64,000 nt of DNA from Bacillus sp. THAF10 (GTDB lineage: Bacteria > Bacillota > Bacilli > Bacillales > Bacillaceae_I), in NCBI RefSeq assembly GCF_009363695.1, contig NZ_CP045403.1, positions 1,778,001 through 1,842,000 of the forward strand. The letters are read 5' to 3'. The translations under genes were made by a program, and so were the position numbers. The notes under the pieces were generated by a model. The model saw only the letters and a program-made list of their open reading frames with translations. It made no database searches and was not told the DNA's origin. This document shows, piece after piece, positions 1 to 64,000 of the stretch. Within the stretch, counting starts at the first letter, position 1, and each line of letters begins with the position of its first letter.

Positions 1-1
1 G

Positions 2-500
2 ATTGAGGAAATCAAGCCAATAAAAGATGATCTATACACACCAAAAATCGAAGGTGCCGATGATGAGATTCGTGATATGAGCTATTCTATGGCTAGAAGA
101 ATTTACGGAGACAACTTGCCTGAGATTGTGGAAAAACGAATTGAAAAGGAACTAAAAAGTATTATCGGACATGGGTTTGCCGTTATTTATCTAATTTCTC
201 ATAAGCTTGTTAAGAAATCTCTAGATGATGGCTATCTGGTAGGGTCTCGAGGGTCTGTTGGATCGTCTTTTGTTGCCACCATGACAGAGATTACGGAAGT
301 AAACCCATTGCCTCCACATTATGTGTGTCCATCCTGCCAGCATTCGGAGTTTTTTGATGATGGTTCGGTAGGCTCAGGGTTCGATTTGCCTGATAAAGAT
401 TGCCCTAAATGTGGCGAAGCGTTTAAAAAAGATGGCCACGATATCCCCTTTGAGACCTTCCTTGGCTTTAAAGGAGATAAGGTGCCGGATATTGATTTGA
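2..500 (+). CDS. polC: DNA polymerase III PolC, upstream exon (partial)
   Basis: PolC is the essential replicative DNA polymerase of Firmicutes. The reading frame is open from base 2, so the gene begins before the window. This part resembles the B. subtilis PolC stretch from EEIKPIKDD to PDIDL and includes [10 protein letters not shown] and a zinc-type Cys pattern (CPSC near 327, CPKC near 405). The exon stops at base 500 after the first base of an Asn codon. Joining base 500 to base 3169 restores PDIDLNFSGEYQ, the polymerase catalytic motif with its two Asp residues. Without splicing the frame would run only five residues into the intron and stop at 517. Identification is certain by recall of the family; the split itself is seen directly. 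Confidence 0.97.
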
Positions 501-1234
501 GTGCGACACGTTCTTAACTGAAAAGGTTAAGCACTAGCATTGTCTAGTAGAACTGCTATTCCAATGTGTGGAATGATGGGGTAACGTCCTGAAACACACA
601 CACTAAAGCTACGGCAAGCGAATGCGATAATGCAAACATCAACATCGTTTGAAGCCCGTTAAAGTAGGCTGAAGTTCACCCTAACATTTTAGGATGAGGA
701 AAGGGAGATATTAATCTTCTGTGAATGATAGGTCTGGTGTCTATAAAATTCCTATGGTTAGAATCAGTAAAATCACTGGGACGAACCCTCGATTGACTTT
801 TCGTGAATGTCACGCAGCAGAAATGTTGTGGGGTCCTAAGAGGACTTCTGAGTGTGGATGAGTAAGCGTTTGGTTATGAAAATCCATCCTGTGTTACAGG
901 CACAGGCAAGCTCAGCGGAATTTAGGGGGAACCTAAGGGAATAAAATAAAGATAGGAATAGTGGAACGTGTGAAGCTCCTGACGTAAGAGAAGGTTGCAC
1001 TTCTATGACAATGGTGTATGGAAAGGCGTATAGCTATAACATACTTTACAGGAGTGGCAGTAGTGCCGTAGTACTGTTGAAGAAATGCTGATGATGACTG
1101 AATAACAAATAGGTCGGAGGATAAAACATTTCAGAGGGAAGGGCACAAGTCGTTAACGTCGAAACAAAAACCTACAAAAAGTCAGATTCGCGTATGACTA
1201 AAGAAAAACGAAAGCTTCATAAGGAAGTGATTAG

Positions 1235-3061
1235 TTGGCTGACTTAATGATTCAAAAGCTAAGAAACAACGAATATTTTGGCTTACAATCAACTTTTGAT
1301 AATCTTTATGAGGAAAGCAAAAAGGGTCGATATTTTAAAAACATTTTTCAGCTTATTATTTCTGAAGAGAACATTCAATTAGCCTTTCGAAACATAAAAA
1401 GTAATATTGGGAGCAAAACGAAAGGTACGAACGGTCACACAATAAAACATCTTAATAAAATAGATGCTCTCAAGCTGATTGGATTAACAAAAAAGAGACT
1501 GGATAACTATAATCCACATGCAGTAAGGCGTGTGCTAATACCAAAGCCTAACGGAACAATGAGACCTTTAGGAATTCCAACAATTGAGGACAGATTAATA
1601 CAACAAATGTTTTTACAGGTTCTTGAGCCGATTGTTGAAGGTAAGTTTCATTCGCAGAGCTATGGTTTTAGACCAAAAAGAAGCACTCATGATGCTTTAG
1701 CAAGGTGCTATCATATGGTCAATCACAGTCATCAACATTTTGTGGTGGATATAGATATTAAAGGTTTCTTCGATAATGTCAATCATAAAAAGCTAATGAG
1801 GCAACTATGGACAATAGGAATACGGGACAAAAAAGTTTTATCTATCATCAAAATGATGCTAAAGGCAGAAATAAAGGGTAAAGGTATACCTGTTAAAGGA
1901 ACTCCTCAAGGCGGCATATTATCCCCATTACTAGCCAATGTGGTGTTAAACGAACTTGACTGGTGGATTTCAAATCAATGGGAAACAAAGCCAACAAGAG
2001 TTCCATATAAATTGAAACGTAATAAAACGGACGCTCTTAAAAAGACAAAGTTAAAACCAATGTATCTAGTAAGATATGCAGATGATTTTAAAATCTTCAC
2101 GAATTCCTACTCTAATGCTAGGAAGATTAAAATGGCTGTAGAGAAATGGCTCAGAGAAAGATTAGGCCTTGAAATTAGTGAAGATAAAAGCAAAATCACT
2201 AACTTACGCAAAAACGGTACAGACTTTTTAGGAGTACGGTTTAGAGCGGTTCGCAAAGGAAATGCCAAAACAGGTTATATTGTAAACTCAAAAATGGACC
2301 CCAAGGCAAAAGAGAAGGTATTAGGTGTTATTCGCCACCAGCTCATAAAGATGAGAAAAAGTCCCACTCCAGAAAAAGTGATGAATTTCAATGCCAACAT
2401 CCTCGGTTTACACAACTATTACAAAGTTGCAACGAGGATAGCTCAAGAATTTAATGAGATACGACATAAAATTCATCGGAATATTAAATCGTTGATGTTT
2501 AGAAATATTTTTATTTACACAAAGGAAACGAATAACATCATTGATAAATTCTATGGAGATTACAATTGTCAAAGATTTAAAAGTAATGGATTACTGGTCT
2601 ATCCTATTGAAGCAATTCGACATGATATACGAGGTCAAAGAGACCCTAACTTCTCTGTTTATAAGAAAAAGGATAGGGCATCAATTCATAAGTTAATTAA
2701 GAATGTGTCTGTTCGTGAAATTGAAATGTTTCGTAAAGGAATATTTAAAGCTAAAAGTGTTTTGTACGAAAATAACCGTTTGAGTAAATATGTAGCTCAA
2801 AAAGGTTGCTGTGGTATTACAGGAGAACGACTGACTCCCCACAATGCCATATGTCACCATATAAGATCTACAGCTCAAGGCGGAAAAGATGACTATGAAA
2901 ACTTGATGATAATAAACAAGAAATATCATATGATTATTCATAATAAAGACCCACTTTTAAATAATGATTATAAAAAAATATTAGCCAAGTTTGAAACGAA
3001 GGCCTTAAACAAATTAAACAAGCTAAGAACGGAAGTAGGAAATCCAAAACTTAGCTTCTAA
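1235..3061 (+). CDS. ltrA: Group II intron-encoded reverse transcriptase/maturase with HNH endonuclease
   Basis: This 608-residue protein helps its host intron to splice and to move by retrohoming. The reverse transcriptase domain spans roughly residues 60-340 and carries the catalytic YADD at 281-284, plus the PKPNGTMRPLGIP, YGFRPKRST and GTPQGGILSP blocks. A maturase (X) region follows near residues 370-430 (NANILGLHNYYK). The C-terminal HNH endonuclease spans about 525-570, with Cys525/Cys526 and CHHI. The TTG start at 1235 follows AAGGAAGTG; ATG 1247 is the alternative. All expected domains are present and the ORF is uninterrupted, so it looks functional. The symbol ltrA is used for the family. 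Confidence 0.95.
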   Translation: MADLMIQKLRNNEYFGLQSTFDNLYEESKKGRYFKNIFQLIISEENIQLAFRNIKSNIGSKTKGTNGHTIKHLNKIDALKLIGLTKKRLDNYNPHAVRRVLIPKPNGTMRPLGIPTIEDRLIQQMFLQVLEPIVEGKFHSQSYGFRPKRSTHDALARCYHMVNHSHQHFVVDIDIKGFFDNVNHKKLMRQLWTIGIRDKKVLSIIKMMLKAEIKGKGIPVKGTPQGGILSPLLANVVLNELDWWISNQWETKPTRVPYKLKRNKTDALKKTKLKPMYLVRYADDFKIFTNSYSNARKIKMAVEKWLRERLGLEISEDKSKITNLRKNGTDFLGVRFRAVRKGNAKTGYIVNSKMDPKAKEKVLGVIRHQLIKMRKSPTPEKVMNFNANILGLHNYYKVATRIAQEFNEIRHKIHRNIKSLMFRNIFIYTKETNNIIDKFYGDYNCQRFKSNGLLVYPIEAIRHDIRGQRDPNFSVYKKKDRASIHKLIKNVSVREIEMFRKGIFKAKSVLYENNRLSKYVAQKGCCGITGERLTPHNAICHHIRSTAQGGKDDYENLMIINKKYHMIIHNKDPLLNNDYKKILAKFETKALNKLNKLRTEVGNPKLSF

Positions 3062-3082
3062 ACTTCGACAATGTTAACGATG

Positions 3083-3121
3083 GAACGCCGTATGACTCCG
3101 AAAGGGTCACGTACGGTGTGG
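3083..3121 (+). ncRNA. Group II intron domain V catalytic hairpin
   Basis: Domain V is the most conserved part of the ribozyme. The lower stem ACGCCGT pairs with ACGGTGT, including one G-U pair. A small internal bulge follows, then an upper stem GACTC/GGGTC capped by a GAAA-type loop. The catalytic triad reads CGC in the lower stem rather than the more frequent AGC. It begins 22 nt after the maturase stop codon, the usual place. Confidence 0.88.
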
Positions 3122-3168
3122 AGTGGGGGAAAAGCCAGAGATAATTTCAAAGGCTTACCTATCACTAT

Positions 3169-4574
3169 ATTTTTCTGGTGAATATCAGCCTAGGGCCCAT
3201 AATTACACGAAGGTACTCTTTGGGGAAGAGTATGTATTCCGTGCAGGTACCATTGGTACGGTTGCTGATAAGACTGCCTACGGGTATGTCAAGGGCTATG
3301 CCAATGACCGCAACTTAATTTTAAGAGGTGCTGAAATTGATCGTCTTTCCTCCGGCTGTACAGGAGTGAAAAGAACTACAGGACAGCATCCTGGTGGTAT
3401 TATCGTTGTTCCTGATTATATGGATATATTTGATTTTTCACCGATTCAGTATCCCGCGGATGATCAGAGCTCAGAATGGAAGACGACCCATTTTGATTTT
3501 CACTCTATCCATGATAATTTGTTAAAGCTTGATATACTTGGGCATGATGATCCAACTGTTATTAGAATGCTGCAGGATTTAAGTGGAATTGATCCGAAGA
3601 CGATCCCAACCGACGACCCTGAGGTAATGAAAATATTTAGCGGAACAGCATCACTTGGCGTAACAGAAGAACAGATCATGTGTAAAACAGGGACTCTAGG
3701 TATTCCGGAGTTTGGAACAAGGTTTGTTCGCCAGATGCTTGAGGATACGAAGCCGTCTACCTTCTCTGAATTAGTTCAAATTTCTGGACTATCTCACGGT
3801 ACAGATGTATGGCTTGGAAATGCACAAGAGCTTATTCATAACAAAACGTGTACATTAAGTGAAGTAATTGGCTGTCGTGATGATATTATGGTTTATCTAA
3901 TTTATAAAGGGCTTGAGCCGTCTATGGCGTTTAAAATCATGGAATCTGTCCGAAAAGGAAAAGGACTCTCAGACGAGTTTAAGGAAGAAATGATTAAGAA
4001 TGATGTTCCACCGTGGTACATTGATTCATGTTTAAAGATCAAATATATGTTCCCTAAGGCTCATGCTGCTGCTTATGTTTTGATGGCCGTTCGGATTGCC
4101 TATTTTAAAGTGCATTTCCCACTGATGTATTATGCGGCTTATTTTACCGTCCGAGCAGATGATTTTGATGTGGACAATATGGTCAAAGGTTCCGCTGCGA
4201 TTAGGAAAAAGGTGGAGGAAATAAATGCAAAAGGTTTAGATGCAGCACCAAAGGAAAAATCCTTGCTTACTGTACTAGAACTTGCGCTGGAAATGACCGA
4301 ACGTGGCTTTAGCTTTCAAAAAGTAGATTTGTATAAATCGAGTGCAACGGACTTTATTATTGAAGGAAACAGTCTAATACCTCCTTTCAACTCCATACCT
4401 GGACTCGGCACGAACGCAGCACTTAATATTGTGAAAGCAAGAGAGGATGGTGAATTCCTTTCTAAAGAAGACTTGCAGCAACGAGGTCGCATATCAAAAA
4501 CAATTCTAGAATATTTAGATAATCATGGTTGTCTCACAGGCCTTCCAGATCAAAATCAATTGTCGTTATTTTAG
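3169..4574 (+). CDS. polC: DNA polymerase III PolC, downstream exon
   Basis: The second exon begins with the last two bases of the split Asn codon (A|AT) and continues [18 protein letters not shown]. It encodes the rest of the palm, the fingers and the C-terminal region of PolC, ending in QLSLF, a typical beta-clamp-binding tail at the PolC C terminus. Motifs close to B. subtilis PolC include [21 protein letters not shown] and [18 protein letters not shown]. There is no frameshift. Two terminator-like hairpins follow before rimP. The open frame extends upstream into the intron (to 3123), but that part is not coding in the spliced message. Confidence 0.97.
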
Positions 4575-4687
4575 AAAACACATGATAGAATCCTTATGTG
4601 AAGCATGATGATAATTAGAAAGATTTGCATATTGTTTGGGGATATGATATATTGACATTGGAAATGCTATATACAAGTAACTAGCAG

Positions 4688-4710
4688 AGAGTGGGGCAAC
4701 CCACTCTTTC
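4688..4710 (+). terminator. Hairpin after polC
   Basis: The stem AGAGTGGG/CCCACTCT closes a GCAA loop and is followed by a short T-rich stretch (TTC). The weak T-tract suggests partial termination or attenuation ahead of rimP-nusA. Confidence 0.6.
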
Positions 4711-4792
4711 GTATTGTATGCTCAGCTTTCTTTTGGCTTCTTGTCTTGTTTAGTTTACGCAGCAGTTGTACATAGCTTGCTTGTTTAAGATG

Positions 4793-4818
4793 CCCTGCTT
4801 TTTAGCAGGGTCTTTTGT
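4793..4818 (+). terminator. Second hairpin between polC and rimP
   Basis: The stem CCCTGCT/AGCAGGG is followed by TCTTTTGTT. It sits 50 nt before the rimP start and could act as an intrinsic terminator or attenuator for the nusA operon. Confidence 0.65.
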
Positions 4819-4863
4819 TCAGATTTTATAAACATCGTCTCGCATCTGCGAAGGAGGGAAATG

Positions 4864-5334
4864 ATGAGCAAAAATGTAACAGAAACGGTGGAAGAGCTAG
4901 TACTTCCAATCGTTCAGCAGATGAATGTTGAATTAGTGGATATTGAATATGTGAAAGAAGGATCTTCATGGTTCTTGCGTGTATATGTCGATAAAGAAGG
5001 TGGCATTGACATTGAAGAATGTGGGAATGTGAGTGAAAAATTAAGCGAAAAGCTTGATGAAATCGACCCAATTCCTCACAACTATTTCCTTGAAGTGTCA
5101 TCACCTGGAGCAGAGCGTCCTCTTAAGAAAAAAGAAGACGTGGAAAAGGCAGTAGGGAAGTATGTCAACATCAAAACATATGAACCAATTGATGGATTAA
5201 AGTCCTTTGAGGGTGACCTAGTGGAGTTTGATGGAGAAACTGTGAAACTCTTATTGACTATTAAAACACGCAAAAAAGAAGTGTCCATTCCATATCAAAA
5301 AGTTGCAAAGGCCAGATTGGCTGTAAAATTTTAA
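4864..5334 (+). CDS. rimP: Ribosome maturation factor RimP
   Basis: RimP (YlxS) assists assembly of the 30S ribosomal subunit. The 156-residue product has the family motifs [26 protein letters not shown] and [17 protein letters not shown]. Two ATG codons lie in tandem (4861 and 4864). The AAGGAGGG ribosome binding site ends at 4858, so 4864 has the better spacing and matches the B. subtilis start MSKKV. It is the first gene of the nusA-infB cluster, upstream of nusA by 86 nt. Confidence 0.95.
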
Positions 5335-5420
5335 GGATACACTTCCTTAATAGATGAAATTCTGTCCATTTAGAGGCTGAATAAAACGAAAGAATAGGAT
5401 TTTAAGGGGGACATGGTTGT

Positions 5421-6542
5421 ATGAGCAGCGAGTTATTTGATGCTTTAACCCTGATGGAAAAGGAAAAAGGCATTAGTAAAGATGTAATTATTGAAGCAAT
5501 TGAAGCTGCGCTTATTTCTGCGTATAAACGTAATTTTAATCAAGCGCAAAATGTTCGAGTGGATATGAATCTTGAAACAGGTACAATGCGCGTGTTTGCA
5601 AGAAAAGATGTTGTAGAAGAGGTGTTTGATTCCCGTCTTGAAATCTCTGTAGATGAGGCGCGTCAAATGAATCCGAACTACCAAGAAAACGACGTGGTGG
5701 AAATTGAAGTAACGCCAAAAGATTTCGGACGCATTGCTGCCCAAACTGCGAAACAAGTGGTCACTCAGCGCGTTCGTGAAGCAGAAAGAGGAGTTATTTA
5801 CTCTGAATACATTGAGCGTGAAGAAGATATCATGACGGGTATTGTACAACGTCTTGATTCGAAATTTATCTATGTGAGCCTTGGGAAAATAGAGGCACTT
5901 CTGCCAATTAATGAGCAAATGCCTAATGAACATTACAAGCCTCATGATAGAATAAAGGTATTCTTAACAAAAGTAGAAAAAACAACGAAGGGTCCACAAA
6001 TTTTTGTTTCCAGATCACACCCTGGATTACTAAAACGCTTATTTGAGCTAGAAGTACCAGAAATATATGATGGTACGGTGGAAATTAAATCGGTAGCTCG
6101 AGAAGCGGGAGATCGTTCGAAAATCTCCGTACACTGTGACAATCCTGAAGTTGATCCAGTAGGTGCTTGTGTAGGACCTAAAGGGCAAAGAGTACAGGCA
6201 ATTGTAAATGAGTTAAAAGGCGAGAAAATAGATATCGTCAGATGGTCGAAAGATCCTGTCGAGTTTGTTGCAAATGCTCTCAGCCCTTCCAAAGTATTGG
6301 AAGTGCAGGTGAATGAAGAAGACAAGGCTACAACTGTTGTTGTGCCTGATTATCAGCTTTCTCTTGCAATTGGGAAACGCGGTCAAAATGCCCGCCTTGC
6401 TGCGAAATTGACTGGCTGGAAGATTGATATTAAAAGCGAGTCCGAAGCGGAAGAATTAGGAATTTATCCTAGCTTGTCATTGTCCAAGACCGATTCTGAG
6501 GACATGGACGATTTCTATGATGAAGATTCCACAGAAGAATAA
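5421..6542 (+). CDS. nusA: Transcription termination/antitermination factor NusA
   Basis: NusA binds RNA polymerase and modulates pausing and intrinsic termination. The 373 residues match the short Firmicutes form: an N-terminal RNAP-binding domain (about 1-130), an S1 domain (about 135-200, MTGIVQRLDSKFIYV), and two KH domains (GPKGQRVQAIV near 250 and AIGKRGQNARLAAKLTGW near 315). The C-terminal acidic repeats of the E. coli protein are absent, as normal for Bacillus. The ATG at 5421 follows AAGGGGG. rnpM follows after 23 nt. Confidence 0.97.
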   Translation: MSSELFDALTLMEKEKGISKDVIIEAIEAALISAYKRNFNQAQNVRVDMNLETGTMRVFARKDVVEEVFDSRLEISVDEARQMNPNYQENDVVEIEVTPKDFGRIAAQTAKQVVTQRVREAERGVIYSEYIEREEDIMTGIVQRLDSKFIYVSLGKIEALLPINEQMPNEHYKPHDRIKVFLTKVEKTTKGPQIFVSRSHPGLLKRLFELEVPEIYDGTVEIKSVAREAGDRSKISVHCDNPEVDPVGACVGPKGQRVQAIVNELKGEKIDIVRWSKDPVEFVANALSPSKVLEVQVNEEDKATTVVVPDYQLSLAIGKRGQNARLAAKLTGWKIDIKSESEAEELGIYPSLSLSKTDSEDMDDFYDEDSTEE

Positions 6543-6565
6543 AGAGTAAAAGAGGGTGAAGCCAG

Positions 6566-6841
6566 GTGAACAGTCGCAAAAAAATTCCTATGCGAAAATG
6601 TGTGGCAAGTCAGGAAATGAAGCCGAAAAAAGAACTAATTCGCATTGTACGTTCCAAAGAAGGCGACGTTTCCATTGACATGACCGGGAAAAAATCCGGC
6701 AGGGGAGCATATCTTGCCAGAAATAAAGAGAGCATCCTGCTTGCTAAGAAAAAGGATATTCTCTCCCGACACCTTGATGTAGCGATTGACGATTCATTGT
6801 ATGATGAATTACTTCAGCTGGTAGAAACGGAGCAAGATTAA
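6566..6841 (+). CDS. rnpM: RNase P modulator RnpM (YlxR)
   Basis: This is the YlxR (DUF448) RNA-binding protein of the nusA operon, named RnpM in B. subtilis for its effect on RNase P. The 91 residues include the motifs [20 protein letters not shown] and [10 protein letters not shown] typical of the family. The start is GTG at 6566 behind AGGGTGAAGCC. It ends 5 nt before the next gene, so the two are probably translated together. Confidence 0.93.
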
Positions 6842-6846
6842 ATAAA

Positions 6847-7146
6847 ATGAATAATCAATGGCTATCAATAGTTGGACTTGCAACTAGAGCAAGAAAAACG
6901 ATTACAGGGGAAGAGTTTGTTATAAAAGAAGTGCGGACTAAAAAAGCAAAACTGGTCTTAGTTGCTGGAGATGCTTCCGCCAATACCATGAAAAAACTAA
7001 CAGATAAATGTGCGTACTATCATGTACCAATTAGAACGGTAGAAAATCGGTACGAACTAGGTCGAGCGATTGGTAAAGATGCAAGAGTATCTGTCGCCAT
7101 TTTAGATGAAGGGTTTGCGAAAAAACTCCTATCCTTGCTCGATTAA
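6847..7146 (+). CDS. rplGA: L7Ae-family RNA-binding protein (YlxQ)
   Basis: A 99-residue L7Ae/L30e-fold protein. In B. subtilis the YlxQ protein binds kink-turn RNA. Family features are [16 protein letters not shown] at the N terminus, [10 protein letters not shown] in the middle and VRTVE-type strands later. It lies between rnpM and infB as in other bacilli, spaced 5 nt and 17 nt from them. No independent promoter is evident. Confidence 0.92.
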
Positions 7147-7163
7147 TCTTTGGGGGTGAATGT

Positions 7164-9305
7164 ATGACTAAATTACGCGTTTACGAATACGCTAAACAAA
7201 AGAACGTATCAAGTAAAGATGTCATCACAAAACTAAAAGAAATGAATATTGAGGTATCAAACCATATGGCAACATTAGACGACGACACTATTAAAAAATT
7301 GAACGGCTCAGATAAAAAAGAAGCACCAAAGAAAGCAACAGAAAAGAACCAATCTGCGAAAAAACAACAAAACCATCAACCAAACGCTGGTCAAGGCAAA
7401 CCGAAGAACAAACCTTCTTCTGGTAAAAAAGCTGATTTCAGCAATAACCATAACAACAGCAACAACCAAAACAAGGGTAAGAAAAGACCAAATAATAAAC
7501 AAAATCGCGGACAACAACAGGCACCTGTTCAACCTGCAAAGAAAAAAGAAACACCTTCTAAAATTACGTTTACAGGCTCATTAACAGTAGGCGAATTAGC
7601 AAATATACTCAACAAAGAGCCATCTGAAATTATTAAAAAGCTATTGATGCTTGGTGTAATGGCTACCATTAATCAGGATCTTGATAAAGATTCCATCGAA
7701 TTAATAGCTGGAGAATACAACGTAGAAGTAGAAGAGGAAATTGTATTTGAAGTTACTGACTTTGAAGGCTATGAATCAGATGATAAAGAAGAAGTACTAG
7801 AAGAGCGTCCTCCAGTTGTGACAATCATGGGTCACGTAGACCACGGTAAAACGACCCTTCTTGACTCTATCCGTAATACAAAAGTGACTGCGGGCGAAGC
7901 AGGTGGAATTACTCAGCATATCGGTGCCTACCAAGTACAGGTAGAACAAGGCAAAAAAATCACCTTCCTAGACACACCAGGACACGCCGCATTTACAACG
8001 ATGCGTTCTCGTGGTGCTCAAGTAACAGACATCACCATTCTTGTTGTAGCAGCAGATGATGGTGTTATGCCTCAGACTGTAGAAGCAATCAACCACGCAA
8101 AAGCAGCAGAAGTTCCAATTATTGTGGCAGTCAATAAGATGGACAAAGAAGGAGCAAATCCAGATCGTGTGATGCAGGAATTAACAGAGCATGGCTTAGT
8201 TTCTGAAGCATGGGGCGGAGATACTATTTTTGTTCCACTTTCTGCTTTAAGCGGTGAAGGTATTGACACATTACTTGAAATGATTCTACTCGTATCTGAA
8301 GTGGAAGAATACAAGGCGAACTCTAAGCGTGCGGCTGCTGGAACAGTAATTGAAGCTCAGCTTGACAAAGGAAGAGGTTCAGTTGCTACCTTGCTTGTAC
8401 AAAAAGGTACATTACGTGTGGGTGACCCAATTGTGGTTGGTAATACCTTTGGACGTGTTCGTGCAATGGTAAATGACCTTGGTCGCCGTGTGAAAGAGGC
8501 AGGACCTTCTACACCAGTAGAAATTACCGGACTGAACGATGTTCCACAAGCTGGGGACAACTTTATGGTATTCGCTGATGAAAAAACTGCAAGAAACGTT
8601 GGGGAAGCAAGAGCTCAAAAGCAATTGCAAGAACAGCGTAGTGAAAAAACACGTGTGACGCTTGATGATCTTTTCGAGCAAATTAAACAAGGTGATATTA
8701 AAGAAATTAACCTGATTGTCAAAGCTGACGTTCAAGGTTCTGTTGAAGCAATGGCTGCTTCTCTTCAAAAGATTGATGTAGAAGGAGCTAAAGTGAAAAT
8801 CATTCACACAGGAGTAGGTGCAATCACAGAGTCGGACGTGATTCTTGCATCTGCATCTAATGCGATTATTATCGGATTTAACGTTCGTCCTGATGCTGGA
8901 GCAAAACGTACAGCTGACGTGGAAAATGTTGATATTCGCTTGCACCGCATCATTTACAAAGCCATCGAAGAAATCGAAGCAGCGATGAAAGGGATGCTTG
9001 ACCCTGAGTTTGAAGAAAAAGTAATCGGTCAACTGGAAGTTCGCCAAACGTTCAAGGTATCGAAAGTAGGTACTATTGCGGGGGCGTATGTGACAGATGG
9101 TAAGGTTACGCGTGACTCTAGCATTCGCCTCATTCGTGACGGCATTGTTATTTTTGAAGGTGAATTAGACACACTCAAACGCTTTAAGGATGATGTGAAG
9201 GAAGTTGCAACAAACTATGAGTGTGGTGTGACGATTAAGAACTTTAATGACATTAAAGAAGGCGACGTTATTGAAGCCTATGTCATGCAAGAAATCGCAA
9301 GATAA
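7164..9305 (+). CDS. infB: Translation initiation factor IF-2
   Basis: IF-2 is the GTPase that brings initiator tRNA to the ribosome. The 713 residues comprise an N-terminal IF2N domain ([20 protein letters not shown]), a low-complexity K/N/Q-rich linker (about 50-130), a second IF2N-like domain, and a G domain with GHVDHGKT at 223-230, DTPGHAAF and NKMD. The C-terminal C1 and C2 domains complete it. The length is close to B. subtilis (716). The ATG at 7164 follows GGGGGTGA. Its stop codon overlaps the ylxP start by one base. Confidence 0.98.
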
Positions 9306-9583
9306 TGATCGGATATTTAGAGTGCGATTGTCTTATCTACGATGCTCAATCTTTGAAGGAAAAAAGAGCAGTGTTGCAGCGTATTATTACTCGGCTAAAG
9401 CAACGGTTTAATATTTCCATTTCAGAAATAGGACATCAGGATGTATGGCAGCGGACGAAGATAGGAATTGTATCCCTATCTTCCTCTAAATCCATCACGG
9501 AAAAAGAATTACAAAAAGTCCTCGATTATCTGGATTCCTTTCCAGAAATTGAGAGGGCAGAAACTTCGCTTGAATGGCTTTAA
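9305..9583 (+). CDS. ylxP: YlxP family protein (DUF503)
   Basis: A 92-residue protein of the DUF503 family, always found between infB and rbfA in bacilli. The motif SLKEKRAVLQRIITRLKQRFNISISEI is typical. The ATG overlaps the infB stop (ATAATG), which implies translational coupling. The molecular function is not established. Its neighbours suggest a role near ribosome assembly or initiation, which is inference. Confidence 0.9.
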   Translation: MIGYLECDCLIYDAQSLKEKRAVLQRIITRLKQRFNISISEIGHQDVWQRTKIGIVSLSSSKSITEKELQKVLDYLDSFPEIERAETSLEWL

Positions 9584-9597
9584 AGAGGTGAATAGTG

Positions 9598-9960
9598 ATG
9601 ACACTAAGATCAAACCGTGTCGGAGAGCAGATGAAAAAAGAACTCTCAGATATTATTGGTCGTAAAATAAAGGACCCCCGTGTTGGCTTTGTAACAGTTA
9701 CAGATGTACAAGTAACGGGGGATCTTCAACAGGCTAAAGTGTTTATTTCTGTTTTAGGTGACGATGAAAAAAGACAGGATACACTTATCGGTCTTGCGAA
9801 AGCGAAAGGCTTTATCCGCAGTGAGATTGGCCGTAGAATCCGTTTGAGAAAAACTCCAGAGCTTTTCTTTGAGTTTGATGAATCGATTGATTATGGTAAT
9901 CGAATTGAGAGTCTGATTCATGAGTTAAATAAAAAGGACTCTGAGAATAACGAAGAGTAA
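9598..9960 (+). CDS. rbfA: 30S ribosome-binding factor RbfA
   Basis: RbfA is a KH-fold factor for late 30S maturation and cold adaptation. The 120 residues show [29 protein letters not shown] and [17 protein letters not shown], all standard. The ATG at 9598 is preferred over GTG 9595 because GAGGTG at 9585 gives 7-nt spacing. A strong terminator follows directly at 9963. Confidence 0.95.
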
Positions 9961-9962
9961 AG

Positions 9963-9995
9963 AAAAGGATAGGCAATTATTGTCTATCCTTTTTC
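9963..9995 (+). terminator. Terminator after rbfA
   Basis: The stem AAAAGGATAG/CTATCCTTTT ends in a T-run. It separates rbfA from truB and implies a separate or read-through supply for truB-ribF. Confidence 0.85.
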
Positions 9996-10022
9996 TTGAG
10001 ATTAAGGAAAAGGAGTGTCTTA

Positions 10023-10937
10023 ATGGTGGATGGAATTCTCATCTTGAACAAACCAAGAGGACTAACCTCTCATGATTGTGTTTTTAAGGTTAGAAAAATA
10101 TTAAAAACAAAAAAAGTGGGCCATACTGGCACCTTGGATCCTGAAGTAACTGGCGTTTTGCCTATTTGTATCGGAAGAGCCACCAAGGTGGTCGAATTTT
10201 TAACGGCAGAGGAAAAAACATACATAGCCGAAGTAACGATTGGGACCTCGACTACAACAGAAGACCAAACTGGTGATATCGTAGAAGAGAAGAGAGTAGA
10301 AAAACCATTTTCCAACGAAGAAATTTTAGCAGTACTTAATAGATTGACTGGTGAAATTGAGCAGACGCCACCAATGTATTCTGCAGTAAAGATTAATGGA
10401 AAAAAACTCTATGAATATGCTCGTGAAGGCAAAATAATTGATAGGCCTACAAGAAAAATAACCATTCATGATATTTTTCTCACAAGTGAAATGGAGTACA
10501 AAAAAGAATCCAAAGAGGTCACTTTTTCATTTCAAGTAAGATGCAGCAAGGGAACATATGTGAGAACGCTTGCCGTACAAATAGGGGAAATGCTTGGCTA
10601 TCCTGCTCATATGTCCTCTTTACAACGAGTATCATCTGGAAATTTCACCTTAGCTCAAGCGATATCTCTAGAAGATTTGCAAGCTCTTAAAGAAGAAGAA
10701 AGAGTAGAAGAGATTTTGCTTCCAATGGAACACGCATTAATCTCATTGCCTAAGCTGGAAATTAGTGATAAAGTAGCAGAGAAAGTGAAAAATGGTGCGG
10801 TACTGCCACTTCCAGACGATTTTATTCATGATGAGGAGTTGTTTACTATTTTTCATCATGGAAAATGCTTAGCTGTTTACATGAAACACCCGGAGAAGAC
10901 AGGGCTAATGAAGCCAAAGAAAGTCTTCCATCTATAA
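10023..10937 (+). CDS. truB: tRNA pseudouridine(55) synthase TruB
   Basis: TruB makes pseudouridine 55 in the T loop of tRNAs. The 304 residues carry GILILNKPRGLTSHD and the catalytic block KVGHTGTLDPEVTGVLP, whose Asp is the nucleophile, plus CSKGTYVRTLA. The start is ATG 10023, 7 nt after AAGGAG, and corresponds to B. subtilis MVNGVLLLHKP. A longer open frame back to 9996 would run into the terminator of rbfA and is rejected. ribF follows after 44 nt. Confidence 0.96.
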   Translation: MVDGILILNKPRGLTSHDCVFKVRKILKTKKVGHTGTLDPEVTGVLPICIGRATKVVEFLTAEEKTYIAEVTIGTSTTTEDQTGDIVEEKRVEKPFSNEEILAVLNRLTGEIEQTPPMYSAVKINGKKLYEYAREGKIIDRPTRKITIHDIFLTSEMEYKKESKEVTFSFQVRCSKGTYVRTLAVQIGEMLGYPAHMSSLQRVSSGNFTLAQAISLEDLQALKEEERVEEILLPMEHALISLPKLEISDKVAEKVKNGAVLPLPDDFIHDEELFTIFHHGKCLAVYMKHPEKTGLMKPKKVFHL

Positions 10938-10981
10938 CACTTCATTCTTACAGTTTTACTATAATGATTTAGGTGATAACA

Positions 10982-11937
10982 ATGAACGTAATCTATTTAG
11001 AGCACCCACACACGAGGAAAAAAGAAGCATGTGCCCCATCTGTTGTTGCACTCGGTTTTTTTGACGGAATCCATCTTGGGCATCAGAAGGTGATTGCTGG
11101 TGCCAAGAGAAAAGCGGAAGAAATGGGCCTCGAATGTGCCGTCATGACGTTAGACCCCCACCCTTCTGTTGTTTTACGTAGAGAGGTTCAGCATATTCGA
11201 TACATAACCCCTCTTAAAGAGAAAATCAGATTGCTCACATCACTCGGTGTAGACACGTTATATGTAGTCAAGTTTGACTTGCATTTTGCTTCTCTAGTAC
11301 CGCAGGATTTTGTCGATCAATATATCATCGGTTTAAACATTAAGCATGTGGTTGCAGGGTTTGACTATTCTTATGGAAGTCTTGGAAAAGGAACGATGGA
11401 AACTCTTCCTTTTCACTCAAGAGATCAGTTTGAACAAACCATCATTCAAAAATATACAACTAACAACTTAAAGGTGAGCTCTACTTTTATCCGAGAGCAA
11501 TTAAAGGATGGAGTGGTTCACGAGCTTCCTCAGACCCTTGGGCGGTTGTATCAGGTAAGAGGAATCGTTGGACACGGCGAGAAAAGGGGACGTACCATTG
11601 GGTTTCCAACCGCCAATGTAGTTCTCAACGACGAATATATTATTCCAAAGACTGGAGTATATGCCGTTCAAATGCGAGTTAAAGGGAATTGGCAGAACGG
11701 GGTATGTAATATCGGCTATAAACCGACTTTTCATCATAAGAAAGAAGACGCACCACCTTCAATAGAGGTACATCTCCTCGATTTCCATGATGTGATTTAT
11801 GAGGAAGAAGTAGTAATTGAATGGCATCAAAAGCTTCGAGACGAAAAGAAATTTTCTGGTGTTGATGCACTTGTCGACCAAATAAAAAAGGACAAGTCTC
11901 AAGCAGAGGAGTATTTTCAAAAAAAACCGCATGATAC

Positions 11938-11953
<16 letters not shown>
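10982..11953 (+). CDS. ribF: Bifunctional riboflavin kinase/FAD synthetase
   Basis: RibF (RibC in B. subtilis) converts riboflavin to FMN and then FAD. The adenylyltransferase half carries ALGFFDGIHLGHQKVI near residue 25, and the C-terminal kinase half carries GHGEKRGRTIGFPTANV and GVYAV. The product has 323 residues. ATG 10982 follows AGGTG with 6-nt spacing and fits the homologous start; GTG 10973 overlaps that binding site. It lies between truB and rpsO as in B. subtilis. Confidence 0.96.
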
Positions 11954-12325
<372 letters not shown>

Positions 12326-12334
12326 GTATTTCAG

Positions 12335-12362
12335 AAAAGCGGGAGAATTCCCGCTTTTTTGT
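12335..12362 (+). terminator. Terminator after rpsO
   Basis: The stem AAAGCGGG/CCCGCTTT is followed by six T residues. Confidence 0.9.
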
Positions 12363-12515
12363 TAGTTTTTTTCTTTATCATATGGTTTTCTATTGATATG
12401 TAACGGTAGTTTCGTCCATACTAGACATAACAGGAAAGTATGCATAGTATTTTTACATAAATAATTGATGATTTAATAATACATATGAAATGCAAGAGAG
12501 GGGTTTTGGAAACTC

Positions 12516-14633
12516 ATGGGACAAGATAAACAAGTCTTTTCTATTGATTGGGCTGGCAGAGAACTTTCAGTAGAAATAGGACAATTAGCCAAACAAGCAA
12601 ACGGTGCTGTAATGGTACGTTACGGAGACACCGCTGTACTTAGCACCGCAACAGCTTCAAAAGAGCCAAAAAAATTAGATTTCTTTCCATTAACTGTAAA
12701 CTACGAAGAAAGACTTTACGCGGTAGGGAAAATTCCAGGTGGTTTTATTAAACGAGAAGGCCGTCCAAGTGAAAAAGCAATTCTTGCAAGTCGCTTAATC
12801 GATCGACCAATTCGTCCATTGTTTGCTGACGGATTTCGTAATGAAGTACAAGTCATCAGCATTGTTATGAGTGTAGATCAAAACTGTTCTTCTGAAATGG
12901 CAGCAATGTTTGGATCTTCCCTTGCTCTGTCTGTTTCTGACATTCCTTTTGAAGGGCCAATTGCTGGGGTAACAGTAGGAAGAATTGACAACGAGTTTGT
13001 CATTAACCCAAATGTAGAGCAACTGGAAAAGAGCGACATTAACCTTGTAGTAGCCGGAACAAAAGATGCCATCAACATGGTAGAAGCTGGTGCAGATGAA
13101 GTGCCAGAAGAAGTGATGTTAGAAGCAATCATGTTCGGTCATGAGGAAATCAAGCGCTTAATCGCTTTCCAAGAAGAAATTGTTCAAGCTATTGGAAAAG
13201 AGAAGACAGAAATAAAATTATATGAAGTAGATAAAACGCTTGAGCTTGAAATTCGTGCACTTGCTGAAGAGAAAATGACCAAAGCTGTGCAGGTTCACGA
13301 AAAGCATGCACGTGAAGCGGCAATTAAAGAAGTAAAAGAAGAAGTTATCGCACGTTATGAAGAACAAGAGTTAGAAGCTGACGTATTAAAACAAGTAAAT
13401 GAAATTTTAAGCATGCTTGTAAAAGAAGAAGTGCGTCGTCTTATTACGGAAGATAAAGTACGTCCAGATGGTCGTAAGAGTGACGAAATCCGTCCTCTAT
13501 CATCTGAGGTAGGACTTCTACCGCGTACACATGGTTCAGGTTTATTTACTCGAGGACAAACCCAAGCGTTAAGTATTTGTACCTTAGGTGCACTTGGAGA
13601 TGTTCAAATCCTAGATGGTTTAGGAATTGAAGAGGAAAAACGCTTTATGCATCATTATAACTTCCCGCTATTTAGCGTAGGTGAAACAGGACCGATGAGA
13701 GGTCCTGGTCGACGTGAAATTGGGCATGGTGCACTAGGTGAAAGAGCTCTAGAACCTGTTATCCCTTCTGAAAAAGACTTTCCATATACAGTAAGACTAG
13801 TTTCAGAAGTACTTGAATCTAATGGTTCTACTTCACAGGCAAGTATTTGTGCTAGTACGCTGGCGATGATGGATGCAGGGGTACCAATCAAAGCACCTGT
13901 AGCAGGTATTGCGATGGGACTTATCAAAAAAGGTGAGCACTATACTGTTCTTACAGATATTCAAGGAATGGAAGATCACTTAGGGGATATGGACTTCAAA
14001 GTTGCTGGTACATCAAAAGGAGTAACGGCGCTGCAAATGGACATCAAAATTGAAGGCTTGTCTCGTGACATCTTGGAAGAGGCACTTCAACAAGCGAAAA
14101 TCGGTAGAATTCAAATTCTCGATTCTATGCTTGCAACCTTAGCAGAATCGCGCAAGGAACTTTCTCCTTATGCTCCTAAAATCTTGATGATGAGCATTAA
14201 TCCAGATAAGATTCGCGATGTAATCGGACCAAGTGGAAAACAAATTAATAAGATTATTGAAGAGACCGGAGTGAAAATTGATATCGAACAAGACGGTACA
14301 GTATTCATTTCTTCCATAGATATGGAAATGAACGAGAAAGCAAAGAAAATCATCGAAGATATCGTGCGTGAAGTACAAGTTGGAGAAATCTACCTTGGAA
14401 AAGTAAAACGTATTGAAAAGTTCGGTGCCTTTGTTGAACTGTTCAGCGGCAAAGATGGTCTTGTGCATATTTCGGAGCTTGCAGAAGAGAGAGTAAAGCA
14501 AGTGGAAGATATTGTGAAGCTTGGTGAAGAAGTACTTGTAAAAGTAATGGAAATTGATAAACAAGGAAGAGTAAACCTTTCTAGAAAAGTGCTTCTTAAA
14601 GAAAAGAAAGAAAAAAATGAACAAATGTCATAA
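12516..14633 (+). CDS. pnp: Polyribonucleotide nucleotidyltransferase
   Basis: PNPase degrades RNA from the 3' end by phosphorolysis and is part of the RNA degradation machinery together with RNase Y and RNase J. The 705 residues hold two RNase PH domains ([12 protein letters not shown] near residue 36 and [19 protein letters not shown] near 345), a KH domain ([21 protein letters not shown] near 570) and a C-terminal S1 domain ([19 protein letters not shown]). The ATG at 12516 follows GAGAGGGG. A weak sigma-A-like pair lies upstream (TTGATA at 12393). The gene ends in a terminator. Confidence 0.98.
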
Positions 14634-14640
14634 TGTAAAT

Positions 14641-14666
14641 AGCCTGGCTTAGCACCGGGCTTTTTG
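14641..14666 (+). terminator. Terminator after pnp
   Basis: The stem AGCCTGG/CCGGGCT is followed by a T-run. Confidence 0.85.
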
Positions 14667-14718
14667 CCTACTTTATTATTAATTATTCAAAGTGAATTAT
14701 GATGAAGATTTTTCAAGC

Positions 14719-14848
14719 ATGTGATTGAAGCAAATGCGGAGACTCCGCGGGAATGAAGCGATTGACAGGAGACCCCAAAGGGCGAAGCCTGAGTAGTCTC
14801 CTCCATCGCCCGCAGGACGCGGAGCCATTTTGCACAAATCAACAGCGG
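14719..14848 (+). repeat. Dispersed repeat family A, copy 1
   Basis: This intergenic element of about 130 bp begins GATTGAAGCAAAT and ends AAATCAACAGCGG. It shares GGAATGAAGCGAT, a GGCGAAGCC-type core and GGAGCCATTTTGCA with the other copies. It contains the palindrome GCGGAGACTCCGC. It fills most of the gap between pnp and ylxY. No ORF in it looks real. Confidence 0.85.
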
Positions 14849-14931
14849 CTAAAGGAGCAACCTTTACTCCATTCTTTGTTCTACCTTGTCCTTTTTCTAC
14901 ATAAATTCTAAGTAGAAAGGAGAGGGGTAGA

Positions 14932-15897
14932 ATGAAAAGAAGAACCTTACAAATCTTTGCATTTATCGTCATTGCTTTATTTACATATAAAACGGTGAAT
15001 CATCCGTTTCCCAGTGATATTTCAGGTCATATAGTCAATGACTTTGAGCAGGTATCAAAAAAACAGGACCCTCTCATGCTAGAAGTGATGGAAAAGGCTT
15101 CAGCATTTGAAGTGTCGCCTCAGGATGCGAAAATTGATAAGGTTTGGAAAGCACAGCCCGGCTTAAACGGTTTAAAAGTGGATGTAGAAGCTTCTTATAA
15201 AAAAATGAAAAAAACGGGCATGTTTGATGAAGCCAAGCTAGTATTTGAACAAGTTCCACCAAAAGTTCACTTAGCTGATCTTCCCCCTTCTCCCATTTAT
15301 AGAGGTCATCCGGAAAAACAGATGGTAGCTTTTCTCATAAATGTAGCTTGGGGCAATGACCATATCCCAGGGATGCTAGAAACCTTAAAAAAACACGACG
15401 TGAAGGCGACGTTTTTTCTTGAAGGCAGATGGGTGAAAGAAAATCCATCTATGGCAAAAATGATTATAGATGCTGGACATGAAGTTGGTAACCATTCGTA
15501 TACACATCCTAACATGAAAACTCTTGGCAGCAGTGCCGTGCGTGATCAATTGATGAAAACGAACGAAGTGATTGAGGCGATTTCTGGAAATAAAGTAGAG
15601 TGGTTTGCTCCACCAAGTGGCAGCTATCGAGATGAAGTGGTCTCCATTGCTCACGAGTTAAATTTAAAGACAATTATGTGGAGTGTGGACACAATTGATT
15701 GGCAAAAACCTGCACCTGATGTTTTAGTGAATCGTGTAATGAAAAAAATACATCCTGGTGCAATGATATTGATGCATCCTACACCATCTACGGAACAAAG
15801 CTTAGAAACGATGATCGTTTCTATCAAGGAAAAAGGGTTAGAGCTTGGAAGTGTAACGGCCCTGTTGGATGAGGAAAGAATTATACATCACAACTAG
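14932..15897 (+). CDS. ylxY: Polysaccharide deacetylase-like protein YlxY
   Basis: A 321-residue exported or membrane-anchored protein of the NodB deacetylase fold. The N-terminal hydrophobic segment at about residues 6-20 follows MKRR and looks like an uncleaved signal anchor. The catalytic domain spans about 135-310. The zinc motif HSYTH is present, as is DTIDW. However, the usual TFDDG catalytic motif is replaced by LINVAWGND, and the final LH-type motif reads LMHPT. The same substitution is typical of the YlxY subgroup from memory, so activity may be altered or absent. The position between pnp and mlpA is conserved in Bacillus. The start ATG follows GGAGAGGGG. Confidence 0.9.
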   Translation: MKRRTLQIFAFIVIALFTYKTVNHPFPSDISGHIVNDFEQVSKKQDPLMLEVMEKASAFEVSPQDAKIDKVWKAQPGLNGLKVDVEASYKKMKKTGMFDEAKLVFEQVPPKVHLADLPPSPIYRGHPEKQMVAFLINVAWGNDHIPGMLETLKKHDVKATFFLEGRWVKENPSMAKMIIDAGHEVGNHSYTHPNMKTLGSSAVRDQLMKTNEVIEAISGNKVEWFAPPSGSYRDEVVSIAHELNLKTIMWSVDTIDWQKPAPDVLVNRVMKKIHPGAMILMHPTPSTEQSLETMIVSIKEKGLELGSVTALLDEERIIHHN

Positions 15898-15926
15898 AAC
15901 CTGCAAACGGAATAGGAGGATAATCT

Positions 15927-17168
15927 TTGTTAACAAAACATACATGTTCAAATGGAGTAAGAATTGTATTAGAGAACATCCCACATGTCCGCTCCGTTGC
16001 AATTGGAGTATGGATTGGAACTGGTTCGAGGAACGAAGATCAACGAAACAATGGAGTATCTCATTTCCTTGAGCATATGTTTTTTAAAGGAACCAAAACA
16101 AAAAATGCCCGTGAAATCGCAGAAGCATTTGATTCCATTGGAGGCCAAGTGAATGCGTTCACATCCAAGGAATATACCTGTTATTATGCGAAGGTTATGG
16201 ATGAGCATTCCTCTTATGCTTTGGGTGTTTTAGCAGATATGTTTTTTCATTCTATCTTCGATGAAGAAGAGCTGAAGAAAGAGAAAAACGTTGTTTACGA
16301 AGAAATTAAAATGTACGAAGATGCACCAGATGATATCGTTCATGATGTGCTTGCAAGAGCTTGTTATGGAAACCATCCTCTTGGATACCCAATTCTTGGG
16401 ACAGAAGGAACGCTTTCAAAATTTGATGGCGATACATTAAGATCATACATGAAAGAAACCTATACGCCTGATAATGTGGTGATCTCCGTTGCAGGGAACA
16501 TTAATGATAGCTTTATTAAAGAAATAGAAGACATGTTTGGCAGCTATGAAACGGGATATTCCAAAAGTGATTATGTGAAGCCAGCGTTTGAAACCGGTCG
16601 AATTGCAAAAAAGAAAACAACAGAACAAGCTCATCTTTGCATTGGGTATAATGGGCTTCCTATTGGCGATAAGGATATCTATAATCTTATTGTTTTAAAT
16701 AACGTGCTTGGAGGAAGTATGAGCAGCCGTCTTTTCCAAGACGTTAGGGAAGAGAGAGGGCTTGCCTATTCTGTTTATTCCTACCATTCCACTTTTCAGG
16801 ATAATGGTATGCTAACCATCTATGGTGGGACAGGCAGCAACCAGCTTGATATGCTGTTTGATACCATTCAACAAACGTTGAGTACGTTAAAAACGGAAGG
16901 AATAACAGAAAAAGAGTTAACGAATAGTAAAGAGCAAATAAAAGGAAGTCTTATGTTAAGCCTTGAGAGTACAAATAGTAGAATGAGCAGAAATGGTAAA
17001 AATGAATTACTCCTAGGCAGACACCGCTCTCTTGATGATATATTAGAGCGAATTAATAGCATCACACAAGAGTCTGTAAATAGTCTTACTAAACGGATCT
17101 TTACAGATGATTATTCCGTGGCGCTCATTAGTCCGAATGGAGAAATGCCAAACTCCATAAAAGAATAA
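15927..17168 (+). CDS. mlpA: M16 family zinc peptidase MlpA (YmxG)
   Basis: A cytoplasmic metallopeptidase related to mitochondrial processing peptidase. The 413 residues carry the inverted zinc motif HFLEH near residue 48, followed by the distal Glu in EEIKMYEDAPDD. The C-terminal half contains NNVLGGSMSSRLFQDVREERGLAYS. The start is TTG at 15927 behind AGGAGGA. It ends in a strong terminator. In B. subtilis mlpA affects extracellular protease production. Confidence 0.95.
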   Translation: MLTKHTCSNGVRIVLENIPHVRSVAIGVWIGTGSRNEDQRNNGVSHFLEHMFFKGTKTKNAREIAEAFDSIGGQVNAFTSKEYTCYYAKVMDEHSSYALGVLADMFFHSIFDEEELKKEKNVVYEEIKMYEDAPDDIVHDVLARACYGNHPLGYPILGTEGTLSKFDGDTLRSYMKETYTPDNVVISVAGNINDSFIKEIEDMFGSYETGYSKSDYVKPAFETGRIAKKKTTEQAHLCIGYNGLPIGDKDIYNLIVLNNVLGGSMSSRLFQDVREERGLAYSVYSYHSTFQDNGMLTIYGGTGSNQLDMLFDTIQQTLSTLKTEGITEKELTNSKEQIKGSLMLSLESTNSRMSRNGKNELLLGRHRSLDDILERINSITQESVNSLTKRIFTDDYSVALISPNGEMPNSIKE

Positions 17169-17182
17169 AAATCTTTACCTTT

Positions 17183-17217
17183 AAATACCTGCCAAATTTG
17201 AATTGGCAGGTATTTTC
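17183..17217 (+). terminator. Terminator after mlpA
   Basis: The 13-bp stem AAATACCTGCCAA/TTGGCAGGTATTT precedes TTCTAT. Confidence 0.88.
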
Positions 17218-17258
17218 TATAGGAAGCCTCTAATATATATGAAGTAGGAGGTGGTCAT

Positions 17259-17504
17259 TTGCGATTGAGCGAGATGAGTGGCAAGGAAATTGTAGATGTA
17301 AAAAGAGCAGAGAGATTAGGGATTTTAGGACATACTGATCTGGAGATTAATGAAAACACAGGAGAAATCAGGTCTTTAATCATCCCTTCTTTAAGATGGT
17401 TTGGATTGAAGAAAGAGGGGCGGGATATTCGCGTACCCTGGAATCATATAAAAAAAATTGGGACAGATATGATAATCATTGATATTCCTGAAGAAGAGGA
17501 ATAA
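17259..17504 (+). CDS. ymxH: YlmC/YmxH family PRC-barrel protein
   Basis: An 81-residue PRC-barrel protein of the YlmC/YmxH sporulation-associated family. The motifs RLSEMSGKEIVDVKRAERLG, VPWNHIKKIGTDMIIID and DLEINENTGEI are typical. The start is TTG 17259 after AGGAGGTGG. The gene stands alone between two terminators. No precise function is established for it. Confidence 0.92.
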   Translation: MRLSEMSGKEIVDVKRAERLGILGHTDLEINENTGEIRSLIIPSLRWFGLKKEGRDIRVPWNHIKKIGTDMIIIDIPEEEE

Positions 17505-17506
17505 TG

Positions 17507-17537
17507 CAGCGTGGCCTATGCCAGGCTGTTTTTATTT
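17507..17537 (+). terminator. Terminator after ymxH
   Basis: CAGCgTGGC pairs with GCCAgGCTG and is followed by TTTTTATTTT. Confidence 0.88.
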
Positions 17538-17571
17538 TGGAGGCAACAGACCTTTCTCTAGCTATTCAAGC

Positions 17572-17599
17572 ACAGATTATCTTCAGCGTACATAAGATG
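17572..17599 (+). promoter_or_regulatory. Candidate sigma-K promoter for dpaAB
   Basis: AC at 17572 and CATAAGATG at 17591 are separated by 17 nt, close to the sigma-K pattern AC-N16/17-CATAnnnTA. In B. subtilis this operon is transcribed by sigma-K in the mother cell. Confidence 0.5.
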
Positions 17600-17663
17600 T
17601 GTAAGTAAGAAAATCATGAACAGAATTACAAACTTTCACGAAGTAAAAGAAGGTGACCAAAAT

Positions 17664-18560
17664 ATGCTGACCGGTATGCACATAGCTGTCATTGGCGGTG
17701 ATGCAAGGCAGCTGGAAGTGATACGTAAGCTAATAGAGCTGGACGCAAAGCTTTCACTTGTAGGGTTTGATCAATTGGATCATGGGTTTACAGGAGCGTC
17801 TAAAGAGCAGTTAAATGAAGTGGATTTTTCTACTGTTGATGCCATCATCCTTCCTGTACCAGGTACAAATTTAGAAGGTCAGGTAGACAGTATTTTTTCG
17901 AATGAAAAAATTGTCCTGACCGAAGAAATAGTAAATGAAACACCGAAAAATTGTACGATTTTCTCTGGAATAACCAACGCTTATCTAAACCAGCTTATCG
18001 CAAACACGAATAGGAACCTTGTACAGTTGTTTGAAAGGGATGACGTGGCAATTTACAATGCCATTCCTACAGTTGAAGGAACCATTATGATGGTGATTCA
18101 ACATACAGACATTACGATACACAATTCCAAAGTGGCGGTACTCGGGCTTGGAAGGGTTGGTACGACTGTTGCGCGTACTTTTTCTGCTTTAGGTGCGGAT
18201 GTTCGGGTTGGTGCTAGAAAATCTGAGCATATTGCCCGCATTTTTGAAATGGGATTAACCCCCTTTCATCTAAAAGAGCTGTCAGAAAATGTAACAGATG
18301 TGGATGTTTGTATTAATACTATTCCGCATTTAATTGTCACCTCAGATGTGATTTCCAAAATGCCTGCCAATACATTAATTATTGACTTAGCTTCAAAGCC
18401 TGGTGGTACTGATTTTCGGTATGCAGAAAAAAGAGGAATAAAAGCGTTGCTTGCTCCAGGGCTTCCAGGAATAGTCGCTCCCAAAACAGCTGGTCAGATT
18501 GTGGCAAATGTTTTAGCTCATTTACTTAAAGAAGACTGGGATGGGAGAAAGGAGAATTAA
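17664..18560 (+). CDS. dpaA: Dipicolinate synthase subunit A
   Basis: DpaA (SpoVFA) and DpaB make dipicolinic acid from dihydrodipicolinate in the mother cell during sporulation. The 298 residues start MLTGMHIAVIGGDARQLEVI, and a second nucleotide-binding segment AVLGLGRVGTTVARTFSALGA lies near residue 155. ATG 17664 follows AAGGTG and matches the B. subtilis start; the longer frame from 17616 is not favoured. dpaB follows after 2 nt. Confidence 0.96.
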   Translation: MLTGMHIAVIGGDARQLEVIRKLIELDAKLSLVGFDQLDHGFTGASKEQLNEVDFSTVDAIILPVPGTNLEGQVDSIFSNEKIVLTEEIVNETPKNCTIFSGITNAYLNQLIANTNRNLVQLFERDDVAIYNAIPTVEGTIMMVIQHTDITIHNSKVAVLGLGRVGTTVARTFSALGADVRVGARKSEHIARIFEMGLTPFHLKELSENVTDVDVCINTIPHLIVTSDVISKMPANTLIIDLASKPGGTDFRYAEKRGIKALLAPGLPGIVAPKTAGQIVANVLAHLLKEDWDGRKEN

Positions 18561-18562
18561 CC

Positions 18563-19162
18563 ATGCAGCTTAAAGGAAAACGATTAGGGTTTGGCTTAAC
18601 AGGCTCACATTGTACGTATGATGCGGTAGTACCAGAGATTCAAAAGCTCTTAGATGAAGGGGCAGAAATCATACCTGTCGTTACCTCTACTGTTCAGAAT
18701 ACAACGACTAGGTTTGGTCAAGGAGAGGACTGGATAAAGCGGATTGAAGACATGACTGGAAATAAGATCATTGATTCTATCGTAAAAGCAGAACCATTAG
18801 GTCCTAAACTTCCATTGGATTGCATGATTATTGCCCCTCTTACTGGGAATTCGATGAGCAAGCTGGCTAATGCCATTACAGAATCCCCTGTACTAATGGC
18901 AGCAAAAGCCACTCTGCGAAATCATCGACCAGTTGTTCTTGGAATCTCCACAAATGATGCGCTTGGGTTGAATGGATTAAATCTGATGAGACTGATGTCC
19001 ACGAAAAACATTTACTTTATTCCTTATGGGCAAGATGCTCCTGAGAAAAAACCTAACTCTATGGTAGCTAGAATGAGTATGCTTCTTCCAACCGTTCTTG
19101 ATGCACTGGAGCATAAACAAATTCAACCTGTTATAGTAGAAAGATACAAGGATGATCAATAA
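18563..19162 (+). CDS. dpaB: Dipicolinate synthase subunit B
   Basis: The flavoprotein-like partner of DpaA. The 199 residues have the flavin-dependent decarboxylase-like fold: GFGLTGSHCTYD at the N terminus, IPVVTSTVQ, and IIAPLTGNSMSKLANAI near residue 90. ATG 18563 follows AGGAGAATTAACC. Spacing to dpaA indicates one operon. A long terminator follows, so asd is a separate unit here. Confidence 0.96.
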   Translation: MQLKGKRLGFGLTGSHCTYDAVVPEIQKLLDEGAEIIPVVTSTVQNTTTRFGQGEDWIKRIEDMTGNKIIDSIVKAEPLGPKLPLDCMIIAPLTGNSMSKLANAITESPVLMAAKATLRNHRPVVLGISTNDALGLNGLNLMRLMSTKNIYFIPYGQDAPEKKPNSMVARMSMLLPTVLDALEHKQIQPVIVERYKDDQ

Positions 19163-19172
19163 TATTATTGCC

Positions 19173-19211
19173 AGAAGAGAAGAAAAGTAAATATTTCTTC
19201 TCTTCTTTATT
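19173..19211 (+). terminator. Terminator after dpaB
   Basis: AGAAGAGAAGAAA pairs with TTTCTTCTCTTCT, followed by TTATTT. Confidence 0.9.
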
Positions 19212-19271
19212 TCAGTAATATGTTAAAATAAAGAATTATAAATCAATATATTCGAAGAGGTGGATTAATAG

Positions 19272-20312
19272 ATGAATGGTTTTCACGTAGCAGTAGTAGG
19301 AGCAACGGGCGCAGTAGGGCAACAAATGTTACACACACTGGAAACAAGAGATTTTCCTATTAACAAGCTCACATTATTATCATCTGAACGTTCAGCTGGT
19401 AAAAAAGTTTCATTTAAAGGCAAGGAATATATTGTTGAAGTTGCGACACCAGAGAAATTTGAAGGCGTACACATCGCTTTATTTAGTGCTGGAGGAAATG
19501 TATCAAAATTACTAGCTCCAGAGGCAGCAAAAAGAGGAGCAATCGTGGTGGACAACACAAGCTATTTTAGAATGGATCCAAACGTTCCACTTGTCGTTCC
19601 GGAGGTCAATGAAGAAGATATCCTGAAGCATAATGGAATTATTGCCAATCCTAATTGTTCTACCATTCAAATGGTGGTTGCACTAGAACCAATCAGAAAG
19701 TTATATGGTTTAAAGAAAGTGATTGTAAGTACGTACCAGGCCGTATCAGGTGCAGGTGCTGCGGCAATTGAAGAGCTAGAGACTCAAATGCAATCTATTT
19801 TAAATAAAGAAGAATTTACACCATCCATCCTTCCTGTAAAAGGAGATAAAAATCATTATCAAATTGCATTCAATGCCATTCCCCAAATTGATAAATTTGA
19901 AGAAAATGGCTTCACTTTTGAAGAGCTAAAAATGATAAACGAAACAAAAAAAATCATGCATGATCAACAGCTCCAGGTTGCTGCAACTTGCGTGCGCCTT
20001 CCAGTTGTAACAGGACATTCTGAGAGTGTATATATTGAAATAGAAGACGAAAATGTGACTGTTCAAGAACTTAGAGGGTTGCTCGAAAGCTCTCCTGGTG
20101 TTGTTCTTCAAGATAAGCCCGAAGAACAACTGTACCCAATGCCAGCAAATTGCGTAGGTTCCAACGATGTTTTTGTTGGACGCATCAGACAGGACCTTGA
20201 TAATAAAACTGGATTCCACCTTTGGATTGTCTCTGATAATCTCTTAAAAGGAGCTGCTTGGAATTCCGTACAAATTGCTGAGAGTCTGGTAAGGCTTGGA
20301 GTAGTTAAATAA
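19272..20312 (+). CDS. asd: Aspartate-semialdehyde dehydrogenase
   Basis: Asd reduces aspartyl phosphate to aspartate semialdehyde for lysine, diaminopimelate, threonine and methionine synthesis. The 346 residues include VVGATGAVGQQML at the N terminus and the catalytic Cys in IIANPNCSTIQMV near residue 130. ATG 19272 follows GAAGAGGTGG. It sits upstream of dapG and dapA, matching B. subtilis order. Confidence 0.97.
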   Translation: MNGFHVAVVGATGAVGQQMLHTLETRDFPINKLTLLSSERSAGKKVSFKGKEYIVEVATPEKFEGVHIALFSAGGNVSKLLAPEAAKRGAIVVDNTSYFRMDPNVPLVVPEVNEEDILKHNGIIANPNCSTIQMVVALEPIRKLYGLKKVIVSTYQAVSGAGAAAIEELETQMQSILNKEEFTPSILPVKGDKNHYQIAFNAIPQIDKFEENGFTFEELKMINETKKIMHDQQLQVAATCVRLPVVTGHSESVYIEIEDENVTVQELRGLLESSPGVVLQDKPEEQLYPMPANCVGSNDVFVGRIRQDLDNKTGFHLWIVSDNLLKGAAWNSVQIAESLVRLGVVK

Positions 20313-20323
20313 GTATTTTAGGA

Positions 20324-20355
20324 AGAAAGGTCTCCAAAAGGCCTTTTCTTTTCTG
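20324..20355 (+). terminator. Probable terminator after asd
   Basis: AGAAAGG can pair with CCTTTTCT with one bulge, and TTTTCT follows. The stem is less perfect than its neighbours. Confidence 0.6.
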
Positions 20356-20477
20356 CCTACTTATACACCGTCTGTTCTTGAACAATGAATAGGCCATTCT
20401 TTTGAAATGGTACTATTTTGACCACATCTTTCGTAAGTATTATGGAAGTTTTTTATACCGTGATGAGGTGTCAAAAT

Positions 20478-21749
20478 ATGAAAATAGTTGTTCAAAAATT
20501 TGGTGGGACGTCAGTAAGAGACGATCGTAGCAGACGTTTTGCGCTCAAGCATATTAAAAAGGCAGTAAGCGAAGGATACAAGGTAGTCGTCGTGGTGTCT
20601 GCAATGGGTAGAAAAGGAGAACCCTATGCGACCGACACTCTATTAAGCTTAATTGATGAAGGAACCAAACGGGTCAGTAAACGGGAAGTGGATTTGCTTT
20701 TATCATGCGGAGAAATCATCTCCTCGGTGATTTTTAGTAATCTCTTAATAAATGAAGGAATAAACGCGACAGCATTGAATGGTCCGCAAGCAGGTTTTCG
20801 GACGAACAATGAACACACGAATGCACGTATTGTGGAAATGAAATGCGAAAAGCTTCTTGACATGTTAAAATTATTTCAAGTAGTTGTGGTAGCAGGCTTT
20901 CAAGGAGAATCTAAAAGTGGGGATATATGTACCATAGGTAGAGGTGGGAGTGATACTTCTGCAGCGGCGCTTGGTGCAGCACTTAAAGCAGAATGGATTG
21001 ATATTTTTACAGATGTGGAAGGTGTGATGACAGCTGACCCGAGGATTGTCAAAGACGCCTCTCCTTTGCCTGTTGTAACGTACAATGAAATTTGCAACAT
21101 GGCCTATCAAGGAGCGAAAGTCATCCATCCTCGCGCAGTGGAGATTGCCATGCAAGCAAAAATCCCCATCCGCATCCGTTCGACCTATTCCAATTCAACA
21201 GGAACTTTAGTAACATCTCTTGATAAGACTGGTAAAGGATCAGATATTAAAGAAAGAATCATCACTGGCATTGCACATGTTCCACATGTTACCCAAATAA
21301 AAGTATTTGCTAAAGAAGGAGATTACGGCATTCAAACCGAAGTTTTCCGAGCAATGGCAAACGAGCAAATTAGTGTCGATTTTTTCAACATTTCTCCAAC
21401 CAGTGTTGTCTATACGGTTTCTGATGAGATGAGTGATAAGGCCATTTCTGTCCTGCAACATCTTGGCTACGAGCCAAAGGTGAATCGCCATTGTGCGAAG
21501 GTTGCCACAGTAGGAGCGGGCATGAGTGGAGTCCCAGGCGTAACATCTAAAATTGTGACAGCCTTATCTGAACAAGGTATTCAAATCCTTCAATCTGCAG
21601 ATAGTCACACCACCATCTGGGTACTAGTGAAACAAGAAGATATGATCAAAGCAGTGAATGCATTGCATCATGTTTTCGATTTGGCAAGAAAGCAAGTTAC
21701 TGTAATACATCCAGCAGTGGGAGAAGGAGAGACGAAAGTAAATGATTAA
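20478..21749 (+). CDS. dapG: Aspartate kinase I, diaminopimelate-sensitive
   Basis: DapG phosphorylates aspartate, the first step toward diaminopimelate and lysine. The 423 residues include VVQKFGGTSV at the N terminus, TIGRGGSDTSAAALGAAL and FTDVEGVMTADPR, then two C-terminal ACT domains (about 265-420). ATG 20478 lies 7 nt after GAGGTG and matches B. subtilis MKIIVQKFGG; upstream in-frame starts are rejected. The end overlaps dapA by 8 nt, so the two are coupled. Confidence 0.96.
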   Translation: MKIVVQKFGGTSVRDDRSRRFALKHIKKAVSEGYKVVVVVSAMGRKGEPYATDTLLSLIDEGTKRVSKREVDLLLSCGEIISSVIFSNLLINEGINATALNGPQAGFRTNNEHTNARIVEMKCEKLLDMLKLFQVVVVAGFQGESKSGDICTIGRGGSDTSAAALGAALKAEWIDIFTDVEGVMTADPRIVKDASPLPVVTYNEICNMAYQGAKVIHPRAVEIAMQAKIPIRIRSTYSNSTGTLVTSLDKTGKGSDIKERIITGIAHVPHVTQIKVFAKEGDYGIQTEVFRAMANEQISVDFFNISPTSVVYTVSDEMSDKAISVLQHLGYEPKVNRHCAKVATVGAGMSGVPGVTSKIVTALSEQGIQILQSADSHTTIWVLVKQEDMIKAVNALHHVFDLARKQVTVIHPAVGEGETKVND

Positions 21750-22614
21750 TTTTGGAAAAGTGTCAACAGCAATGGTGACACCGTTTGACAATAAAGGAAA
21801 CATTGATTTCGAAAAAACCACGCAATTAATTGATTATTTAATAGCAAACGGTACGGACTCGTTAGTAGTGGCCGGAACTACAGGTGAATCTCCAACGTTA
21901 TCTAATGAAGAAAAAATCGCATTGTTTGAACATACAGTAAAGGCAGTAGCAGGGAGAATTCCTGTAATAGCGGGCACTGGCAGTAATAATACACATGCAT
22001 CCATTGATTTGACAAAAAAGGCAGAAGCAGTTGGTGTAGATGCCATTATGCTTGTCGCTCCATATTATAATAAACCAAATCAAGAGGGCTTATATCAGCA
22101 TTTTAAAGCAATTGCAGCTGAAACTTCCTTGCCTGTCATGCTTTATAATATTCCAGGACGCTCGATCGTCAATATGGATCTAACAACGGTCGTAAAGCTT
22201 TCTCATGAACCTAACATTGTTGCAGTAAAAGAAGCTAGTGGCAACCTTGATCTTATGACGGAGATTATTGCAAATACTTCAGAAGATTTTCTACTTTACA
22301 GCGGAGATGATGGCTTGACACTCCCAGTTCTTTCGATTGGAGGAGCAGGAGTGGTATCAGTTGCTTCTCATATAATTGGAAATGAAATGCAAGAGATGAT
22401 TAGTACTTTCATTTCAGGCGATGTCCAATCAGCAGCTAAGCGTCATCAAACCTTACTTCCAGTGATGAAAGGCTTGTTCAGTGCGCCAAGCCCAACACCA
22501 GTGAAGACGGCTCTACAGCTTAAAGGAATGGACGTAGGAGGAGTAAGACTTCCACTTGTACCTCTAACAGAAGATGAAAGAGTTGCGCTCACTAATCTTC
22601 TACAATCCCTATAA
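21742..22614 (+). CDS. dapA: 4-hydroxy-tetrahydrodipicolinate synthase
   Basis: DapA condenses pyruvate and aspartate semialdehyde, supplying both the cell wall and dipicolinate. The 290 residues show the TIM-barrel motifs VVAGTTGESPTLSNEEK, PYYNKPNQEGLYQHF, YNIPGR and the Schiff-base Lys in VAVKEASGNLDL. The ATG lies inside the last codons of dapG. A strong terminator follows. Confidence 0.97.
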   Translation: MINFGKVSTAMVTPFDNKGNIDFEKTTQLIDYLIANGTDSLVVAGTTGESPTLSNEEKIALFEHTVKAVAGRIPVIAGTGSNNTHASIDLTKKAEAVGVDAIMLVAPYYNKPNQEGLYQHFKAIAAETSLPVMLYNIPGRSIVNMDLTTVVKLSHEPNIVAVKEASGNLDLMTEIIANTSEDFLLYSGDDGLTLPVLSIGGAGVVSVASHIIGNEMQEMISTFISGDVQSAAKRHQTLLPVMKGLFSAPSPTPVKTALQLKGMDVGGVRLPLVPLTEDERVALTNLLQSL

Positions 22615-22620
22615 TTTTTC

Positions 22621-22656
22621 AGGATCAAAACCATAGTTGGTTTTGATCCTTTTTTG
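22621..22656 (+). terminator. Terminator after dapA
   Basis: AGGATCAAAACCA pairs with TGGTTTTGATCCT, followed by a T-run. Confidence 0.93.
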
Positions 22657-22690
22657 ATTTTGCACCAGAAATGTACAGTAATAATATTTC

Positions 22691-22720
22691 TTGTATTCCA
22701 ATTCTTGCATACGTTATAAT
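22691..22720 (+). promoter_or_regulatory. Candidate sigma-A promoter for rnjB
   Basis: TTGTAT and a perfect TATAAT are separated by 18 nt. The start point would leave an untranslated leader of about 115 nt before rnjB. Confidence 0.45.
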
Positions 22721-22844
22721 ATTTTCAAATGACATGGAGCGGATATTCATTTAGTGTTTTCTAGCAGACCCTTTGATCTATCCCTGAATGCAAAGAATGC
22801 AACTCGTCATAATTTTCTTGAGCCTAAAAATAGGAGGTTAAAAA

Positions 22845-24509
22845 GTGAATACACCACAGATAGAGAAGCTTAAGGTATTTGCCCTTGGGGGAATCGGAGA
22901 AATCGGTAAAAATATGTATGTCATAGAAGCGGATCAGTCCATTTATATAATGGACACTGGAGTAATGATTCCAGAAGATGGGATGCTCGGGATCGATATG
23001 GTGATCCCTGATATTACCTATCTTGAGGAAAATAAAGAAAAAATTGAGGGGATATTCCTCACACATGGTCATGAAGAGCATATTGGCGGGTTAGGTTACA
23101 TGCTAAGAAAAATTTCAGCCCCTGTTTATGGCACAAAGCTGACCATTGCTCTTGCTAAAGAACTAGTAAACAGAACAGGTGCAAGCAAGCGAGTAACGTT
23201 TACCGAAATTGATGAAAACACGGTCCTTACTTTAAAAAATCTAACAGTTACGTTTTTTCGTACACATCACAGCATCCCTGATTCCGTTGGCTTATGCTTT
23301 CACACCTCACAAGGAGCTATCGTGCATACAGGGGATTTTAAATTTGACCAGTCTCAACTGTCGCAAAATTCCGATTTAGGTAAAATCGCACAGATTGGAA
23401 ACCAAGGCGTGTTGTGCGTATTAAATGATAGTACCAATGCTGAAAAACCTGGCTATACCTTATCAGAATCAATAGTTAAACAGGAAATTTCAGATGTTGT
23501 CTATAATGCAAAAGGCCGTGTGCTTGCAGCATGTCTGTCTACGAATGTTGGGCGAATCCAACAGGTAATTGAGGCAACTGTTACGAACCAACGGAAGCTT
23601 GTAGTTATTTCTCATCCAGCAGACAATAATTTTGATATAGCCAAGGAGCTTGGCTACATCAATATACCGGAGGATTTAATTGTTTCTGTGAATGAGTTGA
23701 ATAATTTAGACAGCAGCAATTTGGTCGTCCTTACAATCGGCACACATTCACATTTAATGGCAGCGTTATTAAAAATGGCAAAAGGTGCTCATAAACATGT
23801 AAGTGTAAATTCTCAAGATACAGTTATGATTTGTGCTTCCCCAACTCCAGGCACTGAAATAACGGTAGGTAAAGTAATTGATAAGCTATTTCGAACTGGT
23901 GCAAACGTACTTCATAGCCAAAAGAAAATTCATTCTTCCGGACATGGATGTCAAGAAGAGTTAAAGCTCATGCTAAATCTTCTCAAGCCCCGTTATGTAA
24001 TACCTATACAAGGGGAGTTTAAAATGCAAAGAGCCCTCTCGAAAGTGGCGGAGAGTGTGGGCATTGCTAAGGATAATATATTTTTGTTGAATAAAGGAGA
24101 AGTAATTGAATTCTCTAAAGGCGAAGGAAAGTATGCAGGGAAGGTTTATGCAGGAAATATCCTTGTGGACGGGCTTGGTGTTGGAGATATTGGTAATATC
24201 GTCCTTAGAGACAGAAGATTACTTTCACAGGATGGTATATTAATTGTAGTAGTATCCATTAATAAAGCTCAGAAAAAAGTGATCGCAGGTCCAGAGTTAA
24301 TTTCTAGAGGATTTGTCTATGTCAGAGAATCAGAAGAACTGCTAGAAAAAGCAAATTTTATCGTAACAAACATTTTAGAAGATGCCATGAAAGAGCAAAT
24401 ATTCGAGTGGTCAAGTTTAAAGCTGAAGATAAGAGAATCCTTAAATCAGCAGTTATATGAAAAAACTAGACGAAGACCGATGATTCTTCCCATTATTATG
24501 GAAGTATAA
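22845..24509 (+). CDS. rnjB: Ribonuclease J2
   Basis: A metallo-beta-lactamase RNase that partners RNase J1 in mRNA decay. The 554 residues and the context after dapA match B. subtilis RNase J2. The sequence starts IEKLKVFALGGIGEIGKNMYV and includes SIPDSVG, THTGDFKFDQ-like VHTGDFKFDQ and SSGHGCQEELKLMLNLLKP. The metal motif reads HGHEEHIGG: it keeps both downstream His residues but has Glu for the usual Asp. B. subtilis J2 is more degenerate (HGHDEN, from memory). The start is GTG 22845 behind AGGAGGTT. Confidence 0.95.
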   Translation: MNTPQIEKLKVFALGGIGEIGKNMYVIEADQSIYIMDTGVMIPEDGMLGIDMVIPDITYLEENKEKIEGIFLTHGHEEHIGGLGYMLRKISAPVYGTKLTIALAKELVNRTGASKRVTFTEIDENTVLTLKNLTVTFFRTHHSIPDSVGLCFHTSQGAIVHTGDFKFDQSQLSQNSDLGKIAQIGNQGVLCVLNDSTNAEKPGYTLSESIVKQEISDVVYNAKGRVLAACLSTNVGRIQQVIEATVTNQRKLVVISHPADNNFDIAKELGYINIPEDLIVSVNELNNLDSSNLVVLTIGTHSHLMAALLKMAKGAHKHVSVNSQDTVMICASPTPGTEITVGKVIDKLFRTGANVLHSQKKIHSSGHGCQEELKLMLNLLKPRYVIPIQGEFKMQRALSKVAESVGIAKDNIFLLNKGEVIEFSKGEGKYAGKVYAGNILVDGLGVGDIGNIVLRDRRLLSQDGILIVVVSINKAQKKVIAGPELISRGFVYVRESEELLEKANFIVTNILEDAMKEQIFEWSSLKLKIRESLNQQLYEKTRRRPMILPIIMEV

Positions 24510-24520
24510 TCTTATAAACA

Positions 24521-24556
24521 AAAGCCGTAGCTGGAGATTTCTAGCTACGGCTTTTC
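24521..24556 (+). terminator. Terminator after rnjB
   Basis: AAAGCCGTAGCT pairs with AGCTACGGCTTT, followed by TCCT. It is partly symmetrical. Confidence 0.85.
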
Positions 24557-24637
24557 CTATCCACCGAATGAAATATAAATTAGCGTCAATACTAAAGAAA
24601 GAAACCTATTTTTAAAGGGATGGAAGGGGATTATTTC

Positions 24638-25393
24638 ATGTCCGAATATACATATCAATCATCAGAACAACCAAATCAAGAGCCAAATAAACAAGATGCA
24701 GGAAAAGATTCTCTTGTAAATAAAATACAGCAGCTAGGGCAAACGAATGTTGCTCAAATGCCATCAGATTCAAAGATACATTGCTTGACCATTGTAGGCC
24801 AAATAGAAGGCCATGTTCAACTACCTCCTCAAAATAAAACAACAAAATATGAGCATGTTATCCCGCAAATCGTGGCAATTGAACAGAACCCAAATATAGA
24901 AGGACTCCTTGTTATTTTGAACACGGTTGGGGGAGATGTAGAAGCAGGATTGGCAATATCTGAAATGCTCGCATCACTCTCTAAGCCTTCCGTTTCATTA
25001 GTGCTAGGAGGAGGACATTCCATTGGAGTACCAATCGCTGTTTCTTGTGATTATTCCTTTATAGCAGAAACGGCTACGATGACCATTCATCCTGTAAGAC
25101 TAACCGGGCTCGTCATTGGTGTTCCTCAAACCTTCGAATATTTAGATAAAATGCAGGATAGAGTGATTAATTTTGTAACAAAAAATTCTAATATCTCTGA
25201 AGAAAAATTCAAAGAGTTAATGCTTTCAAAAGGAAACCTAACAAGAGACATCGGAACAAATGTCGTAGGAGCAGATGCAGTGGAATACGGATTGATTAAC
25301 GAGGTTGGCGGAGTTGGTAGTGCCATAAAAAAATTAAACGAACTCGTCGAGGGAAATGAAAAGAAAAACGAGGAAGGGAAGATGCTTCAATGA
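24638..25393 (+). CDS. tepA: ClpP-like protease TepA (translocation-enhancing protein)
   Basis: A serine protease of the ClpP/crotonase fold (YmfB/TepA), linked in B. subtilis to protein export and spore germination. The 251 residues contain a ClpP-type core: [18 protein letters not shown], then [13 protein letters not shown] with the likely catalytic Ser, then [10 protein letters not shown] with the His. ATG 24638 follows GGAAGGGGA; ATG 24620 has poorer spacing. The stop overlaps the ylzJ start by 4 nt. Confidence 0.93.
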
Positions 25394-25602
25394 TTCTCTA
25401 TACAACCATGCCTCAGGAGTTAATTTTTCCTGTTGAAAACAGTGAGTATGACAAAACAAGAATCATTGACTACAATGGTGTATCACTTGTGGTTCAGCAA
25501 ACAGAAATGAACACATATCAAATTGTTCGAAATTTAAGTACAGATCCATCACATTATCTCAATAGTAATTACGCTCCAGGTCAAACGATTAATTTTAAGT
25601 AA
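25390..25602 (+). CDS. ylzJ: YlzJ family protein
   Basis: A 70-residue protein found next to tepA and spoIIIE in Bacillus. The sequence [14 protein letters not shown] is characteristic. No domain of known activity is visible. The ATGA overlap with tepA implies coupled translation. Confidence 0.88.
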
Positions 25603-25651
25603 CAAGCATTTTTGAGCATGAGCTTATGATATAATACTAGCAACAGAGGAA

Positions 25652-25690
25652 AAAGCAGCCAGTTTATAATGGCTGCTTTCTTCTTCTTAT
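25652..25690 (+). terminator. Terminator between ylzJ and spoIIIE
   Basis: AAAGCAGCCA pairs with TGGCTGCTTT, followed by CTTCTTCTTATT. Confidence 0.8.
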
Positions 25691-25718
25691 TATTTGCAGG
25701 ATAAGATAGGTGAGAAAT

Positions 25719-28076
25719 ATGTCAAAACGTAAAAAAAGACAACGTAAATCTAAGAACAGAGATGAATGGAAACGGACCGTTACCTTTGAAGTAATAGGGC
25801 TACTTTTATTGGCACTTTCCTGTATTGCAATTGCAAAGCTTGGGATGGTCGGACATGCATTTGTATTAGTTTTCCGATTTTTTAGTGGAGAATGGTACAT
25901 GCTGATGCTTCTAGGCTTATTAATTCTTTCTTGTTACATTATTTGGAAAAGAGATCTACCTACCTTCTTTTCAAGACAACTAGTGGGAATATATGTGATT
26001 GTGATGTCTATATTATTGATTAATCATGAAGCACTATTTCGAACACTATCAAGAGGTGGTGGGTTTGCGAATCCATCGGTTATAGGGAACACTTGGGATT
26101 TTTTTTGGCAGGAAGTGAATGGAGAAATCAGCACCCCAGAGCTTGGAGGAGGAATGATTGGAGCCGTCCTTTTTGCATTATTTCATCTGCTTTTTGATGC
26201 AACGGGTGCTAGGTGGATTGCTATGATTTTCATCGTCATTGGAATTCTATTAGTGACTGGAAAATCGCTAAATGACACGGTAATTAAGATTGTGCTTGGA
26301 ATCTTCCACTTTTTGAAAACGCAGTGGCTTGCTTTTATCGATGATATGAGAGGCTGGAGAGAAGATAGCACGAAAAAGAAAAAGCAAAAGAAAGAGGAAG
26401 ACAAGAAAAAGGGTAAAGATAAAGTGGAAAAAGAAGAAGAGGTTATTGTTCTAGGAGAGCATGAGACAAATGGGGAAGAAGTATTGGCACCTCCCATTAT
26501 ATCTTCCTTTAATGACCGTGAAGAAAGTCTTCCATATGAAGAAAAGAAAAACACCAAAGAGGTTGCGACCTCTACCAATACAACAGCAGAAAAAGGCAAT
26601 ACAGGTGATTTAGTGCCAAGTCCAATGGCGTTTACGGAAGTGGAAAACAAGGAATATGTCTTACCATCTTTAGATTTATTAAACAAACCAATCACGAATC
26701 ATCAAACAACTGAGCATGAAAATATTTATCAAAACGCAAGAAAATTGGAAAAAACCTTTGCAAGCTTTGGAGTAAAAGCAAAGGTAACTAAGGTTCACTT
26801 AGGACCAGCTGTAACAAAGTATGAAGTGTATCCGGATGTTGGAGTAAAGGTTAGTAAAATTGTTAATTTAAGTGATGATTTAGCACTTGCGCTCGCAGCA
26901 AAGGATATTCGAATTGAAGCGCCTATCCCTGGAAAATCCGCGATTGGTATTGAAGTGCCAAACAATGAAGTGGCGATGGTTTCTTTACGTGAGGTACTTG
27001 ATAACAAACTCGCAGACAAGCCTGATTCTAAGCTATTAATTGGTCTTGGACGTGATATTTCAGGTGATTCTGTTGTAGCTGAACTAAATAAAATGCCACA
27101 CTTACTTGTTGCAGGAGCAACAGGAAGCGGGAAAAGTGTTTGTATCAATGGGATCATCACGAGTATTTTAGTCCGGGCAAAGCCTCATGAAGTGAAAATG
27201 ATGATGATAGATCCGAAAATGGTAGAACTGAATATGTACAATGGAGTGCCCCATTTATTAGCGCCTGTTGTGACAGATCCTAAAAAAGCATCACAAGCAT
27301 TAAAAAAAGTCGTCAATGAAATGGAAAGACGTTATGAGCTTTTTTCTCACACAGGAACTAGAAATATCGAAGGCTACAATGATTACATCAAAAGACATAA
27401 TCAGGATGAAGAAGCAAAACAGCCTTCTCTTCCTTATATCGTTGTGATTGTGGACGAGCTTGCAGACTTAATGATGGTAGCTTCTTCTGATGTGGAAGAT
27501 TGTATCACCAGACTTGCTCAAATGGCCCGTGCTGCTGGCATCCACTTAATAATTGCTACACAACGACCATCTGTTGATGTTATTACTGGGGTTATCAAGG
27601 CAAATATTCCATCAAGAATCGCATTTAGTGTGTCTTCTCAAACGGATTCCAGAACCATTCTAGACATGGGTGGGGCAGAAAAACTTCTAGGCCGTGGGGA
27701 TATGCTCTTTTTACCAGTCGGTGCGTCTAAACCTATTCGTGTACAGGGAGCATTCCTATCAGATGAAGAGGTAGAGCGAGTTGTGGACTTTGTTATTGAA
27801 CAGCAAAAGGCTCAATACCAAGAGGAGATGATTCCGCAAGATGTGACCGAAGAAGTGGCAGAAGTGGATGATGAACTCTACGATGATGCTGTCCAGCTTA
27901 TCCTAGAAATGCAATCAGCATCCGTATCCATGCTTCAACGTCGCTTCAGAATTGGGTATACTCGTGCAGCAAGACTCATAGATGCCATGGAAGTCAGAGG
28001 CGTAGTAGGCCCATATGAAGGAAGTAAACCACGTAATGTCCTTATTTCTAACAAAAACGAAGATGTAGGTTCATGA
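25719..28076 (+). CDS. spoIIIE: DNA translocase SpoIIIE/FtsK
   Basis: SpoIIIE pumps the chromosome into the forespore at the division septum. The 785 residues have four N-terminal membrane segments (about 25-170), a charged linker rich in Lys and Glu (about 215-330), then the motor with Walker A GATGSGKS near residue 467 and Walker [15 protein letters not shown]. The winged-helix gamma domain at the C terminus includes [24 protein letters not shown] 25719 follows ATAGGTG and matches the homologous MAKKKRK start. A terminator follows the stop. Confidence 0.97.
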
Positions 28077-28102
28077 GGATAGCAGTTTTGCTATCCTTTT
28101 TT
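28077..28102 (+). terminator. Terminator after spoIIIE
   Basis: GGATAGCA pairs with TGCTATCC, followed by TTTTTT. Confidence 0.9.
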
Positions 28103-28147
28103 CCGCTTGTCAATAAAGAATAAGTGTAAATTTAAAAAGTATTTTTA

Positions 28148-28280
28148 TTGTTGATTGGAGCAAAAGGGGATACTCATCTCGGGAACGACGTAAAAGACTT
28201 GTGACTCCACAGGCATAGCCGATGAGGTTTTAACATTAGCCTCACGGAAGCGAATCCATTTTGTGGAAATTAACAGCGGT
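28148..28280 (+). repeat. Dispersed repeat family A, copy 2
   Basis: It begins TTGATTGGAGCAAAAGG and ends AAATTAACAGCGG, in the same orientation as the other copies. Shared blocks are CTCGGGAA, CACAGGC.TAGCC and CCATTTTG. It fills most of the 342-nt gap between spoIIIE and ymfC; the rest holds only a terminator and an AT-rich promoter region. Confidence 0.85.
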
Positions 28281-28418
28281 GTTTAACACAGTCCTTGTCA
28301 AAAAAAGCAAAAAAATCAATTTTCTATTTATTTTAATGTTGAAAAGTGGTATATTATTTTGGATTAATAGGAAAACGTAAAATAGGTTTTGTAAACGGTT
28401 AATTGGGGGATCAGTTTT

Positions 28419-29144
28419 ATGTCGATTCGATCAGATAGCAGACATTTGTATTTACTTGTAGTAGATAGACTAAAACAAGATATTGAACAAAAATTATATA
28501 AAGAAAAAGAAAAGCTGCCTTCAGAATTCGAATTGTCAAGAAGACTAGGAGTAAGTAGAGCAACACTTCGAGAAGCGCTTAGAGTATTAGAAGAAGAAAA
28601 TATTGTTGTTAGAAGACATGGTGTAGGTACTTTTGTTAATTCTAAACCAGTTTTTTCCTCTGGTATTGAACAGTTAAATTCTGTAACTGATATGATATCT
28701 CAAGCAGGAATGAAACCTGGGACAGTATTTTTAACATCAACCATCGAAAAACCATCTGAAGAAGAGTTAAGCAAGTTTGGAAATGAAGAGATCAAAGAGG
28801 TCCTACACTTTGAACGAGTCCGTACAGCAAATGAATTACCTGTGGTATATTGCATTGATAAAATCCCTACTACGATTGTGGAAGACTATCAATCTTATAA
28901 AAATGAGTCCTTGCTGGACCTATTAGAGGAACAAGCGGGTAGATATATCTCCTATGCAGTCACACACATCGAACCAATTGGGTACCATGATAAAATATCG
29001 CCAATCTTAGAATGCGAGCCTGAAACGGCATTGCTTGTTCTAAAACAAATGCATTATGACCAAAATGACGAGCCAATCCTATATTCACTTAACTACTTCC
29101 GTGCAGACAAATTCAGCTTCCATGTCCTAAGAAAACGTCTATAA
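28419..29144 (+). CDS. ymfC: GntR/HutC-family transcription regulator YmfC
   Basis: A repressor-type regulator of 241 residues. The N-terminal winged helix-turn-helix contains [29 protein letters not shown], and the C-terminal UTRA ligand domain spans about 90-240 ([29 protein letters not shown]). It closely resembles B. subtilis YmfC by memory. The ligand is unknown. In B. subtilis a transporter (ymfD) follows, but here an M16 peptidase gene is next. Repeats of family A flank the gene on both sides. Confidence 0.93.
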
Positions 29145-29146
29145 CG

Positions 29147-29178
29147 AAACCCACCAAATAAAGGTGGGTTTTTTATTT
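29147..29178 (+). terminator. Terminator after ymfC
   Basis: AACCCACC pairs with GGTGGGTT, followed by TTTTATTTT. Confidence 0.92.
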
Positions 29179-29211
29179 TGAGGATTACTTTCCTAAATTT
29201 GTAGTAATCCT

Positions 29212-29332
29212 AGCTGTTGATTGGAGCAAAAGGCGTAAACTCTTCTCGGGAATGAAGCGATAGATTGGAGGCCTCACAGGCGTAGCCAAGGAGGTTAACA
29301 AATGGGAAGCCATTTTGCAAAAATCAACAGCG
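29212..29332 (+). repeat. Dispersed repeat family A, copy 3
   Basis: The best-preserved copy. Its ends GCTGTTGATT and AATCAACAGC are perfect 10-bp inverted repeats. Internal blocks GGAGCAAAAGGCG, CTCGGGAATGAAGCGA, CACAGGCGTAGCC and GGAAGCCATTTTGC match the other copies. It lies in the 385-nt gap before ymfF; the rest of the gap is AT-rich and shows no gene. Confidence 0.88.
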
Positions 29333-29529
29333 CAAATATAAGTTTATTATAATATAATTATGTTAACTGTTTGAAGAGCTACAACTTGAAAAACTTACCT
29401 TTTAAACGTTATATTGGAATCAAGACTATTTTCTGTTCAATAAAGAAAGAATAGTACTATCTTTTTTGTTATACGCTTAACTAAAGGTTTGCAAACAAAA
29501 GCAAGATGGACGTGAAGGAGGAGATTTTT

Positions 29530-30810
29530 TTGAAGTTAGTTGATGAAAGAACCTACATGCTAAATGGGATAACCGTACATACTGTCCCAACAGACAAATT
29601 CAAAACCAACTCATTGGTGCTCAAAGTAAAGGCACCATTATCAGAAGAGGACATAACGTTGAGGGCTCTACTTCCGTACGTTTTGCAAAATGGAACAGCC
29701 TCCTACCCACGTTCCTCCCAATTTCGAGCATATCTTGATGATTTATATGGAGCAAGTTTGGGTGTGGATCTTAGTAAAAAAGGAGAAGACCACATCATTA
29801 CGATTAAGATCGAAATTGCCAATGAGAAATTCCTTAAGGATTCCACCCCTTTGCTTGAAAAGGGCGTCCAGTTATTGAGCGAAGTGTTTTTACATCCTCA
29901 TACAGAAGGTAATTCTTTTGCCAAAAGTACGGTGGAAAAAGAAAAAAACGCTTTAAAACAGCGAATTCAATCTGTTTATGACGATAAAATGCGATATGCG
30001 AGCCAAAGACTGGTCGAAGAAATGTGTGCAGATGAACCATACAGGCTTCCAGCTAACGGCTTAAAAGACCAAGTGGATGCCATAACAGCAGAAACTTTGT
30101 ATCAGTATTATCAAGAGCTTCTAAAAACAAATGATATCCACCTTTATGTTGTGGGAGATATTCATAGTGAAGAAGTAGATGGTTATATAAAAAAATTTTT
30201 CGAGCTACCAAGTCAAGAAAACAAGGTATCGTCTTCTGTCACACAGCCCAATAGAGAGAGTCATGAACCAAATGAGGTAATAGAAAAACAGGATATTAAA
30301 CAAGGTAAGCTTAACATAGGATACCGCACCAACATTTTGTTTAAAGATGACTTATACTTTGCCCTTCAAGTATTTAATGGAATATTCGGTGGCTTCTCGC
30401 ATTCTAAACTATTCATGAATGTGCGAGAAAAAGAAAGCCTTGCTTACTATGCAGCATCAAGAGTAGAAAGTCATAAGGGACTTCTTCTAGTGATGTCAGG
30501 AATAGATTTTTCTAACTTTGAAAAAGCGGTAACGATTATAAATGAGCAACTTGAAGCAATGAAGCAAGGGAAATTCAATGAAAATGAAATTTCTCAAACC
30601 AAGGCTGTGATAAAAAATCAAATTTTAGAAACCCTTGATACTGCACGAGGCATGATTGAAATCCTATATAATAATGAAGTTTCTGAAGTTGATAAACCTG
30701 TAGATGTCTTTTTAGACGGCATTGAACAGGTGACAAAAGAAGACATAATTGCAGCAGCAGAAAAAATAGAGTTGGATACCGTTTATTTCTTAACTGGAAA
30801 GGAGGCATAA
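29530..30810 (+). CDS. ymfF: M16-family peptidase-like protein YmfF, lacking the zinc motif
   Basis: A 426-residue protein with the two-domain M16 fold. The N-terminal zinc motif HxxEH expected near residue 50 is absent (the region reads ALLPYVLQNGTASYPR), so it is unlikely to be catalytic alone. The C-terminal part keeps NGIFGGFSHSKLFMNVREKESLAYY. The chosen start is TTG 29530, 6 nt after AAGGAGGAG; ATG 29506 has no good binding site. The stop lies 3 nt before ymfH, which keeps the zinc motif, so the pair may form a heterodimer, as in other M16 pairs. That is inference. Confidence 0.9.
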   Translation: MKLVDERTYMLNGITVHTVPTDKFKTNSLVLKVKAPLSEEDITLRALLPYVLQNGTASYPRSSQFRAYLDDLYGASLGVDLSKKGEDHIITIKIEIANEKFLKDSTPLLEKGVQLLSEVFLHPHTEGNSFAKSTVEKEKNALKQRIQSVYDDKMRYASQRLVEEMCADEPYRLPANGLKDQVDAITAETLYQYYQELLKTNDIHLYVVGDIHSEEVDGYIKKFFELPSQENKVSSSVTQPNRESHEPNEVIEKQDIKQGKLNIGYRTNILFKDDLYFALQVFNGIFGGFSHSKLFMNVREKESLAYYAASRVESHKGLLLVMSGIDFSNFEKAVTIINEQLEAMKQGKFNENEISQTKAVIKNQILETLDTARGMIEILYNNEVSEVDKPVDVFLDGIEQVTKEDIIAAAEKIELDTVYFLTGKEA

Positions 30811-30813
30811 TTC

Positions 30814-32097
30814 ATGGAGAAAATTGAATTCAATCAATTATCAGAAGCATTGTATCACGAGACGTTAGATAATGGACTGGAGGTATACTTACTTCCAAAA
30901 GATGGCTTCCATAAAACCTATGCTACATTTACGACTAAATATGGCTCCATTGATAATCATTTTGTTCCACTAGGGAGTGATGATTTCACAACGGTACCAG
31001 ATGGGATTGCCCATTTTTTAGAGCATAAATTATTTGAAAAAGAGCATGGGGATGTGTTTCAGGATTTCAGCAAGCAAGGTGCTTCAGCAAACGCTTTTAC
31101 GTCCTTTACTCGGACTGCGTATCTTTTTTCGAGCACTTCCAATGTACAAAAGAATCTAGAAACATTAATGGATTTTGTGCAAGCACCGTATTTTACAGAA
31201 AAAACAGTCGAAAAGGAAAAAGGCATCATCGGACAAGAAATTACGATGTATGAAGATAATGCCGACTGGAGAGCCTACTTTGGTTTGATTGAAAGTATGT
31301 TTGCTCACCATCCTGTCAAAATTGATATCGCAGGTACGGTGGAGTCAATCTCAAAGATAACTAAAGATCTTCTTTATACGTGTTATGAAACCTTCTATCA
31401 TCCAAGTAATATGCTCTTGTTTGTGGTTGGACCAATGGATACAAGCGAAATGATGGCCTTTATTAAACAAAATCAAGCCAATAAAAGCTTTGAACCCCAG
31501 CAAGAAATTAAGCGTAAATTCGAAGAGGAACCAGTTTCTGTTAAGGAAGAAAAGAAAGTTTTAAAAATGAATGTGCATACGTCGAAACTTATGGTCGGTA
31601 TTAAAGAATCTGAACCAGTAAAACAGGGAGAGGAACTTTTAAAGCATGAGCTGACAGTCAATATCATCCTTGATTTGCTTTTTGGAAAGAGCTCCGAACA
31701 CTATCAGAATCTATATGAAGAAGGCTTGATTGATGAAACATTTGCCTATGATTATACTGGAGAAAACGGCTTTGGTTTTGCTATGCTAGGCGGAGATACA
31801 GCAAAGCCAGATGAACTTGCAGATAAAGTAAAGGAAATCCTTTTGAACTTTGATCCTTCCGCCGTAACGGAAGAAGAGTTAGAGCGCATCAAGAAGAAAA
31901 AAATCGGTTCTTTTCTCCGGGCGTTAAACTCTCCAGAATTTATAGCAAATCAATTCACAAGGTATGCATTTAATGAAATGGACTTGTTTGAGGTAACACC
32001 GCAGTTAGAAAAAATCACACTTGATGATGTCAAAGTAGTCGCAGAAAAGTTCATTAAAAAAGAGGCTTTCGCTGTGTGTCAGGTTGTGCCAAAATAA
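30814..32097 (+). CDS. ymfH: M16-family zinc peptidase YmfH
   Basis: The active partner of YmfF. The 427 residues contain HFLEHKLFEK near residue 67 (HxxEH zinc motif) and the distal Glu in EKEKGIIGQEITMYEDN. ATG 30814 follows AAAGGAGGC. The gene is coupled to ymfF by a 3-nt gap and ends in a strong GC-rich terminator. The substrate is not known. Confidence 0.93.
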   Translation: MEKIEFNQLSEALYHETLDNGLEVYLLPKDGFHKTYATFTTKYGSIDNHFVPLGSDDFTTVPDGIAHFLEHKLFEKEHGDVFQDFSKQGASANAFTSFTRTAYLFSSTSNVQKNLETLMDFVQAPYFTEKTVEKEKGIIGQEITMYEDNADWRAYFGLIESMFAHHPVKIDIAGTVESISKITKDLLYTCYETFYHPSNMLLFVVGPMDTSEMMAFIKQNQANKSFEPQQEIKRKFEEEPVSVKEEKKVLKMNVHTSKLMVGIKESEPVKQGEELLKHELTVNIILDLLFGKSSEHYQNLYEEGLIDETFAYDYTGENGFGFAMLGGDTAKPDELADKVKEILLNFDPSAVTEEELERIKKKKIGSFLRALNSPEFIANQFTRYAFNEMDLFEVTPQLEKITLDDVKVVAEKFIKKEAFAVCQVVPK

Positions 32098-32100
32098 CGA

Positions 32101-32140
32101 AGGAGGTCCGGCATTCATTGGAGCCGGCCTCCTGTTTTAT
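32101..32140 (+). terminator. Terminator after ymfH
   Basis: AGGAGGtCCGGC pairs with GCCGGcCTCCT, followed by GTTTTATT. Confidence 0.9.
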
Positions 32141-32159
32141 TAAAAGGGGAGAAACATAC

Positions 32160-32876
32160 ATGATGAAAAGAGCTTTAATTATCGGCGCGAGCGGAGACAT
32201 CGGCATGGAAATAGCTGATGAGGTATGGAGTAAAGGTTATTATACATATTTGCACTATAATAAGGATTCTGCTTCCATCAACAAACTGATAGCAAAGCAT
32301 GGTAATGAACGACTCTCAAGTATTCAAGCAGATTTAAGCAATAAAGATGGTGTCAAAAAGTTAAAAGAGGCTTTGTTTACTCCAGTAGATGTGGTGATCT
32401 TTAATGCAGGGGCTACCTTTTATGGCCTAATGACTGATATAGAAGAACCTTTGAAGGATGATATGATTCAACTTAACATAACATCATTATATTCAACTGT
32501 TCAGTATCTACTACCAAACATGATAAAAAATCAGGACGGGAATATTATTGTGATTTCCTCGATTTGGGGAGAAAAAGGAGCGGCATGTGAAGTGCTTTAC
32601 TCCATGACTAAGGGAGCTCAAATCGCGTTTGTAAAATCATTGGCAAAAGAAGTTGCGTTAAACGGCATAAGAGTTAATAGCATTGCTCCAGGAGCAGTTT
32701 CCACCAAAATGCTACATTCTTTTTCTGACGAAGAAATGACCGAATTAACTAACGAAATACCAATGGGAAGACTTGCGCGTCCAAAAGAGGTGGCAGATGC
32801 AGTAGGATTTTTGCTTTCAGAGCAATCAAGTTATATTACTGGACAAGTATTAGGAGTAAATGGCGGCTGGAATTAA
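32160..32876 (+). CDS. ymfI: Short-chain dehydrogenase/reductase YmfI
   Basis: An NAD(P)-dependent SDR of 238 residues. The nucleotide-binding motif is GASGDIG near residue 10, followed by NAG, the catalytic Ser region ISSIWGEKG and the motif YSMTKGA carrying Tyr and Lys. The tail SSYITGQVLGVNGG is typical of FabG-like enzymes. The start is ATG 32160 (or 32163), after AAAAGGGGA. An open frame back to 32076 overlaps ymfH and its terminator, so it is rejected. The substrate is unknown. Confidence 0.9.
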   Translation: MMKRALIIGASGDIGMEIADEVWSKGYYTYLHYNKDSASINKLIAKHGNERLSSIQADLSNKDGVKKLKEALFTPVDVVIFNAGATFYGLMTDIEEPLKDDMIQLNITSLYSTVQYLLPNMIKNQDGNIIVISSIWGEKGAACEVLYSMTKGAQIAFVKSLAKEVALNGIRVNSIAPGAVSTKMLHSFSDEEMTELTNEIPMGRLARPKEVADAVGFLLSEQSSYITGQVLGVNGGWN

Positions 32877-32943
32877 TGAGATGCATAAAACTTTCCTCCC
32901 TTCGCATACTAAAGGATGAACTTATGTGGAAGGAGGAAATGTA

Positions 32944-33201
32944 ATGTCCGTACTTGAAAACTGGGAACAGTGGAAAGGCTTTTTAGGAGATCGCCTAAAT
33001 CATGCTGAGCATGAAGGGATGGATCATCAAGCGATTTCTCAGCTAGCATACGAAATTGGGGATTATTTAGCCAAGGAAGTGGAAGCAAAAAATCCACAGG
33101 AAAGAGTGTTGGCTGATCTGTGGAAAGTTGCAAGCCCTGAAGAGCAGCATGCCATTGCTAACATGATGGTAAAATTAGTTCAAAATGATGGAACGCACTA
33201 A
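32944..33201 (+). CDS. ymfJ: DUF3243 protein YmfJ
   Basis: An 85-residue protein of DUF3243. The sequence SVLENWEQWKGFLGDRL and the end ANMMVKLVQN match the B. subtilis YmfJ family. ATG 32944 follows AAGGAGG with 7-nt spacing. It stands as a single gene before a terminator. No function is established. Confidence 0.9.
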   Translation: MSVLENWEQWKGFLGDRLNHAEHEGMDHQAISQLAYEIGDYLAKEVEAKNPQERVLADLWKVASPEEQHAIANMMVKLVQNDGTH

Positions 33202-33230
33202 GAGAGGCCTGATCCTCTCTTTTTTTATTT
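33201..33230 (+). terminator. Terminator after ymfJ
   Basis: AGAGAGG pairs with CCTCTCT, followed by seven T residues. Confidence 0.92.
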
Positions 33231-33340
33231 GTCCAAATATAAAAGAATGGACAAGTATTACTTTCATATTAACGGTATATTGGCTATTATAGAAGTAACA
33301 AGGTAATGTTCGAAACGTTTTGATGGGATGGAGGGGTTTG

Positions 33341-34132
33341 ATGGAAAAGAAAGAGTGGTATTTAGAATACGAAATACATATTAACAGGCCAGGGTTGCTC
33401 GGGGATATTGCTTCTTTGCTAGGAATGCTATCCATTAACATCGTGACGATTAATGGTGTAGAAGATGCGAGGCGAGGAATGCTCTTACTAAGCGATTCAA
33501 ATGAGCAAATAGTCCGTCTTGAATCTATTTTAAATACAATGGATAATATAACTGTTACAAAGCTTAGAGAGCCAAAGTTAAGAGATCGTTTAGCGGTAAG
33601 ACATGGACGATATATACAAAGAGATGCGGATGACAAGAAAACATTTCGTTTTGTCAGAGATGAACTCGGCCTTTTGGTTGATTTTATGGCAGAGCTTTTT
33701 AAACAAGACGGTCATAAGCTTATTGGCATAAGAGGCATGCCTAGAGTTGGTAAAACCGAATCCATTGTTGCGTCAAGTGTTTGTGCCAACAAACGCTGGT
33801 TGTTTGTATCCAGCACGTTACTAAAGCAAACCATTCGCAGTCAATTGATTGAAGATGAATATCATGTTGACAATTTATTTATAATAGATGGTATTGTTTC
33901 AACAAAGCGTGCGAATGAAAAGCATTGGCAGCTTATTAGAGAAATTATGCGACTTTCAGCAGTGAAGGTTGTAGAGCACCCAGATATCTTCGTTCAAAAT
34001 ACCGAATATAAACTCGATGATTTTGATTACATTATTGAGCTTCGAAATAGTGAAGATGAAGAAATAACGTATGAAGTAGTGCAACAAAATAATATGTTTG
34101 AAGATAACCCTTTTGGGGGATTTGATTTTTAA
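33341..34132 (+). CDS. ymfK: YmfK family protein: ACT-like domain plus P-loop (DUF3388)
   Basis: A 263-residue protein of unknown function, conserved upstream of rodZ. The N-terminal 70 residues look like an ACT domain (EIHINRPGLLGDIASLLGMLSINIVTING), a ligand-binding fold. A P-loop GMPRVGKTE follows near residues 131-139, then a region that could bind DNA or nucleotides. ATG 33341 follows GGAGGGG. The C terminus is NPFGGFDF. The role cannot be stated; the neighbours are cell-shape and lipid genes. Confidence 0.88.
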   Translation: MEKKEWYLEYEIHINRPGLLGDIASLLGMLSINIVTINGVEDARRGMLLLSDSNEQIVRLESILNTMDNITVTKLREPKLRDRLAVRHGRYIQRDADDKKTFRFVRDELGLLVDFMAELFKQDGHKLIGIRGMPRVGKTESIVASSVCANKRWLFVSSTLLKQTIRSQLIEDEYHVDNLFIIDGIVSTKRANEKHWQLIREIMRLSAVKVVEHPDIFVQNTEYKLDDFDYIIELRNSEDEEITYEVVQQNNMFEDNPFGGFDF

Positions 34133-34152
34133 TATGTTGGAAGGTGTAATTA

Positions 34153-35040
34153 TTGACTGAATTAGGCAATAGATTAAAACAGGCTCGTGAAGAAAAGGGA
34201 ATGTCACTTGAAGATTTACAAACTGCTACAAAAATACAAAAACGGTACCTAATCGGAATAGAAGAAGGCAATTATGTGATTATGCCAGGTCAATTTTATG
34301 CTAGAGCCTTTATCAGACAGTATTCCGAAGCCGTCGGGTTAGATCCTGATGAGGTTTTTGAACAATACAAAAATGATATCCCCAATAATGAAAAAGACGA
34401 CATGCCACAACTTTCAAGGGTTAAAACAAGAAAACAGGTACCAGCTAAAAGTAATAAGCTGTTTAATTTTCTTCCTAAGGTTTTGCTTTTTCTTGCTTTA
34501 GTTGCCATTGTGGCAATTATTTATGTTCTAGTTCAAAAATGGGGAGTCGGTAATTCCTCCGCTTCGCCTGAAGGAAACAATAGCGGCGTTGTGATTGATT
34601 CGGCACAAGGTAGTGAAGAAGAGTCCCCACCAGAAGAAAAGGAAGAGGAAGAAGAAGCCCCTCCTGAAGAGGAACCAGAGGAAACACAGGAAGAAGCCCC
34701 TCCTGAAAATGGTACCTTAACAGAGGTTTCTAAGAGTGGTCAAACGGCAACATTAGAATTAACAGAAACAGACAAATTTGAAGTAGAGATTTTATCAAAT
34801 GGTAACACTTGGGTCGGTGTAACTAATCCCGATGGTGAAACCTTTTTAAGCAAAGAGCTGGGAGAAGGCCAATCAGAATCCTTTGATTTTTCTGATCAAG
34901 AGGAGATTACATTCAATATTGGTTGGGTTCCTGATACGGAAATTAAGATAAATGGAGAAGTGCTAGAGTTTCCATTTCCAAAGGATGACAAAACCACTCA
35001 AAAGATTACTATTAAATTTTTACCAAATGGAGAACAATAA
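34153..35040 (+). CDS. rodZ: Cell-shape protein RodZ (YmfM)
   Basis: RodZ links MreB to the membrane and supports rod shape. The 295 residues comprise a cytoplasmic helix-turn-helix domain (LGNRLKQAREEKGMSLEDLQ to IGIEEGNY), a basic juxtamembrane stretch, one membrane segment (about 106-127, FLPKVLLFLALVAIVAIIYVL), an acidic Pro/Glu-rich extracellular linker (about 150-190), and a C-terminal DUF4115 domain. The start is TTG 34153 after GGAAGGTG. It is upstream of pgsA as in B. subtilis. Confidence 0.94.
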   Translation: MTELGNRLKQAREEKGMSLEDLQTATKIQKRYLIGIEEGNYVIMPGQFYARAFIRQYSEAVGLDPDEVFEQYKNDIPNNEKDDMPQLSRVKTRKQVPAKSNKLFNFLPKVLLFLALVAIVAIIYVLVQKWGVGNSSASPEGNNSGVVIDSAQGSEEESPPEEKEEEEEAPPEEEPEETQEEAPPENGTLTEVSKSGQTATLELTETDKFEVEILSNGNTWVGVTNPDGETFLSKELGEGQSESFDFSDQEEITFNIGWVPDTEIKINGEVLEFPFPKDDKTTQKITIKFLPNGEQ

Positions 35041-35066
35041 AGTCATCAGGTTGATGGCTTTTTTTG
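35041..35066 (+). terminator. Terminator after rodZ
   Basis: AGTCATCA pairs with TGATGGCT (one G-U), followed by TTTTTTG. Confidence 0.8.
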
Positions 35067-35156
35067 TATACTATAGCCAACAATAGCCAATCAATAGACA
35101 AACTAATATATTTTATGTATAGTGAAAAAGCAATATTGAATGCTGGAGGAATAATT

Positions 35157-35735
35157 GTGAACTTACCTAACAAAATAACGGTTTCAAGAATACTTTTAAT
35201 TCCTGTCTTTATGGTCCTATTGCTTGCACCTATTGACTTTGGAATTCTTCGCATAGGAGAGGCATCTATTCCGATTACCCATCTGTCCGCTGCTATCATT
35301 TTTATTATCGCATCTATTACAGATTGGGTAGATGGTTATTATGCGCGAAAGCTTAACCTAGTTACCAACCTTGGAAAGTTTTTAGATCCACTTGCAGACA
35401 AGCTACTAGTATCAGCGGCTCTAATCGCATTAGTTCAATTGCAAGCGGCACCGGCATGGATTGTGATCGTAATCATAAGCAGGGAATTTGCCGTAACTGG
35501 GCTTCGACTTGTCCTCGCAGGGGAAGGTGAAGTGGTTGCTGCAAATATGCTAGGGAAAATAAAAACCTGGGCACAGATTATCGCCGTATCTGCATTATTA
35601 CTACATAATATCCCATTTGAATTGGTGAATTTTCCATTCGACACAATTTCATTATGGGTGGCGATGATTTTTACAATCGTCTCTGGTTGGGACTATTTTT
35701 ATAAAAACAGGCATGCAATACTTCAATCAAAATAA
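35157..35735 (+). CDS. pgsA: Phosphatidylglycerophosphate synthase
   Basis: PgsA makes phosphatidylglycerol phosphate from CDP-diacylglycerol and glycerol-3-phosphate at the membrane. The CDP-alcohol motif is clear: [19 protein letters not shown] followed by FLDPLADK. Several membrane segments surround it. The product has 192 residues. GTG 35157 lies 7 nt after GGAGG and matches the B. subtilis start; the longer frame from 35064 includes the intergenic region. cinA follows after 41 nt. Confidence 0.96.
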
Positions 35736-35776
35736 GTAGAAATAGCTATCTACAGAAAGACAAAGGGGAGAACAAA

Positions 35777-37021
35777 ATGGCATGGAAAGCGGAGATAATT
35801 GCGGTTGGCTCCGAACTATTACTAGGTCAAATTTGTAACACAAACGCCCAGTTTTTGTCCAAACAATTAGCTGAACTTGGCATTGACGTATATTATCATA
35901 CGGTGGTTGGCGATAACCCTAAAAGGCTGCGTGAAGCAATACTCACCGCACAGAATCGTTCTAATTTACTCATTTTCACAGGGGGACTAGGGCCAACGAA
36001 GGATGATCTTACTAAAGAGACAATTGCGGATGCCCTAGGAAAAAAGCTAACCATGGACGACGACGCTCTTACTGATATACAGGCTTATTTCAAAAAAGTA
36101 AATCGGAGCATGAGTGAAAATAATAAGAAGCAGGCATTGGTTTTGGATGGCTCTACCATCCTCCCAAACACGACCGGTATGGCTCCAGGAATGGCGTTAC
36201 TTGATAGTGACATTACTTATATGCTTTTGCCTGGACCACCAAAGGAACTGCAGCCAATGTTTCTACAATTTGCAAGAGACTATTTATTAGAAAGACTCGG
36301 TATGAAGGAACAAATAGTCTCAAAGGTACTTCGTTTCTATGGTATTGGTGAATCTCAGCTTGAAGCTGATATTGAAGATTTAATTGATAAGCAAACGAAC
36401 CCAACCATCGCTCCTCTAGCTGGTGATCATGAGGTAACACTTCGGCTTACGGCTAAGCATCAGTCTTTAGCGGAGGCAAACAGGTTGATTGACTTGACAG
36501 AGAGTGAGATAAGAAACAGAGTTGGAGAATATCTTTTCGGATATGATGAAGACACTATTTACTCTGTTTTATTTCAGAATATTAAAGAGTCTCAATACAC
36601 CCTAGCAAGCGCAGAAAGTTTAACAGGAGGCTTATTTGCTGAGAAAATGACCAGCTTTCCTGGAGCTTCCAACGTTATCAAAGGTGCTTTAGTATGCTAC
36701 ACAAATGATGTTAAAGAAAACGTGCTTGGTGTTTCAAAGGAAACGCTTGAGCAAGAAGGTGCTGTAAGCAGAAAATGCGCCTTGGAAATGGCCGAATCAG
36801 TAAAGACTATGATGAAAACTGATATTGGCGTTAGCTTTACAGGTGTAGCTGGTCCCGAGAAGCTGGACAATCAACCCGTTGGTACCGTATTTATTGGGAT
36901 AGCTCTCCCCAATAAAGAGACCATTGTTCATAAGCTCCAACTTGCAGGGAGTAGAGAATCCATCAAACACAGAACAGCTAAATCTGGTTGCCATTTACTA
37001 TTAAAAGAACTCTTCAAATAG
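35777..37021 (+). CDS. cinA: CinA competence/damage-inducible family protein
   Basis: CinA proteins combine a molybdopterin-binding fold with a nicotinamide-nucleotide amidase domain. The 414 residues begin [20 protein letters not shown], include [17 protein letters not shown] and GTTGMAPG-like [10 protein letters not shown], and end in the amidase region ([23 protein letters not shown] to [19 protein letters not shown]). ATG 35777 follows AAAGGGGAG. recA follows after a repeat element and its own promoter, so the two are not tightly linked here. Confidence 0.94.
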
Positions 37022-37049
37022 TTGAACTTAGTTTCAGCTATTTTTTTAA

Positions 37050-37216
37050 TAGGCTCTTTTCTAAAAGCTCTTTTCTAAAAGATTGTTGCTATAAACTAGG
37101 AAAAAGTCGGCTTTAAGACTTTTTCAGAATCTTCTTCCACGAAAAGAGCACGACACCAACGTTTATTACGGATGTGTTATTTAAACGCAGTAGCAACAAA
37201 GTTTACACCTACAGCC
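37050..37216 (+). repeat. Dispersed repeat family B, copy 1
   Basis: An intergenic element of about 170 bp. It shares TTGCTATAAACTAGG, AAAAAGTCGGC, a hairpin ending GACTTTTT, AGCACGACA, CAACGTTTAT and GTAGCAACAAAGTTTAC with copy 2 at 41751. GCTCTTTTCTAAAA is tandemly duplicated at its left end (37053 and 37067). Outer and inner parts can pair (TTGTTGCT with AGCAACAA). Beyond it, 37217-37326 is AT-rich and shows no gene. Confidence 0.85.
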
Positions 37217-37326
37217 TGTTATTAAATAAACTTCAAAAAAATGTTTTGAGACTAGTACAAAGTTCAATTCAAGGTTTTCTCTTATAAGAAAAAAGAAATT
37301 TGAAAAAGAATCTCTTTATAAAAAAC

Positions 37327-37340
37327 CGAATGGGTGTTCG
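37327..37340 (+). promoter_or_regulatory. LexA (SOS) box of recA
   Basis: CGAATGGGTGTTCG fits the Bacillus LexA operator CGAAC-N4-GTTCG with one mismatch, and is nearly the same as the recA operator of B. subtilis. It lies just upstream of the -35 element. Confidence 0.85.
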
Positions 37341-37348
37341 TTTTTTTG

Positions 37349-37377
37349 TTGCCAAACGAACGAAAAAAAGGTATAGT
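37349..37377 (+). promoter_or_regulatory. Sigma-A promoter of recA
   Basis: TTGCCA and TATAGT are separated by 17 nt. Expected transcription starts about 45 nt before the recA start codon. Confidence 0.75.
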
Positions 37378-37429
37378 AATAGTAGTTGATACATATTCAT
37401 TAGTTTCATAGAAAAGAGGAGGAAATTCT

Positions 37430-38473
37430 GTGGGTGATCGTAAAGCTGCATTAGATATGGCGTTAAAACAGATAGAAAAGCAATTTGGTAAAGGTTCTAT
37501 TATGAAGCTCGGGGAACAGGCAGAACGAAAAATTTCAACCGTACCAAGCGGCTCCTTAGCATTGGATGTTGCATTAGGAGCTGGTGGGTATCCACGTGGA
37601 AGAGTAATTGAAATCTATGGTCCTGAATCTTCCGGTAAAACAACGGTTGCTCTCCATGCCATTGCTGAGGTTCAGCAAAATGGTGGACAGGCCGCATTTA
37701 TTGATGCAGAGCATGCGCTTGATCCAGTATATGCTCAAAAATTAGGAGTTAATATTGATGAACTCTTACTATCCCAGCCTGATACTGGAGAACAGGCACT
37801 TGAAATAGCGGAAGCTCTTGTTCGAAGTGGTGCAGTTGATATTATCGTAGTCGACTCTGTAGCAGCATTAGTACCGAAAGCGGAAATTGAAGGCGAAATG
37901 GGTGACTCCCATGTTGGTCTTCAAGCGCGTTTAATGTCTCAAGCATTAAGAAAGCTTTCAGGTGCCATCAATAAGTCTAAAACTATTGCGATTTTCATTA
38001 ACCAAATTCGTGAAAAAGTGGGTGTTATGTTCGGTAATCCTGAAACAACACCTGGTGGGCGCGCTCTAAAATTCTATTCTTCTGTTCGCCTAGAAGTACG
38101 TCGTGCAGAGCAATTAAAGCAGGGCCACGATATTGTCGGTAACAAAACAAAAATTAAAGTTGTGAAAAATAAAATTGCTCCTCCATTTAAAGTTGCAGAA
38201 GTTGATATTATGTATGGAGAAGGTATATCTAAAGAAGGGGAAGTCATCGACATGGCATCTGATTTAGATATCGTTCAAAAGAGCGGATCTTGGTATTCCT
38301 ATAATGAGGAAAGATTAGGACAAGGACGCGAAAATGCGAAACAATTCCTTAAAGAAAATAAGGATGTACTAAAAGAAATTCATCAGCAAATTCGTGATCA
38401 TCACGGACTAGACAAAGAAGTAACTGCTCCACCTGAAGAAAATCAAGATGACCAAGCGGAGTTAGACTTCTAA
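37430..38473 (+). CDS. recA: Recombinase RecA
   Basis: RecA drives homologous recombination and triggers the SOS response by stimulating LexA cleavage. The 347 residues hold the P-loop GPESSGKT at 64-71, the Walker B region [14 protein letters not shown]2 loop [10 protein letters not shown] and [24 protein letters not shown] 37430 follows GAGGAGG. Its LexA box and promoter are visible upstream. It is not interrupted by any intron or intein. Confidence 0.98.
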
Positions 38474-38482
38474 ATAAAGGAG

Positions 38483-38520
38483 AAAAAAAGACTTTGTGAA
38501 AACACAAGGTCTTTTTTTTA
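38483..38520 (+). terminator. Terminator after recA
   Basis: AAAAAAAGACtTTGTG pairs with CACAAgGTCTTTTTTT, ending in a T-run. Confidence 0.92.
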
Positions 38521-38656
38521 TATTTTTGAAAAGGTAATTATTGAAATCATCAGCGATGTACCACCCACTGCATCGAATTTATGAGTAATTTTTCTCAAAA
38601 AATCCAGAAAAATAGGATTACTTTACCAAAATGGCCAACTCCTTACTAGGACAGGC

Positions 38657-38685
38657 TTGACAATAATTTTTCACAGATTTACAAT
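38657..38685 (+). promoter_or_regulatory. Strong sigma-A promoter for rny
   Basis: TTGACA (perfect) and TACAAT are separated by exactly 17 nt. This leaves a leader of about 140 nt before rny. The rest of the 359-nt recA-rny gap shows no gene. Confidence 0.8.
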
Positions 38686-38832
38686 TAGTATGTATATTTT
38701 ACATTTTGTTAGAATTTTAAAGCTATAAAAAAGCAAAAGCCATTGAGCTGTATGTTGACAAGAATGAAGGCAATGTACATGCCGACAATGAAATCTAGCA
38801 AGAACAAGTTCATAGCAAGAGGAGGTGTAATG

Positions 38833-40395
38833 ATGGAAACTATGCAAATCATTATCTCCGCTTTGCTTGCCCTAATCGTCGGTGTAGTTGTTGGCTTTTA
38901 TGTTCGTAAATCCATTGCCGAACAAAAGATCCAAGGCGCAAGAAGTGCGGCTGACCAAATTGTGGAAGATGCAAAAAGAGAAGCCGAATCACTGAAAAAA
39001 GAAGCCCTTTTAGAAGCAAAGGATGAAATTCACAAGCTGCGCACTGAAGCAGAACGTGATATTCGAGATCGTAGAAGCGAACTGCAAAAACAAGAAAATC
39101 GTTTAATGCAAAAAGAGGAGAATCTTGATCGAAAAGATGAATCGCTTGATAAACGTGAAGTAGCATTAGAAAGGCGTGAAGATTCTTTAAACGATAGACA
39201 ACAGCATATTGAAGAATTAGAAAGCAAAGTGGATGAAATGGTGCGTAAACAGCAGGAAGAGCTGGAACGTATTTCAGCATTGACGAGAGAAGAAGCGAAA
39301 AACATTATTCTCGATCGTGTTGAAAGTGAATTGTCCCACGATATTGCTCTGATGGTAAAGGAAAGTGAAAACAGAGCAAAAGAAGATGCGGATAAAAAGG
39401 CTAGAGAGATTTTATCCTTAGCTGTTCAACGTTGTGCTGCAGATCATGTAGCAGAAACAACTGTATCCGTCGTTAACTTACCAAATGATGAGATGAAAGG
39501 TCGAATCATTGGACGTGAAGGACGTAACATTCGTACTCTTGAAACGCTTACAGGTATTGATCTGATTATTGACGATACTCCAGAAGCAGTTATTTTATCA
39601 GGCTTTGATCCAATTCGACGTGAAACTGCTCGTATCGCGTTAGATAAGCTAGTCCAAGACGGAAGAATCCATCCAGCACGTATTGAGGAAATGGTTGAAA
39701 AATCAAGACGTGAAGTGGATGAATATATTCGTGAAATGGGAGAGCAAACGACATTCGAAGTTGGTGTTCACGGTCTTCATCCTGATCTTATTAAGATCTT
39801 AGGACGTTTGAAATTCCGTACAAGCTATGGTCAAAACGTCTTAAAGCACTCCATGGAGGTCGCTTTCTTGGCTGGCTTAATGGCAGCTGAATTAGGAGAG
39901 GATGAAACGCTGGCAAAACGTGCAGGTTTATTGCATGACATTGGTAAAGCAGTGGATCATGAAGTGGAAGGAAGCCATGTAGAAATTGGGGTAGAGCTTG
40001 CTACAAAATACAAAGAGCACCCTGTTGTTATCAATAGTATTGCTTCCCACCATGGTGATACAGAACCTACTTCGATTATTGCTGTGCTAGTAGCTGCTGC
40101 TGATGCGCTGTCTGCTGCTAGACCTGGAGCAAGAAGTGAGACATTGGAAAACTACATCAGAAGACTTGAAAAGCTTGAAGAAATTTCTGAAAGCTATGAA
40201 GGTGTAGAAAAATCCTTTGCCATTCAAGCCGGAAGAGAAGTGCGTATCATGGTTAAACCTGATACGATTGATGACTTGGAAGCGCACCGTCTTGCCCGAG
40301 ATATCAGAAAACGAATCGAAGAAGAGTTGGATTATCCAGGACACATTAAAGTGACGGTAATCAGAGAAACGAGAGCCGTTGAATACGCAAAATAA
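38833..40395 (+). CDS. rny: Ribonuclease Y
   Basis: RNase Y is the main membrane-bound endonuclease of mRNA decay in Bacillus. The 520 residues show an N-terminal membrane segment (about 4-22), a long coiled coil (about 30-200), a KH domain ([25 protein letters not shown]) and an HD domain with the metal motif [11 protein letters not shown] 38833 is preferred over 38830 because GGAGGTG at 38821 gives better spacing. The long upstream open frame from 38743 includes the leader and is rejected. Confidence 0.97.
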
Positions 40396-40424
40396 AGTGG
40401 TGCTTGCACCACTTTATTTTTTTT
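40394..40424 (+). terminator. Terminator after rny
   Basis: AAAGTGGTG pairs with CACCACTTT, followed by ATTTTTTTT. The stem begins within the stop codon. Confidence 0.92.
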
Positions 40425-40470
40425 GGTAATACTATTAACTAGATGAAGAAGAATGAAGGGAATTTTTAAA

Positions 40471-41265
40471 TTGAGAATCTTATTTATTGGAGATGTTGTC
40501 GGTTCACCGGGGAGGAACATGGTAGAGGAGTATCTTCCGAAATTAAAAAGTAAATACCGGCCAGCAGTAACAATCGTTAATGGAGAAAATGCAGCAGGGG
40601 GAAAAGGGATTACAGAAAAAATTTATCAAGGTTTCTTAAAAGCTGGAGCAAATCTTGTCACACTAGGCAATCATACATGGGATAACAGGGAAATCTTTGA
40701 ATTTATTGAATCTGCAAAGTATATGATTCGCCCAGCGAATTTTCCTGCGTCTAATCCTGGAAAAGGCATTGCTTACCTGCCATTTGAAGGAAAAGAACTT
40801 GCTGTAATCAACCTGCAAGGAAGAACGTTCCTTCCACCAATCGACTGTCCTTTTTCAAAAGCAGATGAATTAGTAGAAGAGGCTAAGAAACGAACACCCT
40901 ACATTTTTGTTGATTTTCATGCAGAGGCGACTAGTGAAAAGCAAGCAATTGGTTGGTATTTAGATGGAAGGGTAACAGGAGTTGTTGGCACACATACTCA
41001 TGTTCAAACGAATGATTACCGTATCCTCCCACAAGGAACTGCCTATATGACAGACGTTGGAATGACAGGACCATATGATGGGATATTAGGAGTGGAAAGA
41101 GAAGCGGTATTAAAACGTTTTCAGACTGCGCTGCCAGTAAGATTCGAGGTTACTACAGGCAGAGCACAGCTTAACGGTGTAATCGTAGATGTCGATATGA
41201 AAACTGGAAGAGCAAAAAAAATAAAACCCATTATCATCAATGATGATCACCCGTATTTTGACTGA
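40471..41265 (+). CDS. ymdB: YmdB phosphodiesterase
   Basis: A calcineurin-like phosphodiesterase. The B. subtilis protein hydrolyses cyclic nucleotides and affects biofilm and motility choices. The 264 residues hold the metal motifs FIGDVVGSPGR, NGENAAGG, GNHTWD, VDFHAEATSEK and GTHTHVQT. TTG 40471 matches the B. subtilis MRILFIGDVVG start; ATG 40453 lacks a good binding site. It is followed by spoVS. Confidence 0.95.
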   Translation: MRILFIGDVVGSPGRNMVEEYLPKLKSKYRPAVTIVNGENAAGGKGITEKIYQGFLKAGANLVTLGNHTWDNREIFEFIESAKYMIRPANFPASNPGKGIAYLPFEGKELAVINLQGRTFLPPIDCPFSKADELVEEAKKRTPYIFVDFHAEATSEKQAIGWYLDGRVTGVVGTHTHVQTNDYRILPQGTAYMTDVGMTGPYDGILGVEREAVLKRFQTALPVRFEVTTGRAQLNGVIVDVDMKTGRAKKIKPIIINDDHPYFD

Positions 41266-41310
41266 TAGTGAACAATTGTTTGAAAATTTAAACACTTAAC
41301 GAAAGCGATT

Positions 41311-41338
41311 AGGAATACATGGCTCTCCTCCTGAATAT
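41311..41338 (+). promoter_or_regulatory. Candidate sigma-H promoter for spoVS
   Basis: AGGAATA at 41311 and TGAAT (CCTGAAT at 41330) are separated by about 12 nt, close to the sigma-H pattern RNAGGAWWW-N11/12-RNNGAAT. spoVS depends on sigma-H in B. subtilis. Confidence 0.5.
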
Positions 41339-41415
41339 AGTAGGAATGAAATTATTGCATTCATTCATCTATGGATCTTACACCATATATTGTAAATGTT
41401 AAGGAGGAGCTAGAA

Positions 41416-41676
41416 ATGGAGATATTAAAGGTTTCAGCCAAGTCTAACCCAAACTCAGTAGCAGGGGCTTTAGCAGGTGTTTTGAGAGAACGTGGTGGTG
41501 CGGAAATTCAAGCAATCGGTGCAGGAGCCCTTAATCAGGCAGTAAAAGCAGTCGCGATTGCAAGAGGATTTGTTGCTCCAAGTGGTGTTGATTTAATTTG
41601 TATTCCTGCCTTTACAGATATATTAATTGATGGGGAAGAACGAACCGCAATTAAACTCATCGTGGAGCCAAGATAA
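41416..41676 (+). CDS. spoVS: Stage V sporulation protein S
   Basis: SpoVS is a small Alba-fold protein that affects septation and sporulation timing. The 86 residues (MEILKVSAKSNPNSVAGALAG through IKLIVEPR) match the family fully. ATG 41416 follows AAGGAGGAG. The longer open frame from 41371 covers the leader and is rejected. A strong terminator follows. Confidence 0.97.
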   Translation: MEILKVSAKSNPNSVAGALAGVLRERGGAEIQAIGAGALNQAVKAVAIARGFVAPSGVDLICIPAFTDILIDGEERTAIKLIVEPR

Positions 41677-41688
41677 TTACCGATGTAA

Positions 41689-41730
41689 AGCCTGTTTGCT
41701 TGTTAAAGCAAACAGGTTTGTTTATTTTAT
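41689..41730 (+). terminator. Terminator after spoVS
   Basis: CCTGTTTGCTT pairs with AAGCAAACAGG, followed by TTTGTTTATTTT. Confidence 0.92.
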
Positions 41731-41750
41731 AGGAAGGTATGTTTTTTACA

Positions 41751-41940
41751 TAAAGCTCTTTTCTAAAAGATCGTTTGCTATAAACTAGGAAAAAGTCGGC
41801 ATCAAGACTTTTTTCAGTCAGAATTCGAAGAAAAATTGCTACATGTTTAAAACTTCCTCCACAAAAAAGCACGACAGCAACGTTTATCACGAGATGCTTA
41901 ACTATACGAAGTAGCAACAAAGTTTACGAAAACAGCTTTA
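41751..41940 (+). repeat. Dispersed repeat family B, copy 2
   Basis: A 190-bp copy of the element at 37050, in the same orientation. The ends TAAAGCT and AGCTTTA are inverted repeats. A hairpin AAAAAGTC/GACTTTTT with a short T-run lies in its left half. It ends about 9 nt before the binding site of the dipeptidase gene. Confidence 0.87.
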
Positions 41941-41965
41941 CATGAAAGGAAGGAGGCAAATCAAT

Positions 41966-42889
41966 ATGAGGATTTTCGATGCTCATTGTGACGTGCTATG
42001 GAAAATGTGGGAAAACCCCAACATTTCTTTTAAAGACGACAAGCAGTTACAAGTAACATGGGAAGGATTAAAAATGACAAGTGCGAAAGTCCAATGCTTT
42101 GCCATTTATGTACCAGAGAAAGTGAAAAAGGAAGCTGCTTATGATGTTGCTTTAGAGATGGTGGATATTTTTTATGAAAGAATTCTTGCACGTTTCCCAA
42201 GCTTAAAGCTTGTCTCTTCAAAACAAGATATCCAAAAGTTAAGAGATTGGGAGATAGGGGCAATTTTAACGTTGGAAGGCTGTGATGCCATAGGATCAGA
42301 TATTTCGAAGCTTCGAAACTTATATAGACTTGGTGTTACCTCTGTAGGACTTACTTGGAATTATGGAAACGCAGTGGCTGATGGAATTCTTGAAGAACGT
42401 GGAGCTGGATTAAGCTCTTTTGGCAAAAAGGTCGTGCTTGAGAACAACCATCATTTAGTATGGACAGATGTTTCCCATTTATCTGTAAAAGGATTTTGGG
42501 ATGTTATGGAGATTGGTGACTATATTATTGCCTCTCATTCCAATTGTAAATCGCTTTGCTCAAATGCTAGGAACCTTAGTGATGAACAAATTAAAGCACT
42601 CATTCAAAAAGACGCTGCGATTGGTGTGACCTTTTTTCCACCCTTTCTTACAGAAGGTAAGAGCTGTAACATAGGAGATGTTCTAAGGCATGTAGAGCAT
42701 TTATGCTCACTTGGTGCGGTGAGTAATATTGGGTTTGGTTCTGACTTTGACGGAATTGATCAATACGTGGAAAAACTTCAGTATTATCAAGATTTCCAAA
42801 ACCTGATTAACTTGCTTCAAAAGCATTATTCGGAATCAGAAGTGAATGGATTTTTATTTGATAATTTCTATACTAGATACCCAAGATAA
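41966..42889 (+). CDS. Membrane-type dipeptidase (M19 family)
   Basis: A zinc dipeptidase related to renal dipeptidase. The 307 residues carry the M19 metal ligands: DAHCDVLW at the N terminus, LEGCDAI near residue 110, ASHSN near 195 and GSDFDGI near 260. ATG 41966 follows GGAAGGAGGC. The longer frame from 41942 begins inside the repeat end. It is probably a cytosolic peptidase because no signal peptide is visible. Other members of this family in Bacillus lie in the same place before korA. Confidence 0.92.
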   Translation: MRIFDAHCDVLWKMWENPNISFKDDKQLQVTWEGLKMTSAKVQCFAIYVPEKVKKEAAYDVALEMVDIFYERILARFPSLKLVSSKQDIQKLRDWEIGAILTLEGCDAIGSDISKLRNLYRLGVTSVGLTWNYGNAVADGILEERGAGLSSFGKKVVLENNHHLVWTDVSHLSVKGFWDVMEIGDYIIASHSNCKSLCSNARNLSDEQIKALIQKDAAIGVTFFPPFLTEGKSCNIGDVLRHVEHLCSLGAVSNIGFGSDFDGIDQYVEKLQYYQDFQNLINLLQKHYSESEVNGFLFDNFYTRYPR

Positions 42890-42945
42890 GGAAAAATTAA
42901 CAGTGGGAAGATATCCAAATTTTTAGAAATAATTTATACAAAGGC

Positions 42946-42974
42946 TTGTATTTTTAAAAAAATAGGACTACAAT
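42946..42974 (+). promoter_or_regulatory. Sigma-A promoter for korAB
   Basis: TTGTAT and TACAAT are separated by 17 nt. The leader to korA would be about 137 nt and shows no gene. Confidence 0.65.
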
Positions 42975-43117
42975 GGAAGCGTTTAGTACATATACTGCGA
43001 TTTTGCGCGAAATAAGGAATGTTACTGAGAATTCTAGTTAATTGATTGGAATAATGCTACAATAAATCCTGTACAGTATATTCTGACAATGAACGCGATT
43101 AAAGGGGTGTAAGGCAC

Positions 43118-44851
43118 ATGATCGAACAACTTTCCTGGAAAGTTGGAGGACAGCAAGGGGAAGGTATCGAGAGTACTGGAGAAATCTTTTCTATTGCTTT
43201 AAACCGGTTAGGGTATTATTTATATGGTTACCGTCATTTCTCCTCACGGATAAAAGGAGGACACACGAACAATAAAATTCGTGTAAGCACGACGCAGGTT
43301 CGTTCTATTTCAGACGACCTTGATATATTAGTAGCATTTGACCAGGAAACCATTGACGTAAACTATCACGAGCTTCGTCAAGGTGGAGTGGTTCTTGCTG
43401 ATGCAAAGTTTAAGCCAACTATTCCTGAAGATGGGAAAGCAACGCTATATTCGGTTCCCTTCACAGAAATTGCTTCAGAGCTAGGAACATCTTTAATGAA
43501 GAACATGGTGGCAGTCGGAGCTTCGAGCGCCATTTTAGATCTTGATTCAGAGTCCTTTCGCGAAGTAGTTCAAGAAATTTTTGGTCGAAAAGGCGAATCT
43601 ATTGTTGAAAAGAACATGGAAGCAATCCGAGCAGGTGTACAATTTATTAAAGAGCAAGGAGAAAACGTCGAAACCATGCAGCTTGCAAAAGCGGATGGTA
43701 AAAAACGTTTATTTATGATTGGAAACGATGCAATAGCTCTTGGTGCGATTGCTGCAGGATCTCGCTTTATGCCTGCCTATCCTATTACACCAGCATCAGA
43801 AATTATGGAATACTTAATTAAAAAGCTTCCTAAATTTGGTGGAACCGTTATCCAAACAGAGGATGAAATTGCTGCGTGTACTATGGCGATTGGGGCTAAC
43901 TATGCAGGTGTTCGTACCTTAACGGCTTCTGCCGGACCAGGTCTATCGCTCATGATGGAAGCGATTGGTCTTTCAGGAATGACAGAAACTCCATTAGTGG
44001 TAGTTGATACCCAGCGTGGAGGTCCGAGTACTGGTCTGCCAACGAAAATTGAGCAATCAGACTTAATGGCAATGATATATGGAACGCATGGAGAAATTCC
44101 AAAGGTTGTTATGGCTCCAAGTACCGTTCAAGAAGCATTCTATGATACTATTGAAGCGTTTAACATTGCTGAGGAATATCAAGTTCCAGTTATATTACTA
44201 ACTGACCTTCAATTATCCTTAGGTAAACAATCTGTGGAACCATTAGATTATAATAATATTGAAATTAGACGTGGAAAACTTGTTTCCGAAGACATTCCAG
44301 CAACTGATGATAAAGCTTATTTTAAACGTTATGAAGTGACAGAAGATGGCGTTTCTCCTCGTGTGCTTCCGGGTATGAAAAATGGAATACACCACGTAAC
44401 TGGGGTAGAGCATGAGCAAACTGGTAAACCTTCTGAGGTAGCTGCAAACCGTCAGGCGCAAATGGACAAACGATTACGAAAATTGACTAATCTTCAATTT
44501 AATACGCCTGTTCATGTTAACGCAAAGCATGAAAATCCGGACGTATTGCTTGTTGGATTCAACTCTACACGAGGAACCATTGAGGAAGCAATGGAAAGGC
44601 TAGAACTAGATGGAATCAAAGCTAACCATGCCCAGGTTCGTCTTATTCACCCGTTCCCAACAGAAGATATTGCCCCTCTTGTTCATGCAGCGAAAAAAGT
44701 AATTGTAGTGGAATATAACGCTACTGGACAATTGTCAAACATCATGAAAATGAATGTTGGTCAACACGAAAAGTTCAGCAGTCTCTTGAAGTATGACGGA
44801 GATCCGTTCTTACCGAAAGAAATCCACTCAAAATGCAAGGAGTTGTTATAA
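43118..44851 (+). CDS. korA: 2-oxoacid:ferredoxin oxidoreductase, alpha subunit (gamma-alpha fusion)
   Basis: It oxidatively decarboxylates 2-oxoacids, probably 2-oxoglutarate, with ferredoxin as acceptor, in complex with KorB. The 577 residues start with a gamma domain (about 1-185, GGQQGEGIESTGEIFSIAL), followed by the alpha domain (PAYPITPASEIMEYL near 225) and the transketolase-like C-terminal domain. ATG 43118 follows AAAGGGGTG. korB starts 1 nt after its stop codon. Substrate assignment rests on family memory, not on a diagnostic residue. Confidence 0.92.
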   Translation: MIEQLSWKVGGQQGEGIESTGEIFSIALNRLGYYLYGYRHFSSRIKGGHTNNKIRVSTTQVRSISDDLDILVAFDQETIDVNYHELRQGGVVLADAKFKPTIPEDGKATLYSVPFTEIASELGTSLMKNMVAVGASSAILDLDSESFREVVQEIFGRKGESIVEKNMEAIRAGVQFIKEQGENVETMQLAKADGKKRLFMIGNDAIALGAIAAGSRFMPAYPITPASEIMEYLIKKLPKFGGTVIQTEDEIAACTMAIGANYAGVRTLTASAGPGLSLMMEAIGLSGMTETPLVVVDTQRGGPSTGLPTKIEQSDLMAMIYGTHGEIPKVVMAPSTVQEAFYDTIEAFNIAEEYQVPVILLTDLQLSLGKQSVEPLDYNNIEIRRGKLVSEDIPATDDKAYFKRYEVTEDGVSPRVLPGMKNGIHHVTGVEHEQTGKPSEVAANRQAQMDKRLRKLTNLQFNTPVHVNAKHENPDVLLVGFNSTRGTIEEAMERLELDGIKANHAQVRLIHPFPTEDIAPLVHAAKKVIVVEYNATGQLSNIMKMNVGQHEKFSSLLKYDGDPFLPKEIHSKCKELL

Positions 44852-44852
44852 G

Positions 44853-45719
44853 ATGGCAACGTTTAAAGATTTTCGTAATAATGTAAAACCAAACTGGTGT
44901 CCTGGCTGTGGTGACTTTTCCGTACAAGCAGCCATTCAGCGTGCAGCTGCTAATGTAGGATTGGACCCTGAGAATCTTGCAGTGGTTTCGGGAATCGGAT
45001 GTTCAGGTCGTATTTCTGGTTACATTAATTCCTATGGATTTCACGGAATTCATGGTCGTTCCCTTCCAATTGCGCAAGGTGTGAAAATGGCCAATAAAGA
45101 CCTTACAGTAATCGCATCTGGTGGAGACGGAGATGGATTCGCCATCGGACTAGGACATACCATTCATGCGATTCGCCGTAATATTGATGTTACCTATATC
45201 GTCATGGATAACCAAATTTACGGTTTAACAAAAGGTCAAACATCCCCTCGAAGTGAGGTTGGTTTTAAAACAAAATCAACACCACAGGGATCCATTGAAT
45301 CTTCTTTATCTGTGATGGAAATGGCTTTAACAGCTGGTGCAACCTTTGTTGCACAAAGTTTCTCAACAGACTTAAAAGATCTAACAGCATTGATAGAACA
45401 AGGCATTAATCATAAAGGATTTTCCCTCATCAACGTGTTCAGCCCATGTGTGACTTATAACAAAGTCAACACATACGATTGGTTTAAAGAGAACCTGACA
45501 AAGCTAGCTGACATTGAAGGGTATGACCCTCATAATAAGGTATCCGCTATGCAAACGTTGATGGAGCATAATGGACTTGTGACAGGGCTGATTTACCAAA
45601 ATAAAGAACAGCCTTCCTATCAAGAACTTATACCAAACTTCAGTCAAGAACCATTAGCGAAAGCTAACCTAGAACTTGATGAAGAACAATTCAATCAGCT
45701 CGTAAAAGAGTTTATGTAA
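44853..45719 (+). CDS. korB: 2-oxoacid:ferredoxin oxidoreductase, beta subunit
   Basis: The thiamine-diphosphate-binding partner of KorA. The 288 residues contain NWCPGCGDFSVQAAIQ at the N terminus, VSGIGCSGRISGY, and the ThDP motif GGDGDGFAIGLGH followed by NQIYGLTKGQTSP. ATG 44853 follows AAGGAG. The upstream open frame from 44793 overlaps korA and is rejected. A terminator closes the operon. Confidence 0.94.
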   Translation: MATFKDFRNNVKPNWCPGCGDFSVQAAIQRAAANVGLDPENLAVVSGIGCSGRISGYINSYGFHGIHGRSLPIAQGVKMANKDLTVIASGGDGDGFAIGLGHTIHAIRRNIDVTYIVMDNQIYGLTKGQTSPRSEVGFKTKSTPQGSIESSLSVMEMALTAGATFVAQSFSTDLKDLTALIEQGINHKGFSLINVFSPCVTYNKVNTYDWFKENLTKLADIEGYDPHNKVSAMQTLMEHNGLVTGLIYQNKEQPSYQELIPNFSQEPLAKANLELDEEQFNQLVKEFM

Positions 45720-45725
45720 TAACCT

Positions 45726-45766
45726 AAAAGTCCAAGCGCTTATTAAACGCTTGGACTTTTTTCTTG
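45726..45766 (+). terminator. Terminator after korB
   Basis: AAAAGTCCAAGCG pairs with CGCTTGGACTTTT, followed by TTC. Confidence 0.93.
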
Positions 45767-45802
45767 GCTGTGTGAAAGAAGAGTGTTGATAAAATGAGTT
45801 TC

Positions 45803-45841
45803 TAGCTGTTGTTTGAGCCAATTTGCGGAAATCAACAGCGT
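45803..45841 (+). repeat. Dispersed repeat family A, copy 4 (internally deleted)
   Basis: Only the two ends remain: AGCTGTTGTTTGAGCC and ATTTGCGGAAATCAACAGCG. They are nearly joined, so about 80-90 bp of the core is missing. Confidence 0.75.
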
Positions 45842-45919
45842 AGTTTAACAAAGCACTTTTCATAAAAATAAATTTTATATCACAGGAAATCAAATGTCCG
45901 CTCGTGGTGGACAGTGCTG

Positions 45920-45948
45920 TTTACATGAATTCTTATAGATGATACACT
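45920..45948 (+). promoter_or_regulatory. Sigma-A promoter for tdh-kbl
   Basis: TTTACA and TACACT are separated by 17 nt, about 45 nt before the tdh start. Confidence 0.6.
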
Positions 45949-45991
45949 TTTACTAGATTATAAGTTTTTATTTAGTGAGGGAGTGTTCTCT

Positions 45992-47032
45992 GTGGATGGA
46001 AAAATGAAAGCAGTGGTGAAGCATCACCGTGGGTATGGTGCGGAACTTCAAATGATCGATATTCCGAAAATTAAAGAAGATGAAGTATTAATAAAAGTAA
46101 AAGCAACCTCTATCTGTGGTACAGATGTGCATATTTATACATGGGACGAATGGTCTCAAAGCCGTGTCCATCCTCCTTATGCATTTGGGCATGAATTTGC
46201 TGGAGAAATTGTGGAAGTCGGTAGCAAAGTAACAAACGTTCAGCTAGGCGATCAAGTTTCAGCTGAGACTCATATTGTGTGCTATAAATGCCCACAATGC
46301 TTAACAGGAGATTATCACATTTGTAAAGATACGAAAATCATTGGTGTTGATACACAAGGTTGCTTTGCGGAATATGTCGCTCTTCCTGCGGTAAATGTTT
46401 GGAAAAATCCAAATGACATGCCTTATGATGTTGCATCTGTTCAAGAGCCGATGGGAAATGCCGTCCATACAGTACTAGCAGGTGATGTTGCTGGGAAAAC
46501 AGTGGCTGTCATTGGTTGTGGCCCTATTGGTATTATGGCGGTTGGGGTGGCAAAAGCAGCAGGAGCTTCTCAGGTTATTGCAATCGATTTAAATGAATAT
46601 CGTTTAGATCTAGCAACAAAAATGGGTGCTACCACTGTCATCAATGCTAAAGAAACAAACACTGTAGAAGAAGTCATGACATTAACAGAAGGTAATGGTG
46701 TGGATGTTATTTGTGAAATGTCTGGACATCCAGTAGCGATGAATCAAGGCTTTAAAATGGTGACTAATGGAGGACGAGTATCGATATTAAGTCTTCCGGT
46801 TCGACCAGTTGAGCTTGATATAACAAATGATATTGTATTTAAAGGCGTTACAGTCCAAGGAATCACAGGGCGCAAAATGTACTCTACATGGCAACAGGTG
46901 TCTCGTCTATTAAAGTCTGGTCAAGTGGACGTGAAACCAATGATTACTCATCATTTCCCACTTGAGGATTTTGAAAAAGGCTTCGATTTAATGATTTCAG
47001 GGCAATGTGGTAAAGTAGTTTTACACCCATAA
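45992..47032 (+). CDS. tdh: L-threonine 3-dehydrogenase
   Basis: It oxidises threonine to 2-amino-3-ketobutyrate, the substrate of Kbl. The 346 residues belong to the zinc-dependent medium-chain dehydrogenases: CGTDVHIYTWDEW, GHEFAGEIVEVG, the structural zinc Cys set CYKCPQC, and the NAD motif GCGPIGIMAV. GTG 45992 is preferred over GTG 45983 because it lies 8 nt after GAGGGAG and fits the homologous start. kbl follows after 22 nt. Confidence 0.96.
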   Translation: MDGKMKAVVKHHRGYGAELQMIDIPKIKEDEVLIKVKATSICGTDVHIYTWDEWSQSRVHPPYAFGHEFAGEIVEVGSKVTNVQLGDQVSAETHIVCYKCPQCLTGDYHICKDTKIIGVDTQGCFAEYVALPAVNVWKNPNDMPYDVASVQEPMGNAVHTVLAGDVAGKTVAVIGCGPIGIMAVGVAKAAGASQVIAIDLNEYRLDLATKMGATTVINAKETNTVEEVMTLTEGNGVDVICEMSGHPVAMNQGFKMVTNGGRVSILSLPVRPVELDITNDIVFKGVTVQGITGRKMYSTWQQVSRLLKSGQVDVKPMITHHFPLEDFEKGFDLMISGQCGKVVLHP

Positions 47033-47054
47033 CATATGATTAGGAGGGTTTTTC

Positions 47055-48233
47055 ATGAAAGGTTTTGAATACTTACAAGAAGAATTAGATCAAATGAAAG
47101 AGCAAGGTACATTTAGAAAGCTTATTCCACTTGAATCTGATCAAGGTTCTAAGGTTGTCATTAATGGGAAAGAAGTTATTCAGCTTTCCTCTAACAACTA
47201 TTTAGGATTAACTTCTCACCCACGCCTTCGCAGGGCAGCATTAGAAGCTGTTGAAAAATACGGAGCGGGAACTGGTTCTGTTCGTACGATTGCTGGAACC
47301 TTCTCTATGCATGAGGAATTAGAAGAAAAGCTAGCTAAGTTCAAGCACACAGAAGCAGCACTAGTATTTCAATCTGGTTTTACAACGAACCAAGGAGTAC
47401 TTTCAGCGATTCTTTCTCCTGAGGATGTTGTCATTTCCGATGCCTTAAATCATGCTTCTATTATTGATGGTATTCGTTTAACGAAAGCTGCGAGAAAAGT
47501 GTACAAGCATGTGGACATGGAAGACTTAGAACGCGCATTAAAAGAGTCTGGAGATTACCGCAAACGCCTAATTGTAACGGATGGAGTATTTTCTATGGAT
47601 GGTAACATTGCTCCTCTTGATAAAATTGTCGAGCTTGCAGAAAAGTATGATGCGCTTGTGATGGTCGACGATGCCCATGCTTCTGGTGTGTTAGGGGAAA
47701 ACGGCCGAGGTACCGTAAATCACTTTGGTCTTGACGGTCGTGTTCACATTCAAGTAGGTACCTTAAGTAAAGCAATTGGTGTTCTCGGAGGCTATGTAGC
47801 AAGCTCCCGTTCCTTAATTGACTACCTTATTCATAAAGGTCGTCCGTTCTTATTCAGTACTTCTCATCCGCCAGCAGTAACAGCGGCTTGTGATGAGGCG
47901 ATTCAAGTTCTTCTTGAAGAACCAGAATTAATTGAAACACTTTGGGATAATGCAAAGTTCTTTAAGAAAGGTCTAGAGGAACTAGGCTTTAATACTGGTG
48001 AAAGCCAAACTCCAGTAACACCTGTTATCGTAGGAGACGAGGCTCTTTCTCATAAATTCTCTGACAAGCTACTAGAATATGGAGTATTTGCACAAGGTAT
48101 TGCATTCCCAACCGTTGCAAAAGGCTTAGCACGTGTTCGTACAATTGTAACAGCACAACATTCTAAAGAAGAGCTACAAGAAGCGCTAGACATTTTTGAA
48201 AAAGCCGGAAAAGAACTAGGAATTATTCAATAA
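47055..48233 (+). CDS. kbl: Glycine C-acetyltransferase (2-amino-3-ketobutyrate CoA ligase)
   Basis: A PLP enzyme that splits 2-amino-3-ketobutyrate with CoA to glycine and acetyl-CoA. The 392 residues carry [24 protein letters not shown] and the PLP-Lys motif [12 protein letters not shown] near residue 240. ATG 47055 follows TAGGAGG. Together with tdh it forms the threonine degradation operon, which ends in a terminator. Confidence 0.96.
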
Positions 48234-48242
48234 GCCATAACT

Positions 48243-48276
48243 AAAAGGGAGACACTACAAAAGTGTCTCTCTTTTT
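48243..48276 (+). terminator. Terminator after kbl
   Basis: GAGACACT pairs with AGTGTCTC, with flanking AAAAG/CTTTTT pairs. Confidence 0.9.
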
Positions 48277-48314
48277 ATGAAATATGGAGATTTCGGTAAT
48301 CTTCCCTATAATTA

Positions 48315-48343
48315 TTGTTTAAAAGGCTGTAAAATTATATACT
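48315..48343 (+). promoter_or_regulatory. Sigma-A promoter for miaB-ricA
   Basis: TTGTTT and TATACT are separated by 17 nt, about 60 nt before miaB. Confidence 0.65.
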
Positions 48344-48403
48344 ATGATAATGTGTAGAGATTTATAGATAAATACGTCTCTACTATTGGAAAGGAGTTAT
48401 AAT

Positions 48404-49948
48404 ATGAACGAGAAACAAAAAGTACAAAACGCACAAGTAGCAACTGGAAATCCAGCGGACAAAAAATCCGAAAAGGATTACAGCCAATACTTTCAATCAG
48501 TATATACTCCTCCATCCTTAAAGGATGCAAAAAAACGCGGCAAAGAGGATGTTGCGTATCAAGACTTTGCAATTCCTGAAGAATTTAGAGGTCTTGGTAA
48601 TGGGAAGAAGTTTTACATTCGTACCTATGGCTGTCAAATGAACGAGCATGACACAGAAGTAATGGCAGGTATCTTTTTAAGCTTAGGTTATGAGATTACA
48701 GATAACGTACAGGAGACCGATGTTGTTCTATTAAATACCTGTGCAATCAGAGAAAATGCTGAAAATAAGGTTTTTGGTGAGCTAGGTCATTTGAAAACAT
48801 TAAAAAAATCAAATCCAAATCTGCTCATCGGCGTATGCGGTTGTATGTCTCAAGAGGAATCAGTTGTCAATAAAATCTTAAAAACGTACAATCAAGTGGA
48901 TATGATCTTTGGTACCCATAACATTCATCGTCTTCCTCATATTCTTAAAGAGGCTTATATGTCAAAAGAGATGGTTATTGAGGTTTGGTCCAAAGAAGGG
49001 GATGTTATTGAAAACCTTCCTAAAAATCGTAAAGGTCAAATTAAGGCATGGGTTAACATTATGTATGGCTGTGATAAGTTCTGTACGTACTGTATTGTGC
49101 CTTATACACGTGGGAAAGAGCGTTCAAGACGTCCAGAGGATATTATTCAAGAAGTACGTCACCTTGCCGCCCAAGGGTATAAGGAAATCACCTTACTAGG
49201 ACAAAATGTAAATGCGTATGGAAAAGACTTCGAGGATATAACATATGGCCTTGGTGACTTAATGGATGAAATTAGCAAGATTGATATCCCTCGTATTCGC
49301 TTTACAACTAGTCACCCGAGAGATTTTGATGATCGACTTGTAGAGGTCCTTGCAAAGGGTGGTAACCTGCTTGATCATATTCATCTTCCTGTTCAGTCAG
49401 GAAGCTCGGAAATATTAAAGCTTATGGCGAGAAAATATGACAGAGAGCGTTATCTCGAGTTAGTAGGGAAAATTAAGGCTGCGATGCCAAACGCAACGTT
49501 AACCACCGACATCATTGTTGGATTCCCAAATGAAACAGAGGAACAGTTCGAGGAAACGTTATCTCTTTATCGTGAAGTAGAATATGATACGGCCTATACG
49601 TTTATCTACTCTCCTCGTGAAGGTACGCCTGCAGCGAAAATGGAAGACAATGTTCCTATGGAAGTGAAAAAGGAACGCTTGCAGCGCCTAAATGCAGTTG
49701 TTAACGAAATTTCAGCGAAAAAACTGAAAGAATACGAAGGCAAGGTAGTTGAGGTGCTAGTAGAAGGGGAAAGTAAAAAGAACTCAGATGTATTAGCAGG
49801 GTACACAGAAAAAAGTAAACTAGTTAACTTTAGAGCACCAAAATCTGTTATTGGCAAGATTGTTAAAGTAAAAGTGATTAAGGCTAAAACGTGGACTCTA
49901 GACGGCGAATTGGCTGAAGAAGTTGCAGAAGAAGCAGTGGAGGTATAA
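48404..49948 (+). CDS. miaB: tRNA-2-methylthio-N6-dimethylallyladenosine synthase MiaB
   Basis: A radical SAM enzyme that methylthiolates i6A37 in tRNA; MiaA, which makes its substrate, lies downstream at 55831. The 514 residues have an N-terminal MTTase domain ([32 protein letters not shown]), the radical SAM cluster CDKFCTYC at 223-230, and a C-terminal TRAM domain. ATG 48404 follows AAAGGAG. ricA follows 2 nt after its stop. Confidence 0.97.
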
Positions 49949-49950
49949 AA

Positions 49951-50388
49951 ATGGCTAATTATACAAGAGAAGAGATTGTGTCAAGAGCAAAAGAGCTCGC
50001 GACAATGATTGCAAGTACAGAAGAGGTAGAATTCTTCAAGCGTGCAGAAGCACAAATCAATGAAAATCAAAAGGTAAAAGAAATGGTGGCAAGTGTAAAG
50101 AGTTTGCAAAAGCAAGCAGTAAACTTCCAGCATTACGGAAAAACGGAAGCGTTGAAAAAGACAGAAGAGAAGCTAGATAACATTCTTAAAGAATTGGACG
50201 AGATTCCGATTGTACAAGAATTTAAAGCTTCCCAAAGTGACGTAAACGATCTTCTGCAACTTGTTTCTTCATATATTACGAAAACAGTTACAGATGAAAT
50301 TATTGTTTCTACCGGCGGCGATGTTCTCCGTGGGGAAACAGGGTCTTATGTTTCCAATACAAAATATGGCGGAAGTTGCTCTTCTTAA
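49951..50388 (+). CDS. ricA: RicA (YmcA) regulatory iron-sulfur adaptor subunit
   Basis: RicA forms a complex with YlbF and YaaT that supports RNase Y, sporulation, competence and biofilm formation in B. subtilis. The 145 residues are helical with the motif VEFFKRAEAQINENQKVKEMV and a single C-terminal Cys (GGSCSS) that may bind a cluster. ATG 49951 is coupled to miaB. A terminator follows. Confidence 0.93.
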   Translation: MANYTREEIVSRAKELATMIASTEEVEFFKRAEAQINENQKVKEMVASVKSLQKQAVNFQHYGKTEALKKTEEKLDNILKELDEIPIVQEFKASQSDVNDLLQLVSSYITKTVTDEIIVSTGGDVLRGETGSYVSNTKYGGSCSS

Positions 50389-50394
50389 TCGTAC

Positions 50395-50426
50395 CCAGCA
50401 TGGAAAATCCATGCTGGTTTTTTTAT
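50395..50426 (+). terminator. Terminator after ricA
   Basis: CCAGCATGGA pairs with TCCATGCTGG, followed by TTTTTTT. Confidence 0.94.
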
Positions 50427-50470
50427 TTTTAGAAGGTTCTTATCTTGTATGATTTTTTCAAAAAATAGGC

Positions 50471-50498
50471 ACATATCCAGAAAAGCCTGCATAGAATG
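50471..50498 (+). promoter_or_regulatory. Candidate mother-cell promoter 1 for cotE
   Basis: AC at 50471 and CATAGAATG at 50490 are separated by 17 nt (sigma-K-like). The overlapping ATATCC could also serve as a sigma-E -35, with short spacing. Confidence 0.4.
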
Positions 50499-50550
50499 AA
50501 CTATACGTCAATGTGTAAGAAATCATTTATGTAGTCATTTCAAACAATAC

Positions 50551-50578
50551 ACAATTGTCATTTAACCCGCATAGGATG
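50551..50578 (+). promoter_or_regulatory. Candidate mother-cell promoter 2 for cotE
   Basis: AC at 50551 and CATAGGATG at 50570 are separated by 17 nt, again sigma-K-like. Only about 35 nt remain to the start codon. Confidence 0.45.
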
Positions 50579-50613
50579 AAATGAAGATTGTAATGAGGAG
50601 GGTGTATGCTCGA

Positions 50614-51153
50614 ATGGCGGAATACAGAGAAATTATCACGAGAGCAGTAACCGGTAAAGGTAGAAAATTTACACAGTCCAAACATACGATTAGTCCCGAA
50701 CATCGTCCTACAAGCATTCTAGGATGCTGGGTCATTAACCATAAGTACGATGCGAAAAAAGTGGACGATACGGTAGAAGTGAAGGGGTCTTATGATATTA
50801 ACGTATGGTACTCCCATAGCGATAATACCAAGACTGAGGTTGTTACAGAAACAGTTTCTTATAAGGATGTTGTAAAATTACGGTATAAGGATGAAAACAG
50901 TACCGGCGACGATCATGAAGTGATTGCAAGAGTACTACAGCAACCAAATTGCTTAGAAGCAAATATTGCTGGTAACGAATCAAGAGTGGATGTGCAAGTG
51001 GAGCGCGAATTCTTAACCGAAATTATTGGTGAAACAAAAATTACGGTAGAAGTACATCCGGATTCCTTAGCAGACGATGGGGATTGGGATGTCGAAGAGG
51101 ATGAATTTGAGGATTTAAATCCTGATTTTATTGTAGATGGATACGAAGAATAA
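50614..51153 (+). CDS. cotE: Outer spore coat morphogenetic protein CotE
   Basis: CotE organises the outer layer of the spore coat in the mother cell. The 179 residues begin [20 protein letters not shown] and contain [44 protein letters not shown] and an acidic tail, all as in B. subtilis CotE. ATG 50614 is chosen from homology; GAGGAGGG lies about 11 nt upstream, a longer spacing than usual. A terminator follows. Confidence 0.96.
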
Positions 51154-51158
51154 CCATG

Positions 51159-51192
51159 AAAACTAGGGAGTATATACTTCCTGGTTTTTTTA
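51159..51192 (+). terminator. Terminator after cotE
   Basis: AAACtAGG.AGTA pairs with TACTtCCTgGTTT, followed by TTTT. It has small mismatches. Confidence 0.75.
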
Positions 51193-51286
51193 TATGGGCA
51201 GGTTTGTTCCGTTTCAATCTCAGGCAACCAAAATAAAAGTATGATATAATAAAGCAGCAAAATAGAGAATTAGTTGGGGGATTAAC

Positions 51287-53893
51287 ATGGCTTCTTACAC
51301 GCCGATGATACAGCAATATTTACGAGTAAAGGCAGATTACCAGGATGCCTTTTTGTTTTTTCGCCTTGGTGATTTTTACGAGATGTTTTTTGACGATGCC
51401 CTATCTGCATCGCAGGAATTAGAAATAACATTAACAAGCCGTGATGGTGGTGGAAAAGAGAGAATTCCAATGTGCGGCGTTCCATACCATTCGGCACAAG
51501 CATACATAGAGCAACTGGTTAATAGAGGCTACAAGGTGGCTATTTGTGAACAAGTAGAGGATCCTAAACATACCAAAGGAGTAGTAAAGCGGGAAGTGGT
51601 TCAGCTTATTACACCAGGAACCGTTATGGACGCAAAAAACCTTACCGACAAACAGAATAATTTTCTTACCACCTTATCATATTTTGAAGATGATACATAT
51701 GGCCTTGCTTATGCTGACCTTACTACGGGAGAAGTACACACAACTGTTTTGTCTGGTGTTCATCAGCAGATTGTTAATGAAGTATACTCCATTGGGTCAA
51801 AAGAAATGGTCATTGCTGAAGAATTCCCAGCCGCACTGTTGCAACTAGTTCGTGAAAGAATGGTTGTCACTACTTCTTATGAAAATGAGACAAGCATACC
51901 TCACGAATATCAGGATCTTGTCAAAGGCCTGGAACAAGAAAAGCTTCTTTTCACTGTGGGACGTCTCTTGCACTACTTAAAGCGTACGCAAAAACGCAGC
52001 CTTGACCACCTGCAGCCTGCTCGTTTTTATGAGCTGGAAAGTGCCATGAAAATAGACCTTTTTTCTAAACGAAACTTGGAACTAACAGAAACAATTCGCT
52101 CAAAAGGCAAAAAAGGATCTTTACTATGGCTATTGGATCAAACCGTTACCGCTATGGGCGGAAGGATGCTGAAACAGTGGGTGGACAGGCCCCTTGTAAA
52201 TCGTTCAGAAATTGAACTAAGGCACTCGTTTGTAGAAACGCTTATGAATGAATATTTTATAAGGCAGGATATACGGGAGCATTTAAAGGAAGTATATGAC
52301 CTTGAAAGACTAGCAGGAAGAGTGGCATTTGGTAATGTGAATGCAAGAGACTTGGTTCAGCTTAGAAAATCACTAACGCAAATTCCTGCATTAAAAGAGT
52401 TGGTGAAGAAATTACCTGTTGAGATTGCACAAATCAATGACAAGTTAGATGAATGCACTGAACTCACAGATTTACTTCATGATAGCTTAATAGAGCAGCC
52501 TCCTATTTCCGTAAAAGAAGGGAATATGATGAAGGATGGATTCCATGAGGAGCTTGATAAGTACCGTGATGCGAGAAAGAATGGAAAGACATGGATTGCA
52601 GAATTAGAGAAAAAGGAACGAGAATTCACAGGAATTCGATCGTTAAAGATAGGCTATAACCGAATTTTTGGCTACTATATTGAAGTAACAAAAGCAAACA
52701 TTTCCGCTCTTCCAGAGGGAAGGTATGAACGAAAACAAACACTTGCCAATGCGGAGCGTTATATTACCGAAGAATTAAAGGAAAAAGAAACGCTAATTTT
52801 GGAAGCAGAAGAAAAGATTGTTGCCCTTGAATATGAACTGTTTCTTAAGCTTAGAGAAGAGGTAAAAGCATTTATTCCTCGCCTACAAAAGCTAGCCAAA
52901 GCGGTAAGCGAGCTGGATGTCCTACAATGCTTTGCAACAATTAGCGAAGACAGACATTATACTAGACCGTTGTTCAACGATGAAAGAAAAATTTATATAA
53001 CAGAAGGCCGTCATCCTGTTGTGGAAAAAGTAATGGATTCAAATGAATATGTTCCCAATGATACGTGGATGGACAAGGAAAAAGAGATGCTATTAATTAC
53101 TGGGCCAAATATGTCCGGTAAAAGTACGTATATGCGCCAAGTCGCTCTAACTGCTATCCTAGCTCAGATTGGCTGTTTTGTACCTGCTAAAGAAGCAAGT
53201 CTTCCGATATTCGATCAAATATTCACGAGAATTGGAGCAGCAGATGATCTCGTCTCAGGTCAAAGTACGTTTATGGTCGAAATGCTCGAAGCGAGAAATG
53301 CCATCGTATATGCAACACAAAACAGCCTTATTCTATTTGATGAAATAGGCCGAGGTACTTCTACGTATGATGGAATGGCTCTTGCACAAGCGTTGATTGA
53401 ATACATTCACGACAAAATTGGCGCCAAGACATTGTTCTCCACACACTACCATGAGTTAACTTCACTAGCAGAGGATTTAAGTAAGCTGAAAAATATTCAT
53501 GTAAGTGTGGTGGAACAAAACGGCAAGGTTGTCTTTCTTCATAAGATGAAGGATGGGCCTGCAGATAAAAGTTATGGTATTCATGTTGCAGAGCTTGCAG
53601 ATTTACCAGAAGAATTAATAAAAAGAGCACAAGTTATTTTGCATAATTTGGAAAATGATGCGCAGGAAAGTCCTACACCGGTTCCGTCTACGATAAAAGA
53701 AAAGGATGACGATGCATTAACGCAACTCTCATTTTTTGAAACAACAGATAAGAAAAGTGGAAGTGAGAAACGATCTTCATCTGAAAGTCTAGTACTTGAG
53801 AAATTAAAATCGATGGAGTTACTAGAAACCACTCCACTGGAAGCGATGAATGTGCTGTATGAATTACAAAAGAAGTTAAAAACGAAGAAATAG
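51287..53893 (+). CDS. mutS: DNA mismatch repair protein MutS
   Basis: MutS recognises mismatches and starts repair. The 868 residues hold the mismatch-binding motif [12 protein letters not shown] near residue 27, the connector, lever and clamp domains, and the ATPase with Walker [10 protein letters not shown] near 606 and Walker [17 protein letters not shown]. The C-terminal tail contains LSFFE, a possible clamp-binding motif. ATG 51287 follows TTGGGGG. mutL follows after 18 nt. Confidence 0.98.
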
Positions 53894-53911
53894 TAGAAAG
53901 GAGGATGTAGA

Positions 53912-55780
53912 ATGGGGAAGATAGTGCAATTGGATGAGAGCTTAGCCAATAAAATTGCCGCTGGTGAAGTAGTAGAGCGACCTGCATCTGTTGTGAAAGA
54001 GCTTGTGGAGAATGCAATAGATGCAAATTCCACAATCATTGAAATAGAACTCGAAGAAGCCGGATTAACGAAGATACGGGTACTTGATAATGGAGATGGA
54101 ATTGAAGCAGAGGATTGCTTAACAGCCTTTTTGCGGCATGCTACAAGCAAAATAAAAAATGAAAATGATTTATTCCGTATCCGCACGCTTGGCTTCAGAG
54201 GCGAAGCACTTCCAAGTATTGCGTCGGTTTCCATTTTCGAAATGACCACATGTACAGGGTCTTCTCCTGGCTCATATTTACGTTTTAAAGGTGGTATTCT
54301 AGAAAGCCAGGAAGCTTCTAGCAGTCGAAAGGGAACAGATATTGTCGTGCAGCATTTATTTTTCAATACCCCTGCACGCTTAAAATATATGAAGACCATT
54401 CATACGGAACTAGGAAATATTTCTGATTTGGTGAACCGCTTAGCACTTGCTCACCCTTCTATTTCCTTTCGTCTCAGCCATAATGGCAAAAGAATGCTTG
54501 CTACAAATGGAAGAGGCGATCATTTGCATGTGCTTGCCTCAATTTACGGCATGAATGTGGCGAAAAAGATGATTCCGATTCAACTCTCCTCCCTAGACTT
54601 TGAGGTAAGTGGATATCTTGCAATGCCAGAAATAACTAGAGCTTCCAAAAACTATCTATCTACTATTATTAATGGGAGATATATAAAAAACTACACGGTT
54701 ATGAAGGCGATACAAGAAGGCTATCATACCCTGCTTCCAATCGGTAGATATCCTATTGCTTTTTTGGAAGTGAAAATGGACCCGTTGCTTGTGGATGTAA
54801 ATGTCCATCCTGCAAAGCTTGAAGTAAGATTAAGCAAGGAGGATGAACTATATCAACTTATTGCCGAAGGTGTAAAGGAGGCGTTTGGCAAAAGAACGCT
54901 GATTCCTACAAATGATCATCTATCACAAACGCAGAAAGTGGATGAGCGAAAACCTGAGCAACCATCCTTTGCATTTGAGCGTAAACTTCATCAGGATTCT
55001 TTCACTGCTGCTGAGATGAAATCGTCCTACCCTTCACTTGAAAAAGAACAAAGTGAGGCAGTTTCCCTATTGGAGAAACCTTTTGAGAAGCATACAAACA
55101 TGATGCAGCATGAAGGCCAACCTGATGATTCTGATATCGAATTTGAAGTTGGGCTGGATGATATCATTGTAGAGGAACATATCCAACAAGGGAATTCACG
55201 TATTCCTGAGCTTTACCCTATCGGCCAAATGCATGGGACGTATATTCTTGCACAAAATGAGCAGGGGTTATATTTAATCGATCAACATGCCGCACAAGAG
55301 CGGATAAATTATGAGTTTTATGTGAAAAAGCTTGGAGTGGTAGAAAGAACGGTACAAGATCTTATCGTTCCAATAACCATCGAATGTAGCTTAGAGGAGT
55401 ATTTGTTCTTAGAAGAGAATAAATCTGTTTTTGAAGAAATAGGTATCTTCCTAGAAGAGTTCGGGCATCAAACGTTTGTGATAAAATCACACCCTGTATG
55501 GTTTCCAAAAGGCAAAGAACAAGAAACAATCGATGAAATCATTCAACATGTAAAAGAAAAAAGGAAAGTAAACTTGTCGCAGCTAAGAGAAGAAGTAGCC
55601 ATTATGATGAGCTGTAAGGCTGCCATTAAAGCGAATCATCATTTAAGGCAAGATGAAATAATGGCACTTCTTCAGACCCTTAGAATGTCAGAAAATCCAT
55701 TTACTTGTCCGCATGGGAGACCAATTCTTATTCATTTTACTACCTATGAGATGGAAAAAATGTTTAAAAGGGTGATGTAA
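53912..55780 (+). CDS. mutL: DNA mismatch repair endonuclease MutL
   Basis: MutL couples mismatch recognition to strand incision. The 622 residues start [31 protein letters not shown] with GHKL ATPase motifs (DNGDGIE, GFRGEAL). The C-terminal endonuclease motif [12 protein letters not shown] lies near 457, with CPHGRP near the end, so this is the nicking type expected in bacteria without MutH. ATG 53912 follows AAAGGAGGA. Operon with mutS. Confidence 0.97.
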
Positions 55781-55830
55781 TTGGGCATACTGAAAACTTG
55801 TGATGAAGAATGAGGAAAGAGTGAGTTGGC

Positions 55831-56781
55831 TTGACAGAAAAACAAAAACTAATTGTCATCATCGGCCCAACAGCTGTAGGAAAGACCAAAACCAGCATTG
55901 AATTAGCCAAAACCTTTCATGGCGAAATTATTAGTGGTGATTCGATGCAAATCTATAAAGAAATGAATATAGGGACAGCTAAAGTGACTGATGAGGAGAT
56001 GCAAGGAATTCCTCACTATCTTATTGACATTAAAGAGCCCACGGAGTCTTACTCTGTTGCTGAGTTTCAACGAGATGTCAGAGAAAAAATAGAATCGATT
56101 GCCCAAAAAGGTGCCATTCCCATTATCGTCGGGGGAACAGGTCTTTATATTCAGTCCGTTCTATATGATTATCACTTCTCAGATCAAGGGAAAGATACGA
56201 GAATCAGACAAGAACTCGAGAAAAAAGCAATTGATATCGGTCCAGATGCATTATATGAGGAACTAGAAAAAATTGATCCAGTAACGGCAAAGCAAATGCA
56301 TCCTAATAATACACGTAGAGTTGTAAGGGCACTAGAGGTTTATTATACAACCGGGAAATCACCATCAGAGGTGCAAGTATCACAACAACCCGACCTTTTA
56401 TACGATGTTGCACTAGTTGGCTTGACGATGGACAGAGAATTGTTGTATAAAAGAATAAACCTTAGAGTAGACCTCATGCTTAAAGAAGGCTTGCTGGAAG
56501 AAGTGACATCACTTTATGAAAGTGGCGTCAGAGAATGCCAATCTATTCAGGCAATAGGATACAAAGAGCTTTATGCCTTTTTAGACGGAAAGCGGTCATT
56601 GGAGGAAGCTATTGAGGACTTAAAACAAAACTCCAGAAGGTATGCAAAACGTCAACTTACTTGGTTTCGAAATAAAATGGATGTTACCTGGTTTGATATG
56701 ACAGAGGCAGATGAGAAAGAAAAGTTAGCAGAAATTTTCTCATATGTTGCAGGAAAGCTTCAACTTGAAGCGAATAAGTAA
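55831..56781 (+). CDS. miaA: tRNA dimethylallyltransferase MiaA
   Basis: MiaA adds the dimethylallyl group to A37 of tRNA, the substrate for MiaB. The 316 residues contain the P-loop GPTAVGKTKTS, SGDSMQIYKEMNIGTAK, HYLIDI, GGTGLYIQSVLYDY and QAIGYKELYAFL. TTG 55831 is the in-frame start; GAGGAAAGAG upstream is a weak binding site. It is 50 nt after mutL and 30 nt before hfq. Confidence 0.95.
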   Translation: MTEKQKLIVIIGPTAVGKTKTSIELAKTFHGEIISGDSMQIYKEMNIGTAKVTDEEMQGIPHYLIDIKEPTESYSVAEFQRDVREKIESIAQKGAIPIIVGGTGLYIQSVLYDYHFSDQGKDTRIRQELEKKAIDIGPDALYEELEKIDPVTAKQMHPNNTRRVVRALEVYYTTGKSPSEVQVSQQPDLLYDVALVGLTMDRELLYKRINLRVDLMLKEGLLEEVTSLYESGVRECQSIQAIGYKELYAFLDGKRSLEEAIEDLKQNSRRYAKRQLTWFRNKMDVTWFDMTEADEKEKLAEIFSYVAGKLQLEANK

Positions 56782-56811
56782 GAAAGATAGAGAACAGAGG
56801 AGGACGAAAAG

Positions 56812-57039
56812 ATGAAGCAAACAATCAACATCCAAGATCAGGTGCTAAATCAATTAAGAAAAGATGGTACTAGTGTGACAGTATTTCTGCTAAATGGATT
56901 TCAATTGCGTGGCTTGATAAAAGGGTTTGATAACTTTACTGTACTTCTTGAAACAGAAGGGAAGCAACAGTTGATTTATAAACATGCTATCTCTACTTTT
57001 TCTCCATCAAAAAATGTTCAAATTGAAACGGAAGCCTAA
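56812..57039 (+). CDS. hfq: RNA chaperone Hfq
   Basis: A Sm-fold hexameric RNA chaperone. The 75-residue length and the motifs [35 protein letters not shown] and YKHAIST are standard for Bacillus Hfq. ATG 56812 follows GGAGGA. The order miaA-hfq is conserved widely. A terminator follows. Confidence 0.97.
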
Positions 57040-57067
57040 AACCAGCGAATAGCTGGTTTTTTATTTT
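57038..57067 (+). terminator. Terminator after hfq
   Basis: AAAACCAGC pairs with GCTGGTTTT, followed by TTATTTT. Confidence 0.9.
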
Positions 57068-57169
57068 GTCTTTAACATATCAATAGTGTTTTTACATATA
57101 TTTAGATAATAATTGGAGCTTTCTTCTTTGCGGGAAAAAGAGAAATAGCGAAATATTTCTCGGGAAAGC

Positions 57170-57198
57170 GCATATTCTGACATATTTGTCAATACCCT
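57170..57198 (+). promoter_or_regulatory. Candidate sigma-E promoter for spoVK
   Basis: GCATATT, a full match to the sigma-E -35 pattern, and AATACCCT are separated by 14 nt. spoVK is a mother-cell gene in B. subtilis. The -10 match is only partial. The rest of the 287-nt gap shows no gene. Confidence 0.4.
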
Positions 57199-57326
57199 GT
57201 AGAAAAAATAAAGAACGTGTAGAAGAATAGCGAAATGTAATGCATGGAAGTACTAAACCATTCAAAAAGAGGAAGATAAGCAGCAAGATATGTCGGATTT
57301 TGGTACGGAAATGAGGTGGAGCCTTC

Positions 57327-58262
57327 ATGGATCGATCGGTAACGAATAATAATGGGAAAATAAATATCGTTCTAAACAGAGAGAAAAAACCGTTAAAAGT
57401 TACACATGTTCAGCCTCTTGAAGAGATTTCCCAGACCACTACTCATATTATTTTGCGAGATATTGAAAAGGAGCTAGGGGAACTTGTTGGTCTTCAGGAA
57501 ATGAAACGAATAGTGAAGGAAATCTATGCGTGGATCTATGTGAATAAAAAGCGGGAAGAAGTTGGATTAAAAGCGGAAAGACAAGTGCTTCATATGATGT
57601 TCAAAGGGAATCCTGGAACAGGGAAAACAACAGTAGCTAGACTTGTAGGGAAACTGTTTTGCGAAATGAATGTTCTCTCAAAGGGCCATCTAATTGAAGC
57701 GGAAAGAGCGGATTTAGTAGGGGAATATATTGGACATACTGCGCAAAAAACAAGAGATTTAGTGAAAAAAGCTCTTGGTGGTGTTTTATTTGTAGATGAG
57801 GCATATTCGTTGGCGCGAGGTGGCGAAAAGGACTTTGGAAAAGAGGCCATCGATACGCTTGTTAAGCATATGGAAGATAAACAGCATGAGTTTATCTTAA
57901 TTCTGGCAGGTTATAAACGGGAAATGGAGGAGTTTTTGCGAACAAATCCTGGGTTGGTTTCACGCTTTCCCATTATTATAGATTTTCCTGATTATACAGT
58001 GGAAGAGTTGATGGAAATTTGCATGCGTATGCTTAAAGAAAGAGAATATAGATTAAGTAAAGAAGCGGAGTGGAAGCTAAGGGAGCACCTCATTCAAATG
58101 AAAAATACTCTATTGCCATCAGCATTTAGCAATGGTCGTTATATACGAAATATTTTAGAGAAAACCATTAGGAAACAATCGATGAGATTGCTTCTTCAAG
58201 AGCAATATGAACGAAAGGATTTAATGATGCTCGAAGCCGTAGACTTAGTTCTATCATGGTAA
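57327..58262 (+). CDS. spoVK: Stage V sporulation protein K (AAA+ ATPase)
   Basis: SpoVK is an AAA+ ATPase of the CbbX-like clade needed for spore maturation in the mother cell. The 311 residues carry MFKGNPGTGKTTVARLVGKLF near residue 90, Walker B LFVDEAYSLARGGEKDFG, and sensor regions (ILAGYKREMEEF). It is close to B. subtilis SpoVK throughout, with a shorter C terminus. ATG 57327 follows GAGGTGG. Confidence 0.96.
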   Translation: MDRSVTNNNGKINIVLNREKKPLKVTHVQPLEEISQTTTHIILRDIEKELGELVGLQEMKRIVKEIYAWIYVNKKREEVGLKAERQVLHMMFKGNPGTGKTTVARLVGKLFCEMNVLSKGHLIEAERADLVGEYIGHTAQKTRDLVKKALGGVLFVDEAYSLARGGEKDFGKEAIDTLVKHMEDKQHEFILILAGYKREMEEFLRTNPGLVSRFPIIIDFPDYTVEELMEICMRMLKEREYRLSKEAEWKLREHLIQMKNTLLPSAFSNGRYIRNILEKTIRKQSMRLLLQEQYERKDLMMLEAVDLVLSW

Positions 58263-58306
58263 AACAAAGAGTCACCCACTATACAACAAGTGGGTGACTC
58301 TTTGTT
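58263..58306. terminator. Bidirectional terminator between spoVK and crtP-like gene
   Basis: An 18-bp stem AACAAAGAGTCACCCACT pairs with its exact complement. AT-rich ends on both sides let it serve both converging genes. It overlaps the stop codon of the - strand gene. Confidence 0.92.
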
Positions 58307-59810
58307 AACCGATATCCTCTTTTGCCATATGGTGGTCCTCTTTTATAACATCAGCTGTCAGTTGTCCTGATAAAGTGACCATTGGTACCCCACCGCCAGG
58401 ATGAGTAGAGCCTCCTGTAAAATATAGATTGGTTAAAATTTTGCTTCGGCATGGAATTTTGAAGCCGCCATTTTTCTTTCTGTCAGTAACCACTCCATAA
58501 ATAGAACCTCCATTTGCACCGTAGAGAGTTTGCAGGTCATTTGGTGTAAAGCAATATTCAAACTCAATAGAAGTTCTTAAGTCCTCAAGTCCCATTCGCT
58601 CAAGCTTTGTGAGAACAATGTTTTTATATTCATCCTTATACGACTCCCATGTTTCGCCTGGTTTTAATGGGGGAACATGAGTTAAAACGAATAAATTCTC
58701 TTTACCCTGTGGTGCTTGTGACGAGTCAGATTTTGATGATACGCCAATATAGATAGTCGGATCTTGAGAAGGCTTTTCTTCATTAAAGATGGTGTTGAAC
58801 TCTTCTTCTTGATTTTTTGAGAAGAAGAAATTGTGATGAGCAAGTGCAGGGTATTGCTTGTTTACCCCCAATAGCAGAACAAGACCAGAAACGGTTGGGG
58901 AATACTTTTTTAAATCTTTTGCAGCATGTTCAGATTGCGGATGGTGATTGAGTAGCATTTGATAGGTCGGTATTGCCTCAAGATTTGAAACGACAATGTC
59001 TGCAAGGATTTCCTCTCCATTTTCTAAAAGAATACCTGTTGCTTTTCCGTCTTTTGTTATGATTTTTTGAACGGAGGTGTTCAAGCGGTAGTCAACGTTC
59101 ATTTCCTCTAACAAAGCTTTCATTGCTTCGGCAATCTTATACATCCCACCCCTCACGTAGTAAATGCCAAGCCCAAGCTGTACATGTGTTAGCTGGGATA
59201 AAACAGCAGGAGCGTGATAAGGGGAAGAGCCAATATACATAATCATAAAGTTAAACAGTTGTTGTAGATGTTTATCCTCAAAGTATTTTTTTGTGATTTG
59301 ATCCATTGACTTCATCGGATCCATTCCAATTAATTCTTTTAAGTTATGCAACGCACGTAACTCCGATAAGCCTGAAAGACTTTTCTTGTAAAAACTTTTC
59401 ATGCTATACTCATACATTTTACTGCAGTAATTTAAATACTCAAAAAAGCCATTGGCGTCCTTTGGAGATAGAGCTTGTATTTGTTGAAGCATGTTAGGAA
59501 GGTCACTTGACACATCAATTTTCGTGCCGTCTTCAAAAAATGTTCTCCACTGTGGCTCTACTCTTTCAATGGTTAGGTAATCATGGATATTTCGCCCTGT
59601 ACTTGCAAACAGCTGCTCAAGCACCCAGGGCATCGTTAAAATGGATGGTCCTGTATCGAAGGTAAAGCCTTTGCCAGATCGCATGTTTAGCTTTCCGCCA
59701 AGTCTTTCTCCTTTTTCAACTATGTTCACATCGTACCCATCTGCCGAAAGCCTAATTGCAGCGGAGAGTCCTCCTAAGCCACCGCCAATAACAACAACTT
59801 TTTTATTCAA
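58305..59810 (-). CDS. crtP: CrtP-like diapocarotenoid oxidase/desaturase
   Basis: A flavin-dependent carotenoid oxidase of 501 residues. The FAD motif VVIGGGLGGLSAAIRLSADGYDV lies at the N terminus and the family tail LYFTGGSTHPGGGVPMVTLSGQ at the C terminus. Internal blocks QYPALAHHNFFFS and SIYGVVTDRKKNGGFK resemble S. aureus CrtP (diaponeurosporene oxidase) more than the desaturase CrtN. The start is TTG at 59810 with AAAGGAGG upstream on the - strand. It is divergent from the crtQ-like gene. The exact substrate is inferred. Confidence 0.88.
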   Translation of the reverse strand: MNKKVVVIGGGLGGLSAAIRLSADGYDVNIVEKGERLGGKLNMRSGKGFTFDTGPSILTMPWVLEQLFASTGRNIHDYLTIERVEPQWRTFFEDGTKIDVSSDLPNMLQQIQALSPKDANGFFEYLNYCSKMYEYSMKSFYKKSLSGLSELRALHNLKELIGMDPMKSMDQITKKYFEDKHLQQLFNFMIMYIGSSPYHAPAVLSQLTHVQLGLGIYYVRGGMYKIAEAMKALLEEMNVDYRLNTSVQKIITKDGKATGILLENGEEILADIVVSNLEAIPTYQMLLNHHPQSEHAAKDLKKYSPTVSGLVLLLGVNKQYPALAHHNFFFSKNQEEEFNTIFNEEKPSQDPTIYIGVSSKSDSSQAPQGKENLFVLTHVPPLKPGETWESYKDEYKNIVLTKLERMGLEDLRTSIEFEYCFTPNDLQTLYGANGGSIYGVVTDRKKNGGFKIPCRSKILTNLYFTGGSTHPGGGVPMVTLSGQLTADVIKEDHHMAKEDIG

Positions 59811-59930
59811 ATGATATTCCTCCTTTTGAAAATCTAAAGTTATGACTATACTGTTGATAATGTTCCATTCTGCCCTTCCTTTCCTTTTTTCATAATCGTT
59901 TTGAAAAAATAATCACACCTGGAGGTAATT

Positions 59931-61004
59931 ATGTTTCTATTTTTGGCTCTATTTACTATTTTACTTGGAAGAGCGCTCTTTTTTTATATTCCTTCCTTTT
60001 CCAATCATCAAACCAATGTAGCTCTCTTGAAGAAAGTTTCGATTATCATTCCTGCTAGAAATGAAGAGAGAAATCTTCCAAAATTGCTTTCCTCGTTACT
60101 TCCTTATAAAAAACTAGTCAAAGAGATTATTGTTGTGGATGATCAGTCAACGGATAACACACAAGAGGTAGTAAGAGCTTTTGATATGAACCTTGTCATT
60201 CTAGATGACTTACCGAAGAAGTGGGCCGGAAAGTCATATGGGTGCTGGAGTGGTGCGAATACTGCAAAGGGAGATATTTTTCTTTTTATAGATGCTGATA
60301 CGGTTGTGGAAGAAGAGGGGCTTGAAAGGTTAGTGGCAGCGTATCAGGGTAGTGGGACAGTTGTTTCTGTTCATCCTTACCATTCTATAAAGAAATGGTA
60401 TGAATCATTCTCAGCTTTTTTCCATCTGGTAGTGATGGGCTCGTTAGGAGTTTTTCATTTGTTTCAAGGTTGGAAAAAGGTGAACGGAGCTTTCGGTCCA
60501 TGTCTCCTAATTGGAAAGAATGATTATTTTACCTATGGAGGGCACAAGGCTGTCTGGAATGAACTGATGGATAATATGGCTTTTGGAATGCATATTCATC
60601 AAAAAAAGGGCAAGGTAATTTGTTTTAGTGGCAAGGGTGCCATTTCGATGAGAATGTACCCTGATGGATTTGTGTCTCTTTGCAAAGGGTGGAGTAAGAG
60701 CTTTGCTTCAGGTGCTGCGAAAGTTTCCATTACAAATTTAATAGCCACTATTTTGTGGCTTAGTTTGCTTGTAACTTTTGTTACTAACTTTCATTTGGAG
60801 TATGCGTTTGAGTGGGTGGCTGTCTATCTTTTGATTGTTTTGCATTTACGCAGAACGCTTGCTGTTATTGGAGGGTTTGGAATTTTTACCTCACTCTTAT
60901 TTCCTGTCCATCTATTATTCTTCATTGTTTTGTTTATCTATTCTTTTTTTCAAACGTTTATGAAGAAAAATGTTACATGGAAGGGAAGAAAAATCGATAT
61001 CTAG
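59931..61004 (+). CDS. crtQ: CrtQ-like glycosyltransferase of carotenoid synthesis
   Basis: A membrane glycosyltransferase family 2 protein of 357 residues. The N-terminal membrane segment (1-20) is followed by the catalytic domain with IIIPARNEERNLPKLL, VVDDQSTDNT and the DxD-like FIDADT near residue 120. Two or three membrane segments form the C-terminal end. The blocks GKSYGCWSG, VSVHPYHSIKKWYESFSAFF, FGP, YGGHKAV and MYPDGFVSLCKGWSKSF resemble S. aureus CrtQ. ATG 59931 follows GGAGG. The divergent 120-bp region must hold both promoters. Confidence 0.88.
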   Translation: MFLFLALFTILLGRALFFYIPSFSNHQTNVALLKKVSIIIPARNEERNLPKLLSSLLPYKKLVKEIIVVDDQSTDNTQEVVRAFDMNLVILDDLPKKWAGKSYGCWSGANTAKGDIFLFIDADTVVEEEGLERLVAAYQGSGTVVSVHPYHSIKKWYESFSAFFHLVVMGSLGVFHLFQGWKKVNGAFGPCLLIGKNDYFTYGGHKAVWNELMDNMAFGMHIHQKKGKVICFSGKGAISMRMYPDGFVSLCKGWSKSFASGAAKVSITNLIATILWLSLLVTFVTNFHLEYAFEWVAVYLLIVLHLRRTLAVIGGFGIFTSLLFPVHLLFFIVLFIYSFFQTFMKKNVTWKGRKIDI

Positions 61005-61025
61005 AATATAGATGCAAGAAAAAAC

Positions 61026-61045
61026 AGAAGGGAATGCTCCCTTCT
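61026..61045 (+). terminator. Terminator palindrome, left target-site copy
   Basis: AGAAGGGA and TCCCTTCT flank the loop ATGC. This 20-bp palindrome occurs again, identical, at 62609-62628, on the other side of the insertion sequence. Confidence 0.85.
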
Positions 61046-61047
61046 CA

Positions 61048-61078
61048 GGCTGTCGAGAAAGTCTCGACAGCCATTTTT
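61048..61078 (+). terminator. Left-end hairpin of the insertion sequence
   Basis: GGCTGTCGAGA pairs with TCTCGACAGCC, followed by ATTTTTAT. It can stop transcription entering the element from crtQ. Confidence 0.82.
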
Positions 61079-61113
61079 ATATTCAATAACTTCAACAAAT
61101 TACCGCGTTAATA

Positions 61114-61122
61114 TGTTATAAT
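61114..61122 (+). promoter_or_regulatory. Extended -10 promoter of the transposase
   Basis: TGTTATAAT gives a TGn extension and a perfect -10. No good -35 lies 17 nt upstream. Confidence 0.5.
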
Positions 61123-61151
61123 ATAGTTAATACATATAGGCGGTGATTCTA

Positions 61152-61724
61152 TTGTTTAATACAAGAAATACAACGCAAAATGAAGTTGAGTTTGTCTCAA
61201 TTGAAGACCTCGTTCCCCAAGATCATCTACTCAGGAAAATTGATAAGTACATTGATTTTTCCTTCATCCTAGAACGCGTTCGCCCCTACTACTCTGAAGA
61301 TAATGGACGTCCCTCTTTAGACCCTCTCGTACTTTTCAAAATGATGTTTATTGGCTACTTTTATGGAATTCGCTCCGAAAGACAACTTGAAAAAGAAATT
61401 CAAATGAACATCGCGTACCGTTGGTTTTTAGGATTACGTTTAACCGACCCTGTTCCTCACCACTCCACAATTAGTTGGAATCGACGCAAACGTTTTAACA
61501 AGACGAATATTTTCCAAGAGATATTCGATGAAATCGTCCTTCAAGCCATGAACCACAAAATGGTTGGTGGACGCGTATTGTTTACGGATTCTACCCATTT
61601 AAAAGCAAACGCCAATAAGCATAAGTTCACAAGAAAAACCGTTGAAGTAGAGACACGAGAATACATAGAAGAATTAAATCAAGCTATCAGCGAGGATCGA
61701 GAAAAGAACGGAAAAAAGCTCTAA
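61152..61724 (+). CDS. IS1182-family transposase, upstream frame
   Basis: The N-terminal part of a DDE transposase. It begins MFNTRNTTQ with the TTG at 61152 behind AGGCGGTG. The DDE-type core starts with [16 protein letters not shown] near residue 155. The frame ends at TAA 61722, shortly after the slippery A AAA AAG at 61712. The downstream frame continues the same protein at -1. A single missing A would explain a pseudogene; a programmed -1 shift would restore a protein of about 450 residues. Confidence 0.88.
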
Positions 61725-62503
61725 AAGAACGGGAGGAGGTGAAAGAGACCAAAGAAATCCGCAAAAGTTTAACGGATCCGGATTGTGGCTTTATGTCACG
61801 AGATCAAAAGCAAGAAATGTTCTGTTACCTTGACCATCGTACGACGGATATGAAATTTAACATCATTACTGATGCCTTTGTGACTCCTGGAAACGTTCAT
61901 GACTCTGTTCCTTATCTCTCACGTATAGACCGCCAAATGGAACGCTTTGAATTTAAAGTGGAAGCTGTGGCACTTGACTCTGGTTATCTTACCAATCCCA
62001 TTTGTAAGGGATTATCGGATAGGAACATCTTTGGAGTAATCGCACATAGAAGGTTTCACCCTATCAAAGGTCTCTTTCCAAAATGGAAATTCACCTATCA
62101 ACCAGAGAACAATCAATACATTTGCCCAAACGGAGATGTCTTAACCTATCGAACCACCACGCGCGAAGGCTATCGAGAGTATAAATCGGATCCTTCGAAA
62201 TGTAAGGTTTGTCCTTTACTTGATCAGTGTACACAATCCAAAAATCATCAAAAAGTGGTCACCCGTCACGTATGGGAAGATCATAAAGAACAGGTTCGAT
62301 TAAACAGGCTTTCTAAGTCTGGAAAAATGCTTTATAAATACAGGAAAGAAAAAGTGGAGCGAAGCTTTGCAGATTCAAAAGAACTGCATGGGCTTCGCTA
62401 CTGTAGGTTGAGGGGAGAAGGCAATGTGAGTGAACAAGTGTTACTCACAGCAGCCTGCCAAAACATGAAGAAGATTGCCACACACCTAGCCCGGCTAGGC
62501 TAG
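61718..62503 (+). CDS. IS1182-family transposase, downstream frame
   Basis: The continuation in the -1 frame. It reads [12 protein letters not shown] at the junction, then [46 protein letters not shown], a Cys-rich segment ([10 protein letters not shown]) and [20 protein letters not shown] with the late Glu of the DDE triad. A GTG at 61739 after GGAGG could start a truncated protein independently. The stop codon lies inside a terminator hairpin. Confidence 0.85.
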
Positions 62504-62520
62504 GTGTGTGGGAACCTTTT
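62479..62520 (+). terminator. Terminator of the transposase gene
   Basis: CACACACCTAGCC pairs with GGCTAGGTGTGTG; GGAACCTTTTT follows. The stop codon TAG at 62501 is in the right arm. Confidence 0.88.
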
Positions 62521-62570
62521 TCTCTCAAGTGTGATGCAAGATAATATCACATGGTCCACCAAAATAAAAA

Positions 62571-62607
62571 AGCTTGTAGAGAAAAACATAGGGTTTCTCT
62601 ACAAGCT
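62571..62607. repeat. Right-end hairpin of the insertion sequence
   Basis: AGCTTGTAGAGAAA and TTTCTCTACAAGCT form a 14-bp perfect stem with a 9-nt loop. It includes the terminal inverted repeat. Confidence 0.85.
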
Positions 62608-62608
62608 G

Positions 62609-62628
62609 AGAAGGGAATGCTCCCTTCT
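62609..62628 (-). terminator. Terminator palindrome, right target-site copy
   Basis: Identical to 61026-61045. It lies just downstream of the converging TRIC gene, so the original single copy probably terminated both that gene and crtQ. Confidence 0.8.
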
Positions 62629-62661
62629 GTTATCTCGCCTACTATTACAAGGGAATTTGAA

Positions 62662-63270
62662 TTATCCCGTCTCTTTTAGAGGTCTGTTAGGTAAGCGCCA
62701 TTTATAGGTATAAGAAAGAACTCGAAGTGTTACGATGCAAATGAATAATAAAAACAACGTGATCGTATTACTAGCTAGTCCAAAGCCGATAGCAAGGCCT
62801 GCTAGGATTGCCCAGGCGGCATATATTTCAGATTTCAAAACAAGCGGTTTTCTTCCCGCGAGGAGGTCGCGAATAATTCCTCCACCGCTTCCTGTTAAAA
62901 CGGCGGCAACAATTATTGCGCTTACAGGGTGATTCATTCCTGTGGCATAAAGTGCTCCTTGAATTGCAAAGGCAGCTAGGCCAATGGCATCGAAAAAATT
63001 TCCCCATTTTCGCCAGTGTTTTAACAGATTGTTAGGGAAAATAAATACCACTGTCATAGCGAAAAGAGCGACCTGAAACAATACCCCTTGCTCCCAAAGT
63101 GCGGAGACGGGTACTCCTATAAGCAGATTTCGTACGGCTCCACCTCCAAAGGCGGTTACAATGCCTAGAATATAGACACCAAGAATGTCATATTCCTCTT
63201 CCATCGCCACAATGGCACCACTAACGGCAAACGCAATCGTGCCAATTATATTAAACACTTCCCAAGTCAT
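62662..63270 (-). CDS. TRIC-family (UPF0126) membrane protein
   Basis: A 202-residue integral membrane protein with two repeats of about 90 residues, each with three membrane segments. The first repeat has AFAVSGAIVAMEEEYDILGVYILGIVTAFGGGAVRNLL; the second has AAVLTGSGGGIIRDLLAGRKPLVL. The G-rich turn followed by R(N/D) is the signature of bacterial trimeric intracellular cation channels. B. subtilis YvgT is a relative from memory. The ATG at 63270 is on the - strand. It is convergent with crtQ and divergent from hflX. Confidence 0.92.
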   Translation of the reverse strand: MTWEVFNIIGTIAFAVSGAIVAMEEEYDILGVYILGIVTAFGGGAVRNLLIGVPVSALWEQGVLFQVALFAMTVVFIFPNNLLKHWRKWGNFFDAIGLAAFAIQGALYATGMNHPVSAIIVAAVLTGSGGGIIRDLLAGRKPLVLKSEIYAAWAILAGLAIGFGLASNTITLFLLFICIVTLRVLSYTYKWRLPNRPLKETG

Positions 63271-63428
63271 ATTATCACTCCATACTATTAAACAATAAAG
63301 CCTTCCTGATTTTATAAAGATGTAGACAGGTTTGCAAGAGTTTTCTATGAAATATTAGAGAAAAAGTTAATATTTTGATATGATAAGATGAACTAATTAT
63401 GCTTAATACTATTAAAGGGGTATGTAAT

Positions 63429-64000
63429 TTGAACGAGATACATAAAAAACAGAAAGAACGCGTCATTCTTGTAGGCTGTCAGCTATCAAAAGAGGAAGAC
63501 AATGCATTTCAATATTCCTTAGAAGAGCTCTCTTCTTTAACAAAAACAGCTGATGGAGAAGTGGTACTCACCATTACCCAAAAACGAGAAAGATTGCATC
63601 CGGCTACCTATATTGGAAAGGGTAAGTTAGAGGAGCTTGTTACATTAGAGGAAGAGTTGGAACCAGATTTAATTATTTTCAATGGCGAATTAGCTCCAAG
63701 TCAAAACCGGAATCTTTCCAAAGTATTAAAAGCGAGAATCATTGATCGGACGCAGCTTATATTGGATATCTTTGCCCAGCGTGCCCGCTCAAAGGAAGGA
63801 AAGCTTCAGGTTGAATTGGCGCAGTTGCAATATATGCTCCCAAGATTAGGTGGCAAAGGTATTGAATTATCAAGACTTGGTGGAGGAATTGGAACGAGAG
63901 GACCTGGGGAAACAAAACTTGAGTCTGACCGTCGCCATATTAATAGAAGAATAGATGACATCAAAAAGCAATTGGAGACCATCGTTAGTCACCGTGAACG
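63429..64000 (+). CDS. hflX: GTPase HflX (partial, 5' end)
   Basis: HflX is a ribosome-associated GTPase that splits stalled ribosomes. The first 190 codons are present before the window ends. The sequence [57 protein letters not shown] and [15 protein letters not shown] is diagnostic of the N-terminal HflX domain; the G domain lies beyond the window. The start is TTG 63429 after AAAGGGG, chosen because ATG 63422 runs into a stop. In B. subtilis the gene follows spoVK directly. Confidence 0.96.

Follow-up and report, generated by a model that had tools for sequence, protein, structure and literature searches.

A 2,668-nt group II intron at positions 501-3168 of the window (the whole 64,000-nt stretch of DNA analysed) interrupts the polC gene of Bacillus sp. 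THAF10, whose 4.09-Mb genome is assembled as a single contig. The first-pass annotation had placed the junction one base into the Asn codon of the PolC motif PDIDLNF, and this proves exact to the base: exon 1 ends at position 500 (..GATATTGATTTGA), the intron begins with GTGCG at 501 and ends with ..CTAT at 3168, and exon 2 begins with ATTTTTCTGG at 3169. Joining 500 to 3169 yields PDIDLNFSGEYQP and restores the frame, as had also been claimed; with the upstream part included, the joined exons are open over 1,478 codons from stop to stop, and in a profile search the two pieces of polC meet at position 976 of NF001688. The two Asp residues of PDID are those we take to be catalytic in PolC. Without splicing, the protein would terminate at the stop codon at 515-517, five residues beyond the Leu of PDIDL. 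The features of the locus are:

1..500, + strand: 3' part of polC exon 1 (NF001688/TIGR01405; the gene start lies upstream of the window, in L012)
488..493, + strand: IBS2, GATATT, exon positions -13..-8; 6/6 pairs with EBS2, one of them G.U
495..500, + strand: IBS1, ATTTGA, exon positions -6..-1; 5/6 pairs with EBS1 (2 Watson-Crick, 3 wobble), and 1 U.U
501..3168, + strand: group II intron, 2668 nt, GTGCG...CTAT; at the same base in 29 polC genes
548..747, + strand: 5' ribozyme part, Rfam RF02004 (D1-D4 model), 153.1 bits, E 7.8e-35
806..811, + strand: EBS2 guide, AATGTC; region from a complementarity scan over 18 introns
869..874, + strand: EBS1 guide, TTTGGT, immediately 5' of TATGAAA; placed by comparison with homologous introns that pair 6/6 at EBS1
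1235..3061, + strand: intron-encoded protein (IEP), 608 aa, reverse transcriptase and maturase, TTG start; TIGR04416 357 bits (cut-off 300), YADD present
1538..2242, + strand: reverse transcriptase domain RVT_1, IEP residues 102-336, E 4.3e-42
2807..2944, + strand: HNH-type endonuclease-like stretch, IEP residues 525-570; weak, 20.7 bits, just under the Pfam cut-off of 21.4
3085..3119, + strand: domain 5 hairpin, catalytic by homology (RF00029 and fold)
3122..3168, + strand: domain 6 with unpaired A3161 (fold)
3169..4574, + strand: polC exon 2 through the stop codon (profile match)

The element has the boundaries, domains and guides of a group II intron, and its IEP has reverse transcriptase, YADD and maturase homology. 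The Rfam D5/D6 model RF00029 matches 3083-3168 with 52.1 bits (E 4.4e-8), its end coinciding with the proposed 3' splice site, and the D5/D6 region folds at -31.7 kcal/mol (z -4.4), a value equalled by 0 of 200 shuffles. A3161, unpaired and 8 nt from the intron 3' end, is the likely branch point. Together, EBS1 and EBS2 pair with the 5' exon at 11 of 12 positions, in registers that were fixed for EBS1 by homology to introns with 6/6 EBS1 pairing and set by fit for EBS2, whose register in polC and dnaE introns is two bases off that of the other introns. A scan for guides within the first 330 nt gave nothing convincing, and a scan to 700 nt revealed EBS2. Placement of EBS1 in a TGCAAA loop was ruled out because dnaE introns with a different IBS1 share this loop.

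PolC is essential in B. subtilis. The first-pass annotation had named a second intact polC as one finding that would speak against dependence on this intron; a search of the THAF10 genome found neither a second PolC nor an uninterrupted PolC motif, the other matches being one dnaE and short exonuclease-like partial matches. As the sole polC is split in its catalytic motif by the intron, DNA replication in THAF10 would depend on RNA splicing.

The annotation had also proposed a search for introns at the same base of other polC genes. We find 29 polC introns at the identical base in Bacillales, the window and 28 other genomes, all starting with GTGYG, ending with AT and restoring the joined polC frame; 14 of 33 candidate stretches, without a group II hit that reached the gathering score, were excluded. 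The description of the arrangement as rare needs qualifying: an interrupted polC occurs in 8 of 397 genomes of the order, yet such insertions recur and pass between genera. The IEP is open and full-length in 13 of the 29 introns, broken in 5 and deleted in 11 (lost or broken in 16/29), where small frame breaks could be draft errors, the 11 large deletions less so; the shortest intron with a deleted IEP measures 767 nt, and those of L. mangiferihumi, Metasolibacillus meyeri, C. latum and C. tenue span 767-909 nt. The G193 IEP, which has an internal stop, is counted as broken, and that of G564 as intact from its open frame, its HNH stretch being without an HH[IVL] string. An apparent 2,332-aa open frame across the G345 intron is not real (41 stops on reading). 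IEP loss in many copies is a point absent from the first-pass annotation.

Catalytic RNA and reading frame persist in the polC introns despite IEP loss: among the introns compared, RF02004 scores are 145.3-150.8 bits in six with deleted IEPs versus 150.3-156.6 in eight with intact ones. On the ribozyme tree the IEP switches state nine times, at least eight of them on well-supported branches; on the polC tree it does so eight times, at least five of them with good support. Lost and intact IEPs are no more clustered on the ribozyme tree than expected by chance, an equally low value arising in 198 of 500 shuffles.

The ribozyme and polC trees conflict. Kurthia forms a single clade in the polC tree (100/100) that is rejected in the ribozyme tree (p 0.00014); the ribozyme tree also rejects a Metasolibacillus clade (p 6.5e-5) and the grouping of seven Lysinibacillus-like rows as one clade (p 0.0066). 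Among 55 pairs of introns with intact IEPs, the IEP is more alike than polC at fourfold sites in 54 and equal to two decimals in one. Between Kurthia gibsonii and K. huakuii, 192/192 fourfold sites of the IEP are identical versus about 40% (0.40) in polC, and between the window and P. abyssalis the identities are 0.68 and 0.29, respectively. As a test of transfer, fourfold sites of the IEP were preferred to a comparison of ribozyme with third-codon-position identity, since constraint on the ribozyme makes that comparison unsuitable. The conflict between the trees and the excess of fourfold identity in the IEP over polC indicate that the polC intron spreads horizontally, between genera. No vector was found: neither the best 5,000 plasmid records nor any of the 82 phage records that matched contains an IEP with 60% identity or more. 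A single viral-contig match of the junction pattern gave only a chance-level profile hit.

The suggestion that a conserved motif makes a good homing target gains strength from more distant relatives of the intron, which interrupt this motif in dnaE, likewise at the homologous base, as well as pcrA-, recJ- and gyrB/parE-like motifs. Entry is after codon base 1 in all 25 coding target clusters, the clusters being terminal octapeptides of which some may belong to one gene family. Over these clusters the guides pair with their own target at 93% versus 45% for swapped targets, in counts made without L. macroides and L216 (no EBS1 by pattern), G044 and the second G226 intron. Watson-Crick pairs between EBS1 and IBS1 average 2.5/6 in polC introns versus 4.5 in other coding targets, with U.U common at -3 in the former; either this weakness is genuine or EBS1 has been placed slightly out of register.

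Wobble pairs between guide and target concentrate at third codon positions. The excess is also present in 18 other clusters (18:17 vs 4:53); the separation of 7 'core' from 18 'other' clusters and the wobble hypothesis are both post hoc, having arisen after part of the data had been seen. We propose, with evenly balanced confidence, that the intron clade is specialised, in an intein-like manner, on catalytic motifs of replication and repair; that it enters after codon base 1 with wobble guides facing third codon positions, so that synonymous change would be tolerated; and that in polC it has lost its reverse transcriptase time and again and become an obligatory splicing-only intron, at least one host having no maturase in the genome as assembled—in free-living bacteria, the same route towards dependence that organellar introns have taken. 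The chances are even that the third-position wobble is instead passive, the guides being fixed and the exons drifting to synonymous bases that still pair, with no selection for tolerant guides. Drift predicts an identical third-position excess, as the 18 other clusters display, but in the 7 core clusters the guide bases opposite third positions are mostly G or U, the exceptions being A at -8 (polC, dnaE and one pcrA-like), -11 (two polC introns) and -2 (one pcrA-like), and C at -2 (one recJ-like) and -11 (gyrB/parE-like).

Very probably, to judge from the sequences, the window intron is a retrohoming element at the PolC catalytic motif that would excise itself from the mRNA, restoring PolC, and likely spreads to uninterrupted polC genes. 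Its place, its guide complementarity, its horizontal spread, the repeated IEP loss with conserved ribozyme and the single polC of THAF10 are directly supported. The spliced lariat and the IEP would find the target through EBS2-IBS2 and EBS1-IBS1 pairing plus protein contacts, and reverse splicing would insert the intron into PDIDLNF, one base into the Asn codon. There it would be locked in, because only exact removal keeps polC alive. After fixation the IEP gene would be free to decay, leaving a splicing-only intron, a course consistent with the 16 of 29 copies whose IEP is broken or deleted and whose ribozyme is still recognisable.

Production of PolC without splicing, as two separate chains with the second starting inside the intron (GTG at 3123), finds some room in the window, where the exon-2 frame runs stop-free through 25 codons of intron sequence and contains this GTG. 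It is nevertheless very improbable, as 9 of the 29 introns lack any start codon (ATG, GTG or TTG) within the corresponding open stretch, and IEP-less copies keep boundaries, guides and domains 5 and 6, which two-chain use would not need. Scarcely credible, too, is a recent, deleterious or dead insertion with another polymerase replacing PolC. The PolC motif is uninterrupted in 14/14 other genus members sampled and a separate dnaE is at hand in THAF10, but the exon frames are open, the window IEP is intact, PolC has an essential role in B. subtilis, and same-site introns persist in 29 genomes, including the close relatives G558, G564 and G568 (polC exons 93-94% identical, introns 95-96%). A doubtful but more serious possibility is that a related maturase encoded elsewhere in the genome acts in trans to splice the IEP-less copies, leaving no true splicing-only state. 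ORF-less bacterial introns nearly always accompany related IEPs (PMC4424553). In a search that left out the hosts G438, G456, G459, G558 and G568, IEPs about 47% identical are found elsewhere in Metasolibacillus meyeri, L. mangiferihumi, C. latum and Metalysinibacillus jejuensis, and other IEPs, 44-47% identical, in G345 and G193. Against this, Caryophanon tenue (L075) has 0 IEP matches and 0 RVT_1 matches in its intron and genome, D. antri holds only pieces of its own broken IEP and L. macroides only distant reverse transcriptases, all three genomes being drafts. The sequences are best explained by a retrohoming intron aimed at conserved motifs of replication genes, which within polC appears to have decayed repeatedly to an organelle-like splicing-only state.

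Chee and Takami reportedly described, in 2005, a group II intron in recA of Geobacillus kaustophilus (cited in PMC3522654); the host is again one of the Bacillaceae and the gene again a housekeeping gene of DNA metabolism, but recA, not polC. Inteins of replication proteins prefer conserved motifs. No title or abstract among the matches listed concerns a polC, pcrA or recJ group II intron; most subscription journals lie outside coverage, and an earlier mention is possible. Published reviews describe housekeeping genes as avoided by bacterial group II introns (PMC4424553, PMC3522654) and IEP-less introns as rare, a single independent case being known up to 2015 (PMC4424553, PMC3919590). C.te.I1 of Clostridium tetani is such an IEP-less intron in a genome without a related IEP; it serves alternative splicing at a surface-layer protein locus, whereas here one joined mRNA of essential polC is expected (PMC3919590). 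Ll.LtrB of Lactococcus lactis also combines guide-based target choice with an IEP, but resides in a plasmid relaxase gene, whose expression it lowers by attack on spliced mRNA (PMC6003770); in polC, where the guides pair weakly, such a loss should be costly. Organellar group II introns, too, sit in housekeeping genes and are often splicing-only after IEP loss, but in eukaryotic organelles with host splicing factors, whereas the present introns are bacterial and transferred between genera (PMC4424553). DnaE and DnaB inteins are likewise splicing elements in replication genes, but act through protein splicing and homing endonucleases rather than an RNA enzyme and a reverse transcriptase (PMC4853749).

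Across at least 29 genomes a replicase gene is split at one and the same base, and the IEP has changed state no fewer than eight times on the ribozyme tree. The polC introns appear to form, in cultured bacterial species, a natural progression from mobile retroelements to introns that only splice. They sharpen the question raised by Qu et al. 2018 of how an essential mRNA escapes attack by its own intron, to which the weak EBS1 pairing of the polC introns may be one possible answer.

The polC gene in the window is interrupted at 501-3168 by a group II intron of 2,668 nt, and the first-pass annotation had placed the split, after base 500 and between the first and second bases of the Asn codon in PDIDLNF, exactly. 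The D1-D4 part of the element is matched by Rfam RF02004 (153.1 bits) and D5/D6 by RF00029 (52.1 bits, the match ending at 3168). Predicted folding of D5/D6 is much more stable than that of shuffled sequence, and the unpaired A at 3161 in this fold is the likely branch point. An ORF at 1235-3061 encodes a 608-aa reverse transcriptase/maturase, the intron-encoded protein (IEP), with a weak HNH match. The sequence criteria tested identify it as a group II intron. A stop at 515-517 would end PolC if the mRNA stayed unspliced. Two terminator-like hairpins (4686-4709 and 4792-4811) separate polC from downstream genes, which we take to be rimP-nusA-like.

The genome is a single 4.09-Mb contig, and the second intact polC that the annotation had named as counter-evidence is absent from it: by TIGR01405, the sole full PolC is the split gene, with paired matches 2-742 and 740-1211, other PolC-type matches being one dnaE and short exonuclease-like ones. 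This genome has one other group II-type RT frame (G000:C1:2863125-2864198, L144), of 631 aa and with 39% identity along part of that length.

A degenerate junction pattern run over the genome_contigs collection yielded 33 stretches, among which 16 polC and 3 dnaE genes carry a group II intron at the same base and 14 have no group II match. Whole-genome searches add seven polC introns in the family of L. mangiferihumi (20/261 genomes matched, a lower bound, as the pattern misses variant 5' ends); four further introns have variant 5' ends, and one more was detected as a split PolC. In all, 29 polC introns occupy the window's base, window included, and PDIDLNFSG is read in the joined frame of every one. 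Across 397 genomes of the window's order, polC is interrupted in 8, the motif is uninterrupted in 370 and PolC is contiguous in 17 more, two being uncallable (G214, without a match, and G218, broken over contigs). None of the 8 has an uninterrupted motif alongside the interrupted gene, and all 14 genus-mates of the window strain in this list have it uninterrupted. Protein matches to the window's IEP include IEPs from Bacillus mycoides (P0002, 90% identical, full length) and B. cereus (P0022, 91% over 32% of the query). The polC of genome G226 has a second intron-like insert (L235 1400-2479, minus strand, 1,080 nt) at FPK^AHAAAY (carets mark insertion points), again after codon base 1, with an RF00029 domain 5/6 match (55 bits); the open frames seen in it are all short.

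Production of PolC as two chains is unlikely because the exon-2 frame has no start codon in 9 of the 29 introns. That the insertion is a dead one is likewise unlikely, given the persistence of the introns, the open exon frames and the single polC. The IEP is open and full-length (607-608 aa) in 13 polC introns, broken in 5 (Domibacillus antri, L. xylanilyticus, G456, G345, G193) and deleted in 11, which are 767-1,674 nt long. These states need 9 changes on the ribozyme tree, at least 8 of them on well-supported branches, and 8 on the polC tree, at least 5 on such branches. RF02004 scores in the junction-pattern set are 145.3-150.8 for six deleted-IEP introns versus 150.3-156.6 for eight intact ones. 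Trans-acting maturases possibly serve several protein-less copies: IEPs about 47% identical, encoded elsewhere in the genomes of four other protein-less hosts, might act in this way, in a search that left out five such hosts (G438, G456, G459, G558, G568). Against this, none was found in the draft genomes of Caryophanon tenue, with no IEP match and no RVT_1 domain, or D. antri, whose RT matches are only pieces of its own IEP.

Site identities and trees point to horizontal spread of the intron. Pairwise comparison of 11 introns whose IEP is open and full-length gives higher fourfold-site identity in the IEP than in polC for 54 of 55 pairs and an equal value (0.43) for the remaining one. The IEPs of Kurthia gibsonii and K. 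huakuii agree at 192/192 such sites (polC 0.40); the window and Priestia abyssalis share 0.68 in the IEP and 0.29 in polC. The ribozyme and polC exon trees conflict: Kurthia (p 0.00014), Metasolibacillus (p 6.5e-5) and a seven-row Lysinibacillus group (p 0.0066), all fully supported by polC, are rejected by the ribozyme; L. antri falls outside the Lysinibacillus group in both. The window's intron 5' end is matched in 18 of 20 genomes searched for copies. These matches suggest an intron that homes to a specific site and does not multiply: 17 of these genomes each hold a single full-length match (77-100%), which lies at the polC site; the eighteenth (dnaE, Scybalomonas) and all additional full-length matches are below 70%, higher ones being short and partial only. 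The Kurthia huakuii genome also holds two introns with identical guides, L133 and L134, in what we presume are a hydrolase-like gene and an AddA-like VDEYQD motif; with guide pairing of 9 and 10 out of 11, this looks like an ectopic copy.

Target genes of related introns, named tentatively from their translated motifs, include dnaE at PDID(I/V)^D, the base homologous to the polC site, and at YQEQI^; pcrA/uvrD-like helicases at VDEYQD^ (L146, L182, L187, L191, L195, L207); recJ-like DHH motifs at YGDYDA^ (L121, L123, L127, L138, L147); DADVDG.., a motif we take to be GyrB/ParE-like (L208, L211); and a conjugation-type DPKG^. Most of their IEPs share 40-55% identity with that of the window or of the dnaE intron (lowest 26%, L146); L138, without an IEP match in this search, may be another protein-less copy. 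The phase-1 frame is open over 150 nt in 65 of 79 introns with guides, in 25 clusters, 14 being assigned none; in the set used to name the targets, a second frame is also open in two introns, and none is open only in another phase. A scan of every alignment column and offset, over introns with different targets, ranks EBS2 top (matched score 0.65 vs 0.35). The guides in the window are:

Intron nt 306-311, + strand: EBS2, from the guide scan
Intron nt 369-374, + strand: EBS1, directly before TATGAAA

In polC and dnaE-PDID introns, the EBS2 register is shifted by two bases relative to the other introns. Over the 25 target clusters, pairing is 93% with own targets (lowest 73%) and 45% with swapped ones. 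At exon T/G in 7 core-gene clusters, the wobble to Watson-Crick count is 19:4 for third codon positions and 6:21 for the other positions (p 4e-5); in 18 other clusters the counts are 18:17 and 4:53 (p 2e-6). The cells are non-independent and the core/other split is post hoc. Passive synonymous drift and selection explain this excess equally well. In polC introns EBS1-IBS1 pairing is weak, with a mean of 2.5/6 Watson-Crick pairs (n=27) versus 4.5 in 38 other coding introns. We speculate, by analogy, that this could spare spliced polC mRNA from re-attack, an effect described for Ll.LtrB (PMC6003770).

Reviews place bacterial group II introns mostly outside housekeeping genes and describe ORF-less ones as rare, C.te.I1 having been the one independent case (PMC4424553, PMC3522654, PMC3919590); the reference list of PMC3522654 cites a recA intron of Geobacillus kaustophilus. 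No paper among the matches listed in our literature search has a polC intron as its subject. An essential site occupied at the same base across genera, repeated loss of the intron protein and a phase-1, motif-centred set of targets appear to be new.
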